64,000 bases of DNA, from contig KB911990.1 in NCBI GenBank assembly GCA_000383715.1, positions 52,481 through 116,480 on the forward strand, written 5' to 3'. The notes below the pieces were generated by a model. The model was not told where the DNA came from and did not search any database. It saw nothing but the letters and a program-made list of their open reading frames with translations. Origin of the DNA: Verrucomicrobia bacterium SCGC AAA164-E04 (lineage in GTDB: Bacteria; Verrucomicrobiota; Verrucomicrobiia; Limisphaerales; AAA164-E04). Positions 1 through 64,000 of this stretch are shown here, piece after piece; the first letter of the stretch is position 1; each line of letters opens with the position of its first letter. Position numbers and translations under genes: made by a program.

Positions 1-738
1 AAATGCCTGACTTTGGGATAGGGCGCGCGCCACTTCCTCCAATGGACGGTTCATAAAAAGTCGGGTTCGATCTTTTGGGAATAGGCCATCAAGTTTTTCA
101 GCGCTTTCTCTTTCAGCTTCTCCACCCACGATGAGGACTTCCACATTGGTATCATTCAGCAATTCTTCTGTCAGACGAATCCAGTTTTTCAATGGCCAAT
201 TTTTTTTGGTGCTTCCGCTTCCAGGGTGTAAGGCTATCCGGCGTTTCAAACCCGATTTTTTCCCTTTTAGAGCTCCTATACGGCTTAGGTCGGGTAACAC
301 GCCTGTTTCGTAAATAGCCAGCTTTTCAAGAGGCTTCAGGAAGACATCAACGGCGTGCAGATTCAATCGTTCATCGGGACGATGCGGCCCTTTGATATAA
401 TGATGTTTTCCGGAAAGTGAAACGTTATTTTGGAAAAGACTGTCTGGATCAAAAAGATAGGTAATGATGATGTTGAACTGAGCGAAATACTGCAGCCATT
501 CTGGGGGTACCTGCCCCTTAGGAGCGAAGAAACGGGCAAGTCCGGGTGCTTCTATAGATTTGGCTGAATGCGCCCACCCAGCCTCGATGGCGAGGTTGGC
601 TACCTTCGGATAACCCAGTACTTCGATATGTGTCGCAGGAAAATTCTTCTTGAGTGCCTGCAATACAGGGATGGTGAGTATAAAATCGCCAATGGCACCT
701 CCCCTGATGACCAAAACCCTGCCTTTGCTCTGGATCAC
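1..738 (-). CDS. Glycosyltransferase family 9 (heptosyltransferase-like), 3' end outside window
   Basis: 246 codons are visible and the gene runs off base 1. Residues 7-24 (RVLVIRGGAIGDFILTIP) form the N-terminal strand and glycine-rich loop of GT9 enzymes, and HPGSGSTKKNWP at residues 171-182 is the family's nucleotide-sugar-binding signature, followed by LIVGG at 202-206. GT9 enzymes transfer heptose or related sugars to lipopolysaccharide core on the inner face of the cytoplasmic membrane; the exact sugar cannot be told here. The GTG start at 738-736 overlaps the TGA of the upstream small membrane protein (GTGA), so translational coupling is likely. No AUG lies close by that would keep the N-terminal strand intact. 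Family assignment is firm; substrate is unknown. Confidence 0.85.
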   Translation of the reverse strand, partial: MIQSKGRVLVIRGGAIGDFILTIPVLQALKKNFPATHIEVLGYPKVANLAIEAGWAHSAKSIEAPGLARFFAPKGQVPPEWLQYFAQFNIIITYLFDPDSLFQNNVSLSGKHHYIKGPHRPDERLNLHAVDVFLKPLEKLAIYETGVLPDLSRIGALKGKKSGLKRRIALHPGSGSTKKNWPLKNWIRLTEELLNDTNVEVLIVGGEAERESAEKLDGLFPKDRTRLFMNRPLEEVARALSQSQAF

Positions 739-974
739 AATGACGGTGAAGTTCGGAAGATCGTAACTCCAAGCAAGATGACCAATGCACAAAATGCGAT
801 TCGCGAGAGGCAGAGGATTTTCAATCTGCCCAGATCCTTGGTCGCCCATTGTATGCCATCACGCATGCGCCACGGTGAAATGGTAAACCACATTCCAGCT
901 ATCACCAATCCATAAGCCCAGATCACAATCACAAGACGCCATTGAGTATCAACCCAACGTGCAGTCTCCACCAT
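735..974 (-). CDS. Small membrane protein with two transmembrane helices
   Basis: A 79-residue protein not recognised as a named family. Two hydrophobic helices are evident (about residues 14-32 and 55-74), separated by a basic loop containing SPWRMRDG, a layout seen in several short two-helix membrane proteins. A TTG three bases upstream is an alternative start. The gene overlaps the cytochrome fragment upstream by about 26 bases in another frame and ends in a GTGA overlap with the GT9 gene, so all three probably share a transcript. It could instead be the displaced C-terminal tail of a once longer cytochrome gene; the absence of haem motifs in it makes this hard to test by eye. Confidence 0.5.
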   Translation of the reverse strand: MVETARWVDTQWRLVIVIWAYGLVIAGMWFTISPWRMRDGIQWATKDLGRLKILCLSRIAFCALVILLGVTIFRTSPSL

Positions 975-1347
975 CAAAATCCGCTTGAACCGTTTCTGGA
1001 GTCATGAGCTGAGTCATTGAACGGTGATACGAGTGATGCCAACTGGCATGCTCACTTTCATGACAATCCATACAGGCATCGCTACCAAGATAACCTTGTG
1101 GGCCTTGCTTGAGTGGAAGTGTATTTCGATGTATCTCGTCCGGATCAATACTTGGATTCCCACTTTTTTGGCTGAATTCAATGGGGTCAACAATCTCAGG
1201 TAAATGATCCGAACCAGCCATATTCAATGGTGAAACCTCCGGCTCCTTACTGAACCAATTGTAAAGAAGAACAACAATCAGCAAGAGGAGTAGAATGCCC
1301 CAGCGGAGGAAATGTGAGCTTCTATTAAATTCACGATCAATTTTCAA
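949..1347 (-). CDS. Membrane-anchored c-type cytochrome, probably truncated
   Basis: 132 residues. An N-terminal anchor (residues 15-31, mostly Leu/Ile/Val) is followed by a periplasmic segment with one haem c motif, CMDCH, at 92-96 inside GSDACMDCHESEHASWHHSYH. This stretch and the following MTQLMTPETVQADFDG resemble the first haem region of long multihaem cytochromes of Planctomycetes and Verrucomicrobia, which normally continue for several hundred residues. Here the frame stops only six codons after FDG. I therefore infer internal deletion or frameshift, though a short functional monohaem protein cannot be excluded. The minus-strand reading frame downstream (735-974) shows no further CxxCH. 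Confidence 0.55.
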   Translation of the reverse strand: MKIDREFNRSSHFLRWGILLLLLIVVLLYNWFSKEPEVSPLNMAGSDHLPEIVDPIEFSQKSGNPSIDPDEIHRNTLPLKQGPQGYLGSDACMDCHESEHASWHHSYHRSMTQLMTPETVQADFDGGDCTLG

Positions 1348-1393
1348 AACGATTCTTTGATGGACAAGATAAAGAAGTTCAGCAGAACAGAAA

Positions 1394-1419
1394 AAGGGCA
1401 GCCCCTAGGGGCTGCCCTT
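1394..1419 (-). terminator. Rho-independent terminator of the lipoprotein gene
   Basis: A near-perfect palindrome, GGGCAGCCCC-TA-GGGGCTGCCC with flanking AA/TT pairs, gives a GC-rich stem of 10-12 pairs. Read on the minus strand it is followed by TTTTT (bases 1395-1391). It lies 35 bases past the stop of the lipoprotein gene and upstream of the cytochrome gene, so it separates the two units. Confidence 0.85.
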
Positions 1420-1453
1420 GAATTTGAATATTCAATACATGTGCACCAATAAA

Positions 1454-1891
1454 TTAGCGACCCGATCTTTGGCGCATGAGGCGCACCTGGTTCATGGTCT
1501 GATATGCTTTGGTAGCATTTGCATCCCCTGAAGCCATCGCATTCGTGACTTCATCAGTCACCATGCCGTATGCCACACGTTGATCAGCAGGATCCATTTG
1601 GGTTTTCAGGACAATGTCCACAGCAGCTGTATAGTTGCCGGCATCCAGAGCGGCTTCCACTTTTGCCAATGCAGATTTTACGGCAGGATTACTTCCTACT
1701 TCTCCCGATCCTCCGCCAGTTGTACGACGGGCCGAGGTCTTTTTGGCCTGTGTTTTTGCTTCTCCGACACTGACATCCGTGTTGATCTCTGGCACTTCTT
1801 GAGTAGCAGAATCGTCACCTCCACACGCAACAAGAAGTATGGGCAGGATGATGAGAGCAAGAAGGTTTGCGAACCTATGAATTTTTCTCAT
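1454..1891 (-). CDS. Small secreted lipoprotein of unknown function
   Basis: 145 residues from the chosen ATG. The N-terminus MRKIHRFANLLALIILPILLVAC is a type II signal peptide with lipobox LVAC, so Cys23 should be lipidated. The mature part has a Gly/Ser/Thr linker (residues about 50-66) and a helical domain (about 67-145, with ALAKVEAALDAGNYTAAVDIVLK) that resembles a single degenerate TPR-like hairpin. I do not recognise a family. A TTG at 1924 overlaps the TGA of the pseudopilin gene (TTGA) and would add 11 residues ahead of the signal peptide; I prefer the ATG because it gives a normal signal peptide, but the overlap suggests coupling to the pseudopilin gene. The transcript ends at the terminator at 1394-1419. 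Confidence 0.7.
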   Translation of the reverse strand: MRKIHRFANLLALIILPILLVACGGDDSATQEVPEINTDVSVGEAKTQAKKTSARRTTGGGSGEVGSNPAVKSALAKVEAALDAGNYTAAVDIVLKTQMDPADQRVAYGMVTDEVTNAMASGDANATKAYQTMNQVRLMRQRSGR

Positions 1892-1920
1892 GAGAAAAGG
1901 TCTATCAGGTGGTAAAATTC

Positions 1921-2793
1921 TCAATATCCGCCTCGTGGCTTACCTGGCACGCAGTATAAGTCATTGGCTGGCTCAATCCTCAATGGAACACTCAAACCAC
2001 TGCGAGGTCCGACCATTTCATAGAACTTCTGGAAAGTTAAGTTCTGGGCTGCCCCCATGATCAAGCCGACTGCCGACCTGCCACCTACATTGGTGCGGTT
2101 ATCTTCCGAGCGACCACCGCCGTGGCGCTGAGAGATACCTTCATGGGGTTGATTACCGGCGTCGTTAAAGTAGAATGGATCGTTCTCATCTGTTTCCCAC
2201 TGTAGAATATTCGTAGGACGGAAATCCGTTACTTTATAGGTTTTTCCATTGGGTAATTGTGAAGTCAAACCACTGATGGAGCCATTCCAAGTGTAGCTGG
2301 TTACCTTGATGGGTCGTGCAAGATACTTGGATTTCTTTGAACCACGTGACTCGACGGCATCTTTGGGGCAGATCAAGACTTTTGCGGCGTTACCAAGGTA
2401 ATTGGCCAACTGTCCATTTTGAAATGCTCGAGTCTGGCCGACCATTTGCTCATCCACGTTCGCCATGGTGGCCGTTCGTGCGAAGGTAGGCATGATGGAA
2501 GTGTCGTATGCCCAGTTTGCCGGACCGCCGCCATTACCACCCCAGCTTGGATGAGGCATGTACTCCTCGTTATCTCCAGTATACATCTGGGTAGCCAGCA
2601 TGATCTGTTTGACGTTGTTAAAATCAAGTGTGTTTTGGGCCTTGTCCTTAGCTTTACTGAGTGCAGGCAGCAACATGCCGGCAAGGATTGCAATGATGGC
2701 TATAACCACCAACAACTCGATCAATGTAAACGCTTTACTGAAAGTGCGTTTCAACTGAAACGCCTTAAATGAGTGTATCATACGGTTGTTCAT
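1921..2793 (-). CDS. Pseudopilin (prepilin-type N-terminal cleavage/methylation domain)
   Basis: 290 residues. A basic leader is followed by [19 protein letters not shown] from residue 22, with the conserved Glu26 at +5 of the mature protein, so it should be cut and N-methylated by a prepilin peptidase and assembled through a type II secretion or pilus-like system. The C-terminal globular part ends with a SQRHGGG and GLIMGAA region typical of the large verrucomicrobial/planctomycete pseudopilin family, whose substrate is not known. It lies 169 bases downstream of the secreted Ig-repeat gene and overlaps the possible TTG start of the lipoprotein gene. A clear paralogue is at 31726-32640, sharing DKAQ-TLD-NNVKQ and HPSWGGN. 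Confidence 0.9.
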
Positions 2794-2962
2794 AAATATT
2801 TTTTTTCTGGAATAGCGGTGTTATTTCACCAAAAAGTGGGATTTCCGTCAAATAAGTAATAGACTTTTCTTATTTAGATCAAGGGACCTTGTTTTCTGGG
2901 GGTAGTAAAATTACCACCCAATATCCAGCTCTCAAATGCCATGTGATCATTCAGTTACGGAG

Positions 2963-5626
2963 TTATCGCTTGATAAGGCGGTAAAATGCGGACTTACCAA
3001 TGGTTACCTGAAGTGACTGACTTTCCCCTTCAGTGCCAGGAACATCTCGCCATTGTGCATCCTGCAGAGTCGCTTTGGCTTGCAAAACTAATCCGTTTTC
3101 CCCTTCCCATCTGAGAAGGATGCCACCGTCCTGAAAAGTGATGGAAGTAATGGAAATGTCGGAGACGAGTTCTTCAGAGACCGTCAATATCGCAACATCA
3201 CTTTCAGTCTTGGCACCTGCATCATCCGTCACGATGACGCTGTAACTGCCCGCATCTGCCTCCTGCACATTGCTGATTGAAAATTGGGGTAATCTTGCTC
3301 CGGGAATGTTGAATCCATTCACTCTCCACTGATAAGCCAGGGGAGGCAGGCCTCTGGCCTCTACTTCGAGTCGAATCGATTGACCAGCCACTGCAGCAAT
3401 CGATTGTGGTTGAGATATAAATACGGGAGCCTGACTCACGGTAACGACTGCAATCTCACTGGTGAGGCTCCCTTCCGGATTGGTAACGACAACTTTGTAA
3501 TTACCCGAGTCCTCAGTTTGAGCATTGGGTATGATAAACTCCGTGCTGGAAGCTCCTGGAATGTTGAAATTGTTAAACTGCCAGCGATATGAAATGGGAT
3601 CATCACCTGTCGCTTCCACTGACAAACGAAGATCAGAACCGACAGCCAGCGTCTGAGAAAGAGGTTGTTGAATGATTACAGGAGGCTCAGAAGGCACTGG
3701 AGTCGAAGCATCAACAGTCACAACGCTCGATTCACTCACTACTGTGCCTCCCGGTGTTGTTGCGATGACTCGATATTGACCAGCATGAGTCAATTGCACA
3801 CCCTCGATGATTAATTCCTTCGAAGTTTGATCAGCGAGATCATTTTGATTGTATTGCCATTGGTATTGAATGGTTCCCGTCCCAGCCACCGCAACGTGTA
3901 GACTCAATGCATCTCCTACCTTGATATCTTGATTGGCTGGATGAGAAGTGATCACAGGAGGTGTATGAACAGTCAATGTAGCTGCCTGACTCGTGACAAC
4001 ACCGCCTTTATTACCAACCAAGACGCGATAGCTGCCATCATTAGCCGGTTGCGCATCGTTGAATTCTAAAGTCTGGCCCTTGGCTGCTTCAATATCTTCT
4101 TCATTGAATTGCCATTGGTATTCGAAAGGTTCCTCACCTGTTGCAGCAATGCTGAAGACGGCCTGATCGCCCTGTTTTACTTCCACATCTGCAGGCTGTT
4201 GTTTAATAACGGGAGGGTCAGGCAAAGGTGTCGAACCGGCAGGAGCCAGTGGTGCAAAGAAGTCAACCCAGGCAAAGTAAAACTCGGTGTCCTCTAACGG
4301 AAATGAGGTGTCATTTTCATAATAACGCGATTCTATGATGAATTTACCATCTGCCGTTTCTTCGTAGGATAGAAACGAGCGAGAAGCAGCGATGGTATCT
4401 CTATTGTTAAAATGATAACGACCGGTAGCCTGCAGTAGCACCATCCCATCTTTGCCGGTTTTGTTCGGAACAGTCAGTTCATATTGCCCAGTTCCCAAAC
4501 GTTTCAGGGCAAATCCACCACGTCCATTGATGACCGCACCATCGTTTCCACGAATGTGTCCCCCTATCAAACGATCGGCGTCGTAGGGCACATACAGGAA
4601 GGAAAAGTCCAGATTGGATTCTTCTTGAAACAAACCATCTGCCTCTGTGTTGCGTCGTCCCCAAAGATCCCAGCCACTTCCATCTTCATTGGCAGCAACA
4701 GAAATCATCATCAATCCAACCTTATCGGGTTCAACCGAAGTGGTAAAAAGCATCCCATCGCTCTTGGAATTTACTCCAGGCAATTTGAACCGACCAGGTA
4801 CAAGCCAAGTGGCAAATTGTCGCGTCCACTCAAGTAATTCACCGCCGTCACCCGGAAGATTATTGCTATGAAATTCAGGGTCGATCCATGAACCCAATTC
4901 AGAGTCAATATTTGCGGATGCCATGTAGCCTCCGGTCCAGCCCTGATCAAATGGGAACCAGGCCGCGCTGAAATCAATGGAAGCAAACGAATTGAGCCCC
5001 GCCTTATCTGTCACAATATCCATGTCACCCACGCCGAAACTCCCATCTACCATACTGTAACCCTCCCCTTCGGATTGACGGTAAGGTACGGACAGCACTC
5101 CATGGAAGTGAGGTGTTCCATCATTCCATTCTTGCCCGTTCTTGCGAATGGACCCGAGCAGGACGCCTTTGGATGGATGAGGTCTCCAAGCTGCCGCTGA
5201 TGGAGCCCAGAAGGTCAAATCAAATTCCCACTCATACCTGAAACCATTAAAAACAATATCAAAAGGAATCACCCCTAAATTACTGTTACTGGCTTCGTCG
5301 TTAATAGCCCCAATGCGAGGTGACACATACGTTCTTCCATAACTGGGCAAAGTCCATGGAATAGGTCCTTGACCTTCAATGCCAAAAACAATGTCGTTCT
5401 GATCATTACCGTTGTGAAATTTCACTTTGGAAGCATCCACGGTGTAACTCACCGCTGTCACACTGCCATTGGGGTATGTTCCCGGGGCAAGGGCTTCGGG
5501 ATCACTTGGAACTCGCGGTGTGGGCCCAGCTGGCACCTCTGCGGATCTGATCAGCTGTGTAAAACTAGTAATCAGTAAAGAAATAGCTAATGCCTGAGGA
5601 AACATATTTTGCCTAAAAATATTCAT
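2963..5626 (-). CDS. Large secreted Ig-like repeat protein
   Basis: 887 residues. An N-terminal signal peptide (about residues 1-28, ending near IRSA) precedes a roughly 430-residue beta-rich region of no family I recognise. Four tandem Ig-like domains follow, starting near residues 470, 555, 645 and 732, each opening with PPVI.QP-type sequence and carrying the YQWQ/YRWQ tryptophan strand and a D.G.Y.V strand. The last 70 residues (ILLRWEGENGLVLQ... AFYRLIKR) resemble the C-terminal module of other verrucomicrobial Ig proteins. Ig arrays usually act as adhesive or spacer modules outside the cell. The neighbouring pseudopilin and lipoprotein genes suggest, but do not prove, a shared export or surface role. 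Confidence 0.8.
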   Translation of the reverse strand: MNIFRQNMFPQALAISLLITSFTQLIRSAEVPAGPTPRVPSDPEALAPGTYPNGSVTAVSYTVDASKVKFHNGNDQNDIVFGIEGQGPIPWTLPSYGRTYVSPRIGAINDEASNSNLGVIPFDIVFNGFRYEWEFDLTFWAPSAAAWRPHPSKGVLLGSIRKNGQEWNDGTPHFHGVLSVPYRQSEGEGYSMVDGSFGVGDMDIVTDKAGLNSFASIDFSAAWFPFDQGWTGGYMASANIDSELGSWIDPEFHSNNLPGDGGELLEWTRQFATWLVPGRFKLPGVNSKSDGMLFTTSVEPDKVGLMMISVAANEDGSGWDLWGRRNTEADGLFQEESNLDFSFLYVPYDADRLIGGHIRGNDGAVINGRGGFALKRLGTGQYELTVPNKTGKDGMVLLQATGRYHFNNRDTIAASRSFLSYEETADGKFIIESRYYENDTSFPLEDTEFYFAWVDFFAPLAPAGSTPLPDPPVIKQQPADVEVKQGDQAVFSIAATGEEPFEYQWQFNEEDIEAAKGQTLEFNDAQPANDGSYRVLVGNKGGVVTSQAATLTVHTPPVITSHPANQDIKVGDALSLHVAVAGTGTIQYQWQYNQNDLADQTSKELIIEGVQLTHAGQYRVIATTPGGTVVSESSVVTVDASTPVPSEPPVIIQQPLSQTLAVGSDLRLSVEATGDDPISYRWQFNNFNIPGASSTEFIIPNAQTEDSGNYKVVVTNPEGSLTSEIAVVTVSQAPVFISQPQSIAAVAGQSIRLEVEARGLPPLAYQWRVNGFNIPGARLPQFSISNVQEADAGSYSVIVTDDAGAKTESDVAILTVSEELVSDISITSITFQDGGILLRWEGENGLVLQAKATLQDAQWRDVPGTEGESQSLQVTIGKSAFYRLIKR

Positions 5627-5781
5627 AAGCTTGAATCGCTGTGTTGGTATTTGGATGATTTCATTTTCAATGATTTCATCTATTGAGCAAGCATTTCTCT
5701 TGGTAGAAATGCACCGGAACCATTTTCAGTGACATTCCAAAGCTACCTGCAGCCAGACAAAGCCATGCCATCCAGTGAAAT

Positions 5782-6762
5782 TCAATCTTCCTCCTTGGCT
5801 TCTCTGGATAAAAGATCCTCGACCGCTTGCCTTAAAGGTTTGTCCTCATGCAACATGGCGTGTACCTCTCGAATAATAGGGGCATCAACGCCTTTGTCTC
5901 TTGCAAGTTTCCAGGCGGATTTAGCTGTATGATAACCTTCGACCACGGACGCAGTTGATTCCAGTATAAAGGCAGCTTTCTCCCCTGATCCGATTTTTTC
6001 ACCGAATGTTCTGTTTCGACTCAAGTTTGAAAAGCAGGTCACGACTAGGTCTCCCAGCCCGCCCAAACCGCTGAAAGTCTCCGGCAGCGCTCCACAAGCA
6101 ACTCCAAGCCGCCTGATTTCAGCGATCGCGCGGGTTACCAGGGCGGCTTTCGAATTATCACCGAATCCGAGGCCCTGACAAATACCTGCGGCAATCGCAA
6201 TCACGTTCTTCAGGGCCCCTCCCAATTCCACCCCAACCGGATCGTTGGAGCTGTAAACACGAAAATGAGGCAAATGAAAGAGCATTTGAATTTGCTTGGC
6301 ATCGCCAATTTGATCTGCAGCAGCTACGATGGCAGTGGGCATCCGCTGTGCGACTTCCGCAGCCAGCGTTGGCCCTGAGAGCGCTACTGCGCGGGCGCGC
6401 GGCATGCACTCTTGAATCAATCCTGTCATTGTTTTGCCTGATGAAAACTCAATCCCCTTGGTCACACTGACCGCACACCCTTCGAACTTACTCAATTCTG
6501 TCACGACTCCACGGAATCCACCTGAGGGAACTGCCAGAATGACCACGGATGCTTTACTGACCGCTTCTTGTAAATTTGAGGTTAAGCACCAGGATGAACC
6601 TAAGGATATTCCGGGAAGGTATCGTTCGTTGTATCCTGTGTTTCGTATCTGCTTCAACAAGGAGGGGTCTCTACCCCATAGGGTGATGGAATGTCCATTC
6701 TCATCCAGCACCTTGGCCAGCGCGGTTCCCCAGGCCCCCGAACCTATCACACTTACCTCCAC
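5782..6762 (-). CDS. gpsA: Glycerol-3-phosphate dehydrogenase [NAD(P)+]
   Basis: 326 residues, the usual length. The enzyme reduces dihydroxyacetone phosphate to sn-glycerol 3-phosphate, the backbone of phospholipids, in the cytoplasm. The Rossmann loop GSGAWGTA is at residues 7-14, VTKGIE with a conserved lysine at 100-105, SGPTLAAEVA at 129-138, the catalytic lysine in GGALKN at 181-186, and GLGDLVVTC plus SRNRTFGEKIG at 235-258. It overlaps the plsY gene just upstream by 10 bases, so the two are cotranscribed and supply consecutive steps of phosphatidic acid synthesis. Confidence 0.96.
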   Translation of the reverse strand: MEVSVIGSGAWGTALAKVLDENGHSITLWGRDPSLLKQIRNTGYNERYLPGISLGSSWCLTSNLQEAVSKASVVILAVPSGGFRGVVTELSKFEGCAVSVTKGIEFSSGKTMTGLIQECMPRARAVALSGPTLAAEVAQRMPTAIVAAADQIGDAKQIQMLFHLPHFRVYSSNDPVGVELGGALKNVIAIAAGICQGLGFGDNSKAALVTRAIAEIRRLGVACGALPETFSGLGGLGDLVVTCFSNLSRNRTFGEKIGSGEKAAFILESTASVVEGYHTAKSAWKLARDKGVDAPIIREVHAMLHEDKPLRQAVEDLLSREAKEED

Positions 6763-7412
6763 GTTTTTTCTCCCTCCCCTTTGGGTTTTGCATCCCCTAT
6801 TCTGGGCTCCTGCCCAGCTATGATGCGTCCAATATTCGTTCGGTGTTTAATCACGGCCATGGTTCCCATTAAGATGCAGATGTATAAGATTGGTTTGGGC
6901 TCACTCCTGCCCCACACTGCAACAGGTAAAACAATGCCTGCCATGATTGAACCAAGCGACACATACCGTGAGAAGCCCATCGCCATCAGAAAGGCAATCA
7001 ACGCCATTAAAAACCCCCAAGGAGTCAAGGCAATCAATACACCCGCAGACGTCGCTATTCCTTTCCCGCCTTTAAAACGCAACCACGGAGTGTAATTATG
7101 TCCCAGAACACCGGCGAACCCGCCCGCGATCAAAAGCAAAACAGGATCGGCCGTACCTGTGTCCAGAAAGATTACTGCGCATCGACACCCCAGCCAGCCC
7201 TTAAAAGCATCCATCAAAAGAACAAAGGTTCCCGCTTTCCACCCAAGATTGCGAAATACATTGGTCGCACCAATGTTTCCACTTCCCTTGGAGCGAATGT
7301 CCACTCCTTTTTGTCTTGCGACAAGAAAACCTGTGGGTATCGAACCCAATAAAAATCCAGTAAGGGCTGCCAGAAAATAAACCATCACGATATTGTTGAA
7401 ACTGAGGACCAT
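6753..7412 (-). CDS. plsY: Acyl-phosphate:glycerol-3-phosphate acyltransferase
   Basis: 219 residues, slightly long for the family because of a charged C-terminal tail. PlsY is an integral membrane enzyme that moves an acyl group from acyl phosphate to glycerol 3-phosphate. Conserved cytoplasmic loops are visible: GSIPTGFLVAR near residue 23, SKGSGNIGATNVFR at 41-54, and GHNYTPWLRFKGGKG near 115-129. Several hydrophobic helices surround them. It is followed by gpsA with a 10-base overlap; the product of gpsA is the substrate of PlsY. An ATG nine codons in (after NNIV) is an alternative start. Confidence 0.95.
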   Translation of the reverse strand: MVLSFNNIVMVYFLAALTGFLLGSIPTGFLVARQKGVDIRSKGSGNIGATNVFRNLGWKAGTFVLLMDAFKGWLGCRCAVIFLDTGTADPVLLLIAGGFAGVLGHNYTPWLRFKGGKGIATSAGVLIALTPWGFLMALIAFLMAMGFSRYVSLGSIMAGIVLPVAVWGRSEPKPILYICILMGTMAVIKHRTNIGRIIAGQEPRIGDAKPKGEGEKTWR

Positions 7413-7563
7413 GGTTGCCTGTATTTAAGAACAACATCAAGGGGCAATTATCGCATCTTTTTCTCACATATCTTGGCATGTGGCAGCTACTGATGGGTGT
7501 CGTGGCAAATTTGTCGTGAATCCAGTGCTGACATTTTTGCAATTCAAGTTATGATGTTTTTTT

Positions 7564-7767
7564 ATGAACCATCAGAATCGATCAATTCCAAAAGAATCCG
7601 TCCCTGATGAAGGGATGCATAAGCTAAATTCAAATGACATGAGTTCCTCCGGGCAACCCGGTTCCACCACAGGATCTGCGCCACAGAAAAAGCTAAGTAA
7701 GGAAGAGCAAATGGCAAAGTTTGAGGAAGCCATGAAGAATGAGGACTGGGGACACCAACCCTGTTAG
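7564..7767 (+). CDS. Small conserved verrucomicrobial protein (DWGHQPC tail)
   Basis: 67 residues, hydrophilic, no signal peptide or membrane helix. The first 40 residues are low in complexity (Ser/Gly/Pro rich); the rest is an acidic/basic helix, KKLSKEEQMAKFEEAMKNEDW, ending in GHQPC at the very C-terminus. I recall this helix plus terminal HQPC pattern as a small conserved protein of Verrucomicrobia; no function is known to me. The His/Cys end could bind metal or form a disulfide. The gene stands alone, diverging from plsY, and its stop codon sits inside a hairpin that looks like its own terminator. Confidence 0.65.
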   Translation: MNHQNRSIPKESVPDEGMHKLNSNDMSSSGQPGSTTGSAPQKKLSKEEQMAKFEEAMKNEDWGHQPC

Positions 7768-7783
7768 GGTGTCTTTTGTCCCC
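7748..7783 (+). terminator. Nested hairpin terminator overlapping a stop codon
   Basis: GACACC (7751-7756) pairs with GGTGTC (7768-7773) and is followed by TTTT (7774-7777), a plausible intrinsic terminator for the small gene ending at 7767. The outer bases GGGGAC (7748-7753) can also pair with GTCCCC (7778-7783), so two mutually exclusive stems are possible. The TAG stop lies in the loop of the inner stem. Confidence 0.6.
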
Positions 7784-7809
7784 GCGTCAAATTTTTAACC
7801 GACGCAATC

Positions 7810-7838
7810 TTGACTCGACCGCATGCGATTCCTACATT
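7810..7838 (+). promoter_or_regulatory. Sigma70-type promoter of the trigger factor gene
   Basis: TTGACT at 7810-7815 and TACATT at 7833-7838 are separated by 17 bases, the optimal spacing for a housekeeping promoter. It would give a leader of about 100 bases before the tig start at 7943. The leader contains a small hairpin, ACCACA...TGTGGT (about 7863-7880). This is sequence matching only. Confidence 0.5.
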
Positions 7839-7942
7839 ACACGGCTCACGTGGTGTATAAAAACCACAAGAAGATGTGGTGTTTTGAACCTTACTGAGAT
7901 TGAACAAAAAACATCGCGCCATTGATTAGAAGGATTTGAATA

Positions 7943-9277
7943 GTGAATATATCGATAGAAAATTTGGCTCCATGTAAGCAATTAATCCGTGTAGACGTAC
8001 CTGAAGAAACGGTGAAGCAGAAAATGGATGTCATCACCGGGGAATTCAGAAGGCAAGCCAACCTGCCAGGGTTTCGTGCAGGCAAGGCCCCCAAGCATAT
8101 GGTCATCAAATCTTACGGAGATCGCATCGAGCAAGAAGTGCGAAAAGATCTTGTCAACGAAGGTTACCGAAAAGCGATTAAAGACAATGACCTACACACA
8201 GTAGGGAACCCGGATGTCGAAGAAATTCAATTTGGTCAAGACCTTCCATTTCAGTTTGCGGTAACCGTGGAAACGGCACCCACCTTTGAACTACCTGACT
8301 ACAAGGGAATCAAGATCCAAAAAGAAATCCGCAGTGTGACGGACGAAGACATCGACAAGGCAATGGGCGTACTTCAGGATCGCCAGGCTAAATTTGAAAA
8401 TGTCGACCGCAGCATTGAGGAAAATGACTACGCAGTCATTGATTACACTGGTCTGTGCGACGGAAAACCCATTACTGAGACGGCACCAAAAGCCGAAAGC
8501 CTGGCTAAAAAGGATGCTTTTTGGATTCATGTCCATGCTGGCCATTTTATTGATGGTTTCCCTGAGCAGCTGGTAGGCCTCAGTGTGGGAGATAAAAAAG
8601 ATATTACCCTTAAACTTGCCGAAGATTTCGTCATCAAGGAATTGGCTTCCAAAGATGTCATCTTCTCTGTTGAGGTCAAAGAGATAAAAACAAAGCAATC
8701 ACCCGAAATAGACGATGCGTTTGCAAAAGAGTTTGGGGCCGAAGATGTTGCAGGTCTGCGTGAGGGCGTTGCCAATGATCTTGAGAATGAACTCAAGACA
8801 AACCATAAGCGCAGCACACGTGACCAACTGGTGAAGCATTTACTGACAAATGTACATTGCGATCTCCCTGAATCCATCGTGGATCAGGAGACGAAAAATG
8901 TTGTCTATGATTTGGTTCGCGAAAATCAACAGCGAGGCATAGCCAAGGAAACCATTGATGAGAAAAAAGATGAAATTTACACCGCAGCTAGCAGCAGCGC
9001 AAAGGAGCGGGTAAAAGTCGCATTTATCATTGGGAAGATCGCTGCCAAAGAAGGAGTGAAGGTTACCAATGAAGAAATCAGTCAAAGAGTGATTCAGATG
9101 GCACAATCATACAACATGCCACCCGAACAGCTTGCCAAGAAACTCAAGGAACGTAATGGTGTCGCGGAAATACAGGAGCAAATACTGACCTCCAAGGTCC
9201 TGGACTTACTTGAACTGCAGGCTGAAGTCGAAGAAGTGTTACCCAAGGTCGAAGAAAAGACCGAGCATACACATTAA
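7943..9277 (+). CDS. tig: Trigger factor, ribosome-bound chaperone/prolyl isomerase
   Basis: 444 residues, typical length. The N-terminal ribosome-binding domain carries a variant of the signature (GFRAGKAP at about residues 34-41, where the family has GFRxGKxP). The central FKBP-like domain (about 150-240) includes DYAVIDYTGLCDGK and a VGLSVGDKKDITL strand, and the helical C-terminal domain follows. It binds near the ribosomal exit tunnel and helps fold nascent chains. The GTG start at 7943 is preceded by an AGAAGGA-like ribosome site at about 7927-7933. It is not followed by clpP/clpX here, unlike in many bacteria; transcription ends at the strong hairpin at 9295-9326. Confidence 0.95.
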   Translation: MNISIENLAPCKQLIRVDVPEETVKQKMDVITGEFRRQANLPGFRAGKAPKHMVIKSYGDRIEQEVRKDLVNEGYRKAIKDNDLHTVGNPDVEEIQFGQDLPFQFAVTVETAPTFELPDYKGIKIQKEIRSVTDEDIDKAMGVLQDRQAKFENVDRSIEENDYAVIDYTGLCDGKPITETAPKAESLAKKDAFWIHVHAGHFIDGFPEQLVGLSVGDKKDITLKLAEDFVIKELASKDVIFSVEVKEIKTKQSPEIDDAFAKEFGAEDVAGLREGVANDLENELKTNHKRSTRDQLVKHLLTNVHCDLPESIVDQETKNVVYDLVRENQQRGIAKETIDEKKDEIYTAASSSAKERVKVAFIIGKIAAKEGVKVTNEEISQRVIQMAQSYNMPPEQLAKKLKERNGVAEIQEQILTSKVLDLLELQAEVEEVLPKVEEKTEHTH

Positions 9278-9640
9278 AGCCCTTTTTTATATCGAAAGGC
9301 CCAAACCGTTTGGTTTGGGCCTTTTTAAATATAAAGAGAGTTACTTTTGAATTAAAATGGGGATTGGAACGAATAAGATTTTTTTTCTGATTCAGCAATA
9401 AACCCCAAGGCCACCGGTGCGAACCCATCCTGCAACATGACAGATATCAGCGCCATCGCTGGCAAAACCAAACGCTGCAAGCAAGACCCTGTCGTCTCCG
9501 CTTTGCTTCCGGATGGAATGCCTTGCTATCAGTAGCCAGCAGATCCATCATTAGAATCACAGGCACGATAATTCTTAAAAACAGTATCCTTTTGCAGTTC
9601 ATCGTTGCAAATCGACTCCTTATCATTCATTTTTTATTAT
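9278..9640. other. Gene-free stretch after tig
   Basis: The first 50 bases hold the tig terminator. The rest is non-coding as far as I can see. A GC-richer patch at about 9410-9550 has an open minus-strand frame without a good start codon and is not called as a gene. No promoter with good spacing was found ahead of the small gene at 9641. Confidence 0.4.
9295..9326. terminator. Strong intrinsic terminator after tig
   Basis: AAAGGCCCAAACC (9295-9307) pairs perfectly with GGTTTGGGCCTTT (9312-9324) around a four-base loop and runs into TTTTT (9322-9326). Because the left arm starts with AAA it could also work on the minus strand, but only tig needs it. Confidence 0.9.
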
Positions 9641-9919
9641 ATGGCAAACGTTCCAAACAAACGCCAAAAGGATAACAAAGCGATGTTGCTGGGCGTCGGA
9701 CTCGATTCTGACGGACACAAGCGTATCACCAAGGGGGATAACTTCGCAATGGTAGGCGGAACAGAAGAAACGCACGACGGCATGGTTGAGAAAGCCGTTA
9801 AGATCAATGAGAAACTCGCCCGCAAGGGAAAAAACCTGAACAATGTGACACGGGAAGAGTTTGACGATGTTGCCCAATCGGTTGGGCTTGTGCGACCTGC
9901 TCCGGATCAAAACAATTAG
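9641..9919 (+). CDS. Small conserved protein upstream of complex I
   Basis: 92 residues, soluble, basic N-terminus (MANVPNKRQKDNKAMLLG). The central part, GHKRITKGDNFAMVGGTEETHDGM, resembles a small verrucomicrobial protein family I remember from other genomes, with a conserved RIT.G.NF..VGG.EETH core; no function is known to me. A TTG 36 bases upstream would extend it, but the ATG gives the conserved-looking start. It ends 52 bases before nuoA and may be cotranscribed with the nuo operon; its role in respiration is only inferred from position. Confidence 0.65.
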   Translation: MANVPNKRQKDNKAMLLGVGLDSDGHKRITKGDNFAMVGGTEETHDGMVEKAVKINEKLARKGKNLNNVTREEFDDVAQSVGLVRPAPDQNN

Positions 9920-9971
9920 TTTAAAACATCCCCGGGAAAGAACTCTAGAATCATTTAAGAGGAAACCAAGC

Positions 9972-10373
9972 ATGGCTTACCATCCACTTTTGTTCATAGG
10001 AGTCTTCGCTCTGTCGGCTCTGATGATGGGCTTATTACCAGTTATACTTTCCTATCTCTGGACCCACTGGAGAGGAACAGCACGCCCCGACTCCGTCAAA
10101 GGATCGGTATACGAATGCGGACTTGAAACGCATGATCAAAAGTGGATCCCGCTGAAATCGGAGTATTATATTTTTGGCATCATATTCCTTGTTTTCGATG
10201 TGGAAATTCTTTTTCTTCTTCCGATCGCCAGCGTTTACCGAGAGCTTCCTCATGGAGCTATAGTTTCGTTATTGATTTTTGTTTTCCTCCTGATGGAAGG
10301 CCTTGCCTGGGCTTGGGCGAAGGGTCTTCTGAAATGGCAATTCTTCAAGCCCGCTTCCGCCAGATCAAACTAA
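9972..10373 (+). CDS. nuoA: Complex I subunit NuoA
   Basis: 133 residues with three membrane helices. NuoA is a small membrane-arm subunit next to the quinone site. The loop between helices 1 and 2 has SVYECGLETHD (about residues 46-56), with the YECG motif and the cysteine whose exposure reports the active/deactive state in mitochondrial ND3. YYIFGIIFLVFDVEILFLLP follows, the classical helix 2 with its acidic pair. The ATG at 9972 is preceded by AAGAGGA at 9957-9963, a good ribosome site. It is the first gene of the twelve-gene nuo operon. Confidence 0.97.
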   Translation: MAYHPLLFIGVFALSALMMGLLPVILSYLWTHWRGTARPDSVKGSVYECGLETHDQKWIPLKSEYYIFGIIFLVFDVEILFLLPIASVYRELPHGAIVSLLIFVFLLMEGLAWAWAKGLLKWQFFKPASARSN

Positions 10374-10391
10374 AACCAAATCATCAGAACA

Positions 10392-11000
10392 ATGGACGAA
10401 GGGCTGAAAAGTGAATTACAGAAAGCGGGCATTTTTACCACGACGCTCAGCGGCTTGTATAATTGGGGTCGCAAAAACTCACTGTGGCCTCTTCAATTTG
10501 GCCTTGCATGTTGTGCCATCGAAATGATTGCAACCTCCATGGCGAGATACGACCTGGCCCGTTTTGGAGCTGAAGTTTTTCGCCCATCGCCGCGCCAGGC
10601 GGATTTGATGATTGTTGCGGGCACTGTCACCAAGAAAATGGCACCCCAAGTTGTGAGGCTTTATCGCCAGATGCCTTCTCCGAAATACGTCATTGCCATG
10701 GGAGCCTGTGCCATCTCAGGAGGTCCCTTCAAACAGGGTTACAATGTCCTCAAAGGGATAGATCGGTTCATCCCAGTTGATGTACACATTCCCGGCTGCC
10801 CCCCAAGACCCGAAGCACTGCTGCATTCTATCATGACCTTGCAGCGCAAAATCACTGAAGACAGTCTAGCCAAGAACAGAGAGAAGGAAGAACAAGAGCG
10901 TTTGAAGAGTGAACTACCCATCCCCGTGCATGGAGCACAGGATCTAGAACCAGCACAAAACCCTAAAATTTGGAAAGCGCCGGCGGCAAGAAAGGCGTGA
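10392..11000 (+). CDS. nuoB: Complex I subunit NuoB (carries cluster N2)
   Basis: 202 residues. NuoB binds the terminal [4Fe-4S] cluster N2 that hands electrons to quinone. All four ligands are present: Cys40-Cys41 (the tandem pair), Cys106 and Cys136 (GCPPRPE). The first 155 residues match the family; the last 45 are a hydrophilic tail rich in Glu, Lys and Pro that is not part of the conserved core. The tail could dock a non-standard electron-input partner, since nuoE, F and G are absent from the operon; that is inference. Confidence 0.97.
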
Positions 11001-11038
11001 CGCCTGCTTTCATCCAGTAAACGCCTCACAGAAACTCA

Positions 11039-11665
11039 ATGGAGAACGAAAAAGCCATATTGCCCGAAGTTCAGCAAATTGCAGATGCAATCAATGCTGC
11101 CGTAAAAAATGCGGGCGTCACTGTCTCCATTAACCCCTCCCCAGCCGAGCAACATTCACTGCTGCTCTTTCCAACGAAAGCCAGAGAGTGTGCGCAGTGG
11201 TTGAAAGCTGAATCACCCTGGCAATTGGATTACCTTTCAAATGTGAGCGGCAACGATTGGCCCGAGGACGCAATTACCAAACAAACTCCCAAACAACCCG
11301 TAAAGGATGCCGGCGAGGAGCCTATGCATCCATGTCTGGAAGCAGTCTATCACCTTTATTCCATCCGCCAGTCCTTGGGCCCGATTATCATACGCATGCG
11401 CACAGAAAACCGCAGCGACAAGGTGGAACTACCATCACTTACGCCCATCTGGCGCAGTGCCGAATTGCAGGAGCGGGAAATATTCGACCTCTACGGCATA
11501 CACTTTGAAGGCCACCCCGATCTTCGACGATTACTCATGTGGGATGAATTTGAAGATCATCCCATGCGAAGAGATTACGTCGAACCCGATGACTATGACT
11601 ATGAGCCAACACCTCATGGCGATGTTTTAAAGAAGAGTCTGACACAGCAGGAAGGCACAGTATGA
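11039..11665 (+). CDS. nuoC: Complex I subunit NuoC (30 kDa)
   Basis: 208 residues. The C-terminal signature [20 protein letters not shown] (about residues 150-169) and [14 protein letters not shown] (about 172-185) are those of the 30-kDa subunit, which packs against NuoD in the peripheral arm. The first 75 residues are variable. The stop overlaps the nuoD start (ATGA at 11662-11665), so NuoC and NuoD are separate proteins here, not a fusion as in Escherichia coli. Confidence 0.95.
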
Positions 11666-12843
11666 CCCCCTCACCTGGCCGCCCAACCGAAGCGATGCCT
11701 CAATTTGAAATGCACGCTACAGGAGTAGAGGGTGCCACAGAAGGAACTGAGCGCATGGAGGTATCCATGGGCCCTCACCACCCTTCAACGCACGGTGTAT
11801 TCAGGATGGACGTCGAACTGGAAGGTGAAACCATCACCAAGCTAAAACCTGTTTTCGGCTACCTCCATCGCAACCATGAGAAAATTGCTGAAAGTACCAG
11901 CTATCTCGGTTCGATGCCTTATACAGATCGTCTGGATTATTTCAATTCAATGACAAATAACTGGGCCTATGCGTTGTCAGTCGAAAAACTGGCAGGTATT
12001 GAAGTTCCAGAAAGGGCTGAATACATCAGGGTCATCACAGCTGAATTAACCAGACTTCAGAATCATGTCAGTTTGATTGGTTTCCTGGTGCAGGACATGG
12101 GGGCCTTAGGGACGCCTTTGATGTATGCTTTTCGAGAACGTGAGCGGATACTCGATCTTTTTGAGTCATTGAGTGGCGCACGTATGATGTGTAATTACAT
12201 GCGCTTTGGAGGTTGCCGATGCGATGTCTCGGCTGACTGGATCAAACAAGCACAATCTGTTGTCGAAGCCTTCCCTCAGTTCCTCGATGAATTTGAAGCT
12301 CTCATCTCTGAAAATGAGGTCTTGATGGCTCGCTCTCAACATGTAGGGATTCTAAAACCCGAGCTTGCCATTGATGCAGGAGTCGCCGGTCCTGTGCTGA
12401 GAGCAACCGGCGTGAATTATGATCTCCGTAAAGTGGACGGATATGGCATTTACGATCGTTTTCAATTTCGAGTCCCATTGGGAGACCATGGAGATGTTTA
12501 CGATCGCTACATGATTCGTGTGCTCGAAATGCGAGAATCCGTTAAAATACTCCAACAGGCACTTGCAGAGATTCCAAATGGTGACTACGTGAACCCCAAG
12601 GCGAAGTTACGCGGGTTCAGACCCCCTCCGGGAGAGGCCTATGGTAGAATCGAAGCGCCCAAAGGCGAGCTCGGTTTTTATCTGATCAGTGATGGATCGC
12701 CCAAGCCATATCGATACCGAGTAAGGCCACCAAGTTTGATTAATCTGACCATTCTTGAGGATATGTGTCTGGGGCAAACCATCGCAGATGCCGTCATTAT
12801 TCTTGGGAGCATTGATATAGTATTGGGAGAGGTAGACCGATGA
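11662..12843 (+). CDS. nuoD: Complex I subunit NuoD (49 kDa, quinone site)
   Basis: 393 residues. NuoD forms the quinone-binding cavity with Nuo[14 protein letters not shown] near residue 33 contains the essential histidines of the quinone loop, and [12 protein letters not shown] near 68 contains the helix that descends from related Ni-Fe hydrogenases. The C-terminus ends VLGEVDR as in the family. The first 30 residues (to GTERMEV) are variable and the true start could be the internal ATG at 11695. Overlaps nuoC by four bases and is followed 19 bases on by nuoI rather than by nuoE-G. Confidence 0.97.
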
Positions 12844-12862
12844 AAAAAGAAAGAACGCAAAT

Positions 12863-13489
12863 ATGATCGGAAAAGGTATCCTCAAGGGCATGGTAGAAAC
12901 TGCCCGCAATCTGACAGGTAGTTTTCACGATCCGGATAGACTGACGACGGTGGAGTATCCTGAGCAAAAGATCCCGGCCAAGGAAAACGCAAGGAACTTT
13001 CCTTTCCTCATCTATGATGGAGATGATTGGGAAACTGGCCTGAGGTGTGTTTCTTGTCAGATCTGTGAAAAAGAATGCCCACCACAATGCATTTACATCG
13101 AAAAGGACAAAGAGAAAAAACCCGATTTTCTGGGCAAAATGCAAATGCAACCCAAGATATTCGATATCGATGTTTCGGTCTGCATGGGCTGCCAAATCTG
13201 TGTTGAGGTTTGCCCTTTTGAGTCCATCCGAATGGATAACGATTTTGAATACGCCGGGTCGGACCGTTTTAAATCCTTGTTACTGACAAAAGATCAACTG
13301 GCCAAGTCAAACAAGTATTATCACAGCATCCACCCTACCGAGGCGCAAGAAACGGATGAGATTCGAGTGCAGAAGCGAGAAGATCATTTGGCAAAAGAAA
13401 AAGCCAAAGCGGAAAAGTTAGCCAAGGCAAAAAAGGAAGCGGCCTCGAAAGCAGCTCTCTCAAAGGCTGAAACAGCCAAAGAAGAATAG
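12863..13489 (+). CDS. nuoI: Complex I subunit NuoI (two [4Fe-4S] clusters)
   Basis: 208 residues. Ligands for clusters N6a and N6b are intact: Cys62, 65, 68, 72 and Cys107, 110, 113, 117. The conserved core ends near residue 140. The last 50 residues form a Lys/Ala/Glu-rich helix (KREDHLAKEKAKAEKLAKAK and on), longer than the usual NuoI end. NuoI passes electrons from the input module to N2. It sits before nuoH, a swap relative to the standard H-I order, and directly after nuoD where nuoE-F-G would be expected. Confidence 0.96.
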   Translation: MIGKGILKGMVETARNLTGSFHDPDRLTTVEYPEQKIPAKENARNFPFLIYDGDDWETGLRCVSCQICEKECPPQCIYIEKDKEKKPDFLGKMQMQPKIFDIDVSVCMGCQICVEVCPFESIRMDNDFEYAGSDRFKSLLLTKDQLAKSNKYYHSIHPTEAQETDEIRVQKREDHLAKEKAKAEKLAKAKKEAASKAALSKAETAKEE

Positions 13490-13491
13490 TC

Positions 13492-14670
13492 ATGTGGTTT
13501 GAGGAACTTTTAATTGCCATCAAACATTATCTGGTCCTGCAAATGCCAGGGTCACTACAACCTGTCGGGTCAGCTTTTCTATCCTGTCTTCCTATCATGA
13601 CCAGCTTCGGAGGATTGTTTGCGTTGGCAACATTACTCGAGAGAAAAATGCTTGGCCGCATTCAAAATCGCTACGGCCCAAACCGAGTTGGGCCAGGAGG
13701 TCTGTTACAACCTGTGGCAGACGGCATCAAGATGCTAACCAAGGAGGATATTGTTCCAAAAAATGCGGATCATTTGATTCATTTTCTGGCTCCGCTGGGC
13801 TTGTTAGTCTCAGCCATGCTCGGGCTTTCTGTCATCCCTTTCGGTCACCGTCTCATTGCGCTGGACATTGAAACAGGAATCCTGTTCTTCTTCGCGGTGG
13901 GTGCAGCCTCAGAATTAGCCATTTTTATGGCTGGATGGGGTAGCCGAAACAAATACGCGCTCCTCGGAGCATTGAGGGCTATTGCTCAAATGATTAGTTA
14001 CGAGATACCGCTTATTCTTTCTGCATTATCCGTCTTGATGGTGGTTGGTTCTCTTTCACTGTCAGATGTGGTTCAAGCCCAGTCCGGGGGAATTCACACC
14101 TGGCACATCTTCACTCCATGGGGTTTCCTCGGATGTATCTTATTTCTTATTTCAACCCTCGCAGAAATCAATCGATCACCTTTTGACATACCGGAAGCAG
14201 AATCTGAATTGATCGCTGGTCACATGACCGAATACTCAGGTTTCAAATATGCACTTTTTTTCATGGCTGAGGGTGTTGCGATGTTTGCCATGTGTGCTTT
14301 GACCGCCACTTTATTTCTTGGAGGCTACCACGCACCATTCCCTATTCTCAGCTTTATTCCCGGCCCTGTATGGTTATTTGGTAAACTTACGAGCCTGGTA
14401 TTGCTGTTCATTTGGATTCGAGGCACCATGCCTCGCCTCCGTGCTGATCAACTCATGGAATTTGCATGGAAATTCATGTTGCCCATGTCCGTTGTTAATT
14501 TAATTGCTGCCGGAATCTGGGTGGCACTTGATGGTGGTGTTGCCGCGTGGATCTCAAGTGGATTATTGAACTTCGTGGCTTATTTTGGATGGAGTCGAAT
14601 TTTGAGCCAGGCTTCCAGATTCAGTCCACGCACTTATCGATATGCGGAAGAAGCAGGGGTGAGCGAATGA
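13492..14670 (+). CDS. nuoH: Complex I subunit NuoH (heel of membrane arm)
   Basis: 392 residues with about eight membrane helices. NuoH closes the quinone channel and links redox change to the pumps. Signature loops are present: ERKMLGRIQNRYGPNRVGP near residue 50 and AEINRSPFDIPEAESELIAG near residue 225, the latter rich in the glutamates of the E-channel. It starts two bases after nuoI and overlaps nuoJ (ATGA at 14667-14670). Confidence 0.97.
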   Translation: MWFEELLIAIKHYLVLQMPGSLQPVGSAFLSCLPIMTSFGGLFALATLLERKMLGRIQNRYGPNRVGPGGLLQPVADGIKMLTKEDIVPKNADHLIHFLAPLGLLVSAMLGLSVIPFGHRLIALDIETGILFFFAVGAASELAIFMAGWGSRNKYALLGALRAIAQMISYEIPLILSALSVLMVVGSLSLSDVVQAQSGGIHTWHIFTPWGFLGCILFLISTLAEINRSPFDIPEAESELIAGHMTEYSGFKYALFFMAEGVAMFAMCALTATLFLGGYHAPFPILSFIPGPVWLFGKLTSLVLLFIWIRGTMPRLRADQLMEFAWKFMLPMSVVNLIAAGIWVALDGGVAAWISSGLLNFVAYFGWSRILSQASRFSPRTYRYAEEAGVSE

Positions 14671-15212
14671 GTTTATTTTTCATCATCACAGCATTGATCA
14701 CAATGGCATCGGCCATTGCTGCAATGACGTTGCGAAACCTGGTTCATTGTGTCTTGTGCCTGACTGTCACCTTTGCGGGCATCGCACTGGTGTTCCTACA
14801 ACTAGGTGCAGAATTCATAGGATTTTCGCAGATACTTGTATATATCGGTGCCGTCTCAATTCTTATGCTCTTTGCTCTTTTGATGACACGAGGTGGCACT
14901 GAATTAACTCTGAAGCGCTGGGATCCTGTTCACTGGATAACCGGTACACTCATTGGTATCGCAGGTTTCGGGGTAATGTCATTCGCCATCTTCAACTCCT
15001 CACTGAGACAGTCAAAAATCCCTGAAGCAAAAGCGGATTCACTGCATGCACTCGGAAATAGCTTATTGTCACAATACGTACTACCACTCGAGGTCATGGC
15101 TCTCCTTTTGACAGTGGCACTTATTGGAGCAGCGTTGATTGCACTCCCTGAAAAAAACGTATTCAGGAAAAATGCATCATTTTCAAAAAATCAGGAATCA
15201 GGCAATAAATGA
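14667..15212 (+). CDS. nuoJ: Complex I subunit NuoJ
   Basis: 181 residues, five predicted membrane helices. QILVYIGAVSILMLFALLM near residue 53 is the conserved helix 3 with the pi-bulge that rotates between complex I states. The start at 14667 overlaps the nuoH stop and the end overlaps nuoK, so the genes are translationally linked. NuoJ sits between NuoH and NuoK in the membrane arm. Confidence 0.95.
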   Translation: MSLFFIITALITMASAIAAMTLRNLVHCVLCLTVTFAGIALVFLQLGAEFIGFSQILVYIGAVSILMLFALLMTRGGTELTLKRWDPVHWITGTLIGIAGFGVMSFAIFNSSLRQSKIPEAKADSLHALGNSLLSQYVLPLEVMALLLTVALIGAALIALPEKNVFRKNASFSKNQESGNK

Positions 15213-15526
15213 TCATGGATTCACTCACACCTTATTTATTATTGAGTGCTGGTCTTTTTTGCACCGGGCTCATGGGAGTGCTGCTGCGCCGGAACATCAT
15301 CATCATGCTGGCGGGAGTGGAATTGATGCTTAACGCGGCCAATATTAATTTTGTCGCCTTTTGGAGGTTCCATCCAAGTTCTGAGGAAGTTTCCGGTCTG
15401 GCTATGGTTGTTTTTGCTATAGCAATTGCAGCGGCCGAAGCTGCTGTTGGGCTTGCTTTAGCCATATCTATTTATCGCCATTACCGGTCTACAAACCCTG
15501 AAAATATGGGGGACCTCAAGGGATGA
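15209..15526 (+). CDS. nuoK: Complex I subunit NuoK
   Basis: 105 residues, three membrane helices, typical. GVELMLNAANINFVAF (about residues 33-48) contains the first conserved membrane glutamate, and AIAAAEAAVGLALAISIYR near 69-87 contains the second, both on the proton path. An ATG two codons downstream (MDSLTPY) is an equally good start. Overlaps nuoJ and nuoL by four bases each. Confidence 0.95.
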   Translation: MIMDSLTPYLLLSAGLFCTGLMGVLLRRNIIIMLAGVELMLNAANINFVAFWRFHPSSEEVSGLAMVVFAIAIAAAEAAVGLALAISIYRHYRSTNPENMGDLKG

Positions 15527-17586
15527 GTGATTGGATATCATACATCTGGCTGATACCAGGATTGCCTGTCTTATCGGCATTGATCTTGAGCTTTTTCCCT
15601 GCTACATCGCGTAAAGGCGCTGCTTATTTTGCCTGCGGGTCAATGGCTCTGAGCTTCATTGCTTCACTCATTTGCTTTTCAATTACAAATGGTTCCTCCG
15701 GCGAAGTTTCAGTACAAAGACTGACCCACAATTTCACATGGTTTGACGTAGGGTCAACCACCGTAAGGATTGGTTGGCTTCTAGACCCACTGAACGCAGT
15801 CATGCTCGTTATGGTGACGTTTATCTCTTTGCTTGTCTTCATCTACAGTATCGGATACATGAAAAAAGATCCGCGAATTGTGAGATTCTACGCCTTCCTC
15901 TCCCTTTTTGCGGGTGCCATGCTGGGATTGTTGATATCCAACCATCTTCTCATTTTATTCATGTGCTGGGAAGTTGTTGGTCTCGCCTCATATTTACTGA
16001 TAGGGTTCTGGTATGAGAAACCAGCCGCAGCTGCTGCTTCCAAAAAAGCATTTATCACAACTCGGATTGGTGATCTAGGCTTCTTTATAGGTATCCTCTG
16101 GCTATATCAAGAAGCAGGAACACTGCTTTTTTATGATGCTGGTCAAGGTTGTTTGGAAACTACAGCCCTGGGATGGATGACCAGTGCGGCCGGTTTGGCT
16201 GGCCTGACCGCTGCAACTTCAATTGGTGGCCTGATCTTCGTAGGTGCAATGGGTAAATCGGGACAGTTTCCATTGCACGTCTGGTTGCCTGATGCCATGG
16301 AGGGTCCCACTCCGGTCAGCGCATTAATCCATGCAGCCACGATGGTAGCTGCCGGTGTTTTCCTGATGGCAAGGGTATACCCCCTGCTCTCTATACCTGG
16401 AGCAGGAACTCAGGCTCTGACACTGATCACGTGGGTTGGCGCCATCACAGCTTTGGTAGGCGCTTTGGCCGCCTGCGCCCAGTCTGATCTCAAGCGTATT
16501 CTGGCATTTTCAACCATTTCACAGCTGGGCTATATGATGCTTGGCCTGGGAACCGGTGGAGTCGCAGTTGCTATGTTCCATCTGATCACACATGCGTTTT
16601 TTAAAGCTTTGCTCTTCCTTGGTGCAGGTTCCGTCATCCATGGCTGTCATGGGGAACAGGACACCCGTTACATGGGGGGTCTGCGAAAAACAATGCCGAT
16701 AACCTTCGCAACATACGGAATCGGCATGCTGGCATTAGCAGGCTTTCCACTGGTGACCTCCGGGTTCTGGAGTAAGGATGAAATCCTTCATGCCAGCCTT
16801 CACTGGCATGGGAGCTATATACCTTTCCTCATCGCACTTGCTGGGGCCTTTCTGACTGCTTTTTACATGTCACGGCAGATGTGCATGGTCTTTTTTGGAA
16901 CAAACAGGTTGGCCCGCAAAAAATACTCGGACATGGACAAGGTTGGAGTTCCCCATGAAAGTACTTCTTCCATGCTCATTCCACTGCGTTTCCTCGCTTT
17001 TTTTGCCATATTTGCAGGATTCATGGGAACTCCAGTTTTCCCTTGGTTCAAAGCTTTCCTGGAAGGGGGTATCGTAGAATGGGACCTAGGAGCGCTATTG
17101 CATGGTTCAGCCCTAATCCTGGCATTTGGATCCTCGGTAATCGTGTTGTTGGGAATAGCCTGTGGTTGGTGGTATTACAGTAGTCTGGTTTTTGATCCAT
17201 TACGAGATCCCGATCCATTGGAGGAACGGCTTCCTTCCGGCTGGTTCAGCGTGCTGAATGGTAAATTTTTCCTCGATGAACTCTATGAGAAAACAATCAT
17301 CCAATGGACACGTGACCTTGCAAATGCCAGCGCTTGGTTTGAGAAAAATTGCATATTGCCCATGATGGACGGGATTGTATTCGTCAGTAAGATGACTTCA
17401 TGGATCGGTCGTCTCTGGGATGAATGGATCATTAACGCCGGTTTTGATCGAACTTGCAAGGGCATCCAAAATCAGTCCAATCGTGTTTCCAAAGCGCACA
17501 ACGGAAGTGTTCAATTCTATTTGCAGGTGGTCGCCCTGGGCTTCGTTTTGCTGACTATTTTCTGGATTTGGGGAGGTAAGCAATGA
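15523..17586 (+). CDS. nuoL: Complex I subunit NuoL, long form (terminal pump)
   Basis: 687 residues, clearly longer than the E. coli protein (613). It is the distal antiporter-like pump carrying the lateral helix. The key residues are in place: the helix-5 glutamate in MCWEVVGLASYLLIGFW near residue 148, and the helix-7 lysine in GAMGKSGQFPLHVWLPDAM near residue 243. The C-terminal half carries the amphipathic region (DPLEERLPSGWFSVLNGKFF...) and a final helix. The additional length fits a longer lateral helix, as described for complexes that carry an extra NuoM. Overlaps nuoK and nuoM by four bases. Confidence 0.96.
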   Translation: MSDWISYIWLIPGLPVLSALILSFFPATSRKGAAYFACGSMALSFIASLICFSITNGSSGEVSVQRLTHNFTWFDVGSTTVRIGWLLDPLNAVMLVMVTFISLLVFIYSIGYMKKDPRIVRFYAFLSLFAGAMLGLLISNHLLILFMCWEVVGLASYLLIGFWYEKPAAAAASKKAFITTRIGDLGFFIGILWLYQEAGTLLFYDAGQGCLETTALGWMTSAAGLAGLTAATSIGGLIFVGAMGKSGQFPLHVWLPDAMEGPTPVSALIHAATMVAAGVFLMARVYPLLSIPGAGTQALTLITWVGAITALVGALAACAQSDLKRILAFSTISQLGYMMLGLGTGGVAVAMFHLITHAFFKALLFLGAGSVIHGCHGEQDTRYMGGLRKTMPITFATYGIGMLALAGFPLVTSGFWSKDEILHASLHWHGSYIPFLIALAGAFLTAFYMSRQMCMVFFGTNRLARKKYSDMDKVGVPHESTSSMLIPLRFLAFFAIFAGFMGTPVFPWFKAFLEGGIVEWDLGALLHGSALILAFGSSVIVLLGIACGWWYYSSLVFDPLRDPDPLEERLPSGWFSVLNGKFFLDELYEKTIIQWTRDLANASAWFEKNCILPMMDGIVFVSKMTSWIGRLWDEWIINAGFDRTCKGIQNQSNRVSKAHNGSVQFYLQVVALGFVLLTIFWIWGGKQ

Positions 17587-19148
17587 CTCAATTACCCTGG
17601 CTAAGTCTGATCATATGGATCCCACTGATTACAGGAATTCTGTTTTTATTCTTCAACACAGCAAAAAGCAAGACTGCCCGTCAGTTTGGAATGGTCGTCA
17701 GTTCCCTTGTTTCTGTAATTTCTACCATCCTGTGGGCAACAGCTACAACGGAAAATGCATTGGGCTCATATGCCGAGCGAGTGACATGGATTCCCACGCT
17801 GGGTGTGGACTATTCTCTCAGTATGGACGGGCTCAGCGGATTGATGGTATTGCTGACTGGATTGATCATGCCCTTCGCTTATGGCGCTTCCATGGGGTGT
17901 TTGAAAGCCTACAAAAATGAAACACGTTACTTCGGATGCCTTCTCATCATTCAAGGAAGCTTACTGGGAGTGTTCACTGCCACTAACTTTTTCCTTTGGT
18001 TTTGCTTCTATGAGATCAGTTTAGTCCCAGCGTTTTTCCTGATCAAAATATGGGGGTCCGCGGGTAAGGATCGTTCATCAATAAGATTTTTTGTATACTC
18101 CATGGCTGGAAGTATTGCACTCCTGCTGGGTTTCCTGGCACTTGCCGGCGCCACTGGTTCCTTTGAGTTTGATGAGATTGCTGCACAATCCAGCGCTGGT
18201 AACTTGGCGGATCTCATCGGTTCGAATTTGGGTTGGTTTGACATGCCTATCGGTTGGTTATGCGCCCTCATTTTCCTGCTTATTTTCGTTGGTCTAGCCG
18301 TCAAGGTACCATGGGTTCCCTTGCATGGCTGGTTACCAGAGACATATGATCACGCTCCCAGCCCCGTAACCATGGTCTTGACCGGCTTGATGTCCAAAAT
18401 GGGACTCTATGGACTGATCAGGATGGGGCTGCCCATGATGCCCTACGCTTTACCCAAATTACTAACGTCGCTTCTTGTGCTCACCGTTTTTGGTATTATT
18501 TATTCCGCTTTTGCCGCCATGGGACAGCGCAGTATCAAACGCATGTTTGCTTATTCGTCCATCAATCATCTGGGATATTGCATGCTGGGAATCCTTTCCC
18601 TTGGTGTGGTCACCAATGGGGACATGAACCTTGAAATCCAGAAATCATCGGTGCTGGGTGGTGTCATGCTGCAAATGTTTGCTCATGGAATCATTGCCTC
18701 AGTCCTCTTCTACTTTGTCAACGCCATGGAAAACAGGATTGGCAGGAAGATGCTGATTGATGAGCATGGAGGTCTCCGTAAAGTTGCACCGCTGATGGCT
18801 GGGACCATGGGACTGGCAGTGTTCGCATCCATCGGATTGCCTGGATTGAACGGTTTCGTAGGCGAGTTCCTGATTTTCAAAGGAGTATTTGCGCTTGTTC
18901 CCTGGGCTGCTTGCATGGCGGTAGCTGGTCTTCTCATCACTGCTGTTTTTCTACTCAGGTTCCTTCAAGTCGTTTTTCACGGCCAGGTCGGAGAATCAGC
19001 GGCTAAATTCAAGGATTTATCCTTGATGGATACCATTCTCGTATCTCCTTTTATTGTCATCATGGTCATTCTTGGATTTTTCCCTCATTTACTGCTGAGC
19101 GGATTGAATCCAGTCATCAACAATATTATCAGAGCAATGCAATTCTAG
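17583..19148 (+). CDS. nuoM: Complex I subunit NuoM, first copy
   Basis: 521 residues, about 14 membrane helices. It belongs to the Mrp-antiporter-like pump family. FYEISLVPAFFLIKIWGS near residue 142 has the conserved helix-5 glutamate, and AVKVPWVPLHGWLPETY near 238 has the helix-7 lysine; the following helix has SKMGLYG with a further lysine. It is thus a complete pump subunit. The gene overlaps nuoL and is followed after two bases by a second nuoM. Confidence 0.94.
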   Translation: MTQLPWLSLIIWIPLITGILFLFFNTAKSKTARQFGMVVSSLVSVISTILWATATTENALGSYAERVTWIPTLGVDYSLSMDGLSGLMVLLTGLIMPFAYGASMGCLKAYKNETRYFGCLLIIQGSLLGVFTATNFFLWFCFYEISLVPAFFLIKIWGSAGKDRSSIRFFVYSMAGSIALLLGFLALAGATGSFEFDEIAAQSSAGNLADLIGSNLGWFDMPIGWLCALIFLLIFVGLAVKVPWVPLHGWLPETYDHAPSPVTMVLTGLMSKMGLYGLIRMGLPMMPYALPKLLTSLLVLTVFGIIYSAFAAMGQRSIKRMFAYSSINHLGYCMLGILSLGVVTNGDMNLEIQKSSVLGGVMLQMFAHGIIASVLFYFVNAMENRIGRKMLIDEHGGLRKVAPLMAGTMGLAVFASIGLPGLNGFVGEFLIFKGVFALVPWAACMAVAGLLITAVFLLRFLQVVFHGQVGESAAKFKDLSLMDTILVSPFIVIMVILGFFPHLLLSGLNPVINNIIRAMQF

Positions 19149-19150
19149 TT

Positions 19151-20644
19151 ATGCTGGGCTGGACCGTTTACATTTCATTTATAAGCGCCCTGGGCTGTTT
19201 CCTGTGCCCGTCAAAGCGTCCTGACCTCAGCCGACATCTAGCGCTCTTTGCTACAGTCATTTCTGCCTTCGTTGCGCTTTTCTGCGCTGCGTCCTACACC
19301 CCTATCGATGGCAATCCGGTGGTGGATGTCACCAAATGGAATTGGATCCCCTCATTAGGAATATCCTATTATCTGGCTGCTGATGGAATCAGCATTGTCA
19401 TGGTAGTTTTGACTGGAATTGCTTCAGTCGCCGCTGTCCTTTTCTCGTGGAATATAGAAGATAGAGCAAACGAGTTCTTTGGGTTTTTCCTTATACTGAT
19501 TGGTGGAGTCTATGGAGTCTTTATCAGCTTCGATCTTTTTCTACTGTTTGTATTCTACGAGATAGCCATTATTCCGAAATACTTCCTGATCGCAATATGG
19601 GGATCCACAAAAAAGTCCTATGGAGCGATGAAGCTGGTGTTGTACAGCTTTGCAGGAAGTTCCATGGCTCTGATAGGTATTATGGGGGCATTTATTGTTT
19701 CAGGGGGTGTTTCTTTTGACTTAAATCAATTGATCCTTCACCCCTACACTCCCGAGTTTCAGGAATGGGCTTTTCCGGTTACTTTTATTGGATTCGTCAT
19801 TCTGGCTGGACTTTGGCCATTTCATACCTGGGCTCCCACCGGCCATGTTGCCGCGCCAACCGGTGCATCCATGTTGCTTGCAGGGGTCGTCATGAAACTT
19901 GGTGCATACGGAGCTTTGAGAGTTCCCATGACACTTTTCCCGATGGGCGCTGCCATGTGGCGCGAGGAATTGGCTTTATTGGCTGGCATTGGTATTGTAG
20001 CGGGTGCTCTTGTAGCGCTGGTGCAGAATGACTTTAAGTTTATCATTGGATATTCCAGTGTCAGCCACATGGGGTTTGTGCTGCTGGGATTGTTGGCGAC
20101 AACCGAAACGGGGCTCAATGGCGCAGTTTTACAGATGTTTTCCCATGGTATACTGGCAGGATTGCTGTTCGCAGTCGTCGGACGCATGATCTACTCTCGA
20201 ACTCACACGAGGGATATCAACAAGCTCGCAACGATGCAACTCGGCAGACAGTTTCCGTTTACCGCTGCCGTCTTTCTTCTCGCCTCGCTTGCATCAGTGG
20301 GTTTGCCTGGTTTCAGCGGGTTTGTAGCAGAGCTTCATGTAATCACTGGCGCATGGGCCTCTTATTCTTACCTTGCGTTGATGGCAGGAACTGGCGTTGT
20401 TATCGGAGTTGCCTACTCAATGCGAGCGTTGATCCGTGTTTTCTGGAGCGTTGATTCCGACTCCAATAGACCATTGCAAACAACTCTCCCCGGATTAACA
20501 ATCCAGGAAAAAGCTGGAGCAACCTTGTTAATCATTACAAGTCTCGTAGTTGGCATTTATCCAAGATTGTTGTTGGATATTATTGCACCCAGTCTGCAAT
20601 CACCCCTTTTGAAACCCCTGCTGGATCAAGGAAACACGCTGTAA
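19151..20644 (+). CDS. Complex I subunit NuoM, second copy (divergent)
   Basis: 497 residues, about 14 helices, same family as the gene before it but not a recent duplicate. The helix-5 glutamate is kept in FYEIAIIPKYFLIAIWGS near residue 136. At the helix-7 position the sequence reads ILAGLWPFHTWAPTGH, so the lysine of the AVK.P motif is missing and the LPDAH motif is altered; the helix-8 lysine (VMKLGAYG) remains. A second NuoM in the operon is the defining mark of so-called 2M complex I, thought to pump more protons per electron pair. Whether this copy pumps normally is open. Confidence 0.92.
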   Translation: MLGWTVYISFISALGCFLCPSKRPDLSRHLALFATVISAFVALFCAASYTPIDGNPVVDVTKWNWIPSLGISYYLAADGISIVMVVLTGIASVAAVLFSWNIEDRANEFFGFFLILIGGVYGVFISFDLFLLFVFYEIAIIPKYFLIAIWGSTKKSYGAMKLVLYSFAGSSMALIGIMGAFIVSGGVSFDLNQLILHPYTPEFQEWAFPVTFIGFVILAGLWPFHTWAPTGHVAAPTGASMLLAGVVMKLGAYGALRVPMTLFPMGAAMWREELALLAGIGIVAGALVALVQNDFKFIIGYSSVSHMGFVLLGLLATTETGLNGAVLQMFSHGILAGLLFAVVGRMIYSRTHTRDINKLATMQLGRQFPFTAAVFLLASLASVGLPGFSGFVAELHVITGAWASYSYLALMAGTGVVIGVAYSMRALIRVFWSVDSDSNRPLQTTLPGLTIQEKAGATLLIITSLVVGIYPRLLLDIIAPSLQSPLLKPLLDQGNTL

Positions 20645-20651
20645 TTAAATC

Positions 20652-22154
20652 ATGGAACCATTGATTCATACGACGACCTATGGAGACATTCTCAGACTGA
20701 CAGGTCCAGAGTGGATACTTGTCATCACGGCTCTGGTCGTGTTGGCGGCGTCATTCATTCGATCGACTACATCATCGGCGCCCTGTTCCACACGAACATT
20801 GACCTGGATTTCTTTAGCAGGCACGGTGCTCGCCGGTGGAGTGCTTCTTTTCAATCAACCACTGGGTATCGTCAAAGGAGACGTTTTCTTCGTGAGCGAG
20901 GGTACTCGATGGGTGAAGCTGGGAATTCTGTTACTGGCTGCTCTTTCTTTATGGCTCCATCTGGGCACGGAGAAAAGATTGAACCATCAAGGCGAGTTTC
21001 ATGCTCTGCTGTTGTTTGCCGTGGTGGGTATGTTGCTACTGGTTGGAGCGGATCATTTGATTCTGGTTTTTATTGCGCTCGAATTAACTGCACTTTCTCT
21101 CTACGTCTTGACTGGTTTTGAAAAAAACAAATCCATCAGTTCACAGACAGCCTATAAGTATTTCTTGATCGGGAGTGTTTCAGCTGCCCTCCTTCTTTAT
21201 GGATTCAGCTTGATTTATGGCGTCTCAGGACACATGCACCTGACGGATATCCAATTGGCCATCGCATCGAAACCTGCCGACTCCTTGCTTGCTCTAGGGC
21301 TTGTGATGGCTTTGGCCGGGTTTGGTTTTAAGATTGCAGCAGCTCCTTTTCATATGTGGGCCCCGGATGTATACCAAACGGCACCTACCCCTGTTTCCAG
21401 TTTAATCGCCTCTGCATCGAAAGTAGCGGGATTTTTCGTTCTTGGACGTTTTCTTTGGGGAGGTTTCGCTGGGCATGCAGGCTCCATCCAGTGGACAAAT
21501 TGGACTTCCGGTTGGCTACCCATGCTTGGATTACTCGCATGCCTTTCAATGTTGATAGGAAATTTATCCGCATTGAAGCAAATGAACTTGAGAAGGTTGC
21601 TGGCATATTCTGCCGTGGCGCACTCAGGCTATGCATTGCTGGGAATCACCTCCCCTGAACCTTTGGGGCCCAGTTCCGTATCTTTTTACATGCTCACTTA
21701 CGGTATCTCAATCGTCGGAATGTTCGGTCTTTTGCAGATCCTTGACCAGAATGGTGGAGCGGGTGATTTTAAGTCACTGGAAGGTTTAAGGTTCAAATCA
21801 GGTTGGATGGCGGCCTGTTTAATGATCCTGATTTTATCCATGGCAGGCATTCCTCCCATGGTGGGTTTTCTGGCTAAGTTCAACTTATTCATCGCTGCAC
21901 TTAAAGGATCAACTGAACCCATGGGTTTGATTCTGCTGGTTGTCCTGGCGCTGGGAGCCAGTGCAGTCTCTCTTTATTATTACCTGAAAATCCTCAAAAC
22001 AGCCTTCTGCACTGACCAAGCAGAAGGCGATCAATCCATCCAAATCAATACTTACCAATTTACGCTCGTCAGCTTCACCGTGATAGGAGTGATTATCCTT
22101 GGTCTTTTCCCTGGACCCATCCTGTCACGCCTGACGCATGCCATCGGTATCTAG
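20652..22154 (+). CDS. nuoN: Complex I subunit NuoN
   Basis: 500 residues, about 14 membrane helices; the pump nearest NuoK. ALELTALSLYVLTGF near residue 140 has the helix-5 acidic residue, and GFGFKIAAAPFHMWAPDVY near 221 has the helix-7 lysine in the NuoN-specific FK.A..PFH context. MNLRRLLAYSAVAHSGY near 311 is the conserved helix-9/10 loop. It starts seven bases after the second nuoM and is the last gene of the operon. Confidence 0.95.
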   Translation: MEPLIHTTTYGDILRLTGPEWILVITALVVLAASFIRSTTSSAPCSTRTLTWISLAGTVLAGGVLLFNQPLGIVKGDVFFVSEGTRWVKLGILLLAALSLWLHLGTEKRLNHQGEFHALLLFAVVGMLLLVGADHLILVFIALELTALSLYVLTGFEKNKSISSQTAYKYFLIGSVSAALLLYGFSLIYGVSGHMHLTDIQLAIASKPADSLLALGLVMALAGFGFKIAAAPFHMWAPDVYQTAPTPVSSLIASASKVAGFFVLGRFLWGGFAGHAGSIQWTNWTSGWLPMLGLLACLSMLIGNLSALKQMNLRRLLAYSAVAHSGYALLGITSPEPLGPSSVSFYMLTYGISIVGMFGLLQILDQNGGAGDFKSLEGLRFKSGWMAACLMILILSMAGIPPMVGFLAKFNLFIAALKGSTEPMGLILLVVLALGASAVSLYYYLKILKTAFCTDQAEGDQSIQINTYQFTLVSFTVIGVIILGLFPGPILSRLTHAIGI

Positions 22155-22188
22155 CATTTAGTGCCGTCCATGGCATAGATAAATGCTA
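22152..22188 (+). terminator. Possible hairpin at the end of the nuo operon
   Basis: TAGCATTTA (22152-22160) pairs with TAAATGCTA (22180-22188), and GTGCC/GGCAT inside can extend the stem. It includes the nuoN stop codon. No U-run follows, so it may be a stability element or a Rho-associated structure rather than an intrinsic terminator. Confidence 0.35.
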
Positions 22189-22313
22189 TTGGGAATTAAG
22201 GGGGAAGTCCTGATTAGAGCATCTGACCATCAGGTTGGCGATCGGATATTCTAAAGGAAAACCGTAGGCTTGTCACATGGGCCACGCAATGCCCATACTT
22301 AACACAATCAGTC

Positions 22314-23711
22314 ATGAAAAAGCTTTCATCTCAGTTTTATTATCGTTTCAAAAACAATTGCATTTTCCCATTCATCCAATCGGCAATTTGCTTAGGTCTC
22401 CTTGCATCTCCATTTTCCGCAGTCAGTTTAGAGGCCAGAAAACCGAATGTCATTCTCATTTATACGGATGATCAAGGGAGCATCGATTTGAATTGTTACG
22501 GAGCAAAGGATTTGTATACACCTCACTTGGATCAGCTTGCCAAAAAAGGTATCAAGTTCTCTCAATTCTATTCAGCAGCTCCAGTTTGTTCTCCCTCAAG
22601 GGCCGCCGTTCTGACAGGTCGTTTTCCTCAACATGCCGGTGTGCCAGGAAACGTCAGTTCAGCGCAAGGACACGTGGGAATGCCATCGAGCCAGACTACG
22701 ATTGCGGAAATGATGAAATCTGCTGGGTATGCAACCGCGCATATTGGCAAGTGGCATCTTGGTTACACCCCGGATACCATGCCGAACGGACAAGGCTTTG
22801 ACACTTCCTTCGGGCATATGGGCGGCTGTATCGACAACTGGTCGCACTTTTTTTATTGGAATGGACCCAATCGCCACGACTTGTGGAGAAACGGGGAAGA
22901 GATCTGGGAAGATGGACAATTTTTCCCAGACTTGATGGTGCGAGAAACGGACGAGTTCATCTCTCAAAACAAGGAAAAACCATTTTTCATTTATTGGGCG
23001 ATTAACGTGCCTCATTATCCATTGCAAGGTACGGAAGGATGGAGGACATTTTACGAACACCTGCCCGAACCTCGAAAAATGTATGCTGCATTTGTTTCGA
23101 CGATGGACGAAAAAATTGGCGAAGTTATCAAATCTGTGGATCGACATGGATTAACCAGGGACACCATCATCATATTCCAATCAGATCACGGTCACTCGAC
23201 TGAAGTCCGTACTTTTGGAGGTGGTGGTGATGCTGGGCCTTACAGAGGAGCGAAGTTCAGTTTATTCGAGGGAGGAATCCGCGTTCCAGCAATCATCAGT
23301 TGGCCCGGTCACGTGAAGGAAGATCTTACCCGCAATCAACTCGCAACCTCCATCGACTGGTTTCCTACTATTGCTGATCTTTGTGACATACCACTTCCAG
23401 CCACCTCCATAGATGGAGCAAGTTTAACCCCTATCCTGCAATCCAGCGATGCTCCGGGATCACATGCAACCTTTCATTGGCAAACCGGCAACCGGAACAA
23501 GCCTCAGTGGGCAGTCAGAGAAGGGAACTGGAAGCTTCTGGGCAATCCAAATGATACGAGCAACAAGGCCCCCATTCAAGATGGAGACAAGTGGTATTTG
23601 GTAAATCTGCAAAAAGACGTTGGTGAAATGAACAACGTAGCATCTGATCACCCTGATATCGTAAGGAAACTTTCAAAATTACATCAAGACTGGGCCATAC
23701 AGTGGAAATAA
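22314..23711 (+). CDS. Secreted type I sulfatase
   Basis: 465 residues. A signal peptide with a long polar n-region (hydrophobic core about residues 18-38) is followed by the sulfatase core: NVILIYTDDQG at 45-55 with the metal-binding Asp52-Asp53, and VCSPSRAAVLTG at 91-102, the C-x-P-S-R signature whose Cys92 becomes formylglycine. HIGKWHLG near residue 142 and QSDHGHSTE near 290 supply further active-site residues. It hydrolyses sulfate esters, probably from algal or animal polysaccharide, in the periplasm or outside. No formylglycine-generating enzyme gene is in the window. Convergent with the MFS gene at 23755. Confidence 0.92.
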   Translation: MKKLSSQFYYRFKNNCIFPFIQSAICLGLLASPFSAVSLEARKPNVILIYTDDQGSIDLNCYGAKDLYTPHLDQLAKKGIKFSQFYSAAPVCSPSRAAVLTGRFPQHAGVPGNVSSAQGHVGMPSSQTTIAEMMKSAGYATAHIGKWHLGYTPDTMPNGQGFDTSFGHMGGCIDNWSHFFYWNGPNRHDLWRNGEEIWEDGQFFPDLMVRETDEFISQNKEKPFFIYWAINVPHYPLQGTEGWRTFYEHLPEPRKMYAAFVSTMDEKIGEVIKSVDRHGLTRDTIIIFQSDHGHSTEVRTFGGGGDAGPYRGAKFSLFEGGIRVPAIISWPGHVKEDLTRNQLATSIDWFPTIADLCDIPLPATSIDGASLTPILQSSDAPGSHATFHWQTGNRNKPQWAVREGNWKLLGNPNDTSNKAPIQDGDKWYLVNLQKDVGEMNNVASDHPDIVRKLSKLHQDWAIQWK

Positions 23712-23754
23712 ACACTGCCCTGGCGAGCAGGTGGTAAAAGAGCACAACGGAAGT

Positions 23755-25074
23755 TTATGTGCGAAACCGGTTTTGCACCACAGCCCAAGCAAAGAAGCAC
23801 ATCCCTATGAGACACCCCATAGTGATTGCAATGGGTGCATGCAACCATTTGGCTAGTGCACCTGATATAAAATTGCCAAATGGGCTCAACCCTATGAAAC
23901 AGAAGGAGTAAATCCCCATAACCCGGCCACGCAATGAATCCGAGACATGGCTCTGTACAAGCGTGTTCGATGTTGCAAAGAAGATAATCATCCCCCAGCC
24001 GGCGAAGACAAGTATAGCGCTTGATAATAGTCCATTTCGACTCCAGGCAAAAAGTATCATAGAAACCAGAAAGACTCCCAATCCAATCAAGGATAAACGG
24101 CTGCGATTAACTTGATTCCCAGTAGCAGCAAGGGTGAATGACCCCACGAGCGCCCCAATGCCGTTGGCTGTCAACAACCATCCAAAACCTTCAGGTCCAA
24201 TCTTAAGAATGTCCTTGGCAAAAACAGGCATCAGAGCAATGTAAGCCATACCAAACAGGCTCATCATGGATACAAGTATAAAGACAACCCTGACTTCACT
24301 ATGCTTCCAGATCCAACGTAAAGCCTCGCCTGTGACCGTCCTTACATTGCGTTTATCCGCCTGATTGGCTTTCAGCGGCAGTCGCATGATCAAATACCCC
24401 ACGATAACAGCAGCATACGAAAAAGCATTGATTAAAAAACAAGCTGCCACGCTGATTCGGCTCAATATGATACCAGCAATCGCTGGCCCGATGATACGCG
24501 CTGAATTGAAAACGGAAGAATTCAATGCAATCGCGTTGGTCAAATCCTTCTTTCCAACCATATCGACGACAAAGCTTTGACGCGCAGGAATGTCAAAGGC
24601 GTTCGTTACCCCAAGTCCAAAAGCGATCATACCCACCTGCCAGACACGAATGTCTTCTTGCGATGCCAGAAGGTAAAGAATCACTGATAGCACCAAAGCG
24701 AAGCATTGAGTCACCACAAGAATGCTGCGTTTTTCAAACCGATCAGCAAGAACACCTCCGTAGAACGTAAACAAAGTAACTGGAATGGTGTGCAGAAATC
24801 GCATGACACCCAAAGCAAGCGGCGAACGAGTGATTTCGTAAATCAGCCACGCTTCGGCAACCATCTGCATCCAGGTACCTGTCAGTGAGATAATTTGGCC
24901 AAAGAAAAATATCCTGTAGTTTCTGTGCTGCAGTGAGGCCAGCATGGCCGCCCGTGAAACCGGGCCTGCAGGCATACGCTTTGGTTGCTCCAATGCATCA
25001 CCGGGAACGGAAGTAATTTCCGCTTTTCTTGATGATTTGTGATCGGGCATTTCACTCATGCACAAGTTAACCAA
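23755..25074 (-). CDS. MFS exporter (MFS_3/enterobactin-exporter-like)
   Basis: 439 residues. A 45-residue hydrophilic N-terminus is followed by about 12 membrane helices. NYRIFFFGQIISLTGTWMQMVAEAWLIY near residues 52-79 (quoted in part: GQIISLTGTWMQMVAEAWL) is characteristic of the MFS_3 group of drug and siderophore exporters, and GVLADRFEKRS is the loop 2-3 motif of the major facilitator superfamily. Substrate unknown. It stands alone between two plus-strand genes. ATG codons at residue 6 and 9 (MSEMPDHKSS) are alternative starts. Confidence 0.85.
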   Translation of the reverse strand: MVNLCMSEMPDHKSSRKAEITSVPGDALEQPKRMPAGPVSRAAMLASLQHRNYRIFFFGQIISLTGTWMQMVAEAWLIYEITRSPLALGVMRFLHTIPVTLFTFYGGVLADRFEKRSILVVTQCFALVLSVILYLLASQEDIRVWQVGMIAFGLGVTNAFDIPARQSFVVDMVGKKDLTNAIALNSSVFNSARIIGPAIAGIILSRISVAACFLINAFSYAAVIVGYLIMRLPLKANQADKRNVRTVTGEALRWIWKHSEVRVVFILVSMMSLFGMAYIALMPVFAKDILKIGPEGFGWLLTANGIGALVGSFTLAATGNQVNRSRLSLIGLGVFLVSMILFAWSRNGLLSSAILVFAGWGMIIFFATSNTLVQSHVSDSLRGRVMGIYSFCFIGLSPFGNFISGALAKWLHAPIAITMGCLIGMCFFAWAVVQNRFRT

Positions 25075-25210
25075 TCAAACCCGCAGCGAGGTAGCAATCC
25101 CTAAAGCATAATCAGGCTGAATTGTTTCTCATGGACTGTGGTCTGAAGACAGCTTGGTTACATTTGAGAGATCGCCATATCATGAGATTGTGTGATAAGG
25201 TTTCCCATAC

Positions 25211-26626
25211 ATGGATCAAGTAATGCCCATTCCAAACGCGGTAATGAAACTGCTGGATTTACTTCCTGAAAATGCCACCCCCTACCTGGTCGGCGGTTGT
25301 GTGCGCGATTGGCTTCTTGGCATTGCCATCAAAGATTTCGATATCGAGGTATTTAATATTTCCATGGACAAGTTGATCCGAATCCTTTCAAAACACGGGC
25401 GTACGGATACGGTTGGGCGTTCGTTTGGTGTGATTAAATGGACTCCTTGCAAAGGCGAAACATACGACATTGCCATTCCTCGCAAGGAAACTAAAACTGG
25501 CGATGGTCACCAAGGATTTGATATTGAAACAGACCCCCAGCTTGATCCCAGAATTGCTGCTTCTCGTCGTGATTATACGATTAATTCGATCATGTACGAT
25601 CTCAGAAAACATGCGATTATAGATGCATTCGGAGGCCAGAGTGATTTAGAAAACAGACGATTGAAGCATACATCGGATGCATTTTCAGAGGATCCGTTGC
25701 GCGTCATGCGAGGGGTACAATTTGCAGCTAGGTTTGGGATGTGTGGCGATCCAGCCACATTGGAACTCTGCAGATCCATACGCAACCAATTCAACCAGCT
25801 ACCCCCGGAACGCTTGTGGAATGAGTGGTATAAATGGGCGAGTCAAAGTCGATTCCCATCAAAAGGCCTGCAGTTTCTCGCAGACTCCGGATGGTTGGAA
25901 AACTTTCCTGAACTCGCAGCCTTGCGCCATACGCCTCAGGACCCTGAGTGGCATCCAGAGGGAAATGTCTGGAATCACACAAATCATTGTTGCGATTCGC
26001 TAGCCGGAGAGTTCGACTGGATATCAGCGACTTCTCCAGAGGACCGGGCAGTATGGATGTTTGCTGTTCTTTTGCATGATATCGGCAAACCCGACACAAC
26101 CGAAAGGACAATGAGGAAGGGAATAGAAAGAATCGTATCGCCCGGCCATGACAAAATCGGAGCAAAGATAGCCGATCTGTTCCTGAAAAAGCTTAAAGCT
26201 CCCAACATACTGAGAGCAAGGGTATGCCCGCTTGTATCGGAACATATGATCCATCTGCAAACGATCACGAATCGAGCAGTCCGCCGCCTCTCGAAACGAT
26301 TGGAACCCGAATCCATTCCATCGCTATGTCTTGTCATGGCCGCCGACGCAATGGGTCGCCCCCCCCTTGAACCCAATATCCCGAAATTCATCGAACAACT
26401 CCGCATTCAAGCGGCAGAACTGGAAGTTCTGACAAAAGCCCCCATTCCATTTCTCCGAGGAAATGACCTGATTGAGATGGGGCTTCCTTCCGGCAAGGAA
26501 ATAGGCGCCCTGCTCCATCAAGCCTATGAACTGCAAATCGAAGGAGAATTAGAAGACCGCTCGCAAGCGCTCCAATGGGCACGTCAATGCATCAGCCCGC
26601 GAAGAGCATACACAGCCAATCAATGA
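25211..26626 (+). CDS. cca: CCA tRNA nucleotidyltransferase / poly(A) polymerase family with HD domain
   Basis: 471 residues. YLVGGCVRDWLLG at 25-37 and the DFD metal-binding pair at 42-44 mark the class II nucleotidyltransferase head, with RRDYTINSIMYD at 119-130 and DPLRVMRGVQFAARF at 161-175 as the neck motifs. An HD phosphohydrolase motif, HDIGKP, is at 289-294. The enzyme adds or repairs CCA at tRNA 3' ends. A run of eight C at 26359-26366 is in frame (GRPPLEP). The stop overlaps the next start (ATGA), making a cca-phzF-yhcH transcript. Confidence 0.9.
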   Translation: MDQVMPIPNAVMKLLDLLPENATPYLVGGCVRDWLLGIAIKDFDIEVFNISMDKLIRILSKHGRTDTVGRSFGVIKWTPCKGETYDIAIPRKETKTGDGHQGFDIETDPQLDPRIAASRRDYTINSIMYDLRKHAIIDAFGGQSDLENRRLKHTSDAFSEDPLRVMRGVQFAARFGMCGDPATLELCRSIRNQFNQLPPERLWNEWYKWASQSRFPSKGLQFLADSGWLENFPELAALRHTPQDPEWHPEGNVWNHTNHCCDSLAGEFDWISATSPEDRAVWMFAVLLHDIGKPDTTERTMRKGIERIVSPGHDKIGAKIADLFLKKLKAPNILRARVCPLVSEHMIHLQTITNRAVRRLSKRLEPESIPSLCLVMAADAMGRPPLEPNIPKFIEQLRIQAAELEVLTKAPIPFLRGNDLIEMGLPSGKEIGALLHQAYELQIEGELEDRSQALQWARQCISPRRAYTANQ

Positions 26627-27408
26627 AACTTGACTTAATACAAATAGACGCGTTTGCAGAGAAAGTTTTTCAGGGTAATCCCGCAGCCGTTTGCCCTCTA
26701 TCAAACCGGCTGGAGGACTCTGTCATGCAATCCATCGCATCTGAAAACAATCTTTCGGAAACAGCATTCATCCTGAAATCAGGTGTGGATCAATATGACA
26801 TACGATGGTTTACACCTGACGGTGAGGTTGATCTTTGTGGACACGCGACAATGGCATCTGCGCATTTCCTTTTTGAACGTAAACTTGTGGATGGCAGAAC
26901 AGTTGTTTTCAACTCTAGAAGCGGCCGTTTGCCTGTTTGCAGACACGCGGATGGCCAGTTGGAGATGGATTTTCCTGAGCAGACTTTTGCACCTTGCGAA
27001 GCACCGCCTCAATTGCTGAGCGGGTTAAACGTGGGTATGAAGGAAACTTATCGATCCATAGATTATCTGGTAATTCTGGAAAACCAGCAACAGGTCCTCA
27101 ATTGCACTCCCGACATGAATCAGTTAATGACGCTCGATTTGAGAGGTGTTATCATTTCGGCCAGAGGTCATTGCTCTGACTTTGTCAGTCGTTTTTTTGC
27201 TCCCAAATATGGTATCCATGAAGATCCAGTTACAGGGTCGGCTCATTGCATCCTGGCACCTTACTGGGCAAAGACGTTGAGCAAAGCAATACTGAAAGCA
27301 AGACAGCTTTCCAAACGAGGAGGGCAGCTAACCTGCGAAATGAATGGCAAACGCGTTTTTTTAAAAGGAAGAGCCGTGACCTACATGACTGGAGAAATTA
27401 CAATATGA
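26623..27408 (+). CDS. PhzF family epimerase/isomerase-like protein
   Basis: 261 residues. The fold is the diaminopimelate-epimerase-like PhzF type. IDAFAEKVFQGNPAAVC at 8-24 is the N-terminal signature, Glu46 (NNLSETAFI) is the catalytic acid known from PhzF, DLCGHATMASAHFLF near 68-82 carries the conserved GHAT, and DPVTGSAHC is the C-terminal counterpart. The reaction in this organism is unknown; the family name comes from phenazine synthesis but most members have other roles. Start chosen at 26623 because it overlaps the cca stop and removes an unrelated N-terminal extension. Confidence 0.9.
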   Translation: MKLDLIQIDAFAEKVFQGNPAAVCPLSNRLEDSVMQSIASENNLSETAFILKSGVDQYDIRWFTPDGEVDLCGHATMASAHFLFERKLVDGRTVVFNSRSGRLPVCRHADGQLEMDFPEQTFAPCEAPPQLLSGLNVGMKETYRSIDYLVILENQQQVLNCTPDMNQLMTLDLRGVIISARGHCSDFVSRFFAPKYGIHEDPVTGSAHCILAPYWAKTLSKAILKARQLSKRGGQLTCEMNGKRVFLKGRAVTYMTGEITI

Positions 27409-27851
27409 TTGTCGACACCATCAAAAACGCTTCCGAATATTTCAGCCTGGGAAACCGCATTAAAACGGCACTTCTCTACCTTTCGCAAACAGACTTCAGT
27501 TCAATCAAACCTGGCAGATACGAGATCGAAGGGAGCCAGGTGTTTGCCTTGGTAGAAACCTACCTCCCGAAGCAACCCAAGGAAGGTTTCTGGGAGGCTC
27601 ACAAAAAGCATTTGGACGTTCAATATATCGTTTCAGGACGGGAAAGGATAGGATACGCCCCAGTAACCACAATGGAACCTGGGTCTTACAATCTGGACAA
27701 AGATTTCTACAAGCTGAAGGGTGAGGGCGACTTTGTTACTTTACATACTGGACAGTTTGCCATCTTGAAACCGCAGGATGCTCACATGCCTGGTATTGAG
27801 ACAACTGAACGACAACAAGTAAAAAAAGTAGTCATCAAAGTGCGAATATAA
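27405..27851 (+). CDS. YhcH/YjgK/YiaL family protein
   Basis: 148 residues. The family (DUF386) forms a cupin-like beta fold and is often linked to sialic acid or other sugar catabolism (E. coli NanQ/YhcH). The core W.AHKKHLDVQYIVSGRERIGY near residue 65 contains the conserved histidines, and TGQFAILKPQDAHMPG near 115 the metal-binding Gln/His face. It overlaps phzF by four bases and ends 3 bases before a long terminator hairpin. A role as an anomerase or sugar-binding protein is plausible but unproven. Confidence 0.9.
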   Translation: MIVDTIKNASEYFSLGNRIKTALLYLSQTDFSSIKPGRYEIEGSQVFALVETYLPKQPKEGFWEAHKKHLDVQYIVSGRERIGYAPVTTMEPGSYNLDKDFYKLKGEGDFVTLHTGQFAILKPQDAHMPGIETTERQQVKKVVIKVRI

Positions 27852-27853
27852 AT

Positions 27854-27909
27854 CATCTTCACACAAAAAAGCCCTTTTCATTACGAAAAGGGCTTTTTGT
27901 GTGAAGATG
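27854..27909. terminator. Long bidirectional terminator between yhcH and EF-G2
   Basis: CATCTTCACACAAAAAAGCCCTTTTC (27854-27879, given in two arms with its complement at 27885-27909) forms a 25-pair stem with one bulged A and a five-base loop. GCCCTTTTC/GAAAAGGGC is the core and TTTTTGTG follows it on both strands, so it should end both converging transcripts. Confidence 0.9.
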
Positions 27910-27921
27910 AAGAGTATGTGT

Positions 27922-30000
27922 CTATTTTTTCTCTTTTGCTCGCGCCTCAATGATCGTTTCAGAGATCGAAGAAGGGCATTCAGCGTAATGTGAGAATTCC
28001 ATGGAGAATTGGCCACGACCAGAGGTCATGGAACGCAGGTCACCAATGTATCCGAACATCTCACTCAAGGGAGCTTCAGCCTTGATGCGCACACCGGTTG
28101 GGCCTGAATCCTGCCCCTGAATCATACCACGACGTCGGCTTAAATCACCAATGGTGTCGCCTACGTTGTCTTCAGGGGTAAACACATCTATTTTCATGAT
28201 GGGTTCAAGCAACACTGGTTTGGCTTTTGGAATCGATTGGCGATAAGCCGATTTTGCGGCAATTTCAAAGGCGATTGCAGAGGAATCCACTGCATGAAAT
28301 GCTCCATCATTAAGGATAAAACGAATGTCTTCCAATGGGTATTTAGCCAGAACACCTTCCACACAGGATCTTTTAAAACCTTTGTCCACAGCAGGCCAGT
28401 ATTCTTTTGGAACGTTACCTCCAACGACTTTGGACTCGAAGGAATAACCTGTACCAACTTCGCCTGGCTCAATCGTGTAATCAATGCGACCGAATTGCCC
28501 TGATCCACCCGATTGCTTTTTGTGGGTGTAGGTGTCTTGAATTATTTTTCGGATTGTCTCGCGGTAGGCCACTTGAGGTTTGCCCACATTTACCTCGACG
28601 CCATAGGTACGTTTCAGGATGTCCACTTTGATATCCAAGTGGAGTTCTCCCATTCCTTTCAAAATGGTTTCGCCGGACTCTTCATCTGTTTCGACACGAA
28701 AAGAAGGGTCTTCCGCAACCATTTTACCGATAGCTGTACTTAATTTATCCACAAGACCTTTGTCTTTGGGATCGATAGCGATTGAAATCACAGGATCCGG
28801 AAACACCATGGGTTCCAGAGTAGCTGGATTATCAGGGTCTGCGAGGGTATGGCCGGTGTGAGTGTTCTTCATCCCAAGCAATGCCACTATATCACCCGCT
28901 TGAGCAGAGTCCAATTCCTCACGGCTGTCAGCATGCATCCTGACTATGCGGCTCACGCGCTCTTCTTTACCCGTGTAGGTATTGAGGATGTTTTGACCTT
29001 TTTTGATGCTTCCGGTGTAAATGCGCACGAATGTCAGTGCTCCGTAGCGATCATCCATGATCTTAAAAGCTAATGATCGCAATGGTTTACTCGAGTCGAC
29101 AATGGCAAATTCACCGGTTTCATCACCTGCCAAGTCAACTTCGGGCTGAGGCTTCACTTCGGTTGGGTTCGGGAGATAATCCACGACAGCGTTTAGAACA
29201 AGCTGCACACCTTTGTTCTTAAAGGCAGAACCACAATAGGTGGGGAAAAAGTCCAAATTAATAGTACCCTTGCGAATGCACTTTTTGAGTGTTTCGATAT
29301 CTGGCTCATTACCCTCCAGATAAGATTCCATCACATCATCGTCCACTTCAACGGCGGTTTCGATCAACTCAGCTCGGTGCTTTTCAACTTTATCCACCAT
29401 GTCAGCTGGGACATCTTCGACCTTGAAGTCCATCGGATCACCTGTGTTAGCCCAAATCCATGCCTTACGAGTCAGCAGATCAACCGCTCCAACGAAATTT
29501 TCCTGTTCGCCAATCGGAAGAACCATGACGAGAGGTTTGGCTGCCAAAATACTTTTAATCTGATCCACCACTCGATAGAAGTCAGCGCCCACCCGGTCCA
29601 ATTTATTGACAAAAATGACACGAGCGACTTCCGATTCATTGGCATATCTCCAGTTGGTTTCAGATTGAGGCTCCACGCCACCAGAGCCACAGAAGACCCC
29701 TACACCGCCATCCAGCACCTTCAGTGAACGATATACTTCAATAGTGAAGTCAACGTGTCCAGGAGTGTCGATGATATTGAGTGTGTGGTCATTCCAATCG
29801 CAGGATGTTGCGGCTGACTGGATCGTGATGCCACGTTCTTTCTCCTGATCCATGAAGTCGGTGGTAGCGGCACCATCGTGCACTTCTCCGAGTTTATGGA
29901 TCTTGCCCGTCAATTTGAGGATACGCTCGGTCGTCGTGGTCTTTCCGGCATCCACATGTGCGAAAATACCGATATTTCTGTATCGGGAGAGGTCTGTCAT
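27922..30000 (-). CDS. Elongation factor G, EF-G2/FusB-type paralogue
   Basis: 692 residues. All GTPase motifs are present: AHVDAGKT at 14-21 (P-loop), RGITIQSAA (switch I), DTPGHVDF (switch II) and NKLD. Domains II to V follow to a normal end. The sequence [18 protein letters not shown] and [18 protein letters not shown] match the second EF-G of Vibrio/Pseudomonas (EF-G2, FusB) better than the ordinary EF-G, in which the segment reads VFDAVAGVEPQSE. In Pseudomonas the two EF-Gs divide translocation and ribosome recycling. It is not next to rpsL, rpsG or tuf, which supports a second copy. The ATG at 30000 (MTDLSRYRN) is preferred over one 39 bases upstream. Confidence 0.9.
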
Positions 30001-30397
30001 TTTAATCTTTCTGTTTCCTAAGTCTGGCGATGGTATCAACGCAGATGGACCTTGGTATAGATTTATCAGGATTTGGCAATATTAGATTTTCTTTTTTTGA
30101 ATATTTTTTACGCAAAACGAAGACGGAAACTGCCAATATAAGGGAGTTGAAATCACATATTACGAGGTTTTTGGGGCACTTTTTACGTTTTTTTTCGGTC
30201 TAGCTAAACATGACCTCGCAAATAGAGAGCTAGAGAAAAAACATTCATCGAATGGTGCAGAAGGAAAAAAGCCAGGAAGTGATTAACTCCCTGGCTCGAG
30301 ATGAGTCATTTCTTGAATTGGAAACTGACAGGAATTAAATCGTTCAATTCGCTGATCTTTGTTTAGAAACGGTTGACCGACGTAAAGAAAGGAAGGC
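30001..30397. other. Intergenic region upstream of EF-G2
   Basis: About 400 AT-rich bases without a supported gene. It should hold the minus-strand promoter of the EF-G2 gene, though I found no promoter with convincing spacing. The part near 30264-30296 contains the terminator of the repeat-protein gene. T-runs at about 30090-30110 and 30180-30195 are notable but unassigned. Confidence 0.4.
30264..30296 (-). terminator. Intrinsic terminator of the Cys-rich repeat protein gene
   Basis: AGCCAGG (30270-30276) pairs with CCTGGCT (30290-30296), with three more inner pairs AGT/ACT after one mismatch. On the minus strand the stem is followed by TTTTTT (30269-30264). It lies about 100 bases after the stop codon at 30398. 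Confidence 0.75.
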
Positions 30398-31525
30398 TCA
30401 CTTCACTGAAATCTCAGAAGCTGTGAATTCCAACTTGCCGTTTATATCAGCAATTGTTCCTTGAGCCACAACGGCAACAGTCGATTGACATACTTTGCTG
30501 TGAAATGAGCGACTGACCTTGTTTTGATCCAGAGCGTAGATCAAATCCTTGCCGTCCACTGAGACTCTGATGGCATTCTGGCATGTTCTTGCCTGCTTGA
30601 GCTCACATTTGAGGCACAAGGCCTCTCCTGTCAGGGTTTTTTTCTCCTGAAGTTTAAGACTGGTTGGGGTGAAAATGGATTGATCCCCTTCTTCAGCCAG
30701 AGTGCCAACGGCGACAATCTCCGCCTGAGCAGAGCAAAGGTTCTTGTGAAAACCGTTACTGCATTCGTTTTTTGCAAAAACGTAAAGTTTTTCTTTACCG
30801 TTGATGGTTGTAGTCAAGGCGTTTTGACAGGTATCAGATTTTTTGAGGGCACATTTCAAGCAGCTGCCAGTGCCTTTGATGGTCAAACTCGCCGGGACTT
30901 TTTTCTTGCCCGTGTCGACTTTCGACTGTTTGCCAGAAACCTCTTCTATTTTGGATGCCGTGATTTTCTTCACACCACCAACTTCCGTGAGTTTACCGTA
31001 AACGACCGTGGGAGTTGACTTTTGACAAACTTTTTCATGATAAGCCTTGCTCACATCATTGTGTTCTAGGAGGTGGAGTTTGCCATCGACAATGATACCG
31101 TTTTGACAAGCGCTGGTCAGTTTGCTGATGCACTTGGTGCATACCCCTGTTCCTTTGAACGTTTGATCGCCTGATGATTTCTTCTCAGCTACCTCTGATT
31201 TTGCTAAATCTCCTGCAAGACTGATTTTGGTAGCCACAAGGACTTTCTTACCCTCGACATCCTTGACAGAACCAACCGCAGTAATGTTGGCAGTTCCAGA
31301 ACAAAGATTTTTGTGAAATGCCTTACTAACGGCGTTGTGTTCGAGCAAATAGAGGGTGTCACCTGATTTCAACGCATTCTGACATGCATCCGTTTGTTTC
31401 AATTTGCATTTGGCACAGCTGCCAGTGCCGGACAGAGTTACCTCAACCGAAGCAGCAAAAACGCTGGATTGGTAGCCCACCACAAGAGCCATGGCACATG
31501 CGAGTGCAAGAAGTGTCTTTTTCAT
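30398..31525 (-). CDS. Secreted protein of four tandem Cys-rich (CxxC) repeats
   Basis: 375 residues with a signal peptide (about 1-25, cut after FAA). The mature part is four copies of one 80-90 residue unit. Each has GTG.C.KC (Cys pairs 37/40, 129/132, 222/225, 304/307), a third Cys in the (S/T)-x-CQN motif (48, 140, 233, 315), a V/CS..(F/Y)H.(K)xxC motif with the fourth Cys (75, 167, 264, 346), and a beta-rich tail ending in TA..I. Single-unit versions occur as small exported proteins in Planctomycetes and Verrucomicrobia (DUF6370-like, from memory). Four cysteines plus a histidine per unit could bind metal or form disulfides. No function is known. Distance between first and fourth Cys is 38, 38, 42 and 42, so units 1-2 and 3-4 form two subtypes. 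Confidence 0.8.
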   Translation of the reverse strand: MKKTLLALACAMALVVGYQSSVFAASVEVTLSGTGSCAKCKLKQTDACQNALKSGDTLYLLEHNAVSKAFHKNLCSGTANITAVGSVKDVEGKKVLVATKISLAGDLAKSEVAEKKSSGDQTFKGTGVCTKCISKLTSACQNGIIVDGKLHLLEHNDVSKAYHEKVCQKSTPTVVYGKLTEVGGVKKITASKIEEVSGKQSKVDTGKKKVPASLTIKGTGSCLKCALKKSDTCQNALTTTINGKEKLYVFAKNECSNGFHKNLCSAQAEIVAVGTLAEEGDQSIFTPTSLKLQEKKTLTGEALCLKCELKQARTCQNAIRVSVDGKDLIYALDQNKVSRSFHSKVCQSTVAVVAQGTIADINGKLEFTASEISVK

Positions 31526-31725
31526 AATATGTAATAATCTTTGGAGCAGGTCGCCTGTGAATGAAACAGGCTATTTGAATCTATGGTTTTCCTGATGCCT
31601 CGTCGTGAGGATATCTGGATCAAATAACTGAACGTTGGTATCTTATCATGGAATACTACCTTAGCAATCAATAAATCGCGGACTGAGTCACCCGTTGATT
31701 TACATTGCAAAGACATGCATTGCCC

Positions 31726-32640
31726 TCATCGCGAATAAATTGGCCCATTGAAGAGCACGTTGGGAATCGGATCTTTGTTGATAATTTTGTAGGTAGTGAT
31801 CCATTTAACCATTTCAGCACTGCCTCCAAAGGTCCCAACCACTGCACCACCGGGCAAATTGTCTATAGTGCTTTGACCATTTTTATTATCGAGTTCCCAC
31901 CATGTAGCAAGACCTGCATGGCGAATGGAAACACCGTTACCCGTGTTGCCAGGAGGGGGTACGTTGGATGCATCGTTGAAATTCAATGGATCGAGCTCGT
32001 TCTGCTCCCACAGCTGCCAGTCAGTCGCGTTGTAATTGGTCAACTTATAGGTTTTCCCACTCGGAAGCGCGGGTTTTCCTATGTTGTTATAACCACCTAT
32101 AGTGCCATTCCAGCAATAGGATGTAATTTTGACGGGGCGAGCCAGCCATAAATCCTTGAGCTTACCCCGGCGACGGGATGAAACATCCTTGGGGCACCAA
32201 AGCACTTTCTGATCTGAAATGTATGATCCCAGTTGACTTATCTGGAAAAAAGCCAATTGGTTTTCAAACGCTTGAGAGTCCACGTCCTTACCTGCGGCAG
32301 ACCCAGGCGCGTTCGGACGCCCCGGCAATCTACCTTTGTTACTTGTTGCATAAAGCCAGTTTTCCGGACCGCTCAAATTCCCTCCCCATGACGGATGGGC
32401 GATATAATCCTCATTGTCTCCAGCATACATATGACTTGCTAGAAGCACCTGTTTGACGTTGTTTAGATCCAAAGTCAACTGAGCTTTGTCTTTCGCCCTC
32501 CCCAGTGCCGGCAATAGCATTCCGGCGAGAATGGCGATAATGGCGATGACGACGAGCAACTCAATCAAAGTGAATGCTCTGATTGGAGCTTTCTCCTTGA
32601 TCATGCATTTTTTTGCGGAATTGGCATTGATTTTCTTCAT
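31726..32640 (-). CDS. Pseudopilin, second copy
   Basis: 304 residues. Leader [20 protein letters not shown] with the methylation-site Phe23 and Glu27. It is a paralogue of the pseudopilin at 1921-2793: both share DKAQ.TLD.NNVKQ, GDNE.Y..HPSWGGN and a SYTWNG/SYCWNG strand, and both end in a long beta-rich domain. The frame stays open far upstream to 32895, but the ATG at 32640 ([11 protein letters not shown]) gives a normal leader length. It follows the Gfo/Idh/MocA gene by 157 bases on the same strand. What it is assembled with is unknown. Confidence 0.88.
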
Positions 32641-32797
32641 ATAAACATTGGGGATAAATTTAATATTAGAGAGCACATTGCATTTGAAAAGCACAATTTC
32701 AAAGCTACGTAAGCCGCTCTGAAGCCGAAACTTCAGGGGCTCAGGATTTCCAGAAAAATCACGAAGCTGCCCTTTCAAGATGGAGTCCTCCTTATTC

Positions 32798-34177
32798 TTA
32801 AGCAAATGTGGGGGGTGCAAAACCATCACGGTATTCACGACTGACGATTTCCTTGTTTGCCTGGTCATGATTTGTAAACCGGTGGGTTTTGGCATTCCAA
32901 AGCAGTTCCTGGCCGGGATAACGCGTTGCTTTCACTGCCAGAAGAGCAGGTTCAGTAATTCTAACTCCGACATTAAATGGAGCCCAGACGAAGCGGTCTT
33001 CTCCCAGACAGAGCTCGGCCCAGTCCTCCCAATGATGACGTGGCTCAACCTTTGGCAGCGGTTCGTTTTTCACAACTTTACCATCACGAAATATTGTGAT
33101 CCCCCCATTAGCTTCCAACAGCAAGGTTCCTTCTTCGCAAACAACCATTGTTCGATTGGCTCCTACTTTCATTGGCGGTAATCCAAGTGCCGAGAATGAT
33201 GGTAACAAGCCAGAGTCGTTGTATTGCACTACGAATTTGTCGCGCGCGAATTGATCGCCACCAGGGTAGGTCAGGGTACTCTGATTATGAGAAGAGTGCC
33301 CGGCATTTGAAGCTCGATGAGTGTGGGTAATGACCGATTCAGGTGAAGGCAGGTCATAGGCAAAGTAGAGCAAGTCCAAAAGATGGCAACCCCAGTCAGC
33401 CAACTGCCCACCGCCGGTGTCCCAGTATGCTCGCCAGCGACGAGGCGCCAGATCATCACTGTAGCCGATATCCTTATTGATAGGCCCTCTCCATAAATCC
33501 CAATTCAAGTTATCAGGCACAGGTTTTGCCACAGGCAAATCACTGTAAGGGTCGGCGAAATAATGTCCTCTCTTGATTCCTCCAGTCCAGACGTAAGCTG
33601 CCACCGGTTTACCTAATTGATTCCGCCGAAGCATTTCAACGGATTGCATGCGCCCTGCACGACATGCCCGTTGATTCCCCATTTGAGTAACGAGTTCGGG
33701 ACGAGCTGCCAACCCTTCACGGATCATTCGAAGTTCATCCAATTGCTGAACCAATGGCTTTTGACCGTAAATATGTTTCCGATGTTTCATCGCGGTCAGC
33801 ATCATCGGGGCATGATGAAAGTCAGGCGTGTCCACAATCACAGCATCGAAAGTATCTGCGCGATTGGCAAAAGCTTCACGATAATCAGAAACCGTCCAGG
33901 CACCACCGTAATCAGCAGCGACTTTATTCATGATGTTTCTATCGATATCACAAAAGCCAACGAATTTAGAACGTTTGTGTTTTTTTAAACCATTTCGCTG
34001 CATACCACCAATGCCGCCCACACCAATTTGAAAAATCTGAAGATGACTGTTCTTGTTGGCCTGGAGGCGTGTTGTCAATGAAGGTGCAGCCATGAGCGTG
34101 GTGGCGATCACGCCATTGCGAAGGAACGTTCGCCGAGTCACAGTTCCAGCCGGTTTAGGAGTGTTTTTCGTTTTCAT
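32798..34177 (-). CDS. Gfo/Idh/MocA family oxidoreductase with Tat signal
   Basis: 459 residues from [20 protein letters not shown], with a twin-arginine motif at 15-16 and a short hydrophobic stretch, so the protein is probably folded with its cofactor and exported by Tat. The Rossmann loop [14 protein letters not shown] follows near residue 47, and [10 protein letters not shown] near 71. YGQKPLVQQ near 134 is a variant of the EKP motif of the family, in which the catalytic lysine is conserved. It most likely oxidises or hydrolyses a sugar or glycoside using bound NAD(P), as shown for some relatives; substrate unknown. Confidence 0.88.
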
Positions 34178-34379
34178 AGGTATTAACAAATGATGCACGC
34201 ATTCCATCAAATCTCAAGCCCTAGTATTGATCGTGGACACCAAGACAAGATAACTGCGCAAGCCAGAAAACCGGTTGGCCCATATATTGTGTGTTTTTCA
34301 CGGAATTTCATCAGAAAGAACCTTTTAAAGTTGCCAGTCTGGGATTGAAACCCAGTCGGCAAATGCTTATGATTGGAGG

Positions 34380-35447
34380 ATGATTTCACGTTTACTGAAA
34401 CCATGGATTGGTTCCATGCATATTTTATTAGGGATGCTTTTATGTTTCACAAGTCAAGGTGCCAATCTCAAATCTGACATACAGAACCTATCTTCCCCTT
34501 ACAATGACACTCCAAACATTATCGAAACCAAGGATGGTTTGCTCCTTGTCTGGGCAAGTGGCTCACGTCCTGGATATGCGGACGTCACTATTCAACAATC
34601 CCGTTGGGACGGAAAAACATGGTCTCTCCCCACTATGGTAGCGTCTCACGCCACGAAAAAAACAGGCGCTCAGCAAGCTTGTTGGAATCCGGTCTTAACC
34701 AAAGCTTCCAATGGTCAGTTGGCTTTGTTTTATCAGGTGGGGCTTTCGCGTGAAACATGGTCAGGCCGCATGAAAATCTCATATGATGGAGGTCATTCGT
34801 GGACACAAGAGAGAAAGTTGAGGAAAGGCATTCACGGCCCTATCAAAAACAAGGCCATCGAGCTTAAGGACGGGAGATTACTCTGCCCGTCAGCCACAGC
34901 AAACGCGGGTTGGCGTGTCCACCTTGAATTTGTCACTCCTTTCAGGGAAAACTGGGGATTCATGAAAACAAAACCCTTGAATTTCCCCGGTGAGTATAGA
35001 GCTACGGAGCCCTCGATATTGATGCATGATGATCAAAATATTCAGGTTTTATGTCGAACCAAACAAGGTTATCTGACCGGATTCTGGAGCTACAACGGTG
35101 CCAAGAGCTGGCAACCCATGGAACGTTTAGCCATACCTGCGCCGAACAGTGGATTTGACGCCGTAAAATTGAACGACGGGAGATTTGCCATTGTTTACAA
35201 CCATAGTCCGAAGTTAACCGACCGTATCAATCTGGCGGTCAGTCCAAATGGAAAAGATTGGGAAGCTATTAAAGTCCTCGATCAGGGCCCATCCGAACAT
35301 TTTCAAAACCCATCTATTATTCAAACAAAGAACAATCAAGTGCATATTGTTTATACCATCAACCAAAACCGATTCCAACACGTGCAAATGGATCCAACCC
35401 TTTTCAGGGGAAAACCAATTGTCAACGGAATCTGGCCCATCCTGTAA
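34380..35447 (+). CDS. Secreted sialidase-like BNR-repeat protein
   Basis: 355 residues with an N-terminal signal peptide (hydrophobic about 13-26). It is a six-bladed propeller candidate: SYDGGHSW near residue 138 is an Asp-box, and repeating blade motifs such as TKDGLLLVWASGSRPG, KDGRLLCPSA and NDGRFAIVYNHS are spaced about 50-60 residues apart. Such proteins in this phylum are annotated as exo-alpha-sialidases, but the arginine triad cannot be confirmed by eye, so the activity may be on another glycan. It starts a plus-strand set with ridA and a PLP enzyme. GGAGG lies directly before the ATG at 34380, too close to be a normal ribosome site; the ATG at 34416 is an alternative. Confidence 0.75.
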   Translation: MISRLLKPWIGSMHILLGMLLCFTSQGANLKSDIQNLSSPYNDTPNIIETKDGLLLVWASGSRPGYADVTIQQSRWDGKTWSLPTMVASHATKKTGAQQACWNPVLTKASNGQLALFYQVGLSRETWSGRMKISYDGGHSWTQERKLRKGIHGPIKNKAIELKDGRLLCPSATANAGWRVHLEFVTPFRENWGFMKTKPLNFPGEYRATEPSILMHDDQNIQVLCRTKQGYLTGFWSYNGAKSWQPMERLAIPAPNSGFDAVKLNDGRFAIVYNHSPKLTDRINLAVSPNGKDWEAIKVLDQGPSEHFQNPSIIQTKNNQVHIVYTINQNRFQHVQMDPTLFRGKPIVNGIWPIL

Positions 35448-35456
35448 CAGACTGAA

Positions 35457-35924
35457 ATGACGAATCCAGAATCCAAATTAACAGAGCTCAATCTCACTCT
35501 GCCCCCTGCCCCGGCCCCGGCCGGTGTTTACAAGCCGTTGGTCATCCATGGCAACATGGCCTATGTGTCCGGGCATGGCCCGGTCACCCTTGACGGCTCC
35601 TTACTCACTGGACGGGTGGGAGCTGATGTGAATAAGGAGCAAGGTAAACTGGCAGCAAGACAGGTTGGCTTAACCATGCTGGCCACGCTCAAGAGCCAAC
35701 TTGGAAGTCTGGACAGAGTGGCACGCGTGATCAAGCTGCTGGGAATGGTGAATGCAAATCCCGATTTTGAAGAGCATCCCTATGTCATCAATGGCTGTAG
35801 TGAATTATTTGCTGAGGTTTTTGGTCCCGAATGCGGAATCGGCTCAAGAAGCGCCGTAGGCATGGGATCATTGCCTGGAAATATTACCGTAGAGATAGAG
35901 GCCATGTTCGAAATCACAGACTGA
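35457..35924 (+). CDS. RidA family enamine/imine deaminase
   Basis: 155 residues, longer than the 128-residue E. coli RidA, and of the subfamily with LPPAPAPAGVYKP near the start. GHGPVTLDG and GRVGADV near residues 40-60, and the arginine-bearing IGSRSAVGMGSLPGNITVE.E near 126, line up with the family's trimer active site. RidA hydrolyses reactive enamines and imines released by PLP enzymes. Its place between a sialidase-like gene and a D-amino-acid-type PLP enzyme fits that role. Starts nine bases after the previous stop. Confidence 0.88.
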   Translation: MTNPESKLTELNLTLPPAPAPAGVYKPLVIHGNMAYVSGHGPVTLDGSLLTGRVGADVNKEQGKLAARQVGLTMLATLKSQLGSLDRVARVIKLLGMVNANPDFEEHPYVINGCSELFAEVFGPECGIGSRSAVGMGSLPGNITVEIEAMFEITD

Positions 35925-35961
35925 TCCTTTGATCTGTCCATACTGATTATAAGCAACATCT

Positions 35962-37083
35962 ATGTCAACTGCAGGTCAGCCATGGTATCAAATAATGAAT
36001 GTGGAAGAAATCCCTTCCCCTGCCTTATTGTTGTTTCCTGACCGGGTTGAGAGCAATATCCAGGGCATGCTTGAGAGGGTTGGCGGCGATGCAGAGCGTC
36101 TTTGCCCTCATGTAAAAACCGTCAAGACGGAGGCAATCATCCGCATGATGGTTCGTTCAGGCATCAAGCAGTTCAAATGCGCCACCATCGCTGAAGGTGA
36201 AACTGCAATCAAGGCTGGTGCCGCATCTGTGCTGCTCGCAATTCAACCCACCACATGCAATGCCAAACGATGGATCAACCTGGCAAAAGCACATCCCGAT
36301 CGTGATTTTGGAACGATCATTGACTGCAAGGAGTCCATTGAGTCCTTGAGTGAATTAAGTAAACAACATCGAATCACCCTCAAGTTATGGATCGACCTTA
36401 ACATTGGGATGAACCGAACGGGAATCCTTCCCGGTGAAGAGGCAGTGAAACTGGGAGAATGGATTCACTCACATGTGAATGTAGAATTAGGGGGAATCCA
36501 CGCTTACGATGGCCATCTGCACCAATCTTCGATTCAAGAGAGACAAGAGGCCTGCGAATACTGGCATTCCAAATTGGACGCATTCGTCAGTTTGTTGAAA
36601 AAAAACGGATTCGATCGCTTGCCCATTATTGCCGGTGGCACCCCTACGTTTCCAATGCAGGCAGCCAATCCGGAATTCATTTGCAGTCCGGGAACCACAG
36701 TGCTTTGGGATGCAGGTTACGCCTCGCAATATGCTGATCTGGACTTTTCTTGGGCATGCGTCGTTTTGGCAAGAGTAATATCAAAACCCGCAACCGACCT
36801 TCTCTGCCTCGATCTGGGACACAAGGCAGTTGCCTCAGAAATGGCTCCTCCCAGGATGATTTGTCTCAACTTGAAGGTGGATGAATGGGTTTCACACAGC
36901 GAAGAGCACCTTGTCATTCGGTCCTCTGATGGCCATCTATTTTCAGTAGGAGACACTGTTTATGCCATTCCCTGGCACATTTGCCCAACGGTGGCTCTGC
37001 ATCAACACTTCCATGTCGTCGAAAATCGATTCGCAAAAGAAAAATGGATGATTGAAGCCAGAAATCGTATGCTCGCATTTTGA
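35962..37083 (+). CDS. D-threonine aldolase / D-serine dehydratase family PLP enzyme (fold type III)
   Basis: 373 residues. LCPHVKTVKT at 48-57 holds the PLP lysine, Lys52. NIGMNRTGI near 152-160 and GGIHAYDGH near 179 are phosphate- and ring-binding loops of the alanine-racemase-like barrel. The C-terminal WHICPTV motif supplies His339 and Cys341, spaced like the zinc ligands of eukaryotic-type D-serine dehydratase and D-threonine aldolase. It should act on a D-beta-hydroxy amino acid in the cytoplasm. The RidA gene next door favours a dehydratase that releases an enamine, over an aldolase; this is inference. An ATG at 35995 is an alternative start. Confidence 0.85.
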   Translation: MSTAGQPWYQIMNVEEIPSPALLLFPDRVESNIQGMLERVGGDAERLCPHVKTVKTEAIIRMMVRSGIKQFKCATIAEGETAIKAGAASVLLAIQPTTCNAKRWINLAKAHPDRDFGTIIDCKESIESLSELSKQHRITLKLWIDLNIGMNRTGILPGEEAVKLGEWIHSHVNVELGGIHAYDGHLHQSSIQERQEACEYWHSKLDAFVSLLKKNGFDRLPIIAGGTPTFPMQAANPEFICSPGTTVLWDAGYASQYADLDFSWACVVLARVISKPATDLLCLDLGHKAVASEMAPPRMICLNLKVDEWVSHSEEHLVIRSSDGHLFSVGDTVYAIPWHICPTVALHQHFHVVENRFAKEKWMIEARNRMLAF

Positions 37084-37590
37084 TCTACCAACCTGCTCTT
37101 GCCACATATGAACAATATCAGGCTATTATTTCACTGTTTTTGAGAAGAACTTTGAATCTGCAAAGCGCAAGGCTGGGCACAAGCATTATTCCACGATCAC
37201 CACTCTCATGAATGAAAGCATTCTCCTTTGTCTTCCTGACTTCATGGATAACGAATATTCAGCTGAACGCTTCAAATGCTATTTTCTGTATTCAAGACCT
37301 TGATGAAGCTCGGCTGTTGGCAAAAAAGCAAAGAAAACCACTCCTGATCATTTTCCGTTGCGAACCTTGAATTGATTATCGACATTTGATGGGCAGCTTG
37401 TCCGTCCATCTGATCAATCCTAACAGATCGCAAGTCATTACATTCCGTGCAGAATTACAAACTTTAACGATCAATCATTGCAATTGAGCTACCATCTAGT
37501 TGGTCAAGGAATAAGAAAAAATGAAATCGCTGGCTTGTCGGAGAAGATGAGTAAAAATGGACAGGCTGCCACCTGTTCTGTCACCGTAAA
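37084..37590. other. Gene-poor stretch with a degenerate thioredoxin-like trace
   Basis: No intact gene is seen in these 500 bases. The only protein-like trace is at 37212-37370 and, past its stop, up to about 37490. Stops in all frames are frequent. I found no hairpin that would end the preceding operon convincingly. Confidence 0.4.
37212..37370 (+). pseudogene. Remnant of a secreted thioredoxin-fold protein (candidate)
   Basis: 52 codons: a hydrophobic signal-like start (MKAFSFVFLTSWITNIQLNA) and then DLDEARLLAKKQRKPLLIIF followed by RCEP and a TGA. The pattern D..EA...A....KPLL..FRC.P is that of thioredoxin-like proteins of Planctomycetes and Verrucomicrobia, where FRC.PC continues into the domain. 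In the same frame after the TGA, HLMGSLSVHLINPN and following residues look like a worn continuation before another stop near 37490. I infer a decayed gene. A short secreted peptide or a selenocysteine codon are less likely; no downstream hairpin of SECIS type was identified. Confidence 0.3.
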
Positions 37591-37935
37591 ATGAACTCGG
37601 AGCAAGCGCATCTAAAGGATGCATCAAGAAGGTCCAGCCTTCCAAAGAACGTGATATTTCGCGGGCATGGGTATGCCTTCATAAATCCAGCGACAGAACC
37701 ATCCCGCCAATTGTGGAATGGCGGTGTTGAACCGATGTGGATTCATGAGGGCACGGTATCATTCCGTCAAAAAACACAGATTACAGACAAGGATCATTTT
37801 GTTATTCAGCTAGGCCGGCAGGCACATGTTTGTGATGAATTAACATCAAGTATTCAAAGCGAAAGGAAAGACGTCGGACTTTTTCGAATAGACGGGCAAG
37901 GCCACCAACTTACCAAAAGCAGTTCAAAAAATTAA
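37591..37935 (+). CDS. Doubtful small open frame
   Basis: 114 codons with no recognisable domain, no signal peptide and no clear ribosome site (preceding bases CTGTCACCGTAAA). Composition is unremarkable. It adjoins the degenerate stretch and may be part of the same remnant or a chance frame. It ends 13 bases before the convergent MFS gene. Included so that the region is not left blank. Confidence 0.25.
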   Translation: MNSEQAHLKDASRRSSLPKNVIFRGHGYAFINPATEPSRQLWNGGVEPMWIHEGTVSFRQKTQITDKDHFVIQLGRQAHVCDELTSSIQSERKDVGLFRIDGQGHQLTKSSSKN

Positions 37936-37948
37936 TGGCAGAAAAATA

Positions 37949-39151
37949 TTAATGGGGGCGAATCCTGCGCAGGTGAGGGGCCCTCCAGACAATCAAAGCC
38001 AATGCAGCCAACGCCAGCAACATTCCAAATCCAAATATAGGTCTGAGGGAGTTGTCGGCATTTTCAGAAAGCCTGCCTGCTACAAAATTTGAAAGCATGG
38101 GCCCCAAGCCAGAGCCAAAAACAACAAGTAAAGTCTGAGCTGTTGCCCTGACTGATTTCCCTGCAATCATGTTGACGAGGATACTGAGCCCTATATGGAA
38201 AAAGACGATCACCATCCCCGTCAACAAATAGCTCAAAGCAAGCACCCAGGGGTTAGTGAAATAGTAATAGAGAAAGTGACGTAACACCAGACAAACACAA
38301 CCGGTCACGAGCGAAGATACAAAACCCCATCTTCGTATATAGTAACGCAGGAAAGGAAAAAGCGCGACCTCCAATGCCACGCCTATACATTGAATGGGGC
38401 CGACCCAGGCTTTGGGGACTCCATTTGACTGGAGATAAGGAGTGCCATAATAAACCACAAAAGAAAAAGAGCCTGACACCAGAAAAAAAGCACCGAGCAG
38501 GGTCATGTAATCTTTATTGCAGAACAGTTCCCTGACACAACGCCAGTAATCCAATTTACCCTGTTCGTTGACTTCATGTTCACTTTTTTGTATTCGAGGC
38601 AACAGCAAAGTGCTACAGGAGGTAAGCAAAGAAGCCGCCATTCCCAGATAAAGAACAAACTGCATCGAAGTCCCTTCATAGATAAACAGCCACCCGAAAA
38701 TGATCACTGAAGGAACCATCCACCCAATGGACCCCCAGGCTCTCAGAAAACCAAACTGCTCTTGAGGATCTTTCAGGTAATGAAAACTCAGCGCGTTGAT
38801 CAAGGTGAAGGTTGGATGGTAAAAGGAATAAAAAAGAACGAAGCTTAGAAGCAACCCACCAAAGGTAGTTTGAAACTGCATGAACAACAGGGACAAACAA
38901 GCCATGATGTTCAAAAAGGTAAATACCTTCTGGATCGGAACATACCGATCAGAGATCATTCCCCACAAAAACGGAAACACGAGAAATGTGGAAGATGCGA
39001 TTGAAAAAATAGCACCAATGGATGCAAAACTTAAGCCTTTTTCCTGCAACCAGATTGACATGAAAGGCAACACCGAGCCACCCACACAAAACTGAATGAG
39101 CATGACGATGAAGAGTGACGAAGGCACGTCCTTCCAGGGCGGAACCTTCAT
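37949..39151 (-). CDS. MFS transporter (nucleoside/HcaT-like MFS_1 group)
   Basis: 400 residues, about 12 membrane helices. The first helix pair (LIQFCVGGSVLPFMSIWLQEKGLS, here split at residue 30) followed by GAIFSIAS and FLWGMISDRYVP near residue 60-70 is typical of the group that includes nucleoside:H+ symporters and HcaT. The LRAWGSIGW segment near 139 is also characteristic. The substrate is not clear. The start overlaps the stop of the helicase gene by four bases, so it is last in a GlmU-like - helicase - MFS transcript. Confidence 0.85.
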   Translation of the reverse strand: MKVPPWKDVPSSLFIVMLIQFCVGGSVLPFMSIWLQEKGLSFASIGAIFSIASSTFLVFPFLWGMISDRYVPIQKVFTFLNIMACLSLLFMQFQTTFGGLLLSFVLFYSFYHPTFTLINALSFHYLKDPQEQFGFLRAWGSIGWMVPSVIIFGWLFIYEGTSMQFVLYLGMAASLLTSCSTLLLPRIQKSEHEVNEQGKLDYWRCVRELFCNKDYMTLLGAFFLVSGSFSFVVYYGTPYLQSNGVPKAWVGPIQCIGVALEVALFPFLRYYIRRWGFVSSLVTGCVCLVLRHFLYYYFTNPWVLALSYLLTGMVIVFFHIGLSILVNMIAGKSVRATAQTLLVVFGSGLGPMLSNFVAGRLSENADNSLRPIFGFGMLLALAALALIVWRAPHLRRIRPH

Positions 39152-40044
39152 AGGGTTTGGATTGGAGCATCAGGAATCGCATCAAGGAACCGTTGCCCGT
39201 AGCGTTTGAGCAAAACCCGGTTATCCAGGACAGCAACAATGCCTTGATCGGTCTGAGTACGGATCAAACGTCCCACTCCTTGCCGGAATTTCAGGATAGC
39301 CTCAGGCAAGGAATACTCAAAGAACGCATCGCCTCCCCTGGCAGTGATCCGTTCCACCCGGGCTTCCGTCAGTGGATGATCCGGGACGGCAAATGGAAGC
39401 CGCGTAATAATCACGTTACGCAAGGCATCTCCGGGAACATCCACACCCTGCCAAAAACTGTCAGCACCAAAAAGCACGGAAGAGGTGTCCTCTTTGAATC
39501 GCTCAAGCATGGTTGATCTTGGCAGACCAGTGCCTTGAACGTAGAGCGTCATATCCTTGGACTCGAAATAGGGCAGCATTTCTTCCGCAACATTTCTCAT
39601 GAGCTTGAGATTCGTAAACAGAACGAAAGCACTCCCTTTTGTCATCGTGGTAAAGTGCTCGATCCAATGACATAGATCTTTCTGATAATCAGCATGCCTG
39701 GGATCCACCATTTTGGAGACGACATACACTTTCATCTGACGATTAAAATCGTAAGGTGACCCCAATTGCAGGGTTTGAGCATCGTAACCCCCGATGCGGG
39801 CTACAAAGTAATCCATGCCGCGCATCTTACTCATCCTTTTATTTTTTCGCGAATGAGATAATGCTTCCTGATCGCTGGATTCTTTACCGGCCATGGACAA
39901 GGTGGCACTCGTCATGATTATCGAAGTACCACTGTCAAATAGTCGATGCCGTATAAATTCTGAAACGTCAACGGGAGCCGCATTGAGTGACAAGTTCTTA
40001 CCCGTCCTTCCCCCCCCGTTCCACCCAGTAGACGTAAGGATCAT
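39148..40044 (-). CDS. DinG-type DNA helicase, C-terminal part (after frameshift)
   Basis: 298 codons in the second frame; the meaningful sequence starts at GGRTGKNLSLNAAPVDVSEF near residue 11. IIMTSATLSM (motif III), FVLFTNLKLMRNVAEEM and GADSFWQGVDVPGD, and QGVGRLIRTQTDQG near the end (motif VI with its arginine finger) are the second RecA-like half of XPD/DinG helicases. It continues the N-terminal part at 39998-41278; the two are joined across a run of eight C on the plus strand at 40010-40017. Reading seven G on the coding strand restores VERGGRTGKNLSLNAAP. It may be a sequencing error, a slippage site or a true mutation. Overlaps the MFS start. Confidence 0.8.
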   Translation of the reverse strand: MILTSTGWNGGGRTGKNLSLNAAPVDVSEFIRHRLFDSGTSIIMTSATLSMAGKESSDQEALSHSRKNKRMSKMRGMDYFVARIGGYDAQTLQLGSPYDFNRQMKVYVVSKMVDPRHADYQKDLCHWIEHFTTMTKGSAFVLFTNLKLMRNVAEEMLPYFESKDMTLYVQGTGLPRSTMLERFKEDTSSVLFGADSFWQGVDVPGDALRNVIITRLPFAVPDHPLTEARVERITARGGDAFFEYSLPEAILKFRQGVGRLIRTQTDQGIVAVLDNRVLLKRYGQRFLDAIPDAPIQTL

Positions 40045-41278
40045 ATTCCTGGCTGAGGAACATCGCGATGGTCTCTTTCAATTCCGCTATTCTGCGATTG
40101 CAATCCTGTAATTCCTGACCTACCTCACGGTCATCTGATTGCTTGATCAACTCGTTCAGCGATACTCTCAATCGCTGCAGCGGCAAGGTGAGGCAATCTT
40201 CTACAAGGTCCGGATTGCGAATGCGCAATTCCTTCCAGAACCGTGATGTTTTCCAGGAGCTCTTCTCCTCTTTTTCTGTTTGAGATCGCTCAAGGATTTC
40301 GTTGCAGGCATCTTCAACTTCGGAAAAAAAAGTCTCAGCCGTGTGATGCACATCACCGACTTGCTGAACTACTTTGCCCTTCTGTAAGACCGTAAGTAAT
40401 CCCTTCTTAGTGGAAGGATTCCAAAGTTTATTCAGCGCAAAATGGATCTGGCCACTGGAAATACCCAGTCCAATATGTCGGGATGCCACTTGTTCTACCG
40501 TGTGGGCCTCATCGAATATGACGAAATCATTCCTGAACAGAACGCCCCCTTCGGCGGGTTCTTCAACCGTGTTTAACAAAGTGAAGAACAATGTATGATT
40601 CAGCACAACAACATCTGCAGACATGATGCGTTGCCTTGCTTTTTGAAAGAAACAGGCATGATTTGTCTGCGCAAAATCCGATTTGGAACCACACATCTTG
40701 GGTGAGCAGAGTCCTCTTTCTGAACAGACTTGAGACCAGACCTTGGGATTGGGTTCCTCATCAAAATCAGACAAACTCCCGTCAACTGTTTCTTTGGACC
40801 ATTCCATGATACGCTGGAGCTCGGCACTTTCCGGAGTCGTAAAAAGTCCATCTGCCATTTGCATGGCCTTGTGAAGTCGTTTAGTGCAAAGGTAATTATG
40901 TCTCCCCTTCAGCATGGTGAAGTTGAACGAGACAGGGAGAATTTCCTGCAACATCGGAAGGTCTTTTTCAACCAGTTGCTCCTGGAGGTTAATCGTATGA
41001 GTACTGATGATAGCCCGTTTACCCTCCGAAACAGCGTAAAGGATGGCAGGGATCAGATAGCCCAGACTTTTACCAACGCCGGTGCCGGCCTCTACGATGA
41101 GGTGCTCCTGATCGTTCAGAGCTTCCGCCACCGCATGAGCCATTTGCTGTTGCTGGGGCCGGTATTCAAAATTACTAGCTCTGGACAGCAGGCCGCTTTC
41201 AGAAAAGATGGTCGACACGTGGTCAGCCAATTCAAGGCCGCCGTAACCACTAGGCTCCCCTTCAGAAACCCTGATCAT
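39998..41278 (-). CDS. DinG-type DNA helicase, N-terminal part (before frameshift)
   Basis: 426 codons. EAGTGVGKS at 63-71 is Walker A, STHTINLQEQL at 92-102 motif Ia, and FDEAH at 255-259 the DEAH box. Cysteines 131, 185, 191, 196 and 209 lie where XPD/DinG proteins hold a [4Fe-4S] cluster. The frame stops six codons after VYWVERGG because of the G8 run. Together with the downstream part the full protein would be about 705 residues, normal for the family of 5'-3' helicases that resolve R-loops and G-quadruplexes. Starts 22 bases after the GlmU-like gene. Confidence 0.85.
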   Translation of the reverse strand: MIRVSEGEPSGYGGLELADHVSTIFSESGLLSRASNFEYRPQQQQMAHAVAEALNDQEHLIVEAGTGVGKSLGYLIPAILYAVSEGKRAIISTHTINLQEQLVEKDLPMLQEILPVSFNFTMLKGRHNYLCTKRLHKAMQMADGLFTTPESAELQRIMEWSKETVDGSLSDFDEEPNPKVWSQVCSERGLCSPKMCGSKSDFAQTNHACFFQKARQRIMSADVVVLNHTLFFTLLNTVEEPAEGGVLFRNDFVIFDEAHTVEQVASRHIGLGISSGQIHFALNKLWNPSTKKGLLTVLQKGKVVQQVGDVHHTAETFFSEVEDACNEILERSQTEKEEKSSWKTSRFWKELRIRNPDLVEDCLTLPLQRLRVSLNELIKQSDDREVGQELQDCNRRIAELKETIAMFLSQEYDPYVYWVERGGKDG

Positions 41279-41300
41279 ATCTCAAGTTGCTTATCCACCA

Positions 41301-41999
41301 TTAGTGTTTCTGTGGATGCCATATCGTGACATCCTGTTGCGCACGGTTTTTAACAATCATTTTATCGGGAAGAATGCCCCTCCAGCAGACATTCGGATAA
41401 ATAACACCATGGCGCCCGATGAGACTGCCAGGGTTGAGCACGGCATTACACCCTATCTCCCCGTAATCGCCGATGATGGCTCCCAATTTCCTCAAACCAG
41501 TATCGATGGGCATCCCACGTTGGTCAATCTCATCAATGTAAATGGAATCCTGCGTCAGCTTGAAGTTGGAAATTTTGACCCCTGCACCCAGATGGGCGTG
41601 AAATCCAAGAATAGAATCACCCACATAGTTGAAATGCGGAGCAACAGCGTGGTTGAACAGGAGACTGTGTTTGACCTCGGTGGCATTTCCAACCACACAG
41701 TGATCACCAATAACAACGTGCTCTCTGATGTAAGCATTGCTTCGGATCTGGCAATGTTTACCGATGATAGCCGGCCCTTTGATGACCGCGCCCGCCTCCA
41801 CCACCGTGCCTTCACCAATTGAAACATTTTCAGCAATAAAGGCAGGCTCGCCTATCGTCGTATGGCGCTGATCAGCACCTACGTTTTCGTCGATATAGCT
41901 TTTCAAGCATTTCAAAGCTTCCCACACCCGTGACTTTCCTTCAAAAAGAACGGCATGATCGGTCTCCTGCAGATTCAAATAATGATCTGGGCTCAGCAT
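41301..41999 (-). CDS. Left-handed beta-helix (hexapeptide) acyltransferase/GlmU-like protein
   Basis: 232 residues. From residue 48 on, hexapeptide turns repeat every six residues (IGEPAFIAENVSIGEGTVVEAG, quoted in part: IGEGTVVEAGAVIKGPAIIG), building the trimeric beta-helix of LpxA/GlmU-type proteins. HFNYVGDSILGFHAHLGAG near 122-140 is like the acetyl-CoA and catalytic region of GlmU (GDAxIG). There is no nucleotidyltransferase head; the first 45 residues are a short helical cap. It may acylate a nucleotide sugar or be a regulatory partner. The catalytic His is plausible at the HFNY segment but I cannot confirm it. First gene of the set with dinG and the MFS gene. Confidence 0.8.
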   Translation of the reverse strand: MLSPDHYLNLQETDHAVLFEGKSRVWEALKCLKSYIDENVGADQRHTTIGEPAFIAENVSIGEGTVVEAGAVIKGPAIIGKHCQIRSNAYIREHVVIGDHCVVGNATEVKHSLLFNHAVAPHFNYVGDSILGFHAHLGAGVKISNFKLTQDSIYIDEIDQRGMPIDTGLRKLGAIIGDYGEIGCNAVLNPGSLIGRHGVIYPNVCWRGILPDKMIVKNRAQQDVTIWHPQKH

Positions 42000-42301
42000 A
42001 ACTTTATTTTAACTGACTAGATGGCATTGAAAAGTGAAATCAGAAAATATCAGGTTAATTGTGAATTAATCCCTAAGTGGGCTTATTATCTCAAATGAGA
42101 AAAAAACAGAAAGATAGCTTGCCTGAAACAAGCAATTCAAAATAGGTTTTCATTTAACGTTTCCTGTTCTTCCTGTTTCACTTACATTATTTAACCATAC
42201 TTAACCGACCGAACATTTATTTTCTCGTCCCACATTGGCAGTGTAATTGCTGTTTTATGACAAAATATTACTTTTGAACCAGGCTTAGAGGAAAAATACC
42301 A
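42000..42301. other. Divergent intergenic region
   Basis: 302 AT-rich bases between two genes that face away from each other, so it should hold promoters for both. A ribosome site AGAGGA at 42287-42292 precedes the plus-strand gene by nine bases. A small hairpin, GCTTG...CAAGC, is at about 42118-42134. No -35/-10 pair with convincing match was found. Confidence 0.4.
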
Positions 42302-43549
42302 TTGATCGCCTATTTAAAAATTATGAAACCATTCGGTTTGCGAGAGCTGATAGATTTACGTTACCTGAATGCATTGCTTTTGATTCCAGCGATGATTTCA
42401 TGGCATCAGGCACAATCGCAATCATCCACATTTGTTTTACCTGCTCCTCAGGAACTGCAAGTTGTTCCAGGAGATGGTAACATCCTGTTGACATGGAAAC
42501 CTCCCCTTACCCAGACTGGCCTCACGGGATATCTCGTCAAGCGCTTCAACGGAGCAGTCCTGGAAAACACTTGGAACCTTGGCGTGGATGATCCCCGTGA
42601 AATCAGAGATGTCGATCTCATCAACGGGACTTTGTATCATTATGCCGTTAGCGCTCAGGTTTTACTTGTCGAAGGACTTGAATCAACGGCTCAGGCAACA
42701 CCCCAAGCCACAGTTTCTTTCCTGGTTGCACCTGTCCATTTGACTGCGATTATTGAAAATGGCGGCGTCAGCCTGTCCTGGAGCTATCCGGATGCAATCG
42801 AGCTGAATGGATTTGAATTGAATAGAAAAATAAGTGAAGCAGGAGAAAGCATCATCATGCTTCCTCCCGATGCGAATGGCTATTTTGACAACCAGATTAC
42901 AGCTGGACAAACGGCGATTTACCATCTCAGTGCTGTTACAGAAAACCAAAAAAGCCCCTCTGCCTCATTCGAAATCATGGTCCCTCGTTTGCAGCTAGAC
43001 CCAGCTAAAATGCCCCGGATTGTCAGACAAAGCAATTTCATCGAAGGAGTCGCCGGTGCCAATGTACAACTTTTCACTGAAGTGGAGGGAAGCAATCCTC
43101 TTCATTACACCTGGTATTACAATGGACGAAAAATGCCCGGAGTTACTGAACAGGGAATTCAGATATTTAATTTATCACCAGAACACGTTGGAACCTATTT
43201 TGTTGAAGTAAGCAATCCTTTTGGAAGCATCGTTTCCGGTCCCATGAAAGTTGAAATAAACCCTGCCAACCTAGGAGGTGTCGACATCGAATGGAATGCA
43301 CGTTTCGAAAGTAATGTCGGTTTTGAAAGCAAATCCGTAGGGGTCTATCACGAAGGTAAGACCGGTGCCATTGTCGGAGGCCAATTCACTCCGGATGGCA
43401 GCAAGAACAGTGACCTGATGGTGGTGTCGTATGATGACGCAGGAAATCAACTTTGGTCTACAAGAGCTTCCTTCAGTAAAACGAGTCAGGAGTTTGCCCA
43501 GAAATCAATACTGGATTATCGGGGGACCTTCACGTGTGAATCCGGCTGA
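42302..43549 (+). CDS. Giant secreted FN3/Ig/propeller protein, N-terminal part (before frameshift)
   Basis: 415 codons. A signal peptide (hydrophobic about 24-35, ending SQS) leads to two fibronectin type III-like domains (LPAPQELQVVPGDGNILLTW from about 42, and APVHLTAIIENGGVSLSW from about 140), an Ig-like domain (PRIVRQSNFIEGVAGANVQL, about 238-322) and the first strands of a PQQ/SBBP-like beta-propeller (DLMVVSYDDAGNQLWS). The TTG at 42302 has a ribosome site AGAGGA nine bases upstream, so I prefer it to the ATG at 42323. The frame breaks near 43460-43520 and the rest of the protein is read in the next frame (43431-46529). Confidence 0.75.
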   Translation: MIAYLKIMKPFGLRELIDLRYLNALLLIPAMISWHQAQSQSSTFVLPAPQELQVVPGDGNILLTWKPPLTQTGLTGYLVKRFNGAVLENTWNLGVDDPREIRDVDLINGTLYHYAVSAQVLLVEGLESTAQATPQATVSFLVAPVHLTAIIENGGVSLSWSYPDAIELNGFELNRKISEAGESIIMLPPDANGYFDNQITAGQTAIYHLSAVTENQKSPSASFEIMVPRLQLDPAKMPRIVRQSNFIEGVAGANVQLFTEVEGSNPLHYTWYYNGRKMPGVTEQGIQIFNLSPEHVGTYFVEVSNPFGSIVSGPMKVEINPANLGGVDIEWNARFESNVGFESKSVGVYHEGKTGAIVGGQFTPDGSKNSDLMVVSYDDAGNQLWSTRASFSKTSQEFAQKSILDYRGTFTCESG

Positions 43550-46529
43550 ACTTGTCGATGATATCACCTCTGATCTTCCAAGAAATCCAGTTGATTTGCC
43601 ATTCCTCGCCTCGTTTGGCAGAGATGGCAACATAAATTGGACGTCCACACCCTTCCGGAACTTCGACAGCAGGCATTTCATTGTGGACATGCAAAGCGAT
43701 GGCAACGGGACCATCTACTTGTTAGGAAATATTGAATCTAATGAGTACAAGGGGATGGTTATTCAACCATTATCTGCAGTAAGCGGAACCCCTCTGGACC
43801 AGCTTGTGACAGACGAAGCCACACAATTCACCGCCATGGCTTTCAAAGTCTCCCGGGATAAACGCATTTATGTGGTGGGGGAATCCAATGAGGTCAGAGG
43901 CAATGCATCGGGACTTCAACTAAGATGCTATGGAGTCAACGGAACACTCGATTGGAAGACAGATTTCGGGAAGATAGGCGTCTATGACTTCTCCCCTTCT
44001 TCCATTCATTTGAGCGGAAAAGACAACATCTACGTAGTTGGTTCTTCCTATAAAAGTGACGAGGCCGGAGACATTCATGTCGTAAGCTTCGACCCCCTGG
44101 GGCAAGGTAAATGGCAAAACACACTCGGACTTCCCGATGGAACCGAGGATATCCCCGTGAAGGCTGTCGTTGATCATGCTGGATCCATTATCATTGCAGG
44201 AGACACCACGCCTCAGATGGAAAGCACCCGCATTATTCTTGGTAAATTTTCAAATACCGGAAAAGCCGATTGGTCTACTTTGATACCTTCATCGATCCCT
44301 GGAATGCAGGATCATATCACTGACATGGACATCGACAGAACAGGGAACATCTACCTGGCAGCTATTCGACATGCTCATGGCACAGGACAGGATTTTGCCA
44401 GTCTACGATTCAATACAGATGGCCTTCTCATCTGGGAAGCCAGCTTCAAGCAACAGGGTCTTGTGGTAGAAGAGGCCACTTGCATCGATGCGGACGACCA
44501 GGGAAATGTCATCCTCAGCGGGGTGACTTACCTCAACACCAAACAGCAGGTTGTATCCATACGGCAAACATCTATTGACGCCGTCGAGAACCTTTTACCG
44601 GAAATCAAGTTTAATGACGAACCCTTCAAAAACCCAGTTTACGCTCCCGGTCGATGGACGGTTGAAGTGGAAGCTGAGGATCCGGATGGTGAGGTGACCA
44701 AAGTGGAGTTTCTCGACGGAGCGAAAGTTCGAGGAGTCGATACGGAAGCTCCCTACACTTTTGAATTTGCATCAGACATGCCGACTACAGCGCGCGTGTT
44801 TGCACGCGCTTATGACAACCTTGGAGGAGTTGCAATCTCTGAAGAATTAGCAATAGTGATAGCTGAGAAACCAGATGGAAGCCCTTCAGGAACCCTTCCA
44901 CAGGAGGATTCATTTCTGCCGGAAGGATCTGATTTGACGTTGGATTTCGGGATCACTGGCGCGGAACCAATCCGTTATCAATGGTTTCTGAATGGCGAGA
45001 GATTGAAAAGAGCAAATCAGCCCACCTTACCGATACTGCCAAATGTCACCCGGGTTAATTCTGGCAGCTACGTTTTACGAGCACAAAACAATGAAGGTAA
45101 GGTTTTATCCGAACCAGTGGTCGTTTCGCTGGATTGGCAAGTTGTGGAGGGTGCTGACAATTTCGAAGAGGCTACTGCAATAAGAGGAAATACAGGATTC
45201 ATCAGGGCCTCTAATAAGGGAGCTACCATGGAAAACGGTGAACCCAGACATAGTAAAAAAAGGAGTGGTCACAGTATCTGGTATCGCTGGCGACCAGACA
45301 TATCGGGCTTGACAACTTTATCACTACAAGGTTCCAGCTTCGATACCCTTCTGGGTGTTTATGCAGGGCCTTCATTGACACAGCTCAGCGAAATTGAATC
45401 GGATGACGATCGTGGGGGATTTTCAACCAGCAAACTTGAGTTCAATGCAGTCGCCGGTGTGGATTACATGATAGCCATTGCAGGATTCAACGAAGCCAAT
45501 GGTAATATTCTTTTCAGTTGGCAACTGGATCCCAATCAAGCCATCAGTCTACCAAAAATCAGCATCTCGCCCAACAAGAACACAGTAAATATCGGTGAAC
45601 CCTATCAGCTGCAGACCTCTATCTCAGGAAATTTACAAGGAATAATACTCCAGTGGTTTCGCAATGGGGCAGCCATACCGAACGCAAATGGAACTACTTT
45701 TGATATCGGATCGGCAAAACCAGAAGATGCCGGGGTCTATTGGATCAGCATCAATGCAGGCAACGTCAATGCACGCACAAAACCAGCACATTTAACCGTC
45801 AACATCCCCAGAAGAGGAAAGATCATACGTGAACTTGTTCTTGAGGAAAAATTCGCAGATCTGTTTTTCTTTGTGCAGGATTTCAATCCAGTTCTCCAGT
45901 TCCAGCCTCAAGCCTTTGCCTCGCCTTTCCAGGCAAAGGCGGCTTCCCTTGCCACTGGGTTTACTGGAGCACAAATTTTTAACACATTTGGTGCAACCAA
46001 GGAGGCCGGCGAGCCTGACCACTGTGGCGTTCCCGGAGGTGCATCCCAATGGTTCGCCTATCAGTCACCGACTAATGGTGAATTAAGCATTTCAACTGAC
46101 GGTAGTGACTTTGATACCGTGTTGGCAGTTTATACTTCCACTGGCAGTAGCTTTGACGATCTTACGGAAGTCTCCTGTGATAATGACAGTGGCAACGACG
46201 GACAGGATAGCACGGTCAAATTCAATGCGACAGAAGGCACTATTTATTATATAGCAGTTGACGGTGTCGAAGCCGCCACAGGCACTGTCAACCTCGCTTA
46301 TGAATTGGAAGTTGGGCTTACTGTTCAAGGGGTGACCATTGCTGACTTAGGCATGCAATTTGAAATAACAACGGTTCCAAACATTACCTTTGTCATTGAG
46401 GGCACTGAGGATTTTAATAATTGGGTAAAACTCATCTCAACAAGTTCAGTCGACGGTAATTTTGTTTACATTGATAATGAGGCACTTACTGGGAGACAAA
46501 GATTCTATCGAGTCTATGTAACAGAGTAA
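43431..46529 (+). CDS. Giant secreted Ig/propeller/PPC protein, C-terminal part (after frameshift)
   Basis: 1032 codons; the meaningful sequence starts around QYWIIGGPSRVNPAEL. Six or so propeller blades follow with repeating IYVVG.S, VSFDPLG and NIYLAA motifs (to about residue 400). Then an Ig-like domain of the Big_17 type (VEAEDPDGEVTKVEFLDG), an Ig domain, a PPC-like domain (HSIWYRWRPDISGLTTLSL, GSSFDTLLGVYAG), another Ig, a second PPC-like domain (SDFDTVLAVYTSTGSSFDDL, quoted whole as 20) and a C-terminal module ending FYRVYVTE. With the N-terminal part it would be about 1408 residues. It is probably an extracellular adhesin or scaffold. The frame break needs confirming. Confidence 0.75.
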   Translation: MMTQEINFGLQELPSVKRVRSLPRNQYWIIGGPSRVNPAELVDDITSDLPRNPVDLPFLASFGRDGNINWTSTPFRNFDSRHFIVDMQSDGNGTIYLLGNIESNEYKGMVIQPLSAVSGTPLDQLVTDEATQFTAMAFKVSRDKRIYVVGESNEVRGNASGLQLRCYGVNGTLDWKTDFGKIGVYDFSPSSIHLSGKDNIYVVGSSYKSDEAGDIHVVSFDPLGQGKWQNTLGLPDGTEDIPVKAVVDHAGSIIIAGDTTPQMESTRIILGKFSNTGKADWSTLIPSSIPGMQDHITDMDIDRTGNIYLAAIRHAHGTGQDFASLRFNTDGLLIWEASFKQQGLVVEEATCIDADDQGNVILSGVTYLNTKQQVVSIRQTSIDAVENLLPEIKFNDEPFKNPVYAPGRWTVEVEAEDPDGEVTKVEFLDGAKVRGVDTEAPYTFEFASDMPTTARVFARAYDNLGGVAISEELAIVIAEKPDGSPSGTLPQEDSFLPEGSDLTLDFGITGAEPIRYQWFLNGERLKRANQPTLPILPNVTRVNSGSYVLRAQNNEGKVLSEPVVVSLDWQVVEGADNFEEATAIRGNTGFIRASNKGATMENGEPRHSKKRSGHSIWYRWRPDISGLTTLSLQGSSFDTLLGVYAGPSLTQLSEIESDDDRGGFSTSKLEFNAVAGVDYMIAIAGFNEANGNILFSWQLDPNQAISLPKISISPNKNTVNIGEPYQLQTSISGNLQGIILQWFRNGAAIPNANGTTFDIGSAKPEDAGVYWISINAGNVNARTKPAHLTVNIPRRGKIIRELVLEEKFADLFFFVQDFNPVLQFQPQAFASPFQAKAASLATGFTGAQIFNTFGATKEAGEPDHCGVPGGASQWFAYQSPTNGELSISTDGSDFDTVLAVYTSTGSSFDDLTEVSCDNDSGNDGQDSTVKFNATEGTIYYIAVDGVEAATGTVNLAYELEVGLTVQGVTIADLGMQFEITTVPNITFVIEGTEDFNNWVKLISTSSVDGNFVYIDNEALTGRQRFYRVYVTE

Positions 46530-46742
46530 TGATTACAATTTCATCCAATGCCATGAAGTGAAAACTGGCAGTAACAAGCATCATTCCGACGATCAATCCC
46601 GGAACAGAGCACACCTTCAAAGCACTCAAGAAGCAGGAAACCACCTCTAAACCTGCACTTTCCCTGGGCATTTTATGGCTATTGTTGGTAAAGCAGAATG
46701 ATTGATAATGACGCAATCACGGATACACTTCACTGACTTTTT

Positions 46743-47645
46743 TCAGGATTTCCATTTCAGCAGTGCCACCCCCACAAGCAACACAAGGATGCAAATGAGT
46801 TTGGGAACGAAGTTCTTTTCCCTGAAGGCGAGCACTCCGCCAATGAAGGTAATTAAAACAGCGCAGCGTCTGAGTGGTGAAATGACTGATATCAATGAAT
46901 CGGACTGGCTGACAGCTTGGAAATAGAAAAAATCAGCCACAAGCAAAAATATACCAATCATCGGGATACACCACCTCCATTCAAATTGAGACTGACCAAA
47001 GCGTCTCAGTTTCCAAAACAGCAAGAGAGGAGACATGACCACGACGAGGTATATTGAAAACCAGCATTGAAGCGTTGCCACTTCCATACCTCTGATCTGC
47101 AGCAAATATTTGTCGTAAATCGCACTCAATGCCCCAATCCATGTTGCTATCAACATGAATCCCACCCACCGATCTCTTAGAAAGTGAATACCCTCCATTC
47201 GCCCCACCAGGGAGAGGGCATAAAACCCTACCATGATCACCCCTGCCCCCAGCCATTGTATCAATGCCGGCCGTTCCCCCATCAATCCGACAGCAATCAA
47301 TATGGTCCAGAATGGCGCAGTTGAACGAACGGGGGCAGATACTGAGACGGGAAGATGTTTGACCGCAAAGTAATTGAATATCCAGGAGCAGGATACAAGT
47401 AAAGCTTTGCTCAAAACCACTCCATGATCGCTCCAGGACATGGAGTGAACCTTTAAGGTTAACCAGGGATAAGATTCAGGCGCCCATTTTGACCAGCATA
47501 AGAGCGGGAGCCAGACTGCAGCACCGGCCAACACACTGATGAATAATACCGGTGGAACAGCGTTATCGCGGACTCCAGCTTTTTTAAACAGGTCGTAAAA
47601 CCCCAGAAACAAAGCTGACAATAAAGAGAGAACCACCCAAGTCAT
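46743..47645 (-). CDS. EamA/DMT family transporter
   Basis: 300 residues, about ten membrane helices in two homologous halves typical of the drug/metabolite transporter superfamily. The first half has SVSAPVRSTAPFWTILIAVGLMGERPALIQW (part: RSTAPFWTILIAVGLMGERP), and the second SLISVISPLRRCAVLITFIGG, both the conserved EamA signature with Pro and the final acidic helix. Substrate unknown. It stands alone downstream of the sulfatase gene on the same strand, 221 bases away. Confidence 0.85.
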   Translation of the reverse strand: MTWVVLSLLSALFLGFYDLFKKAGVRDNAVPPVLFISVLAGAAVWLPLLCWSKWAPESYPWLTLKVHSMSWSDHGVVLSKALLVSCSWIFNYFAVKHLPVSVSAPVRSTAPFWTILIAVGLMGERPALIQWLGAGVIMVGFYALSLVGRMEGIHFLRDRWVGFMLIATWIGALSAIYDKYLLQIRGMEVATLQCWFSIYLVVVMSPLLLFWKLRRFGQSQFEWRWCIPMIGIFLLVADFFYFQAVSQSDSLISVISPLRRCAVLITFIGGVLAFREKNFVPKLICILVLLVGVALLKWKS

Positions 47646-47866
47646 GAGCTTCTTTTTAACAAGATTTCATCAGCCTCCAAAATATCGATATTGATTGATT
47701 GAAGTCGCAAGCAGCTGAGATTGAGCTTTTGTATTGGAATATATCCGATGGCGAAAAAGATCTACCACGTGCAAATACTCAATCCGTCAGTCAGTTCGGG
47801 GTGAAGTCAACGACGAAAAACATCCCTGCCATCCCATACCATAATACTCTCCTCCAGTATTGATTT

Positions 47867-49486
47867 TCACCCTCTTGGGCGCCGTAAGGAACGAATAAGT
47901 TGATTGCTTGGATACTGTTTGCGAACGGGAGCATTCCAAGTATTTTCGTCCGTATCGCCATACATTTTTTTGGTTTTCCAAAAGCTGGCTTTCATCTCTT
48001 CGAGCTTCGAGGAATAAGCCGAATTCTGGGCAAGGTTTCTCATTTCTTGAGGATCTGCCATGAGATCAAATAACTCCCAACGACTTGCCATTTCAGCGGG
48101 TGTCCGTGGATGATCAAAATACAGCAATTTGTATTGTTCACCACGAATGGCGCTATGCTTGGCAACTCCGTGACCACCGTCAATGTAGCGGTAATATAAG
48201 GTGTCCCGCCAATTTTCAGGCGAATTCCCTCCGTTCGTCAGGATGGGAAGAAAGCTGATGCCGTGAACCTTCCAGTCGGGTTTCACACCTGCAGCATCAA
48301 GGAAGGTAGGTGCATAATCGATATTCTGCACCATGGCCTTGGCTCGCGAACCTGCTTTAATTTTACCAGGCCAGCGAATGATCAACGGCATTTTCATGGA
48401 TTCTTCATAGGCCCAACGTTTGTCAAACCAACCATGCTCCCCCAGATAAAATCCTTGATCGGCGCAGTAAACAACCATGGTGTTTTCTGCCAGCCCCATT
48501 TCATCCAGTCGATCCATTACTCGCCCAACATTGCGATCCACACCCGCAACGCAACGAAGATAGTTACGCATGTAACGCTGGTATTTCCAGCGCACAAGGT
48601 CTTTGCCTTTGGGAGGATTCGCCAGGAATGCTTTGTTTTCTTCTTCAAAGGCTGCGATGTAGGCTTTGCGCTGGTCCGGAGTAAAGCGAGAAATCACATT
48701 TAAGTCTCTTTCGGTTTCAAAAAGCATCAAGTCACTGGCCATGCGCATGTGCCCGTCAATCCCCATTTTGTGATTCGCCGCCGAGACGCGCGTATCGTAA
48801 TCGTCAAACAGGCTGGGTGGTTCAGGAAAGGTGATGTCACGATAAATTTGGAGTTCCCTGAGACTGGGCTTCCAGTTCCGGTGGGGCGCCTTGTGCTGAA
48901 TCATGAGTGCGAAGGGCTTGGAATCATCGCGTTCTTTCAACCAATCCAGCGCTAGATCGGTAATCACATCGGTCGAATGCCCTTTGATTTCACGACTTCC
49001 TTCGGCGTTATACATATGAGGGTTGTAGTAACTCCCCTGGCCGCTCAACACATCCCATGCATCAAACCCAACCGGTCTTGTTTTCATATGCCATTTGCCA
49101 AAAATAGCTGTGGTGTAGCCATTTTTCTTCAATGCTTTGGGCCAGGTAGGTCGTCCCGGGTCCAAGGCACCACCCAGATTCACAATCCCATTCTTGTGAC
49201 TGTGTAAACCGGTCATAACCGTTCCACGCGAGGGCGTACAGATGCTGTTTCCGCAGAAACTGTTCTCAAAAAGCATCCCCTCATTGGCAATACGATCAAT
49301 GTTAGGTGTAGGAGGAAGATCCATCCCGTAGCGATAAGATGAAATCGCTTGAGTGGTCAGATCATCGCTGAAAAAAAAGAGGATATTAGGTCGATCTTTT
49401 GATGACCCGGCCCCCAGCGTCTGTAAACTGCTGAACAATCCCCAGACAACCAAGATACAGCTTGCTGCAGTAGTTAAGATTTTCAT
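47867..49486 (-). CDS. Secreted sulfatase (Cys-type), second copy
   Basis: 539 residues from ATG 49486; a TTG at 49507 would add seven residues ahead of the signal peptide. Signal peptide about 1-26. NILFFFSDDLT at 34-44 carries the metal-binding Asp41-Asp42, and SICTPSRGTVMTG at 81-93 the C-x-P-S-R signature with Cys83 as the formylglycine site. FGKWHM near 130 and KWEYQ-like later segments fit an arylsulfatase/choline-sulfatase-type fold. It differs enough from the sulfatase at 22314 to have another substrate. Near CotH and Ig genes, it fits a polysaccharide-processing lifestyle. Confidence 0.92.
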   Translation of the reverse strand: MKILTTAASCILVVWGLFSSLQTLGAGSSKDRPNILFFFSDDLTTQAISSYRYGMDLPPTPNIDRIANEGMLFENSFCGNSICTPSRGTVMTGLHSHKNGIVNLGGALDPGRPTWPKALKKNGYTTAIFGKWHMKTRPVGFDAWDVLSGQGSYYNPHMYNAEGSREIKGHSTDVITDLALDWLKERDDSKPFALMIQHKAPHRNWKPSLRELQIYRDITFPEPPSLFDDYDTRVSAANHKMGIDGHMRMASDLMLFETERDLNVISRFTPDQRKAYIAAFEEENKAFLANPPKGKDLVRWKYQRYMRNYLRCVAGVDRNVGRVMDRLDEMGLAENTMVVYCADQGFYLGEHGWFDKRWAYEESMKMPLIIRWPGKIKAGSRAKAMVQNIDYAPTFLDAAGVKPDWKVHGISFLPILTNGGNSPENWRDTLYYRYIDGGHGVAKHSAIRGEQYKLLYFDHPRTPAEMASRWELFDLMADPQEMRNLAQNSAYSSKLEEMKASFWKTKKMYGDTDENTWNAPVRKQYPSNQLIRSLRRPRG

Positions 49487-49725
49487 GGCAAGATTTAATT
49501 TAACCAAACCATGCGTTTAATAAAAGAAAAAGCGAATCCGCTTCATTCTGATGAGACCCTTTTCTGCACATCACCAAGGAAAGTTTCGAACAAACATGCT
49601 ACGAATTAATACCACAAGCTTAGGCAATCGTAGGACTCGAAGAATCATCGATTCGTCCCCACCCAATAGCAAATTGTAACTTTGTTGCCAGATTCACTGT
49701 CAATATTTATAAGTAATCAAAAGCA

Positions 49726-51582
49726 ATGCAAAATACAGCAACTCAATCTGATTGTGAACAAACTCTAGGCACCGGGATTTTATATGTCTTGTGGGCTTCT
49801 TTGTGTTTCAACCTTATTCCATACCAAGCAACGGCTGGGGACCTCAAAGCGGAAGATCTCTTCAGGCAAGATCATTTACTTGATATTCAAATCAAGATGG
49901 CTCCTGAGGATTTCCAAAAACTTCGTAGCCAGAGCGATCGCAGCAATTCGGGGATGGCATTCCTATTCGGAGGAGAGATACCGACCGAGCGCTTCAGTCA
50001 GTTCAAAGCGGATGTAAGCGTCGATGGAACAGAGATAAAAGAAGTTGGCATTCGAACCAAAGGATTTATCGGTTCGCTGAATCCAGATCGCCCTTCCTTG
50101 AAGATTAAATTCGATGAATATTGGAAACAATCGCCTGTGGAAGGCCTGGATCGAATAACACTCAACAACAACGTACAGGATGAATCCTTAGCCAGTCAGT
50201 ATCTGACTTACAAATTATTCAACAAAGCAGGCATCCCTGCTCCGCGCGTCAGTTTCGCCAAGGTAACCGTGAATGACGAATACCTGGGTGTGTATTCGCA
50301 TGTGGAATCGGTTCGGAGTCCATTTCTTAAGCATCATTTTGGAGATGATTCAGGTGAGTTCTATGAAGGAACGATTGCCGATTTTTATCCGAAGGCCGTA
50401 GATCGGGTCGAAGCCAAAAACAAGCGAACAAGGAAAGACAGATCCAAGGCCAATAAGTTGGCACAGTTACTTGAAACTCAAGAGACTTTCAACCTCACTG
50501 AGGTTGAAAAACTTGTCAATATAGATCAATTCATTCGATTCTGGGCTATGGAAAACTTGATAGCCTTCTGGGATGGTTATTCCAACAACCAGAACAATTA
50601 CTTTGCTTACAACAATCCCAAGGACGAAAACCGTTTTCACTTCATGCCATGGGGAGCTGATGGTGCATTTGTGGATATTTCAGGACCCTTTGGTAGAATG
50701 AGAAGAGGAGAAGGGCCCAAAGCGATTTATTCACAGGGTATGTTGAATAATCGTCTTTACCAATCGAAGGGTGTTCCAGCACGTTACAAGGCCGTGATGG
50801 AAGATCTTCTGGAAAACGTTTGGAATGAATCTGAAATCATGGAAGACATCGCCCGCATTCAGAAGTTAACCCGGGACCACCTTCACGAGAAACAGGATGG
50901 ATTGGAAGACAGCACCGAAAAAGTCACAGAGTTAGTTCAGGTGCGACGATCTGATATTGAAGAGGAGCTGAAAGATTGGCCAATTGAAATAGGGGAAGCA
51001 CGCATTCCTCTTCACACCGTGCAAGTAGGCAAACTGAAAGGGTCGTTTTCAACCGACTGGAAGAGTGAACGAATGGACAGTGTCCTGAACCGGGGGGAAA
51101 CCAATGTCCAGTTGGTGTTGGAAGGTGAGACAATTACAATGAAGAGCATCGGCGTGGTAGCGCAGCCCGAGGAGCAAAGAAACTTTGGGCGCAGACGCCG
51201 CGGGGGCTCGGGAAATCAACCAAGGGAACCCCGATCCACACTTACATTCCAAGGAATTCGAGAAAGCGACGGTTACCTCATGAACATCACGTTTGTCGTT
51301 GCGAATGAAGACTTCGCCAAGAGCAATGACGAAGGAACACCTTTTCAAGGCATGCTCATAGCAATCAACCCAGAGAACAACGGAAGTCGTTTTGGAGGGT
51401 TTGGAATGATGCCGAAATCATTGATTGGAAAACTTACTTTGAAAGAAGCATCTCGCAAACAGGATGCGCCTGTCGTTGGCGAATTTGATGGGATCGTTCA
51501 AGAATCAAGAGGTAGCATGTTTGGCGGGAATCGCAACCGTGGTGGGAGAGGCCCCAGTCGCGGGCGACCTACGGAAAGATAG
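49726..51582 (+). CDS. Secreted CotH-family kinase-like protein
   Basis: 618 residues with a signal peptide (hydrophobic about 17-34). The CotH domain spans about 45-330: RPSLKIKFDEYW at 122-133, LNNNVQDESL at 146-155, LGVYSHVESV at 187-196, FYEG near 212 and WGADGAF near 307 match the nucleotide- and metal-binding motifs of CotH, which in Bacillus phosphorylates spore coat proteins. Here no spore genes are nearby, and the protein is exported, so it is a bacterial extracellular relative. The C-terminal 200 residues form an extra beta domain with two Arg/Gly-rich stretches (FGRRRRGGSGNQ and a final NRNRGGRGPSRGRP). Followed by hairpins at 51594-51706. Confidence 0.82.
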   Translation: MQNTATQSDCEQTLGTGILYVLWASLCFNLIPYQATAGDLKAEDLFRQDHLLDIQIKMAPEDFQKLRSQSDRSNSGMAFLFGGEIPTERFSQFKADVSVDGTEIKEVGIRTKGFIGSLNPDRPSLKIKFDEYWKQSPVEGLDRITLNNNVQDESLASQYLTYKLFNKAGIPAPRVSFAKVTVNDEYLGVYSHVESVRSPFLKHHFGDDSGEFYEGTIADFYPKAVDRVEAKNKRTRKDRSKANKLAQLLETQETFNLTEVEKLVNIDQFIRFWAMENLIAFWDGYSNNQNNYFAYNNPKDENRFHFMPWGADGAFVDISGPFGRMRRGEGPKAIYSQGMLNNRLYQSKGVPARYKAVMEDLLENVWNESEIMEDIARIQKLTRDHLHEKQDGLEDSTEKVTELVQVRRSDIEEELKDWPIEIGEARIPLHTVQVGKLKGSFSTDWKSERMDSVLNRGETNVQLVLEGETITMKSIGVVAQPEEQRNFGRRRRGGSGNQPREPRSTLTFQGIRESDGYLMNITFVVANEDFAKSNDEGTPFQGMLIAINPENNGSRFGGFGMMPKSLIGKLTLKEASRKQDAPVVGEFDGIVQESRGSMFGGNRNRGGRGPSRGRPTER

Positions 51583-51593
51583 TTAATTATGTA

Positions 51594-51638
51594 TCTGTTA
51601 TTGAGAAGTATTATAAAGACCTTCTCAATAACAGATTT
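51594..51638 (+). terminator. Long AT-rich terminator hairpin after the CotH gene
   Basis: TCTGTTATTGAGAAG (51594-51608) pairs perfectly over 15 bases with CTTCTCAATAACAGA (51621-51635), loop 12 bases, followed by TTT. It begins 12 bases after the CotH stop. The stem is AT-rich, so strength is moderate. Confidence 0.65.
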
Positions 51639-51677
51639 CCCACAGCTAATCGAAAACGGTTATCACGCCTTAGATTA

Positions 51678-51706
51678 CTTTACCCCTTTTGGTTTCAGGG
51701 GTAAAG
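51678..51706. repeat. Inverted repeat
   Basis: CTTTACCCCT (51678-51687) and AGGGGTAAAG (51697-51706) are perfect complements around a nine-base loop. No T-run follows on either strand. Origin unknown. Confidence 0.5.
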
Positions 51707-51897
51707 CATGTTCAAATGAGCCTTCTACGCTCAGGTTCACCTGCAAATCCTTGTTCTTACGAAGGATCAAGGATGAGGTAATCACCAAAGCACTCTCCCA
51801 AGACATTGACTTTGAACCAAAGCTTGATCTAGGTTGACAAACCTAAGTGAGATGTAACGGTTGTGCCGTCATCAAAACGGTAGTTGATTGCAAGTTT

Positions 51898-53295
51898 ATG
51901 TCAGAAAAAAAGGGTATAGAGGTCGATAAATCTTTGCGGGAGTTATATGCCAAAGGAAAACTAGCATACGAACGCAACAACTTGGATTATGCCGTCACCC
52001 TTTTTCAGTCGGTTCTTAGAAAAGAGCCGGGTTTTTATGATTGCCGCGAAGCCTTGAGAGCCACGCAGTTCAAGAAGCATACGGGTGGCACCAGTTTTTT
52101 TCGAAAAGTTTTGGGATCCGCAGGAAGTTCCCCTCAATTAGCGAAAGCCCAGATAGCGCTTCGCAGCCAGCCCGTGGAGGCGCTGGATTTTGCAGAATCC
52201 GTGTTGAATGGTGATCCGAACAGCGTCGCTGCTCATAAGGTATTGGCGAGTGCTGCCATGAAACTGGAAATGTTCCGGACTGCCGTGCTCTCTCTTGAAA
52301 TAGCCTACAAGAATGCATCCAAAGACAAGGAAATAGGCATGAAATTTGGCGAAGCTCTCATTGCAGCTGAACAAACAGCAAAGGCCGAGAAAATCCTTAA
52401 AGACCTCGCAGCGGAATACCCTCAGGATCAGGACCTGTATCAGGCCTACAAAAATGCATCGGCCAAACATACCATGAGGGAAGGGCGTTATGATACGGCG
52501 GAATCTGGTGAGGGATCATACCGGGACAGCCTCAGGAACAAGGATGAGGCGGTTCGCCTGGAACAGGAGCAGCGCCAGGTTAAAACCGATGATGTCGCTG
52601 AGCTGTTGATCCAAGATCAATTATCGCGATTAGAGGCGAATCCAGATCATATAAAAGTTTTGCAGAAACTAGCTGAACTATACACACAGAAAAACGATTT
52701 GGAAAAAGCCGGAGTTTTTTACAAGCGCTTGCTGGACTGTACCGAAGGCACCCCGGATTCGACTATCCAAAAGGCAGTGGATGACTTGAAACTCCGAGCC
52801 ATTGACCAGCAGATCAATACATTGGACCCAGATGATGCAGATTATGAATCCTGCAAGGAATCACTTAATTCCCAGAAGCACTCCATTGCGTTTGAAAACT
52901 GCCGTGTCCGCTGTGAACGGTATCCAAACGATCTGGCCATCAAGTTTGAGTTGGGGGTCATGCACTACGAACGAGCTGAGTATAAAGAGGCGATCAAACT
53001 TTTCCAGAAATCGCAGGCAAACCCACATATCCGAATCAGAGCCTTGCATTATCTTGGGCGCTGTTTTCTGCAGCGTGGCATCTTTGATCTCGCCATTCGC
53101 CCCATTCAAAATGCCATTAATGAAAAAGAAGTATTCGATGAGCAACGCAAGGATTTAGCTTACGACCTTGCGCTGATTTATGAAAAAATGAACAAGCCAG
53201 AGGAAGCAATCGAACAGTTCAAGCAGATCTACGAAGTAGACATCGATTACAAGGATGTCAGCGAGAAGGTGGACGACTATTATGCGAATCTTTAA
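51898..53295 (+). CDS. Cytoplasmic TPR-repeat protein
   Basis: 465 residues, no signal peptide or membrane helix. Tandem TPR-like helical repeats run from about residue 10 to the end (LAYERNNLDYAVTLFQSVL; AELYTQKNDLEKAGVFYKRL; GVMHYERAEYKEAIKLFQKS; IYEKMNKPEEAIEQFKQIYE). Between about 185 and 225 is a charged, disordered-looking segment. It is likely a scaffold or assembly protein. The ATG at 51898 starts at MSEKKG; the frame is open 51 bases upstream but without better support. It precedes a second TPR gene and the MoxR-type operon, and such TPR proteins are common companions of those genes. Confidence 0.8.
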   Translation: MSEKKGIEVDKSLRELYAKGKLAYERNNLDYAVTLFQSVLRKEPGFYDCREALRATQFKKHTGGTSFFRKVLGSAGSSPQLAKAQIALRSQPVEALDFAESVLNGDPNSVAAHKVLASAAMKLEMFRTAVLSLEIAYKNASKDKEIGMKFGEALIAAEQTAKAEKILKDLAAEYPQDQDLYQAYKNASAKHTMREGRYDTAESGEGSYRDSLRNKDEAVRLEQEQRQVKTDDVAELLIQDQLSRLEANPDHIKVLQKLAELYTQKNDLEKAGVFYKRLLDCTEGTPDSTIQKAVDDLKLRAIDQQINTLDPDDADYESCKESLNSQKHSIAFENCRVRCERYPNDLAIKFELGVMHYERAEYKEAIKLFQKSQANPHIRIRALHYLGRCFLQRGIFDLAIRPIQNAINEKEVFDEQRKDLAYDLALIYEKMNKPEEAIEQFKQIYEVDIDYKDVSEKVDDYYANL

Positions 53296-53500
53296 AATCT
53301 CGGGATAGTTCTTTTTTCGGATCCAATTTCACTCTGCCTGCGGCTGACATACACACTTTTTTGCCATACTGAAATAAATCGATGAGTGGTCGAGGCGGAT
53401 CCCTTACGATTTCAATATACTGATTGGGCGAGGAAAGCATTTCAAATCCTTCAATTTAATTGCATTCCGCCAAGACCGGTCTATGTTGATGACGATCATC

Positions 53501-55651
53501 ATGGGGACCTTCAATCTACATCGGATACGCCTGACATCCGTGCTGCTTGTTTGGGCAGCGGTAACACCATTACTTTCGACGTCATTCACCCCTACCCTTC
53601 AGGCTGATGCCTACGATGACGCGCTCAACGAATCATTGACAGGCGAATATTCCGACAGTCTGGAAGTTTGTGAAGAGCAGTTGAAGGACCAACAGGGATT
53701 CAATGAAAAGTGGTATCTGCTGGGTATTAAAAATTGCATGCATCTCGGGCGTTACAAACGTGCTTTCGAGATCCTGCAAGAGGGATTGGAAGATCGACGG
53801 GTCAGCGGCATCAAACTGTATCCGGTTGGGCATGAAGTGGCACTTTTCAACAATAGACCAGACCTTGCTCAGGAGTATCTGGACAAAAGCGCCCCTTACA
53901 TCAACAGTGTCAAATGGTCCAATGTAAGCGCTGAAAACCGAGTCTATCTGGGGCAAGCCGCATTGAAACTGGCAGTGGATCCGCGAGTGGTTCTAGAATT
54001 ATTCTACGATGTGGGCATGAAAGCGACCCCTCCCTTGCGGGAATCCTTCCTTGCAGCTGCTGAGCTCGCTCTCACCAAAGAAGACTTCGCTGTCGCTGAG
54101 TCAACTGTCAAACAGGGATTGCAACATTATCCAGAGGACGCAGATTTATTGTTTCAATGGGCTAGGGCCCTAAGTGGGTCAGGAAATGACCAAATGGGTG
54201 ACTTCCTGACCCAAACTCTGGAAGCCAATCCAAATCATGCTGACGCCTTGCTGATGTTTATCGATAATTCCATCGATGCGGAGAACTACGATCAAGCCCG
54301 TGACTTACTTGATCACGTCAAAGAGATTAATCCTGATCATCCCAAAGCCTGGGCCTATGATGCTGTGATCGCTCACCTGCACAGCGATAGAGCAAGGGAA
54401 CTGGAATCAAGGGAAAAGGCACTGACCTTCTGGCCGCAAAACCCCGAGGTAGATCATTTAATCGGCAAGAAACTCTCGCAGAAATACCGTTTTGCAGAGG
54501 GCTCAGAATACCAACAGACTTCACTGAATCTACAGCAGGATTACGCTCCAACCCGGCTCCAACTGGCGCAGGACTTTCTTCGGTTGGGTGACGAAGCACA
54601 GGGTTGGGAGCTGGCAGAAGAAATCCATGAAACCGATGGATACAATGTAACGGCCTACAATCTTATCCAGCTGCGTTCTGTGATCGATGGATTTGCCACG
54701 CTCAGAAACAACGATTTCATTCTCAGGATGAATACCACAGAGGCAGATATCTTTGGCGAGCAGGCCATGGAACTGTTGATGGAAGCCAAGCAAGTGATTT
54801 GTGAGAAATACGGGATCGTATTGGACCACCCCATCACGGTGGAAATTTTTCCAAACCAGAGCGATTTTGGTGTTCGTACTTTTGGCATGCCGCACAACCC
54901 TGGCTTTCTGGGAGTCTGCTTTGGAGATGTTATTACCGCCAACAGCCCTTCCTCCGCGATCGGCAAGGACTCCAACTGGAAGGCTGTTCTCTGGCATGAG
55001 TTCTGCCATGTGGTGACCCTGAACCTGACAAAGAACAAAATGCCACGGTGGCTGAGTGAAGGGATTTCGGTGTATGAAGAGATCGAGAAAAACCCTTCCT
55101 GGGGACAACACATGTCTCCAGCTTACCGCCAAAGAATTTTGCGTGATGAGATGACCCCCATCGGTAAGTTGAGCGGGGCCTTCATGAATGCCAAATCAGG
55201 TGAGGACATGCAGTTCGCTTACTATCAGTCGTCTCTTGTAGTGGCTTACATCGTCGAAAAATACGGACAATCCTCACTACGCAATATTCTGGTAGATCTT
55301 GCAACCGGGATTCCTATCAACCAAGCCATCGAAACCCACAGTGTCAATGTCGATAACCTTGATAAAGCATTTATTGACTGGGCTCAGGCACATGCTTCGG
55401 AACTCGGGAAGTCTCTGAATTGGGATGAACCTGATCCCGGTCTAATAGGACCGAGCGATGTCGGCGAATTTCTCTCCACAAACCCGGACAATTACTATCT
55501 CCTGATCGCTTCGGCTCGGCAGCATGTCAATCAGGAAAACTGGGAACAAGCCTCTGTGTTGCTTGACCAATTGATCGAAGCTTATCCAGACCAGCGAGGA
55601 GCCGGGGGGGGCGCTGTATCTGGCAGCAGTCGTGGCAAAGCAACAGAATGA
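53501..55651 (+). CDS. TPR and gluzincin peptidase protein, main part (before frameshift)
   Basis: 716 codons from ATG 53501; a signal peptide (LTSVLLVWAAVTPLL, end near LQA) then TPR repeats over about 30-450. A zinc-peptidase domain follows: HEFCH at 499-503 is the HExxH motif and WLSEGISVYEE about 20 residues on has the third, glutamate, ligand, as in M48/MA-clan gluzincins of the 'peptidase MA-like' type. The protein is exported. The frame ends in a GGGAVSGSS stretch caused by eight G at 55604-55611; with seven G the text reads GAGGALYLAAVVAKQQ, joining the TPR part at 55632-56135. In intact form it would have about 877 residues. Substrate unknown. Confidence 0.78.
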   Translation: MGTFNLHRIRLTSVLLVWAAVTPLLSTSFTPTLQADAYDDALNESLTGEYSDSLEVCEEQLKDQQGFNEKWYLLGIKNCMHLGRYKRAFEILQEGLEDRRVSGIKLYPVGHEVALFNNRPDLAQEYLDKSAPYINSVKWSNVSAENRVYLGQAALKLAVDPRVVLELFYDVGMKATPPLRESFLAAAELALTKEDFAVAESTVKQGLQHYPEDADLLFQWARALSGSGNDQMGDFLTQTLEANPNHADALLMFIDNSIDAENYDQARDLLDHVKEINPDHPKAWAYDAVIAHLHSDRARELESREKALTFWPQNPEVDHLIGKKLSQKYRFAEGSEYQQTSLNLQQDYAPTRLQLAQDFLRLGDEAQGWELAEEIHETDGYNVTAYNLIQLRSVIDGFATLRNNDFILRMNTTEADIFGEQAMELLMEAKQVICEKYGIVLDHPITVEIFPNQSDFGVRTFGMPHNPGFLGVCFGDVITANSPSSAIGKDSNWKAVLWHEFCHVVTLNLTKNKMPRWLSEGISVYEEIEKNPSWGQHMSPAYRQRILRDEMTPIGKLSGAFMNAKSGEDMQFAYYQSSLVVAYIVEKYGQSSLRNILVDLATGIPINQAIETHSVNVDNLDKAFIDWAQAHASELGKSLNWDEPDPGLIGPSDVGEFLSTNPDNYYLLIASARQHVNQENWEQASVLLDQLIEAYPDQRGAGGGAVSGSSRGKATE

Positions 55652-56135
55652 TACAGAGAAAGAAATGCGATTGCTTGAAGAACTGGCATCCATCGATGGC
55701 GATATCACAGACGCCTACCTCCGTCTCATGCAACTGTCGCTGGAAAATGAGGACTGGAAAGCATTGAGAAGAAATGCCGAGAGATACATGGCAGTGAATC
55801 CCCTTGTCGCGCGTCCTTACGAAGCATTGGCGGTTGCCTGCTCTGCACTTGGAGACACAGAAAGAGCCATTAAAGCGCGCCAAACGGTGCTTAAACTAAA
55901 TCCAATTGACCCAGCACTCGCTCATTATCAACTGGCGAGACTACTCCATGATGAAGGAAGTCCAGATGCGAAACGTCACCTTCTTCAAGCACTTGAAGAA
56001 GCCCCTAGATACAGAGAAGCACAACAATTGTTATTGAGTCTGATCAAGGGGTCATCCAGTTCCGCGGTTCCTGACACAATAGAAACCTCGAATGATTCCA
56101 CCGAAAAGCAAGTAGAGCTACCAGAACAACCATAG
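55632..56135 (+). CDS. TPR-gluzincin protein, C-terminal part (after frameshift)
   Basis: 167 codons, the last TPR repeats of the preceding gene (LMQLSLENEDWKALRRNAER, quoted whole as 20; YMAVNPLVARPYEALAVACS). It reads straight on from the preceding gene if one G of the G8 run is removed. The first residue, a methionine at MAKQQ, is read here from an alternative codon and is not a real start; there is no ribosome site. An acidic, Ser-rich tail follows. Five bases separate its stop from the DUF4159 gene. Confidence 0.75.
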   Translation: MAKQQNDTEKEMRLLEELASIDGDITDAYLRLMQLSLENEDWKALRRNAERYMAVNPLVARPYEALAVACSALGDTERAIKARQTVLKLNPIDPALAHYQLARLLHDEGSPDAKRHLLQALEEAPRYREAQQLLLSLIKGSSSSAVPDTIETSNDSTEKQVELPEQP

Positions 56136-56139
56136 GAGT

Positions 56140-57033
56140 ATGCCTCATGACCTTTTCATCCCGACTGTCTGTATGAGCCGTTTACGCTCACGGCAGTCAT
56201 CTTTGGACAAACGGTGGCTGACCACTTTGTTGGCTCTCGCCTTGCTCGCATCATCATTAAACCTGAACGCTCAATACGGCCGACGATTTGGCAAACCCGA
56301 AGGTGAACGAGCGGGAGTGCCTGAATGGAATTTACAAGCCGCATTTCGCCCAGATGTCTTTACTTTTGTCAGAATTTTTTACGGTTCCTATTCAGACAGC
56401 TACGGAAGATGGGGAAAGAAATGCATGATTGATCACCCTGAAAGTGACCTCAATTTTTCTTATCGCCTGGAAGAATTAACCTCTCTCAAGGTAGACCCAG
56501 ACGGAAAAGTCGTTTCTCTGACTGATCCAGATCTGTTCAACTACCCGTTTGTCTATTTGATTGAACCCGGGGAAATGGTCCTTCAAAAAGAGGAGCGCAA
56601 TGCTTTGCGAAAGTATCTGCTGGGTGGTGGTTTCATGATGATCGATGATTTCTGGGGACCAAGCGAGTATGAGAATCTGAGACTTGAGCTGAGCCGGGTG
56701 TTTCCTGATCGTGAACCGAAAGACATTCCAATCGAGCATCCCATTTTCAATTTTGTATTTCCATTGGAAGAAAAACCACAGATCCCAAACGTGGGGCGTG
56801 GCACCGACAGTCAGTTTGACGGCATCACATTCGAGCGATGGGATGCCCAGACGCCCTTTTACAAGGGGATGTGGGATGACAAAGAGCGCCTCATGATGGT
56901 GATCTGTCATAATACCGATCTAGGAGACGGCTGGGAGTGGGAAGGCGCCAATCAATATTATTTTAAAGAGTTTTCGGAAAAAAAGGCATACCCTTTGGGC
57001 ATCAACATCGTTATGTATGCCCTCACGCATTAA
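56140..57033 (+). CDS. DUF4159 domain protein, secreted
   Basis: 297 residues. Signal peptide with hydrophobic core TTLLALALLASSL; the ATG at 56173 (MSRLRSRQSS) gives a shorter n-region and is an alternative start. The DUF4159 domain follows: VRIFYGSYSDSYGRWG near 77, SYRLEELTSLKVDPDGK near 105, and YLIEPGEMVLQKEER with GGGFMMIDDFWG near 165, typical of its glutamine-amidotransferase-like fold. It occurs beside MoxR and BatA genes in many Verrucomicrobia and Planctomycetes, with no defined biochemical role. Confidence 0.9.
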   Translation: MPHDLFIPTVCMSRLRSRQSSLDKRWLTTLLALALLASSLNLNAQYGRRFGKPEGERAGVPEWNLQAAFRPDVFTFVRIFYGSYSDSYGRWGKKCMIDHPESDLNFSYRLEELTSLKVDPDGKVVSLTDPDLFNYPFVYLIEPGEMVLQKEERNALRKYLLGGGFMMIDDFWGPSEYENLRLELSRVFPDREPKDIPIEHPIFNFVFPLEEKPQIPNVGRGTDSQFDGITFERWDAQTPFYKGMWDDKERLMMVICHNTDLGDGWEWEGANQYYFKEFSEKKAYPLGINIVMYALTH

Positions 57034-57066
57034 ATCAAAACAACGTATTGAACAGAAAGGATCATT

Positions 57067-58083
57067 GTGGAGGCAGAATCAGCACCGGCAAATCAAGAAT
57101 GGCCTAACGAAGAGCGCACCGTCGAGCAGTTGGCTCAGAGTCGTGCCCGTATCGAGAAGGAATTGAGTAAAGTCATCGTGGGTCAGAAGGGCCCCATTGA
57201 GGAAATCCTCATTGCACTTCTGGCTGGAGGCCACTGCCTGATTACAGGTGCACCTGGATTGGCCAAGACACTGCTTGTCAAATCCGTTGCACAAATCTTT
57301 CATCTGAAATTTCAGCGTATTCAATTCACTCCTGACCTCATGCCAGCTGATATCACTGGAACGGAGATATTGCAGGAGACAGATGAAGGGCGACACTTGA
57401 ATTTCGTGAAGGGCCCCATTTTTGCCAATATGGTTCTGGCAGATGAAATCAATCGTACTCCACCAAAAACCCAGGCTGCATTGCTGGAGGCCATGCAGGA
57501 GCATCAAATCACGGCTTCTGGTGTGCGTCACCCATTAGAAGAACCTTTTTTCGTCCTGGCCACGCAAAACCCCATTGAAATGGAGGGAACCTATCCACTC
57601 CCCGAAGCGCAGCTCGACCGCTTCATGTTCAACGTTGTGATCGATTACTTACCTGAAGATGAAGAGGTGGAGGTGGTCAAACAGACAACATCGAAAAAGC
57701 CTGAGCCCATCGAACCGATCTTCACAGGCGAAGATGTGCTGCGTTTCCATCAAACCGTCCGTGCCGTTCCCGTTGCAGATGAAATGGTGCGATATGCGGT
57801 TCGCCTGGCCGCTGCATCCAGACCCAATCAAAAGGAGACACTCGATTTTGTGAATCAATGGATCAGCTGGGGTGCCGGTTTGCGCGCTGCTCAGTTTTTG
57901 ATCCTCGGAGCCAAGGTGCGAGCTGTCCTGCAAGGTAGATCTCACGTAATCAACGAAGACATACAAAAGCTTGCCAACCCTACCCTGAGACACCGTATTC
58001 TGACAAATTACAGGGCAGAGGCAGAAGGTGTCAGCGTTGAAGACATCATCCAGAAACTGTTGGATCAGGTAAAACCAATTTAA
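57067..58083 (+). CDS. MoxR-family AAA+ ATPase
   Basis: 338 residues. GAPGLAKT at 61-68 is Walker A, VLADEINRTPPKTQAALLEAM near 122-142 (part: ADEINRTPPKTQ) is Walker B with the MoxR-specific segment, and QNPIEMEGTYPLPEAQLDRF near 161-180 (quoted whole as 20) is sensor 1 plus the arginine-finger region. MoxR ATPases act as chaperones that load metals or unfold partners, usually with DUF58 and von Willebrand A proteins, as here. GTG start at 57067 with AAAGGA six bases upstream. Confidence 0.95.
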   Translation: MEAESAPANQEWPNEERTVEQLAQSRARIEKELSKVIVGQKGPIEEILIALLAGGHCLITGAPGLAKTLLVKSVAQIFHLKFQRIQFTPDLMPADITGTEILQETDEGRHLNFVKGPIFANMVLADEINRTPPKTQAALLEAMQEHQITASGVRHPLEEPFFVLATQNPIEMEGTYPLPEAQLDRFMFNVVIDYLPEDEEVEVVKQTTSKKPEPIEPIFTGEDVLRFHQTVRAVPVADEMVRYAVRLAAASRPNQKETLDFVNQWISWGAGLRAAQFLILGAKVRAVLQGRSHVINEDIQKLANPTLRHRILTNYRAEAEGVSVEDIIQKLLDQVKPI

Positions 58084-58123
58084 CCTGAAAACGATTACCA
58101 GAGCTTAGCAAGCAACGATCCAC

Positions 58124-59083
58124 ATGGCCGAACCGAGCATAGAAACAACCTCCATGGAGGGATTGACACAGCACCGTTTCATTGACCCACGGACTCTGAT
58201 GTCGATCAAGCATCTTGAGTTGCGAGCCAAGGTCGTTGTCGAAGGTTTCTGGAACGGCCTGCACCGGAGCCCTTACCATGGATTCTCCGTTGAATTTACC
58301 GAATACAGACAATACACACCGGGTGACGATCCTCGGTACCTCGACTGGAAGCTCTATGCCCGCAGCGATCGTTATTACATCAAAAAATTTGAAGACGAGA
58401 CCAACCTTCGCTGTTTCCTCCTGATGGATCGAAGCAAGTCCATGGAGTTCGGGTCTAAAGGTTTCACCAAACAGGATTACGCCAACACGCTGGCCGCCAC
58501 ATTGGGCTATTTCCTGAGCAGGCAGGGTGATGCCGTAGGTCTCATGTCGTTTGATGAAGTGATTCAGGAATACATGCCTGCGCGTAATCGACCTGGACAT
58601 CTGCGTCAACTCATGCAGACCTTGGAAAAACCATGCCAAGGAGAGAGTACGGACATCAAAAAACCGATCAAGCGCATCATGGACCTTATAAAATCGCGCG
58701 GTCTGATCGTTCTGATCTCTGATTTTCTGACGCCTCTGGACGAGCTGGAAGACAATCTTGCAACACTCACCGCCTATGGTCATGAGGTTCAGGTCTTCCA
58801 TATTCTGGATCCGGCCGAACGCCATTTCACCTTTGAAGAAGCAATTCAATTTGAAGATCAGGAAACCGGACAATTGATGTATGTCGATCCGGCAACAGCC
58901 AAAAAGGACTATATGGAGCAGATGGAAAACCATCTGGAAAAGCTCAAAAATGCCTGCGACAAGTCGGGCATCGGCTACACACTTCTCACGACAGATCAGC
59001 CATTGGAAAAGGGGTTATTCGATTTCCTGAAAGCAAGGATTCACCGAGGAAGGGTGGTTCAAAGGAAAACACACGCAGGGTAA
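58124..59083 (+). CDS. DUF58 domain protein (von Willebrand A-like)
   Basis: 319 residues, soluble. GFSVEFTEYRQYTPGDDPRY near residue 53 (quoted whole as 20) is the DUF58 signature, followed by WKLYARSDRYYIKKFEDETN and LLMDRSKSMEFGSKG near 105, where DRSKSM is a MIDAS-type DxSxS variant. ISDFLTPLDELE near 200 fits the VWA fold. Partner of the MoxR ATPase encoded 40 bases upstream. Binding of a target protein through the VWA domain is likely; targets unknown. Confidence 0.93.
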   Translation: MAEPSIETTSMEGLTQHRFIDPRTLMSIKHLELRAKVVVEGFWNGLHRSPYHGFSVEFTEYRQYTPGDDPRYLDWKLYARSDRYYIKKFEDETNLRCFLLMDRSKSMEFGSKGFTKQDYANTLAATLGYFLSRQGDAVGLMSFDEVIQEYMPARNRPGHLRQLMQTLEKPCQGESTDIKKPIKRIMDLIKSRGLIVLISDFLTPLDELEDNLATLTAYGHEVQVFHILDPAERHFTFEEAIQFEDQETGQLMYVDPATAKKDYMEQMENHLEKLKNACDKSGIGYTLLTTDQPLEKGLFDFLKARIHRGRVVQRKTHAG

Positions 59084-59089
59084 CAACGT

Positions 59090-61219
59090 ATGAGCTTTTT
59101 ATATCCATTATTCCTGCTGGGGGCGGCGGCTATTGCTGGGCCAATCCTCTTTCACCTCATCAGGCGGGTTACCCGAGAAAAAAGGTCTTTCAGTACGTTG
59201 ATGTTTCTGAAAGCTTCACCGCCAAAACTGACCCGTAAAAGTCGCATTGAACATTGGTTCCTGCTCTTACTTCGATGCCTGGTTTTCCTATTGCTGGCAC
59301 TGGCTTTTTCAAGACCCTATTTATCCAATGAACAAACCATACAATTGGAATCAGATGAGCGCGTCAGGCATTGTCTCTTGATCGACAAAAGTGCCAGCAT
59401 GCGTCGGGATGGTCTGTGGGAGGAATCACTTTCTAAAGCTGAAAAATGGTTAACACAATGGAAGCAAGAGGCCTACGCTTCTGTTTACCTTTTTGATGAA
59501 AGTATCCATCAAGTTGTTTCTTTTGACGACTGGAGTGGCTTAAACCCTGACATACGAACCTCTGAAATCCTCAATCGCATCAAAGCTCAACCGCCCAGCT
59601 GGAAGGCCACATCCATTGATGATGCACTCCTGGAATCACTCAACCGAATGGAAGAGGGTGCAAGAGAAGAGGAAAAAGAAAGCAAACAGCAAGCCTGGGA
59701 ATTAGTCGTTATTTCCGACCTCCAAGTCGGCAGTCGATACGAGGGCCTGCGTGGACAGGACTGGCCGAAGCATGCCTATGTCGTTTTCGACGGGACTGAA
59801 CCCAGAAATTCCAGCAATGCCGGATTGCAGGCACTTCAATCTGACTGGCAAATTGCTGAAGATGAGTCTTTTATTGCTCCGCGTGTCCGAGTCTCTAATG
59901 CTCAAGATTCTGATCAGGAACAGTTTGAGTTACAATGGAAGACGGAGGACAGCAGTTTTGAAACCAACGAAAGCCTTCCTACGTATGTGACTCCCGGACA
60001 AACGAAAATCATGACGGCTCCCAAGTGGCCAGAAGACAAGAGTGTGAATCAGTTGGTACTGACCGGAGATTCCGAGACGTTCGATAACACCATTTGGCTC
60101 GCTCCCTTCAAACCAAGAACGAGCCGTATCGTATTACTCGCTCCAAAGGGTCAAAAACAAGATAGTGAACTTGAGTATTATATCGAACGCGCTTTTCAGT
60201 CTGTCCCTGAGCATCGTGTTGAACTAATACAATCCCAGACGGAGGCGTGGAAACCGTTGGCTGCACTTAAAGGGATTGATCTTTGGATTGTGACCCGCCC
60301 ACTGAACGATTCAGTGGCCGAAGGATTGCGTGAGCACGTCAAAAAAGGAGGAATCATCCTCATGCCACTTACATCAGTTACGATGCAAAACACTCTCCAG
60401 GTCATATGGGAAGACCCTGCTCTTGTAATAGAAGAAGCAGCAGTAACCGATTATTCCTTGATTGGTAAGATCGATTTCCAGCACCCTCTTTTCGCGCCTT
60501 TTGCCGACCCCAGGTTTAGCAACTTCAGTAAAATACATTTTTGGAAGCATCGTCGAATTTTAAACTTGGATCTTTCACAGGAAGAACTACAGATAGCCGC
60601 TTACCTAGATAATGATGAGCCTGCGATTATCACCCGTAGCCAGGGTTTGGGGCGGATCATATTGATTAGTTCTTCCTGGACACCCAAAGACAGTCAATTG
60701 GCCTTATCCACCAAGTTTGTTCCATGGCTTTACACCGCCCTCAACTGGGGAAGGAATTATCAGGAACTCAGAACGCAGTATTCCATAGGGGAAGCCGTGG
60801 ACTTAAGCAGCATACCCACTGAAGATAAATTGGCGATTCGAAATCCTAATGGAGAAGTGGAGAAAAAAAGCGCGGACAAACTTTACCGCAACACGAATCT
60901 TCCCGGTATTTATGAAATTGAGGCGGACAATGATTTTCGCTGGACTTTTGCAGTGAATCTACATCCTGATGAAAGCCGTACCTCTGTGCTGCCCCTGGAG
61001 ACACTGGAGAGCTTGGGAGTGCCTACCCGTGATCCTGAGAATGCCGCTGAAGAAACTCCAGAATCAAGGGAACAAAGGGCTGAGGACTCAAGACTGCTTC
61101 AGTCTCAGGAGATTGAACAAAATCAAAAATATTGGCGCTGGATGCTTTTAGCGGTTTTGGCATTGGTCCTTGTCGAGAGCCTTGTTGCATCGAGAGCGAG
61201 TCCCAAGCAGTTCGCCTGA
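59090..61219 (+). CDS. BatA-domain membrane protein with von Willebrand A-like domain
   Basis: 709 residues. MSFLYPLFLLGAAAIAGPIL leads a two-helix BatA N-terminus, then HLIRR, and a second helix near residue 57-78. IDKSASMRRDG near 100 is a variant MIDAS motif (DxSxS). The middle is a soluble domain with no recognised catalytic site, and a helix near 690 (WMLLAVLALVLVESLV) anchors the C-terminus. It is the periplasm-facing partner of the MoxR/DUF58 pair, starting six bases after DUF58. Ends 84 bases before the convergent hisC gene. Confidence 0.9.
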   Translation: MSFLYPLFLLGAAAIAGPILFHLIRRVTREKRSFSTLMFLKASPPKLTRKSRIEHWFLLLLRCLVFLLLALAFSRPYLSNEQTIQLESDERVRHCLLIDKSASMRRDGLWEESLSKAEKWLTQWKQEAYASVYLFDESIHQVVSFDDWSGLNPDIRTSEILNRIKAQPPSWKATSIDDALLESLNRMEEGAREEEKESKQQAWELVVISDLQVGSRYEGLRGQDWPKHAYVVFDGTEPRNSSNAGLQALQSDWQIAEDESFIAPRVRVSNAQDSDQEQFELQWKTEDSSFETNESLPTYVTPGQTKIMTAPKWPEDKSVNQLVLTGDSETFDNTIWLAPFKPRTSRIVLLAPKGQKQDSELEYYIERAFQSVPEHRVELIQSQTEAWKPLAALKGIDLWIVTRPLNDSVAEGLREHVKKGGIILMPLTSVTMQNTLQVIWEDPALVIEEAAVTDYSLIGKIDFQHPLFAPFADPRFSNFSKIHFWKHRRILNLDLSQEELQIAAYLDNDEPAIITRSQGLGRIILISSSWTPKDSQLALSTKFVPWLYTALNWGRNYQELRTQYSIGEAVDLSSIPTEDKLAIRNPNGEVEKKSADKLYRNTNLPGIYEIEADNDFRWTFAVNLHPDESRTSVLPLETLESLGVPTRDPENAAEETPESREQRAEDSRLLQSQEIEQNQKYWRWMLLAVLALVLVESLVASRASPKQFA

Positions 61220-61303
61220 CTCTGGAACCGCTTGAGGGCAATCCTCTGTTGCGTCACTTTGCTGGAAAGTGGGGCGTTTCAATGAGACTGCTTCCGAAAG
61301 GAA

Positions 61304-62395
61304 TCAACCTAAAGCAAGCTTCAATACGTCAAGACATCGCTGATTTTCTTTTGCTAAGCCCACGCTAATCCTGAGCCACTCAGGAAGTTGATAACCCGCC
61401 ATAGGACGAGTGATAACCCCATTTTTCTGAAGGTAATCAAACACCTGCTTCCCATCCCCCACTTTTACGAGGACAAAATTCGCATGTGAAGGAACATGTT
61501 CCAAACCCATTTGCACGAAAGCTTTCTGGAAAAAATCAACTCCTTCCGCATTATTAAGACGAGTTCGATCCACATGCTCCTGATCATCAAGTGCAGCCAA
61601 AGCTCCAGCTTGCGCAATCGCATTCACATTGAATGGTTGCCGCACCTTCTCCATTCTCTGAATGAGCTCCGGCGAACCAACGCCGTATCCAATACGCAAA
61701 CCTGATAAACCATATATTTTGGAAAAGGTGCGCATGAGCAGCAGGTTGGGTTTCTTTCCTGAACGAATCAGCGGTAATAGGTCAGTAGGATCAGGAAGGT
61801 ATTCAAAATAAGCTTCATCCATGACAATAAGCACATCGTCTGGAATTCGAGCCAGAAAATCTGTCACCGCGCCTTTACTGGCAAGTGTTCCAGTAGGATT
61901 ATTTGGATTCGCAACAAAAACGACTCGAGTCCGTTGGTCTACCGCCTCAGCCATTGCGTTTAGGTCATGTCCATAATGGTTTGCGGACACGGTCTTGGTT
62001 TGCGCACCAAACAGGGCTGCGATAATGGGGTAAATTGCAAAACAGTATTGAGATACGACGATATTTGAATTCTCCCGCAATAGCACATGCCCTATCCATT
62101 CAATCAATTCATTGGAACCATTTCCAAAAACGAGAGATTTTGGCGATATATCAAGATGATTCGCTATTTTATTTTTCAGATAAAATACATTCCCGTCTGG
62201 ATATAAGTGAACCGAAAGAACGGCATCCTGCATTGCTTTAATTGCCTTGGGCGAAGGCCCAAGTGGGTTCTCATTGGATGCCAACTTGATGACATCGTTG
62301 AAAGGGATCTTTAATTCCCTGGCAACTTCCTCAATAGGACGACCAGGTTGGTATGTTGCTAACGCTTTTAAATGATCGAGTATGGGCAATTTCAT
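61304..62395 (-). CDS. hisC: Histidinol-phosphate aminotransferase
   Basis: 363 residues, PLP fold type I. SNENPLGPSPKA near 39 is the N-terminal signature, FVANPNNPTGT near 158-168, MDEAYFEYLPD near 194, and RTFSKIYGLSGLRIGYG near 221 with the PLP lysine in SK. It makes histidinol phosphate in histidine synthesis, and relatives also act on aromatic amino acids. No other his gene is nearby. Downstream of the BioD-DRTGG gene on the same strand, 25 bases apart. Confidence 0.92.
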   Translation of the reverse strand: MKLPILDHLKALATYQPGRPIEEVARELKIPFNDVIKLASNENPLGPSPKAIKAMQDAVLSVHLYPDGNVFYLKNKIANHLDISPKSLVFGNGSNELIEWIGHVLLRENSNIVVSQYCFAIYPIIAALFGAQTKTVSANHYGHDLNAMAEAVDQRTRVVFVANPNNPTGTLASKGAVTDFLARIPDDVLIVMDEAYFEYLPDPTDLLPLIRSGKKPNLLLMRTFSKIYGLSGLRIGYGVGSPELIQRMEKVRQPFNVNAIAQAGALAALDDQEHVDRTRLNNAEGVDFFQKAFVQMGLEHVPSHANFVLVKVGDGKQVFDYLQKNGVITRPMAGYQLPEWLRISVGLAKENQRCLDVLKLALG

Positions 62396-62420
62396 AATTT
62401 TTTGAATGAAGACGCATCAT

Positions 62421-63524
62421 TCAACGAATAGTTTGGTCAACAATAGAACTCACATGGACGTGTGTCTTTACCAAATCTCTTATCAAGGCAATTTTGGCAA
62501 CATCTCCGGGACGAGTCTTTACAATCAAATCATGGACGGTCGAAGCGACTTGATAGCTGTCCTCAGGTGTCATGAGCACGGGATAAGGCATGCTTTCTAT
62601 TATTTTCATCACGCGATTGGAGGGCCTGATATCATCAGTCAAAACGACACCTGACAATTTGGTTGGAGCGCCGGTTTCATTGGGAGCGGCGGCTGTCTCG
62701 ATCAGGTCTTCGCGATCTGCGGGCATAATCATCAATGAGCCTGGACGAAAAAATTTCCTTGCATTGGGTGCACTCATTGCACCAACTACCACATTATCAA
62801 CGATATTATGGATTTCCTTGGTTTGATTGAGAACCTTTGCTACCAATGCATCGCGAATGAGCTCCATGGTCGGACTTGAAAGCATTCGTTGGTGAGGTAT
62901 CACTCCCAGCAGGTTGAGTCCACGGCGCTCCAGTCCTTTGCGCGCAAACTCTGAGATATAATCCACTTTATCCTGTCGAACTTTATTGAGAATAACACCT
63001 ATGATTTCAACTCCGTCCTTTTCAAACAAAGCCTGATTCAGTGCAACTTCATCTATCGGCCGCCCAATCCCGCCCTGAGTGACCAGAACGACTTTTGCAT
63101 TTAAAATTTTTGCCACCCTCGCATTGGATAAGTCGAAAACGGACCCGACACCCGCATGCCCCGTTCCTTCGCACAATACAAAATCCTTTTCCCAGGCAAC
63201 ACGATCGAATGCTTGTTGAACGCGTTTCACGAGTTTGGGGTTGTTCGAGGATTTTAGATACTTGCGAGTAAAATCCGATGCAACCGCAATAGGACTCATT
63301 TCAGGCAAAGGACAATTCAGTCGAAAGACCTTATCCATCAGGAAAGAATCCTCATCAATCTTGTGATCCTCAACATCCACAAATCGTTGACCGACCGGTT
63401 TGATGTATCCAACTCTAGGATAGTAGCGCTTGATGGCAGACAACAATCCCAACGAAGTCGTTGTCTTGCCATCATTTTGTCGAGTGGCTGCGATAAAGAC
63501 GCGGGGAGTGATAATGTTTTTCAT
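62421..63524 (-). CDS. BioD-like/DRTGG domain protein (free-standing N-terminal part of Pta)
   Basis: 367 residues. The N-terminal ATP-binding half has ATRQNDGKTTTSLGL at 13-27 (P-loop of the dethiobiotin synthetase/AAA_26 type) and VLCEGTGHAGVGSVF near 116. The C-terminal half, from about 215 on, carries the DRTGG-like segment (NVVVGAMSAPN, GSLMIMPADREDL, LSGVVLTDDIRP). In long bacterial phosphate acetyltransferases these domains precede the catalytic one; here they are a separate gene directly downstream of pta, 21 bases apart. It likely regulates or binds Pta. Confidence 0.85.
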   Translation of the reverse strand: MKNIITPRVFIAATRQNDGKTTTSLGLLSAIKRYYPRVGYIKPVGQRFVDVEDHKIDEDSFLMDKVFRLNCPLPEMSPIAVASDFTRKYLKSSNNPKLVKRVQQAFDRVAWEKDFVLCEGTGHAGVGSVFDLSNARVAKILNAKVVLVTQGGIGRPIDEVALNQALFEKDGVEIIGVILNKVRQDKVDYISEFARKGLERRGLNLLGVIPHQRMLSSPTMELIRDALVAKVLNQTKEIHNIVDNVVVGAMSAPNARKFFRPGSLMIMPADREDLIETAAAPNETGAPTKLSGVVLTDDIRPSNRVMKIIESMPYPVLMTPEDSYQVASTVHDLIVKTRPGDVAKIALIRDLVKTHVHVSSIVDQTIR

Positions 63525-63545
63525 CTTTTTCTCGTAGCTTGAACC

Positions 63546-64000
63546 TTATTCACCTGGCAGGTTCAGACCCGCTCCAGGAAACAACATATTGTATTCAATG
63601 GATTGTAGTCCCACGATTGCCGCGACACCTAGAATATCATGGGCATTCGATCCCCTGGAGACATCAGCAGCAGGTCGGTCCAAACCTAGCAGAATTTGAC
63701 CATAAGCATTGGCTCTTGCCATGTGTTTAAGCAACTTGCTCGCGATGTTCCCTGAATTGAGATCTGGGAAAATCAATACATTTGCATGGCCTGCAACTCG
63801 AGAATCCAGTGATTTGACTCTGGCAACATCGGGGACCAGAGCAGCGTCCACCTGAATTTCACCCTCAAAATCTGCATCAAGATCAGTGTCGGCGGCTTTT
63901 GCTTTTGCCAAATGAGTGGCCGTTTGTATTTTCTCAATTCCCGGATGCCCCGCACTTCCTTTGGTCGAATACGAAAGCATGGCGACACGCGGCTTGATGC
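63546..64000 (-). CDS. pta: Phosphate acetyltransferase, C-terminal part (start outside window)
   Basis: 151 codons to the stop; the gene continues past base 64000. KPRVAMLSYSTKGSAGHPG near the cut edge is the strongly conserved Pta motif with the catalytic serine, and VARVKSLDSRVAGHANVLIF and DVSRGSNAHDILGVAAIV follow as in the family (ANVLIFPDLNSGNIA in between). The enzyme interconverts acetyl-CoA and acetyl phosphate in overflow metabolism and fermentation. Only the catalytic C-terminal domain is visible, and the regulatory domains are encoded in the next gene. Confidence 0.93.
   Translation of the reverse strand, partial: IKPRVAMLSYSTKGSAGHPGIEKIQTATHLAKAKAADTDLDADFEGEIQVDAALVPDVARVKSLDSRVAGHANVLIFPDLNSGNIASKLLKHMARANAYGQILLGLDRPAADVSRGSNAHDILGVAAIVGLQSIEYNMLFPGAGLNLPGE

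Follow-up and report, generated by a model that had tools for sequence, protein, structure and literature searches.

The 64,000-nucleotide stretch of DNA analysed here (the window) encodes an exported protein of 375 amino acids that consists of four tandem units of the Pfam family DUF6370 (PF19897), and we tentatively favour the reading that each unit is an extracytoplasmic OB-fold metal-thiolate site, probably for zinc, so that the four-unit chain would be a multivalent binder. The domain itself is already known, by name only; what is new is its occurrence as four copies on a single chain, together with the evidence that points to a metal site.

A four-unit DUF6370 protein

The coding sequence (30398..31525, minus strand, as are all features given below) is supported by its open reading frame, by Pfam and by orthologs. 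PF19897 matched four stretches of the protein (E 5.5e-23, 81.3 bits vs a Pfam gathering cut-off of 25), showing that the repeat pattern is not due to chance, and the ordered CxxC, C, C series is present in all four. More precisely, each unit has a CxKC, the cysteine of a C-Q-N and the cysteine of a [FY]HxxxC, and locating these positions confirmed the four tandem units with CxxC, CQN and FHxxxC cysteines that an earlier note on this DNA had described. The window protein had no match near any NCBIfam cut-off, no credible sequence relative was found among solved structures (best E 1.7), and a literature search on DUF6370/PF19897, limited to the library available, returned no paper and no function for the family.

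The earlier description of a secreted protein is likewise supported, as the frame opens with a signal peptide (MKKTLLALACAMALVVGYQSSVFA, residues 1-24, 31454..31525) that is of a typical kind when judged by eye. The ‘LALAC’ at residues 6-10 was considered as a lipobox and is probably not one, being too close to the N-terminus and not kept in orthologs. Unit 1 (residues 27-106, 31208..31447; type A, short hairpin) carries the motif residues C37, C40, C48, H71 and C75, and is followed by a flexible linker (residues 107-118, 31172..31207; pLDDT under 50) that is longer in the window’s genus than in genus g3 in the ortholog alignment. Unit 2 (residues 119-198, 30932..31171; type B, short hairpin) carries C129, C132, C140, H163 and C167, and a Lys-rich linker (residues 199-211, 30893..30931) separates the two A-B pairs. 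Unit 3 (residues 212-295, 30641..30892; type A) carries C222, C225, C233, H260 and C264 together with an extra C255, and unit 4 (residues 294-375, 30401..30646; type B), the source of the OB-fold model below, carries C304, C307, C315, H342 and C346. Unit limits were cut by motif, and units 3 and 4 abut, with a two-residue overlap at their boundary. The fifth cysteine of unit 3, C255 (30761-30763, NECSNGFHKNLC), is present in the window’s genus and absent in the sister genus g2 (L047). Past the stop codon, an intrinsic-terminator-like hairpin with a T run (30269..30297) was recognised by consensus match only. Upstream of the gene lies a palindrome (about 31551-31570, GCCTGT-N7-ACAGGC) that is almost fully kept within the genus but absent from L047.

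Conservation of the motif and distribution of the units

A protein search for orthologs found the gene in 11 of 11 genomes of its GTDB family, either complete or truncated by a contig end or by masking, and the named matches were Verrucomicrobiota MAGs, with Pedosphaera sp. and Limisphaerales bacterium among their labels. Five complete proteins from three genera, the window’s own included, share every one of the 16 motif cysteines and of the four FH histidines without change, the other four being 49-68% identical to the window protein. This invariance down to about 49% identity bears out the earlier argument that sixteen retained cysteines imply selection. Over 143 non-redundant domains the site residues were the most conserved positions, structural glycines aside (C11 99%, C14 98%, C22 97%, C53 99%, K13 90%, H49 89%, in unit numbering), with H49 absent in about 10% of domains; Q23 and N24, next to the cysteines, were also conserved.

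DUF6370 was found in 171 of the 293 genomes sampled from the order, and in only 11 of 388 drawn from the phylum, one of which was the window’s own. Among the distinct ORFs collected, 151 had one unit, seven had four, three had two and one had three; these counts are partly shaped by sampling, one of the two-unit ORFs (L029) is a four-unit protein cut short at a contig end, and genomes with two domain matches were only partly inspected, so that further two-unit proteins may exist. Within those bounds, the numbers agree with the earlier statement that most relatives have a single unit. The single-unit exported proteins resemble the window protein in their four ordered cysteines, signal peptide and domain length of about 75-85 residues, and differ from it in having one unit rather than four. 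Proteins with four units were confined, among those seen, to family f1 (Pedosphaerales/Limisphaerales, Verrucomicrobiota), making this architecture a lineage-specific variant of a known domain. The earlier note had called four units in one exported chain unusual, and the form is indeed rare, but it is fixed in one bacterial family, and two- and three-unit proteins occur elsewhere. The three-unit protein of G040 (f31) and the two-unit protein of G068 (f59) also have tandem DUF6370 units after a signal peptide; the G040 units and one G068 unit group apart from the four-unit family in the tree, which suggests that these proteins arose by separate duplications.

Several further relatives were recorded during this survey. 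Two loci named Candidatus Kuenenia (L060 and L062) also bear Verrucomicrobiota-like units. At L054 / L157, the label Akkermansia muciniphila on one contig is probably wrong, as a counterpart exists in genome G116, which groups in the window’s order. By eye and profile match, L118 (1-1749) combines kinase-like, thioredoxin-like and DUF6370 stretches in one protein.

The repeat is likely a duplicated A-B pair

The offsets from first to last cysteine in units 1-4 are 38, 38, 42 and 42, and it is as offsets that the spacings in the earlier note hold, the residues between numbering 37 or 41. That note had split the units by this spacing into subtypes 1-2 and 3-4, a division that the spacing does not support. 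The sister genus g2 has a short unit 1 and no other short unit, and in g3 the offset is 42 throughout; the spacing thus reflects a 4-residue deletion, in unit 1 of g1 and g2 and in unit 2 of g1 only, and varies between genera. Unit trees instead joined units 2 and 4 in a clade with 95-96% bootstrap and placed units 1 and 3 together (95/87 in one tree, 78/52 in another), and the residue after the last cysteine reads S/T, Q, S/T, Q across units 1-4 in each of the seven complete orthologs that were compared. On the trees and this signature, the likely history is that an A-B pair was duplicated before the family diversified. The A-B-A-B order is preferred rather than proven, since an AU test on an alignment of only 84 columns did not reject units 1+2 or units 3+4 as clades (p 0.30 and 0.32).

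Each unit is predicted to be an OB fold

AlphaFold2, run on unit 4 with 31 relatives, returned a confident OB fold (pLDDT 96.6, pTM 0.87), with predicted strands at 2-11, 24-30, 33-39, 57-68 and 71-81 and a helix at 43-52, between strands 3 and 4. The full-length model of the four-unit chain was of low confidence (pLDDT 75.7, pTM 0.42). A Foldseek search with the unit 4 model returned mostly OB folds, with Rim1 as the best match (E 5.3e-4), and VIA-align placed its neighbours near Z 8, among them PriB, potempin A (8b2m, Z 7.9), a NigD-like protein (4pqx, Z 7.9) and the C-terminal domain of NlpE (2z4i, Z 7.6). The last three are extracytoplasmic OB folds, as the DUF6370 unit would be, but share only 7-17% identity with it, and a Z under 8 may reflect a common fold only; these neighbours show a shared fold rather than a shared function, and their functions cannot be transferred.

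In the model C11 and C14 stand at the end of strand 1, C22 comes just ahead of strand 2, and C53 lies between the helix and strand 4, right after the helix. Since strand 1 of an OB barrel runs next to strands 2 and 4, the cysteines of a unit should all lie close together. The structure prediction of a single unit that had been proposed earlier thus gave a clear fold, with the clustering of the cysteines following from topology only.

Metal ligands or disulfide partners

The earlier note had left two uses for the cysteines, metal binding or a disulfide ladder, and the choice between them can now be narrowed towards metal without being settled. The main rival to a metal-thiolate site is that two structural disulfides staple the OB fold of each unit, in a chain that would be adhesive or bind a ligand elsewhere, like the secreted potempins and NigD-like proteins; we regard this as a serious possibility, if a somewhat doubtful one. 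Exported cysteines usually oxidise. The presence of VKOR in the window genome and genus indicates that the envelope is probably oxidising and that disulfides could form there. The motif offers an even number of cysteines, four per unit, and 119 of the 151 single-unit ORFs have exactly four. Moreover, L018 has lost both cysteine 2 and cysteine 3, the joint loss expected under one of the possible disulfide pairings, and the secreted OB neighbours named above would suit such a scaffold.

Against disulfides stands the behaviour of position 22, the third cysteine. Where this column is filled in the 143 domains, histidine is the only replacement. Six anti-sigma-like or membrane-anchored proteins from two families (L222-L224 of f91 and L229-L231 of f66) have this histidine with the spacing unchanged and free of gaps, while L225-L228 of f91 retain the cysteine. 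Exchange of cysteine for histidine is a common event among metal ligands but not among cysteines paired in disulfides, which favours a metal site, although the proteins concerned belong to the divergent, sensor-type part of the family, and the f91 ones have an extra cysteine at position 9, so that their cysteine count may still be even. The number of cysteines per single-unit ORF points the same way: beyond the 119 with four, 14 have five, nine have seven and none has six, so that extra cysteines come in ones or threes and never in twos, though many of the seven-cysteine proteins belong to one family and are not independent events. Losses in L019, L100 and L122 leave three motif cysteines, and the conservation of K13, H49, Q23 and N24 beside the cysteines also speaks against a stapled fold, as does the zinc-cluster context of single-unit genes described below. 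Seven-cysteine single-unit proteins of the type CCAKCC ... GTC or ATC were seen at L007, L082, L098, L144, L145, L153, L176 and L185, mostly in f26.

Relatives occur in zinc-uptake clusters and as putative sigma-linked sensors

Genes for CobW with CobW_C, ABC-3, FUR and ZnuA recur near single-unit DUF6370 genes of several lineages. At L150, L052/L164, L167, L055 and L065 single-unit genes lie near CobW GTPases, variously accompanied by a WD40-like protein, an ABC-3 permease, an ABC ATPase, ZnuA and a FUR-family regulator. A DUF6370 gene lay within 6 kb of a cobW-family gene in 5 of 71 genomes (G034, G035, G039, G074 and G150, although the gene in G034 matches the cobW superfamily just broadly and more weakly) where 0.45 pairs were expected by position alone. 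The corresponding Poisson p of 1e-4, or 1e-3 when G035 and G150, which share family f26, are taken as one, treats genomes as independent, ignores relatedness and rests on a reading of listed coordinates. Zur-type zinc-uptake clusters (ZnuABC, COG0523/CobW GTPase, FUR-family regulator) thus contain single-unit DUF6370 genes of several lineages, several of these genes coming from one subclade. The window’s four-unit gene, unlike them, lies outside any zinc-uptake cluster and so lacks the location expected of a Zur-regulon member, its neighbours being an EF-G-like gene and other unrelated genes. The neighbourhood of four-unit genes is conserved within the genus and hardly beyond, changing between genera.

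In a second setting, the DUF6370 unit follows a transmembrane segment and the gene stands directly after a sigma-70-type factor (L204-L206 of f91, L207 of f17), an arrangement that resembles that of anti-sigma sensors; the N-terminal part of these sigma-linked proteins gave a zf-HC2 match in one only, below threshold. DUF6370 forms the C-terminal part of membrane-anchored anti-sigma-like proteins at L204 (4549-5331), L205 (3942-4691), L206 (3516-4187), L224 and L229-L231, several of their genes being directly downstream of sigma-70-type factors. Small exported Cys-rich proteins of the FACGSCGCSAKK... type, in an 81-aa frame of L133 and at 4191-4475 of L206, adjoin sensor-type DUF6370 genes and an RND efflux pump.

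The identity of the metal bears on the role. It is unlikely that the sites hold another soft metal (copper(I), cadmium or iron) and serve detoxification rather than zinc supply: a Cys-rich site would suit such metals, and a sensor-type gene of f91 adjoins a small Cys-rich exported protein, a TetR regulator and an RND efflux pump, but the genes that recur beside single-unit members are uptake genes (ABC-3, ZnuA, cobW, FUR), and methionine is missing from the best-conserved positions of the 143 domains. Less probable still is a redox-active CxKC, working as a thiol redox sensor or reductase module with the sigma-linked forms sensing oxidation, since the CxxC motif, the anti-sigma-type sensors among relatives and the union of DUF6370 with thioredoxin-like and kinase-like stretches in L118 must be set against third and fourth cysteines as highly conserved as the CxxC, a unit model without a thioredoxin fold and a Cys/His exchange at position 22 that a redox pair leaves unexplained.

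A model for the four-unit protein

In the metal-thiolate reading, the four cysteines of a unit would form one site on a small extracytoplasmic OB fold, the FH histidine would serve as an extra or second-shell ligand, and the bound metal would most likely be zinc. Carried on flexible linkers in an exported chain, the two A-B pairs may then act as a multivalent metal buffer or carrier, while in other bacteria a lone DUF6370 unit would work within zinc-uptake clusters or form the outer sensor part of sigma-factor regulators. The binding of a metal, its identity as zinc and the buffering or carrying role of the four-unit protein are all inferred. A metal site is favoured by the Cys/His exchange, the odd cysteine counts and the single-unit genes in zinc-uptake clusters, and the zinc link is extended by analogy from the single-unit relatives to the four-unit protein.

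More broadly, DUF6370 may be an unrecognised extracytoplasmic metal-thiolate OB module, widespread in one Verrucomicrobiota order and used singly in zinc acquisition, as the outer part of ECF-type sigma sensors, and as a four-site buffer in one marine family, a wider picture that we hold with reserve. The domain occurs in more than half of the order’s sampled genomes with no assigned function, and the cysteine exchange, the gene context and the sigma-linked forms turn it into a testable hypothesis of a metal site built from cysteines in an exported protein. Metal sites made of cysteine only are uncommon outside the cytoplasm, and one with four such sites in marine bacteria, if true, would bear on how scarce zinc is kept.
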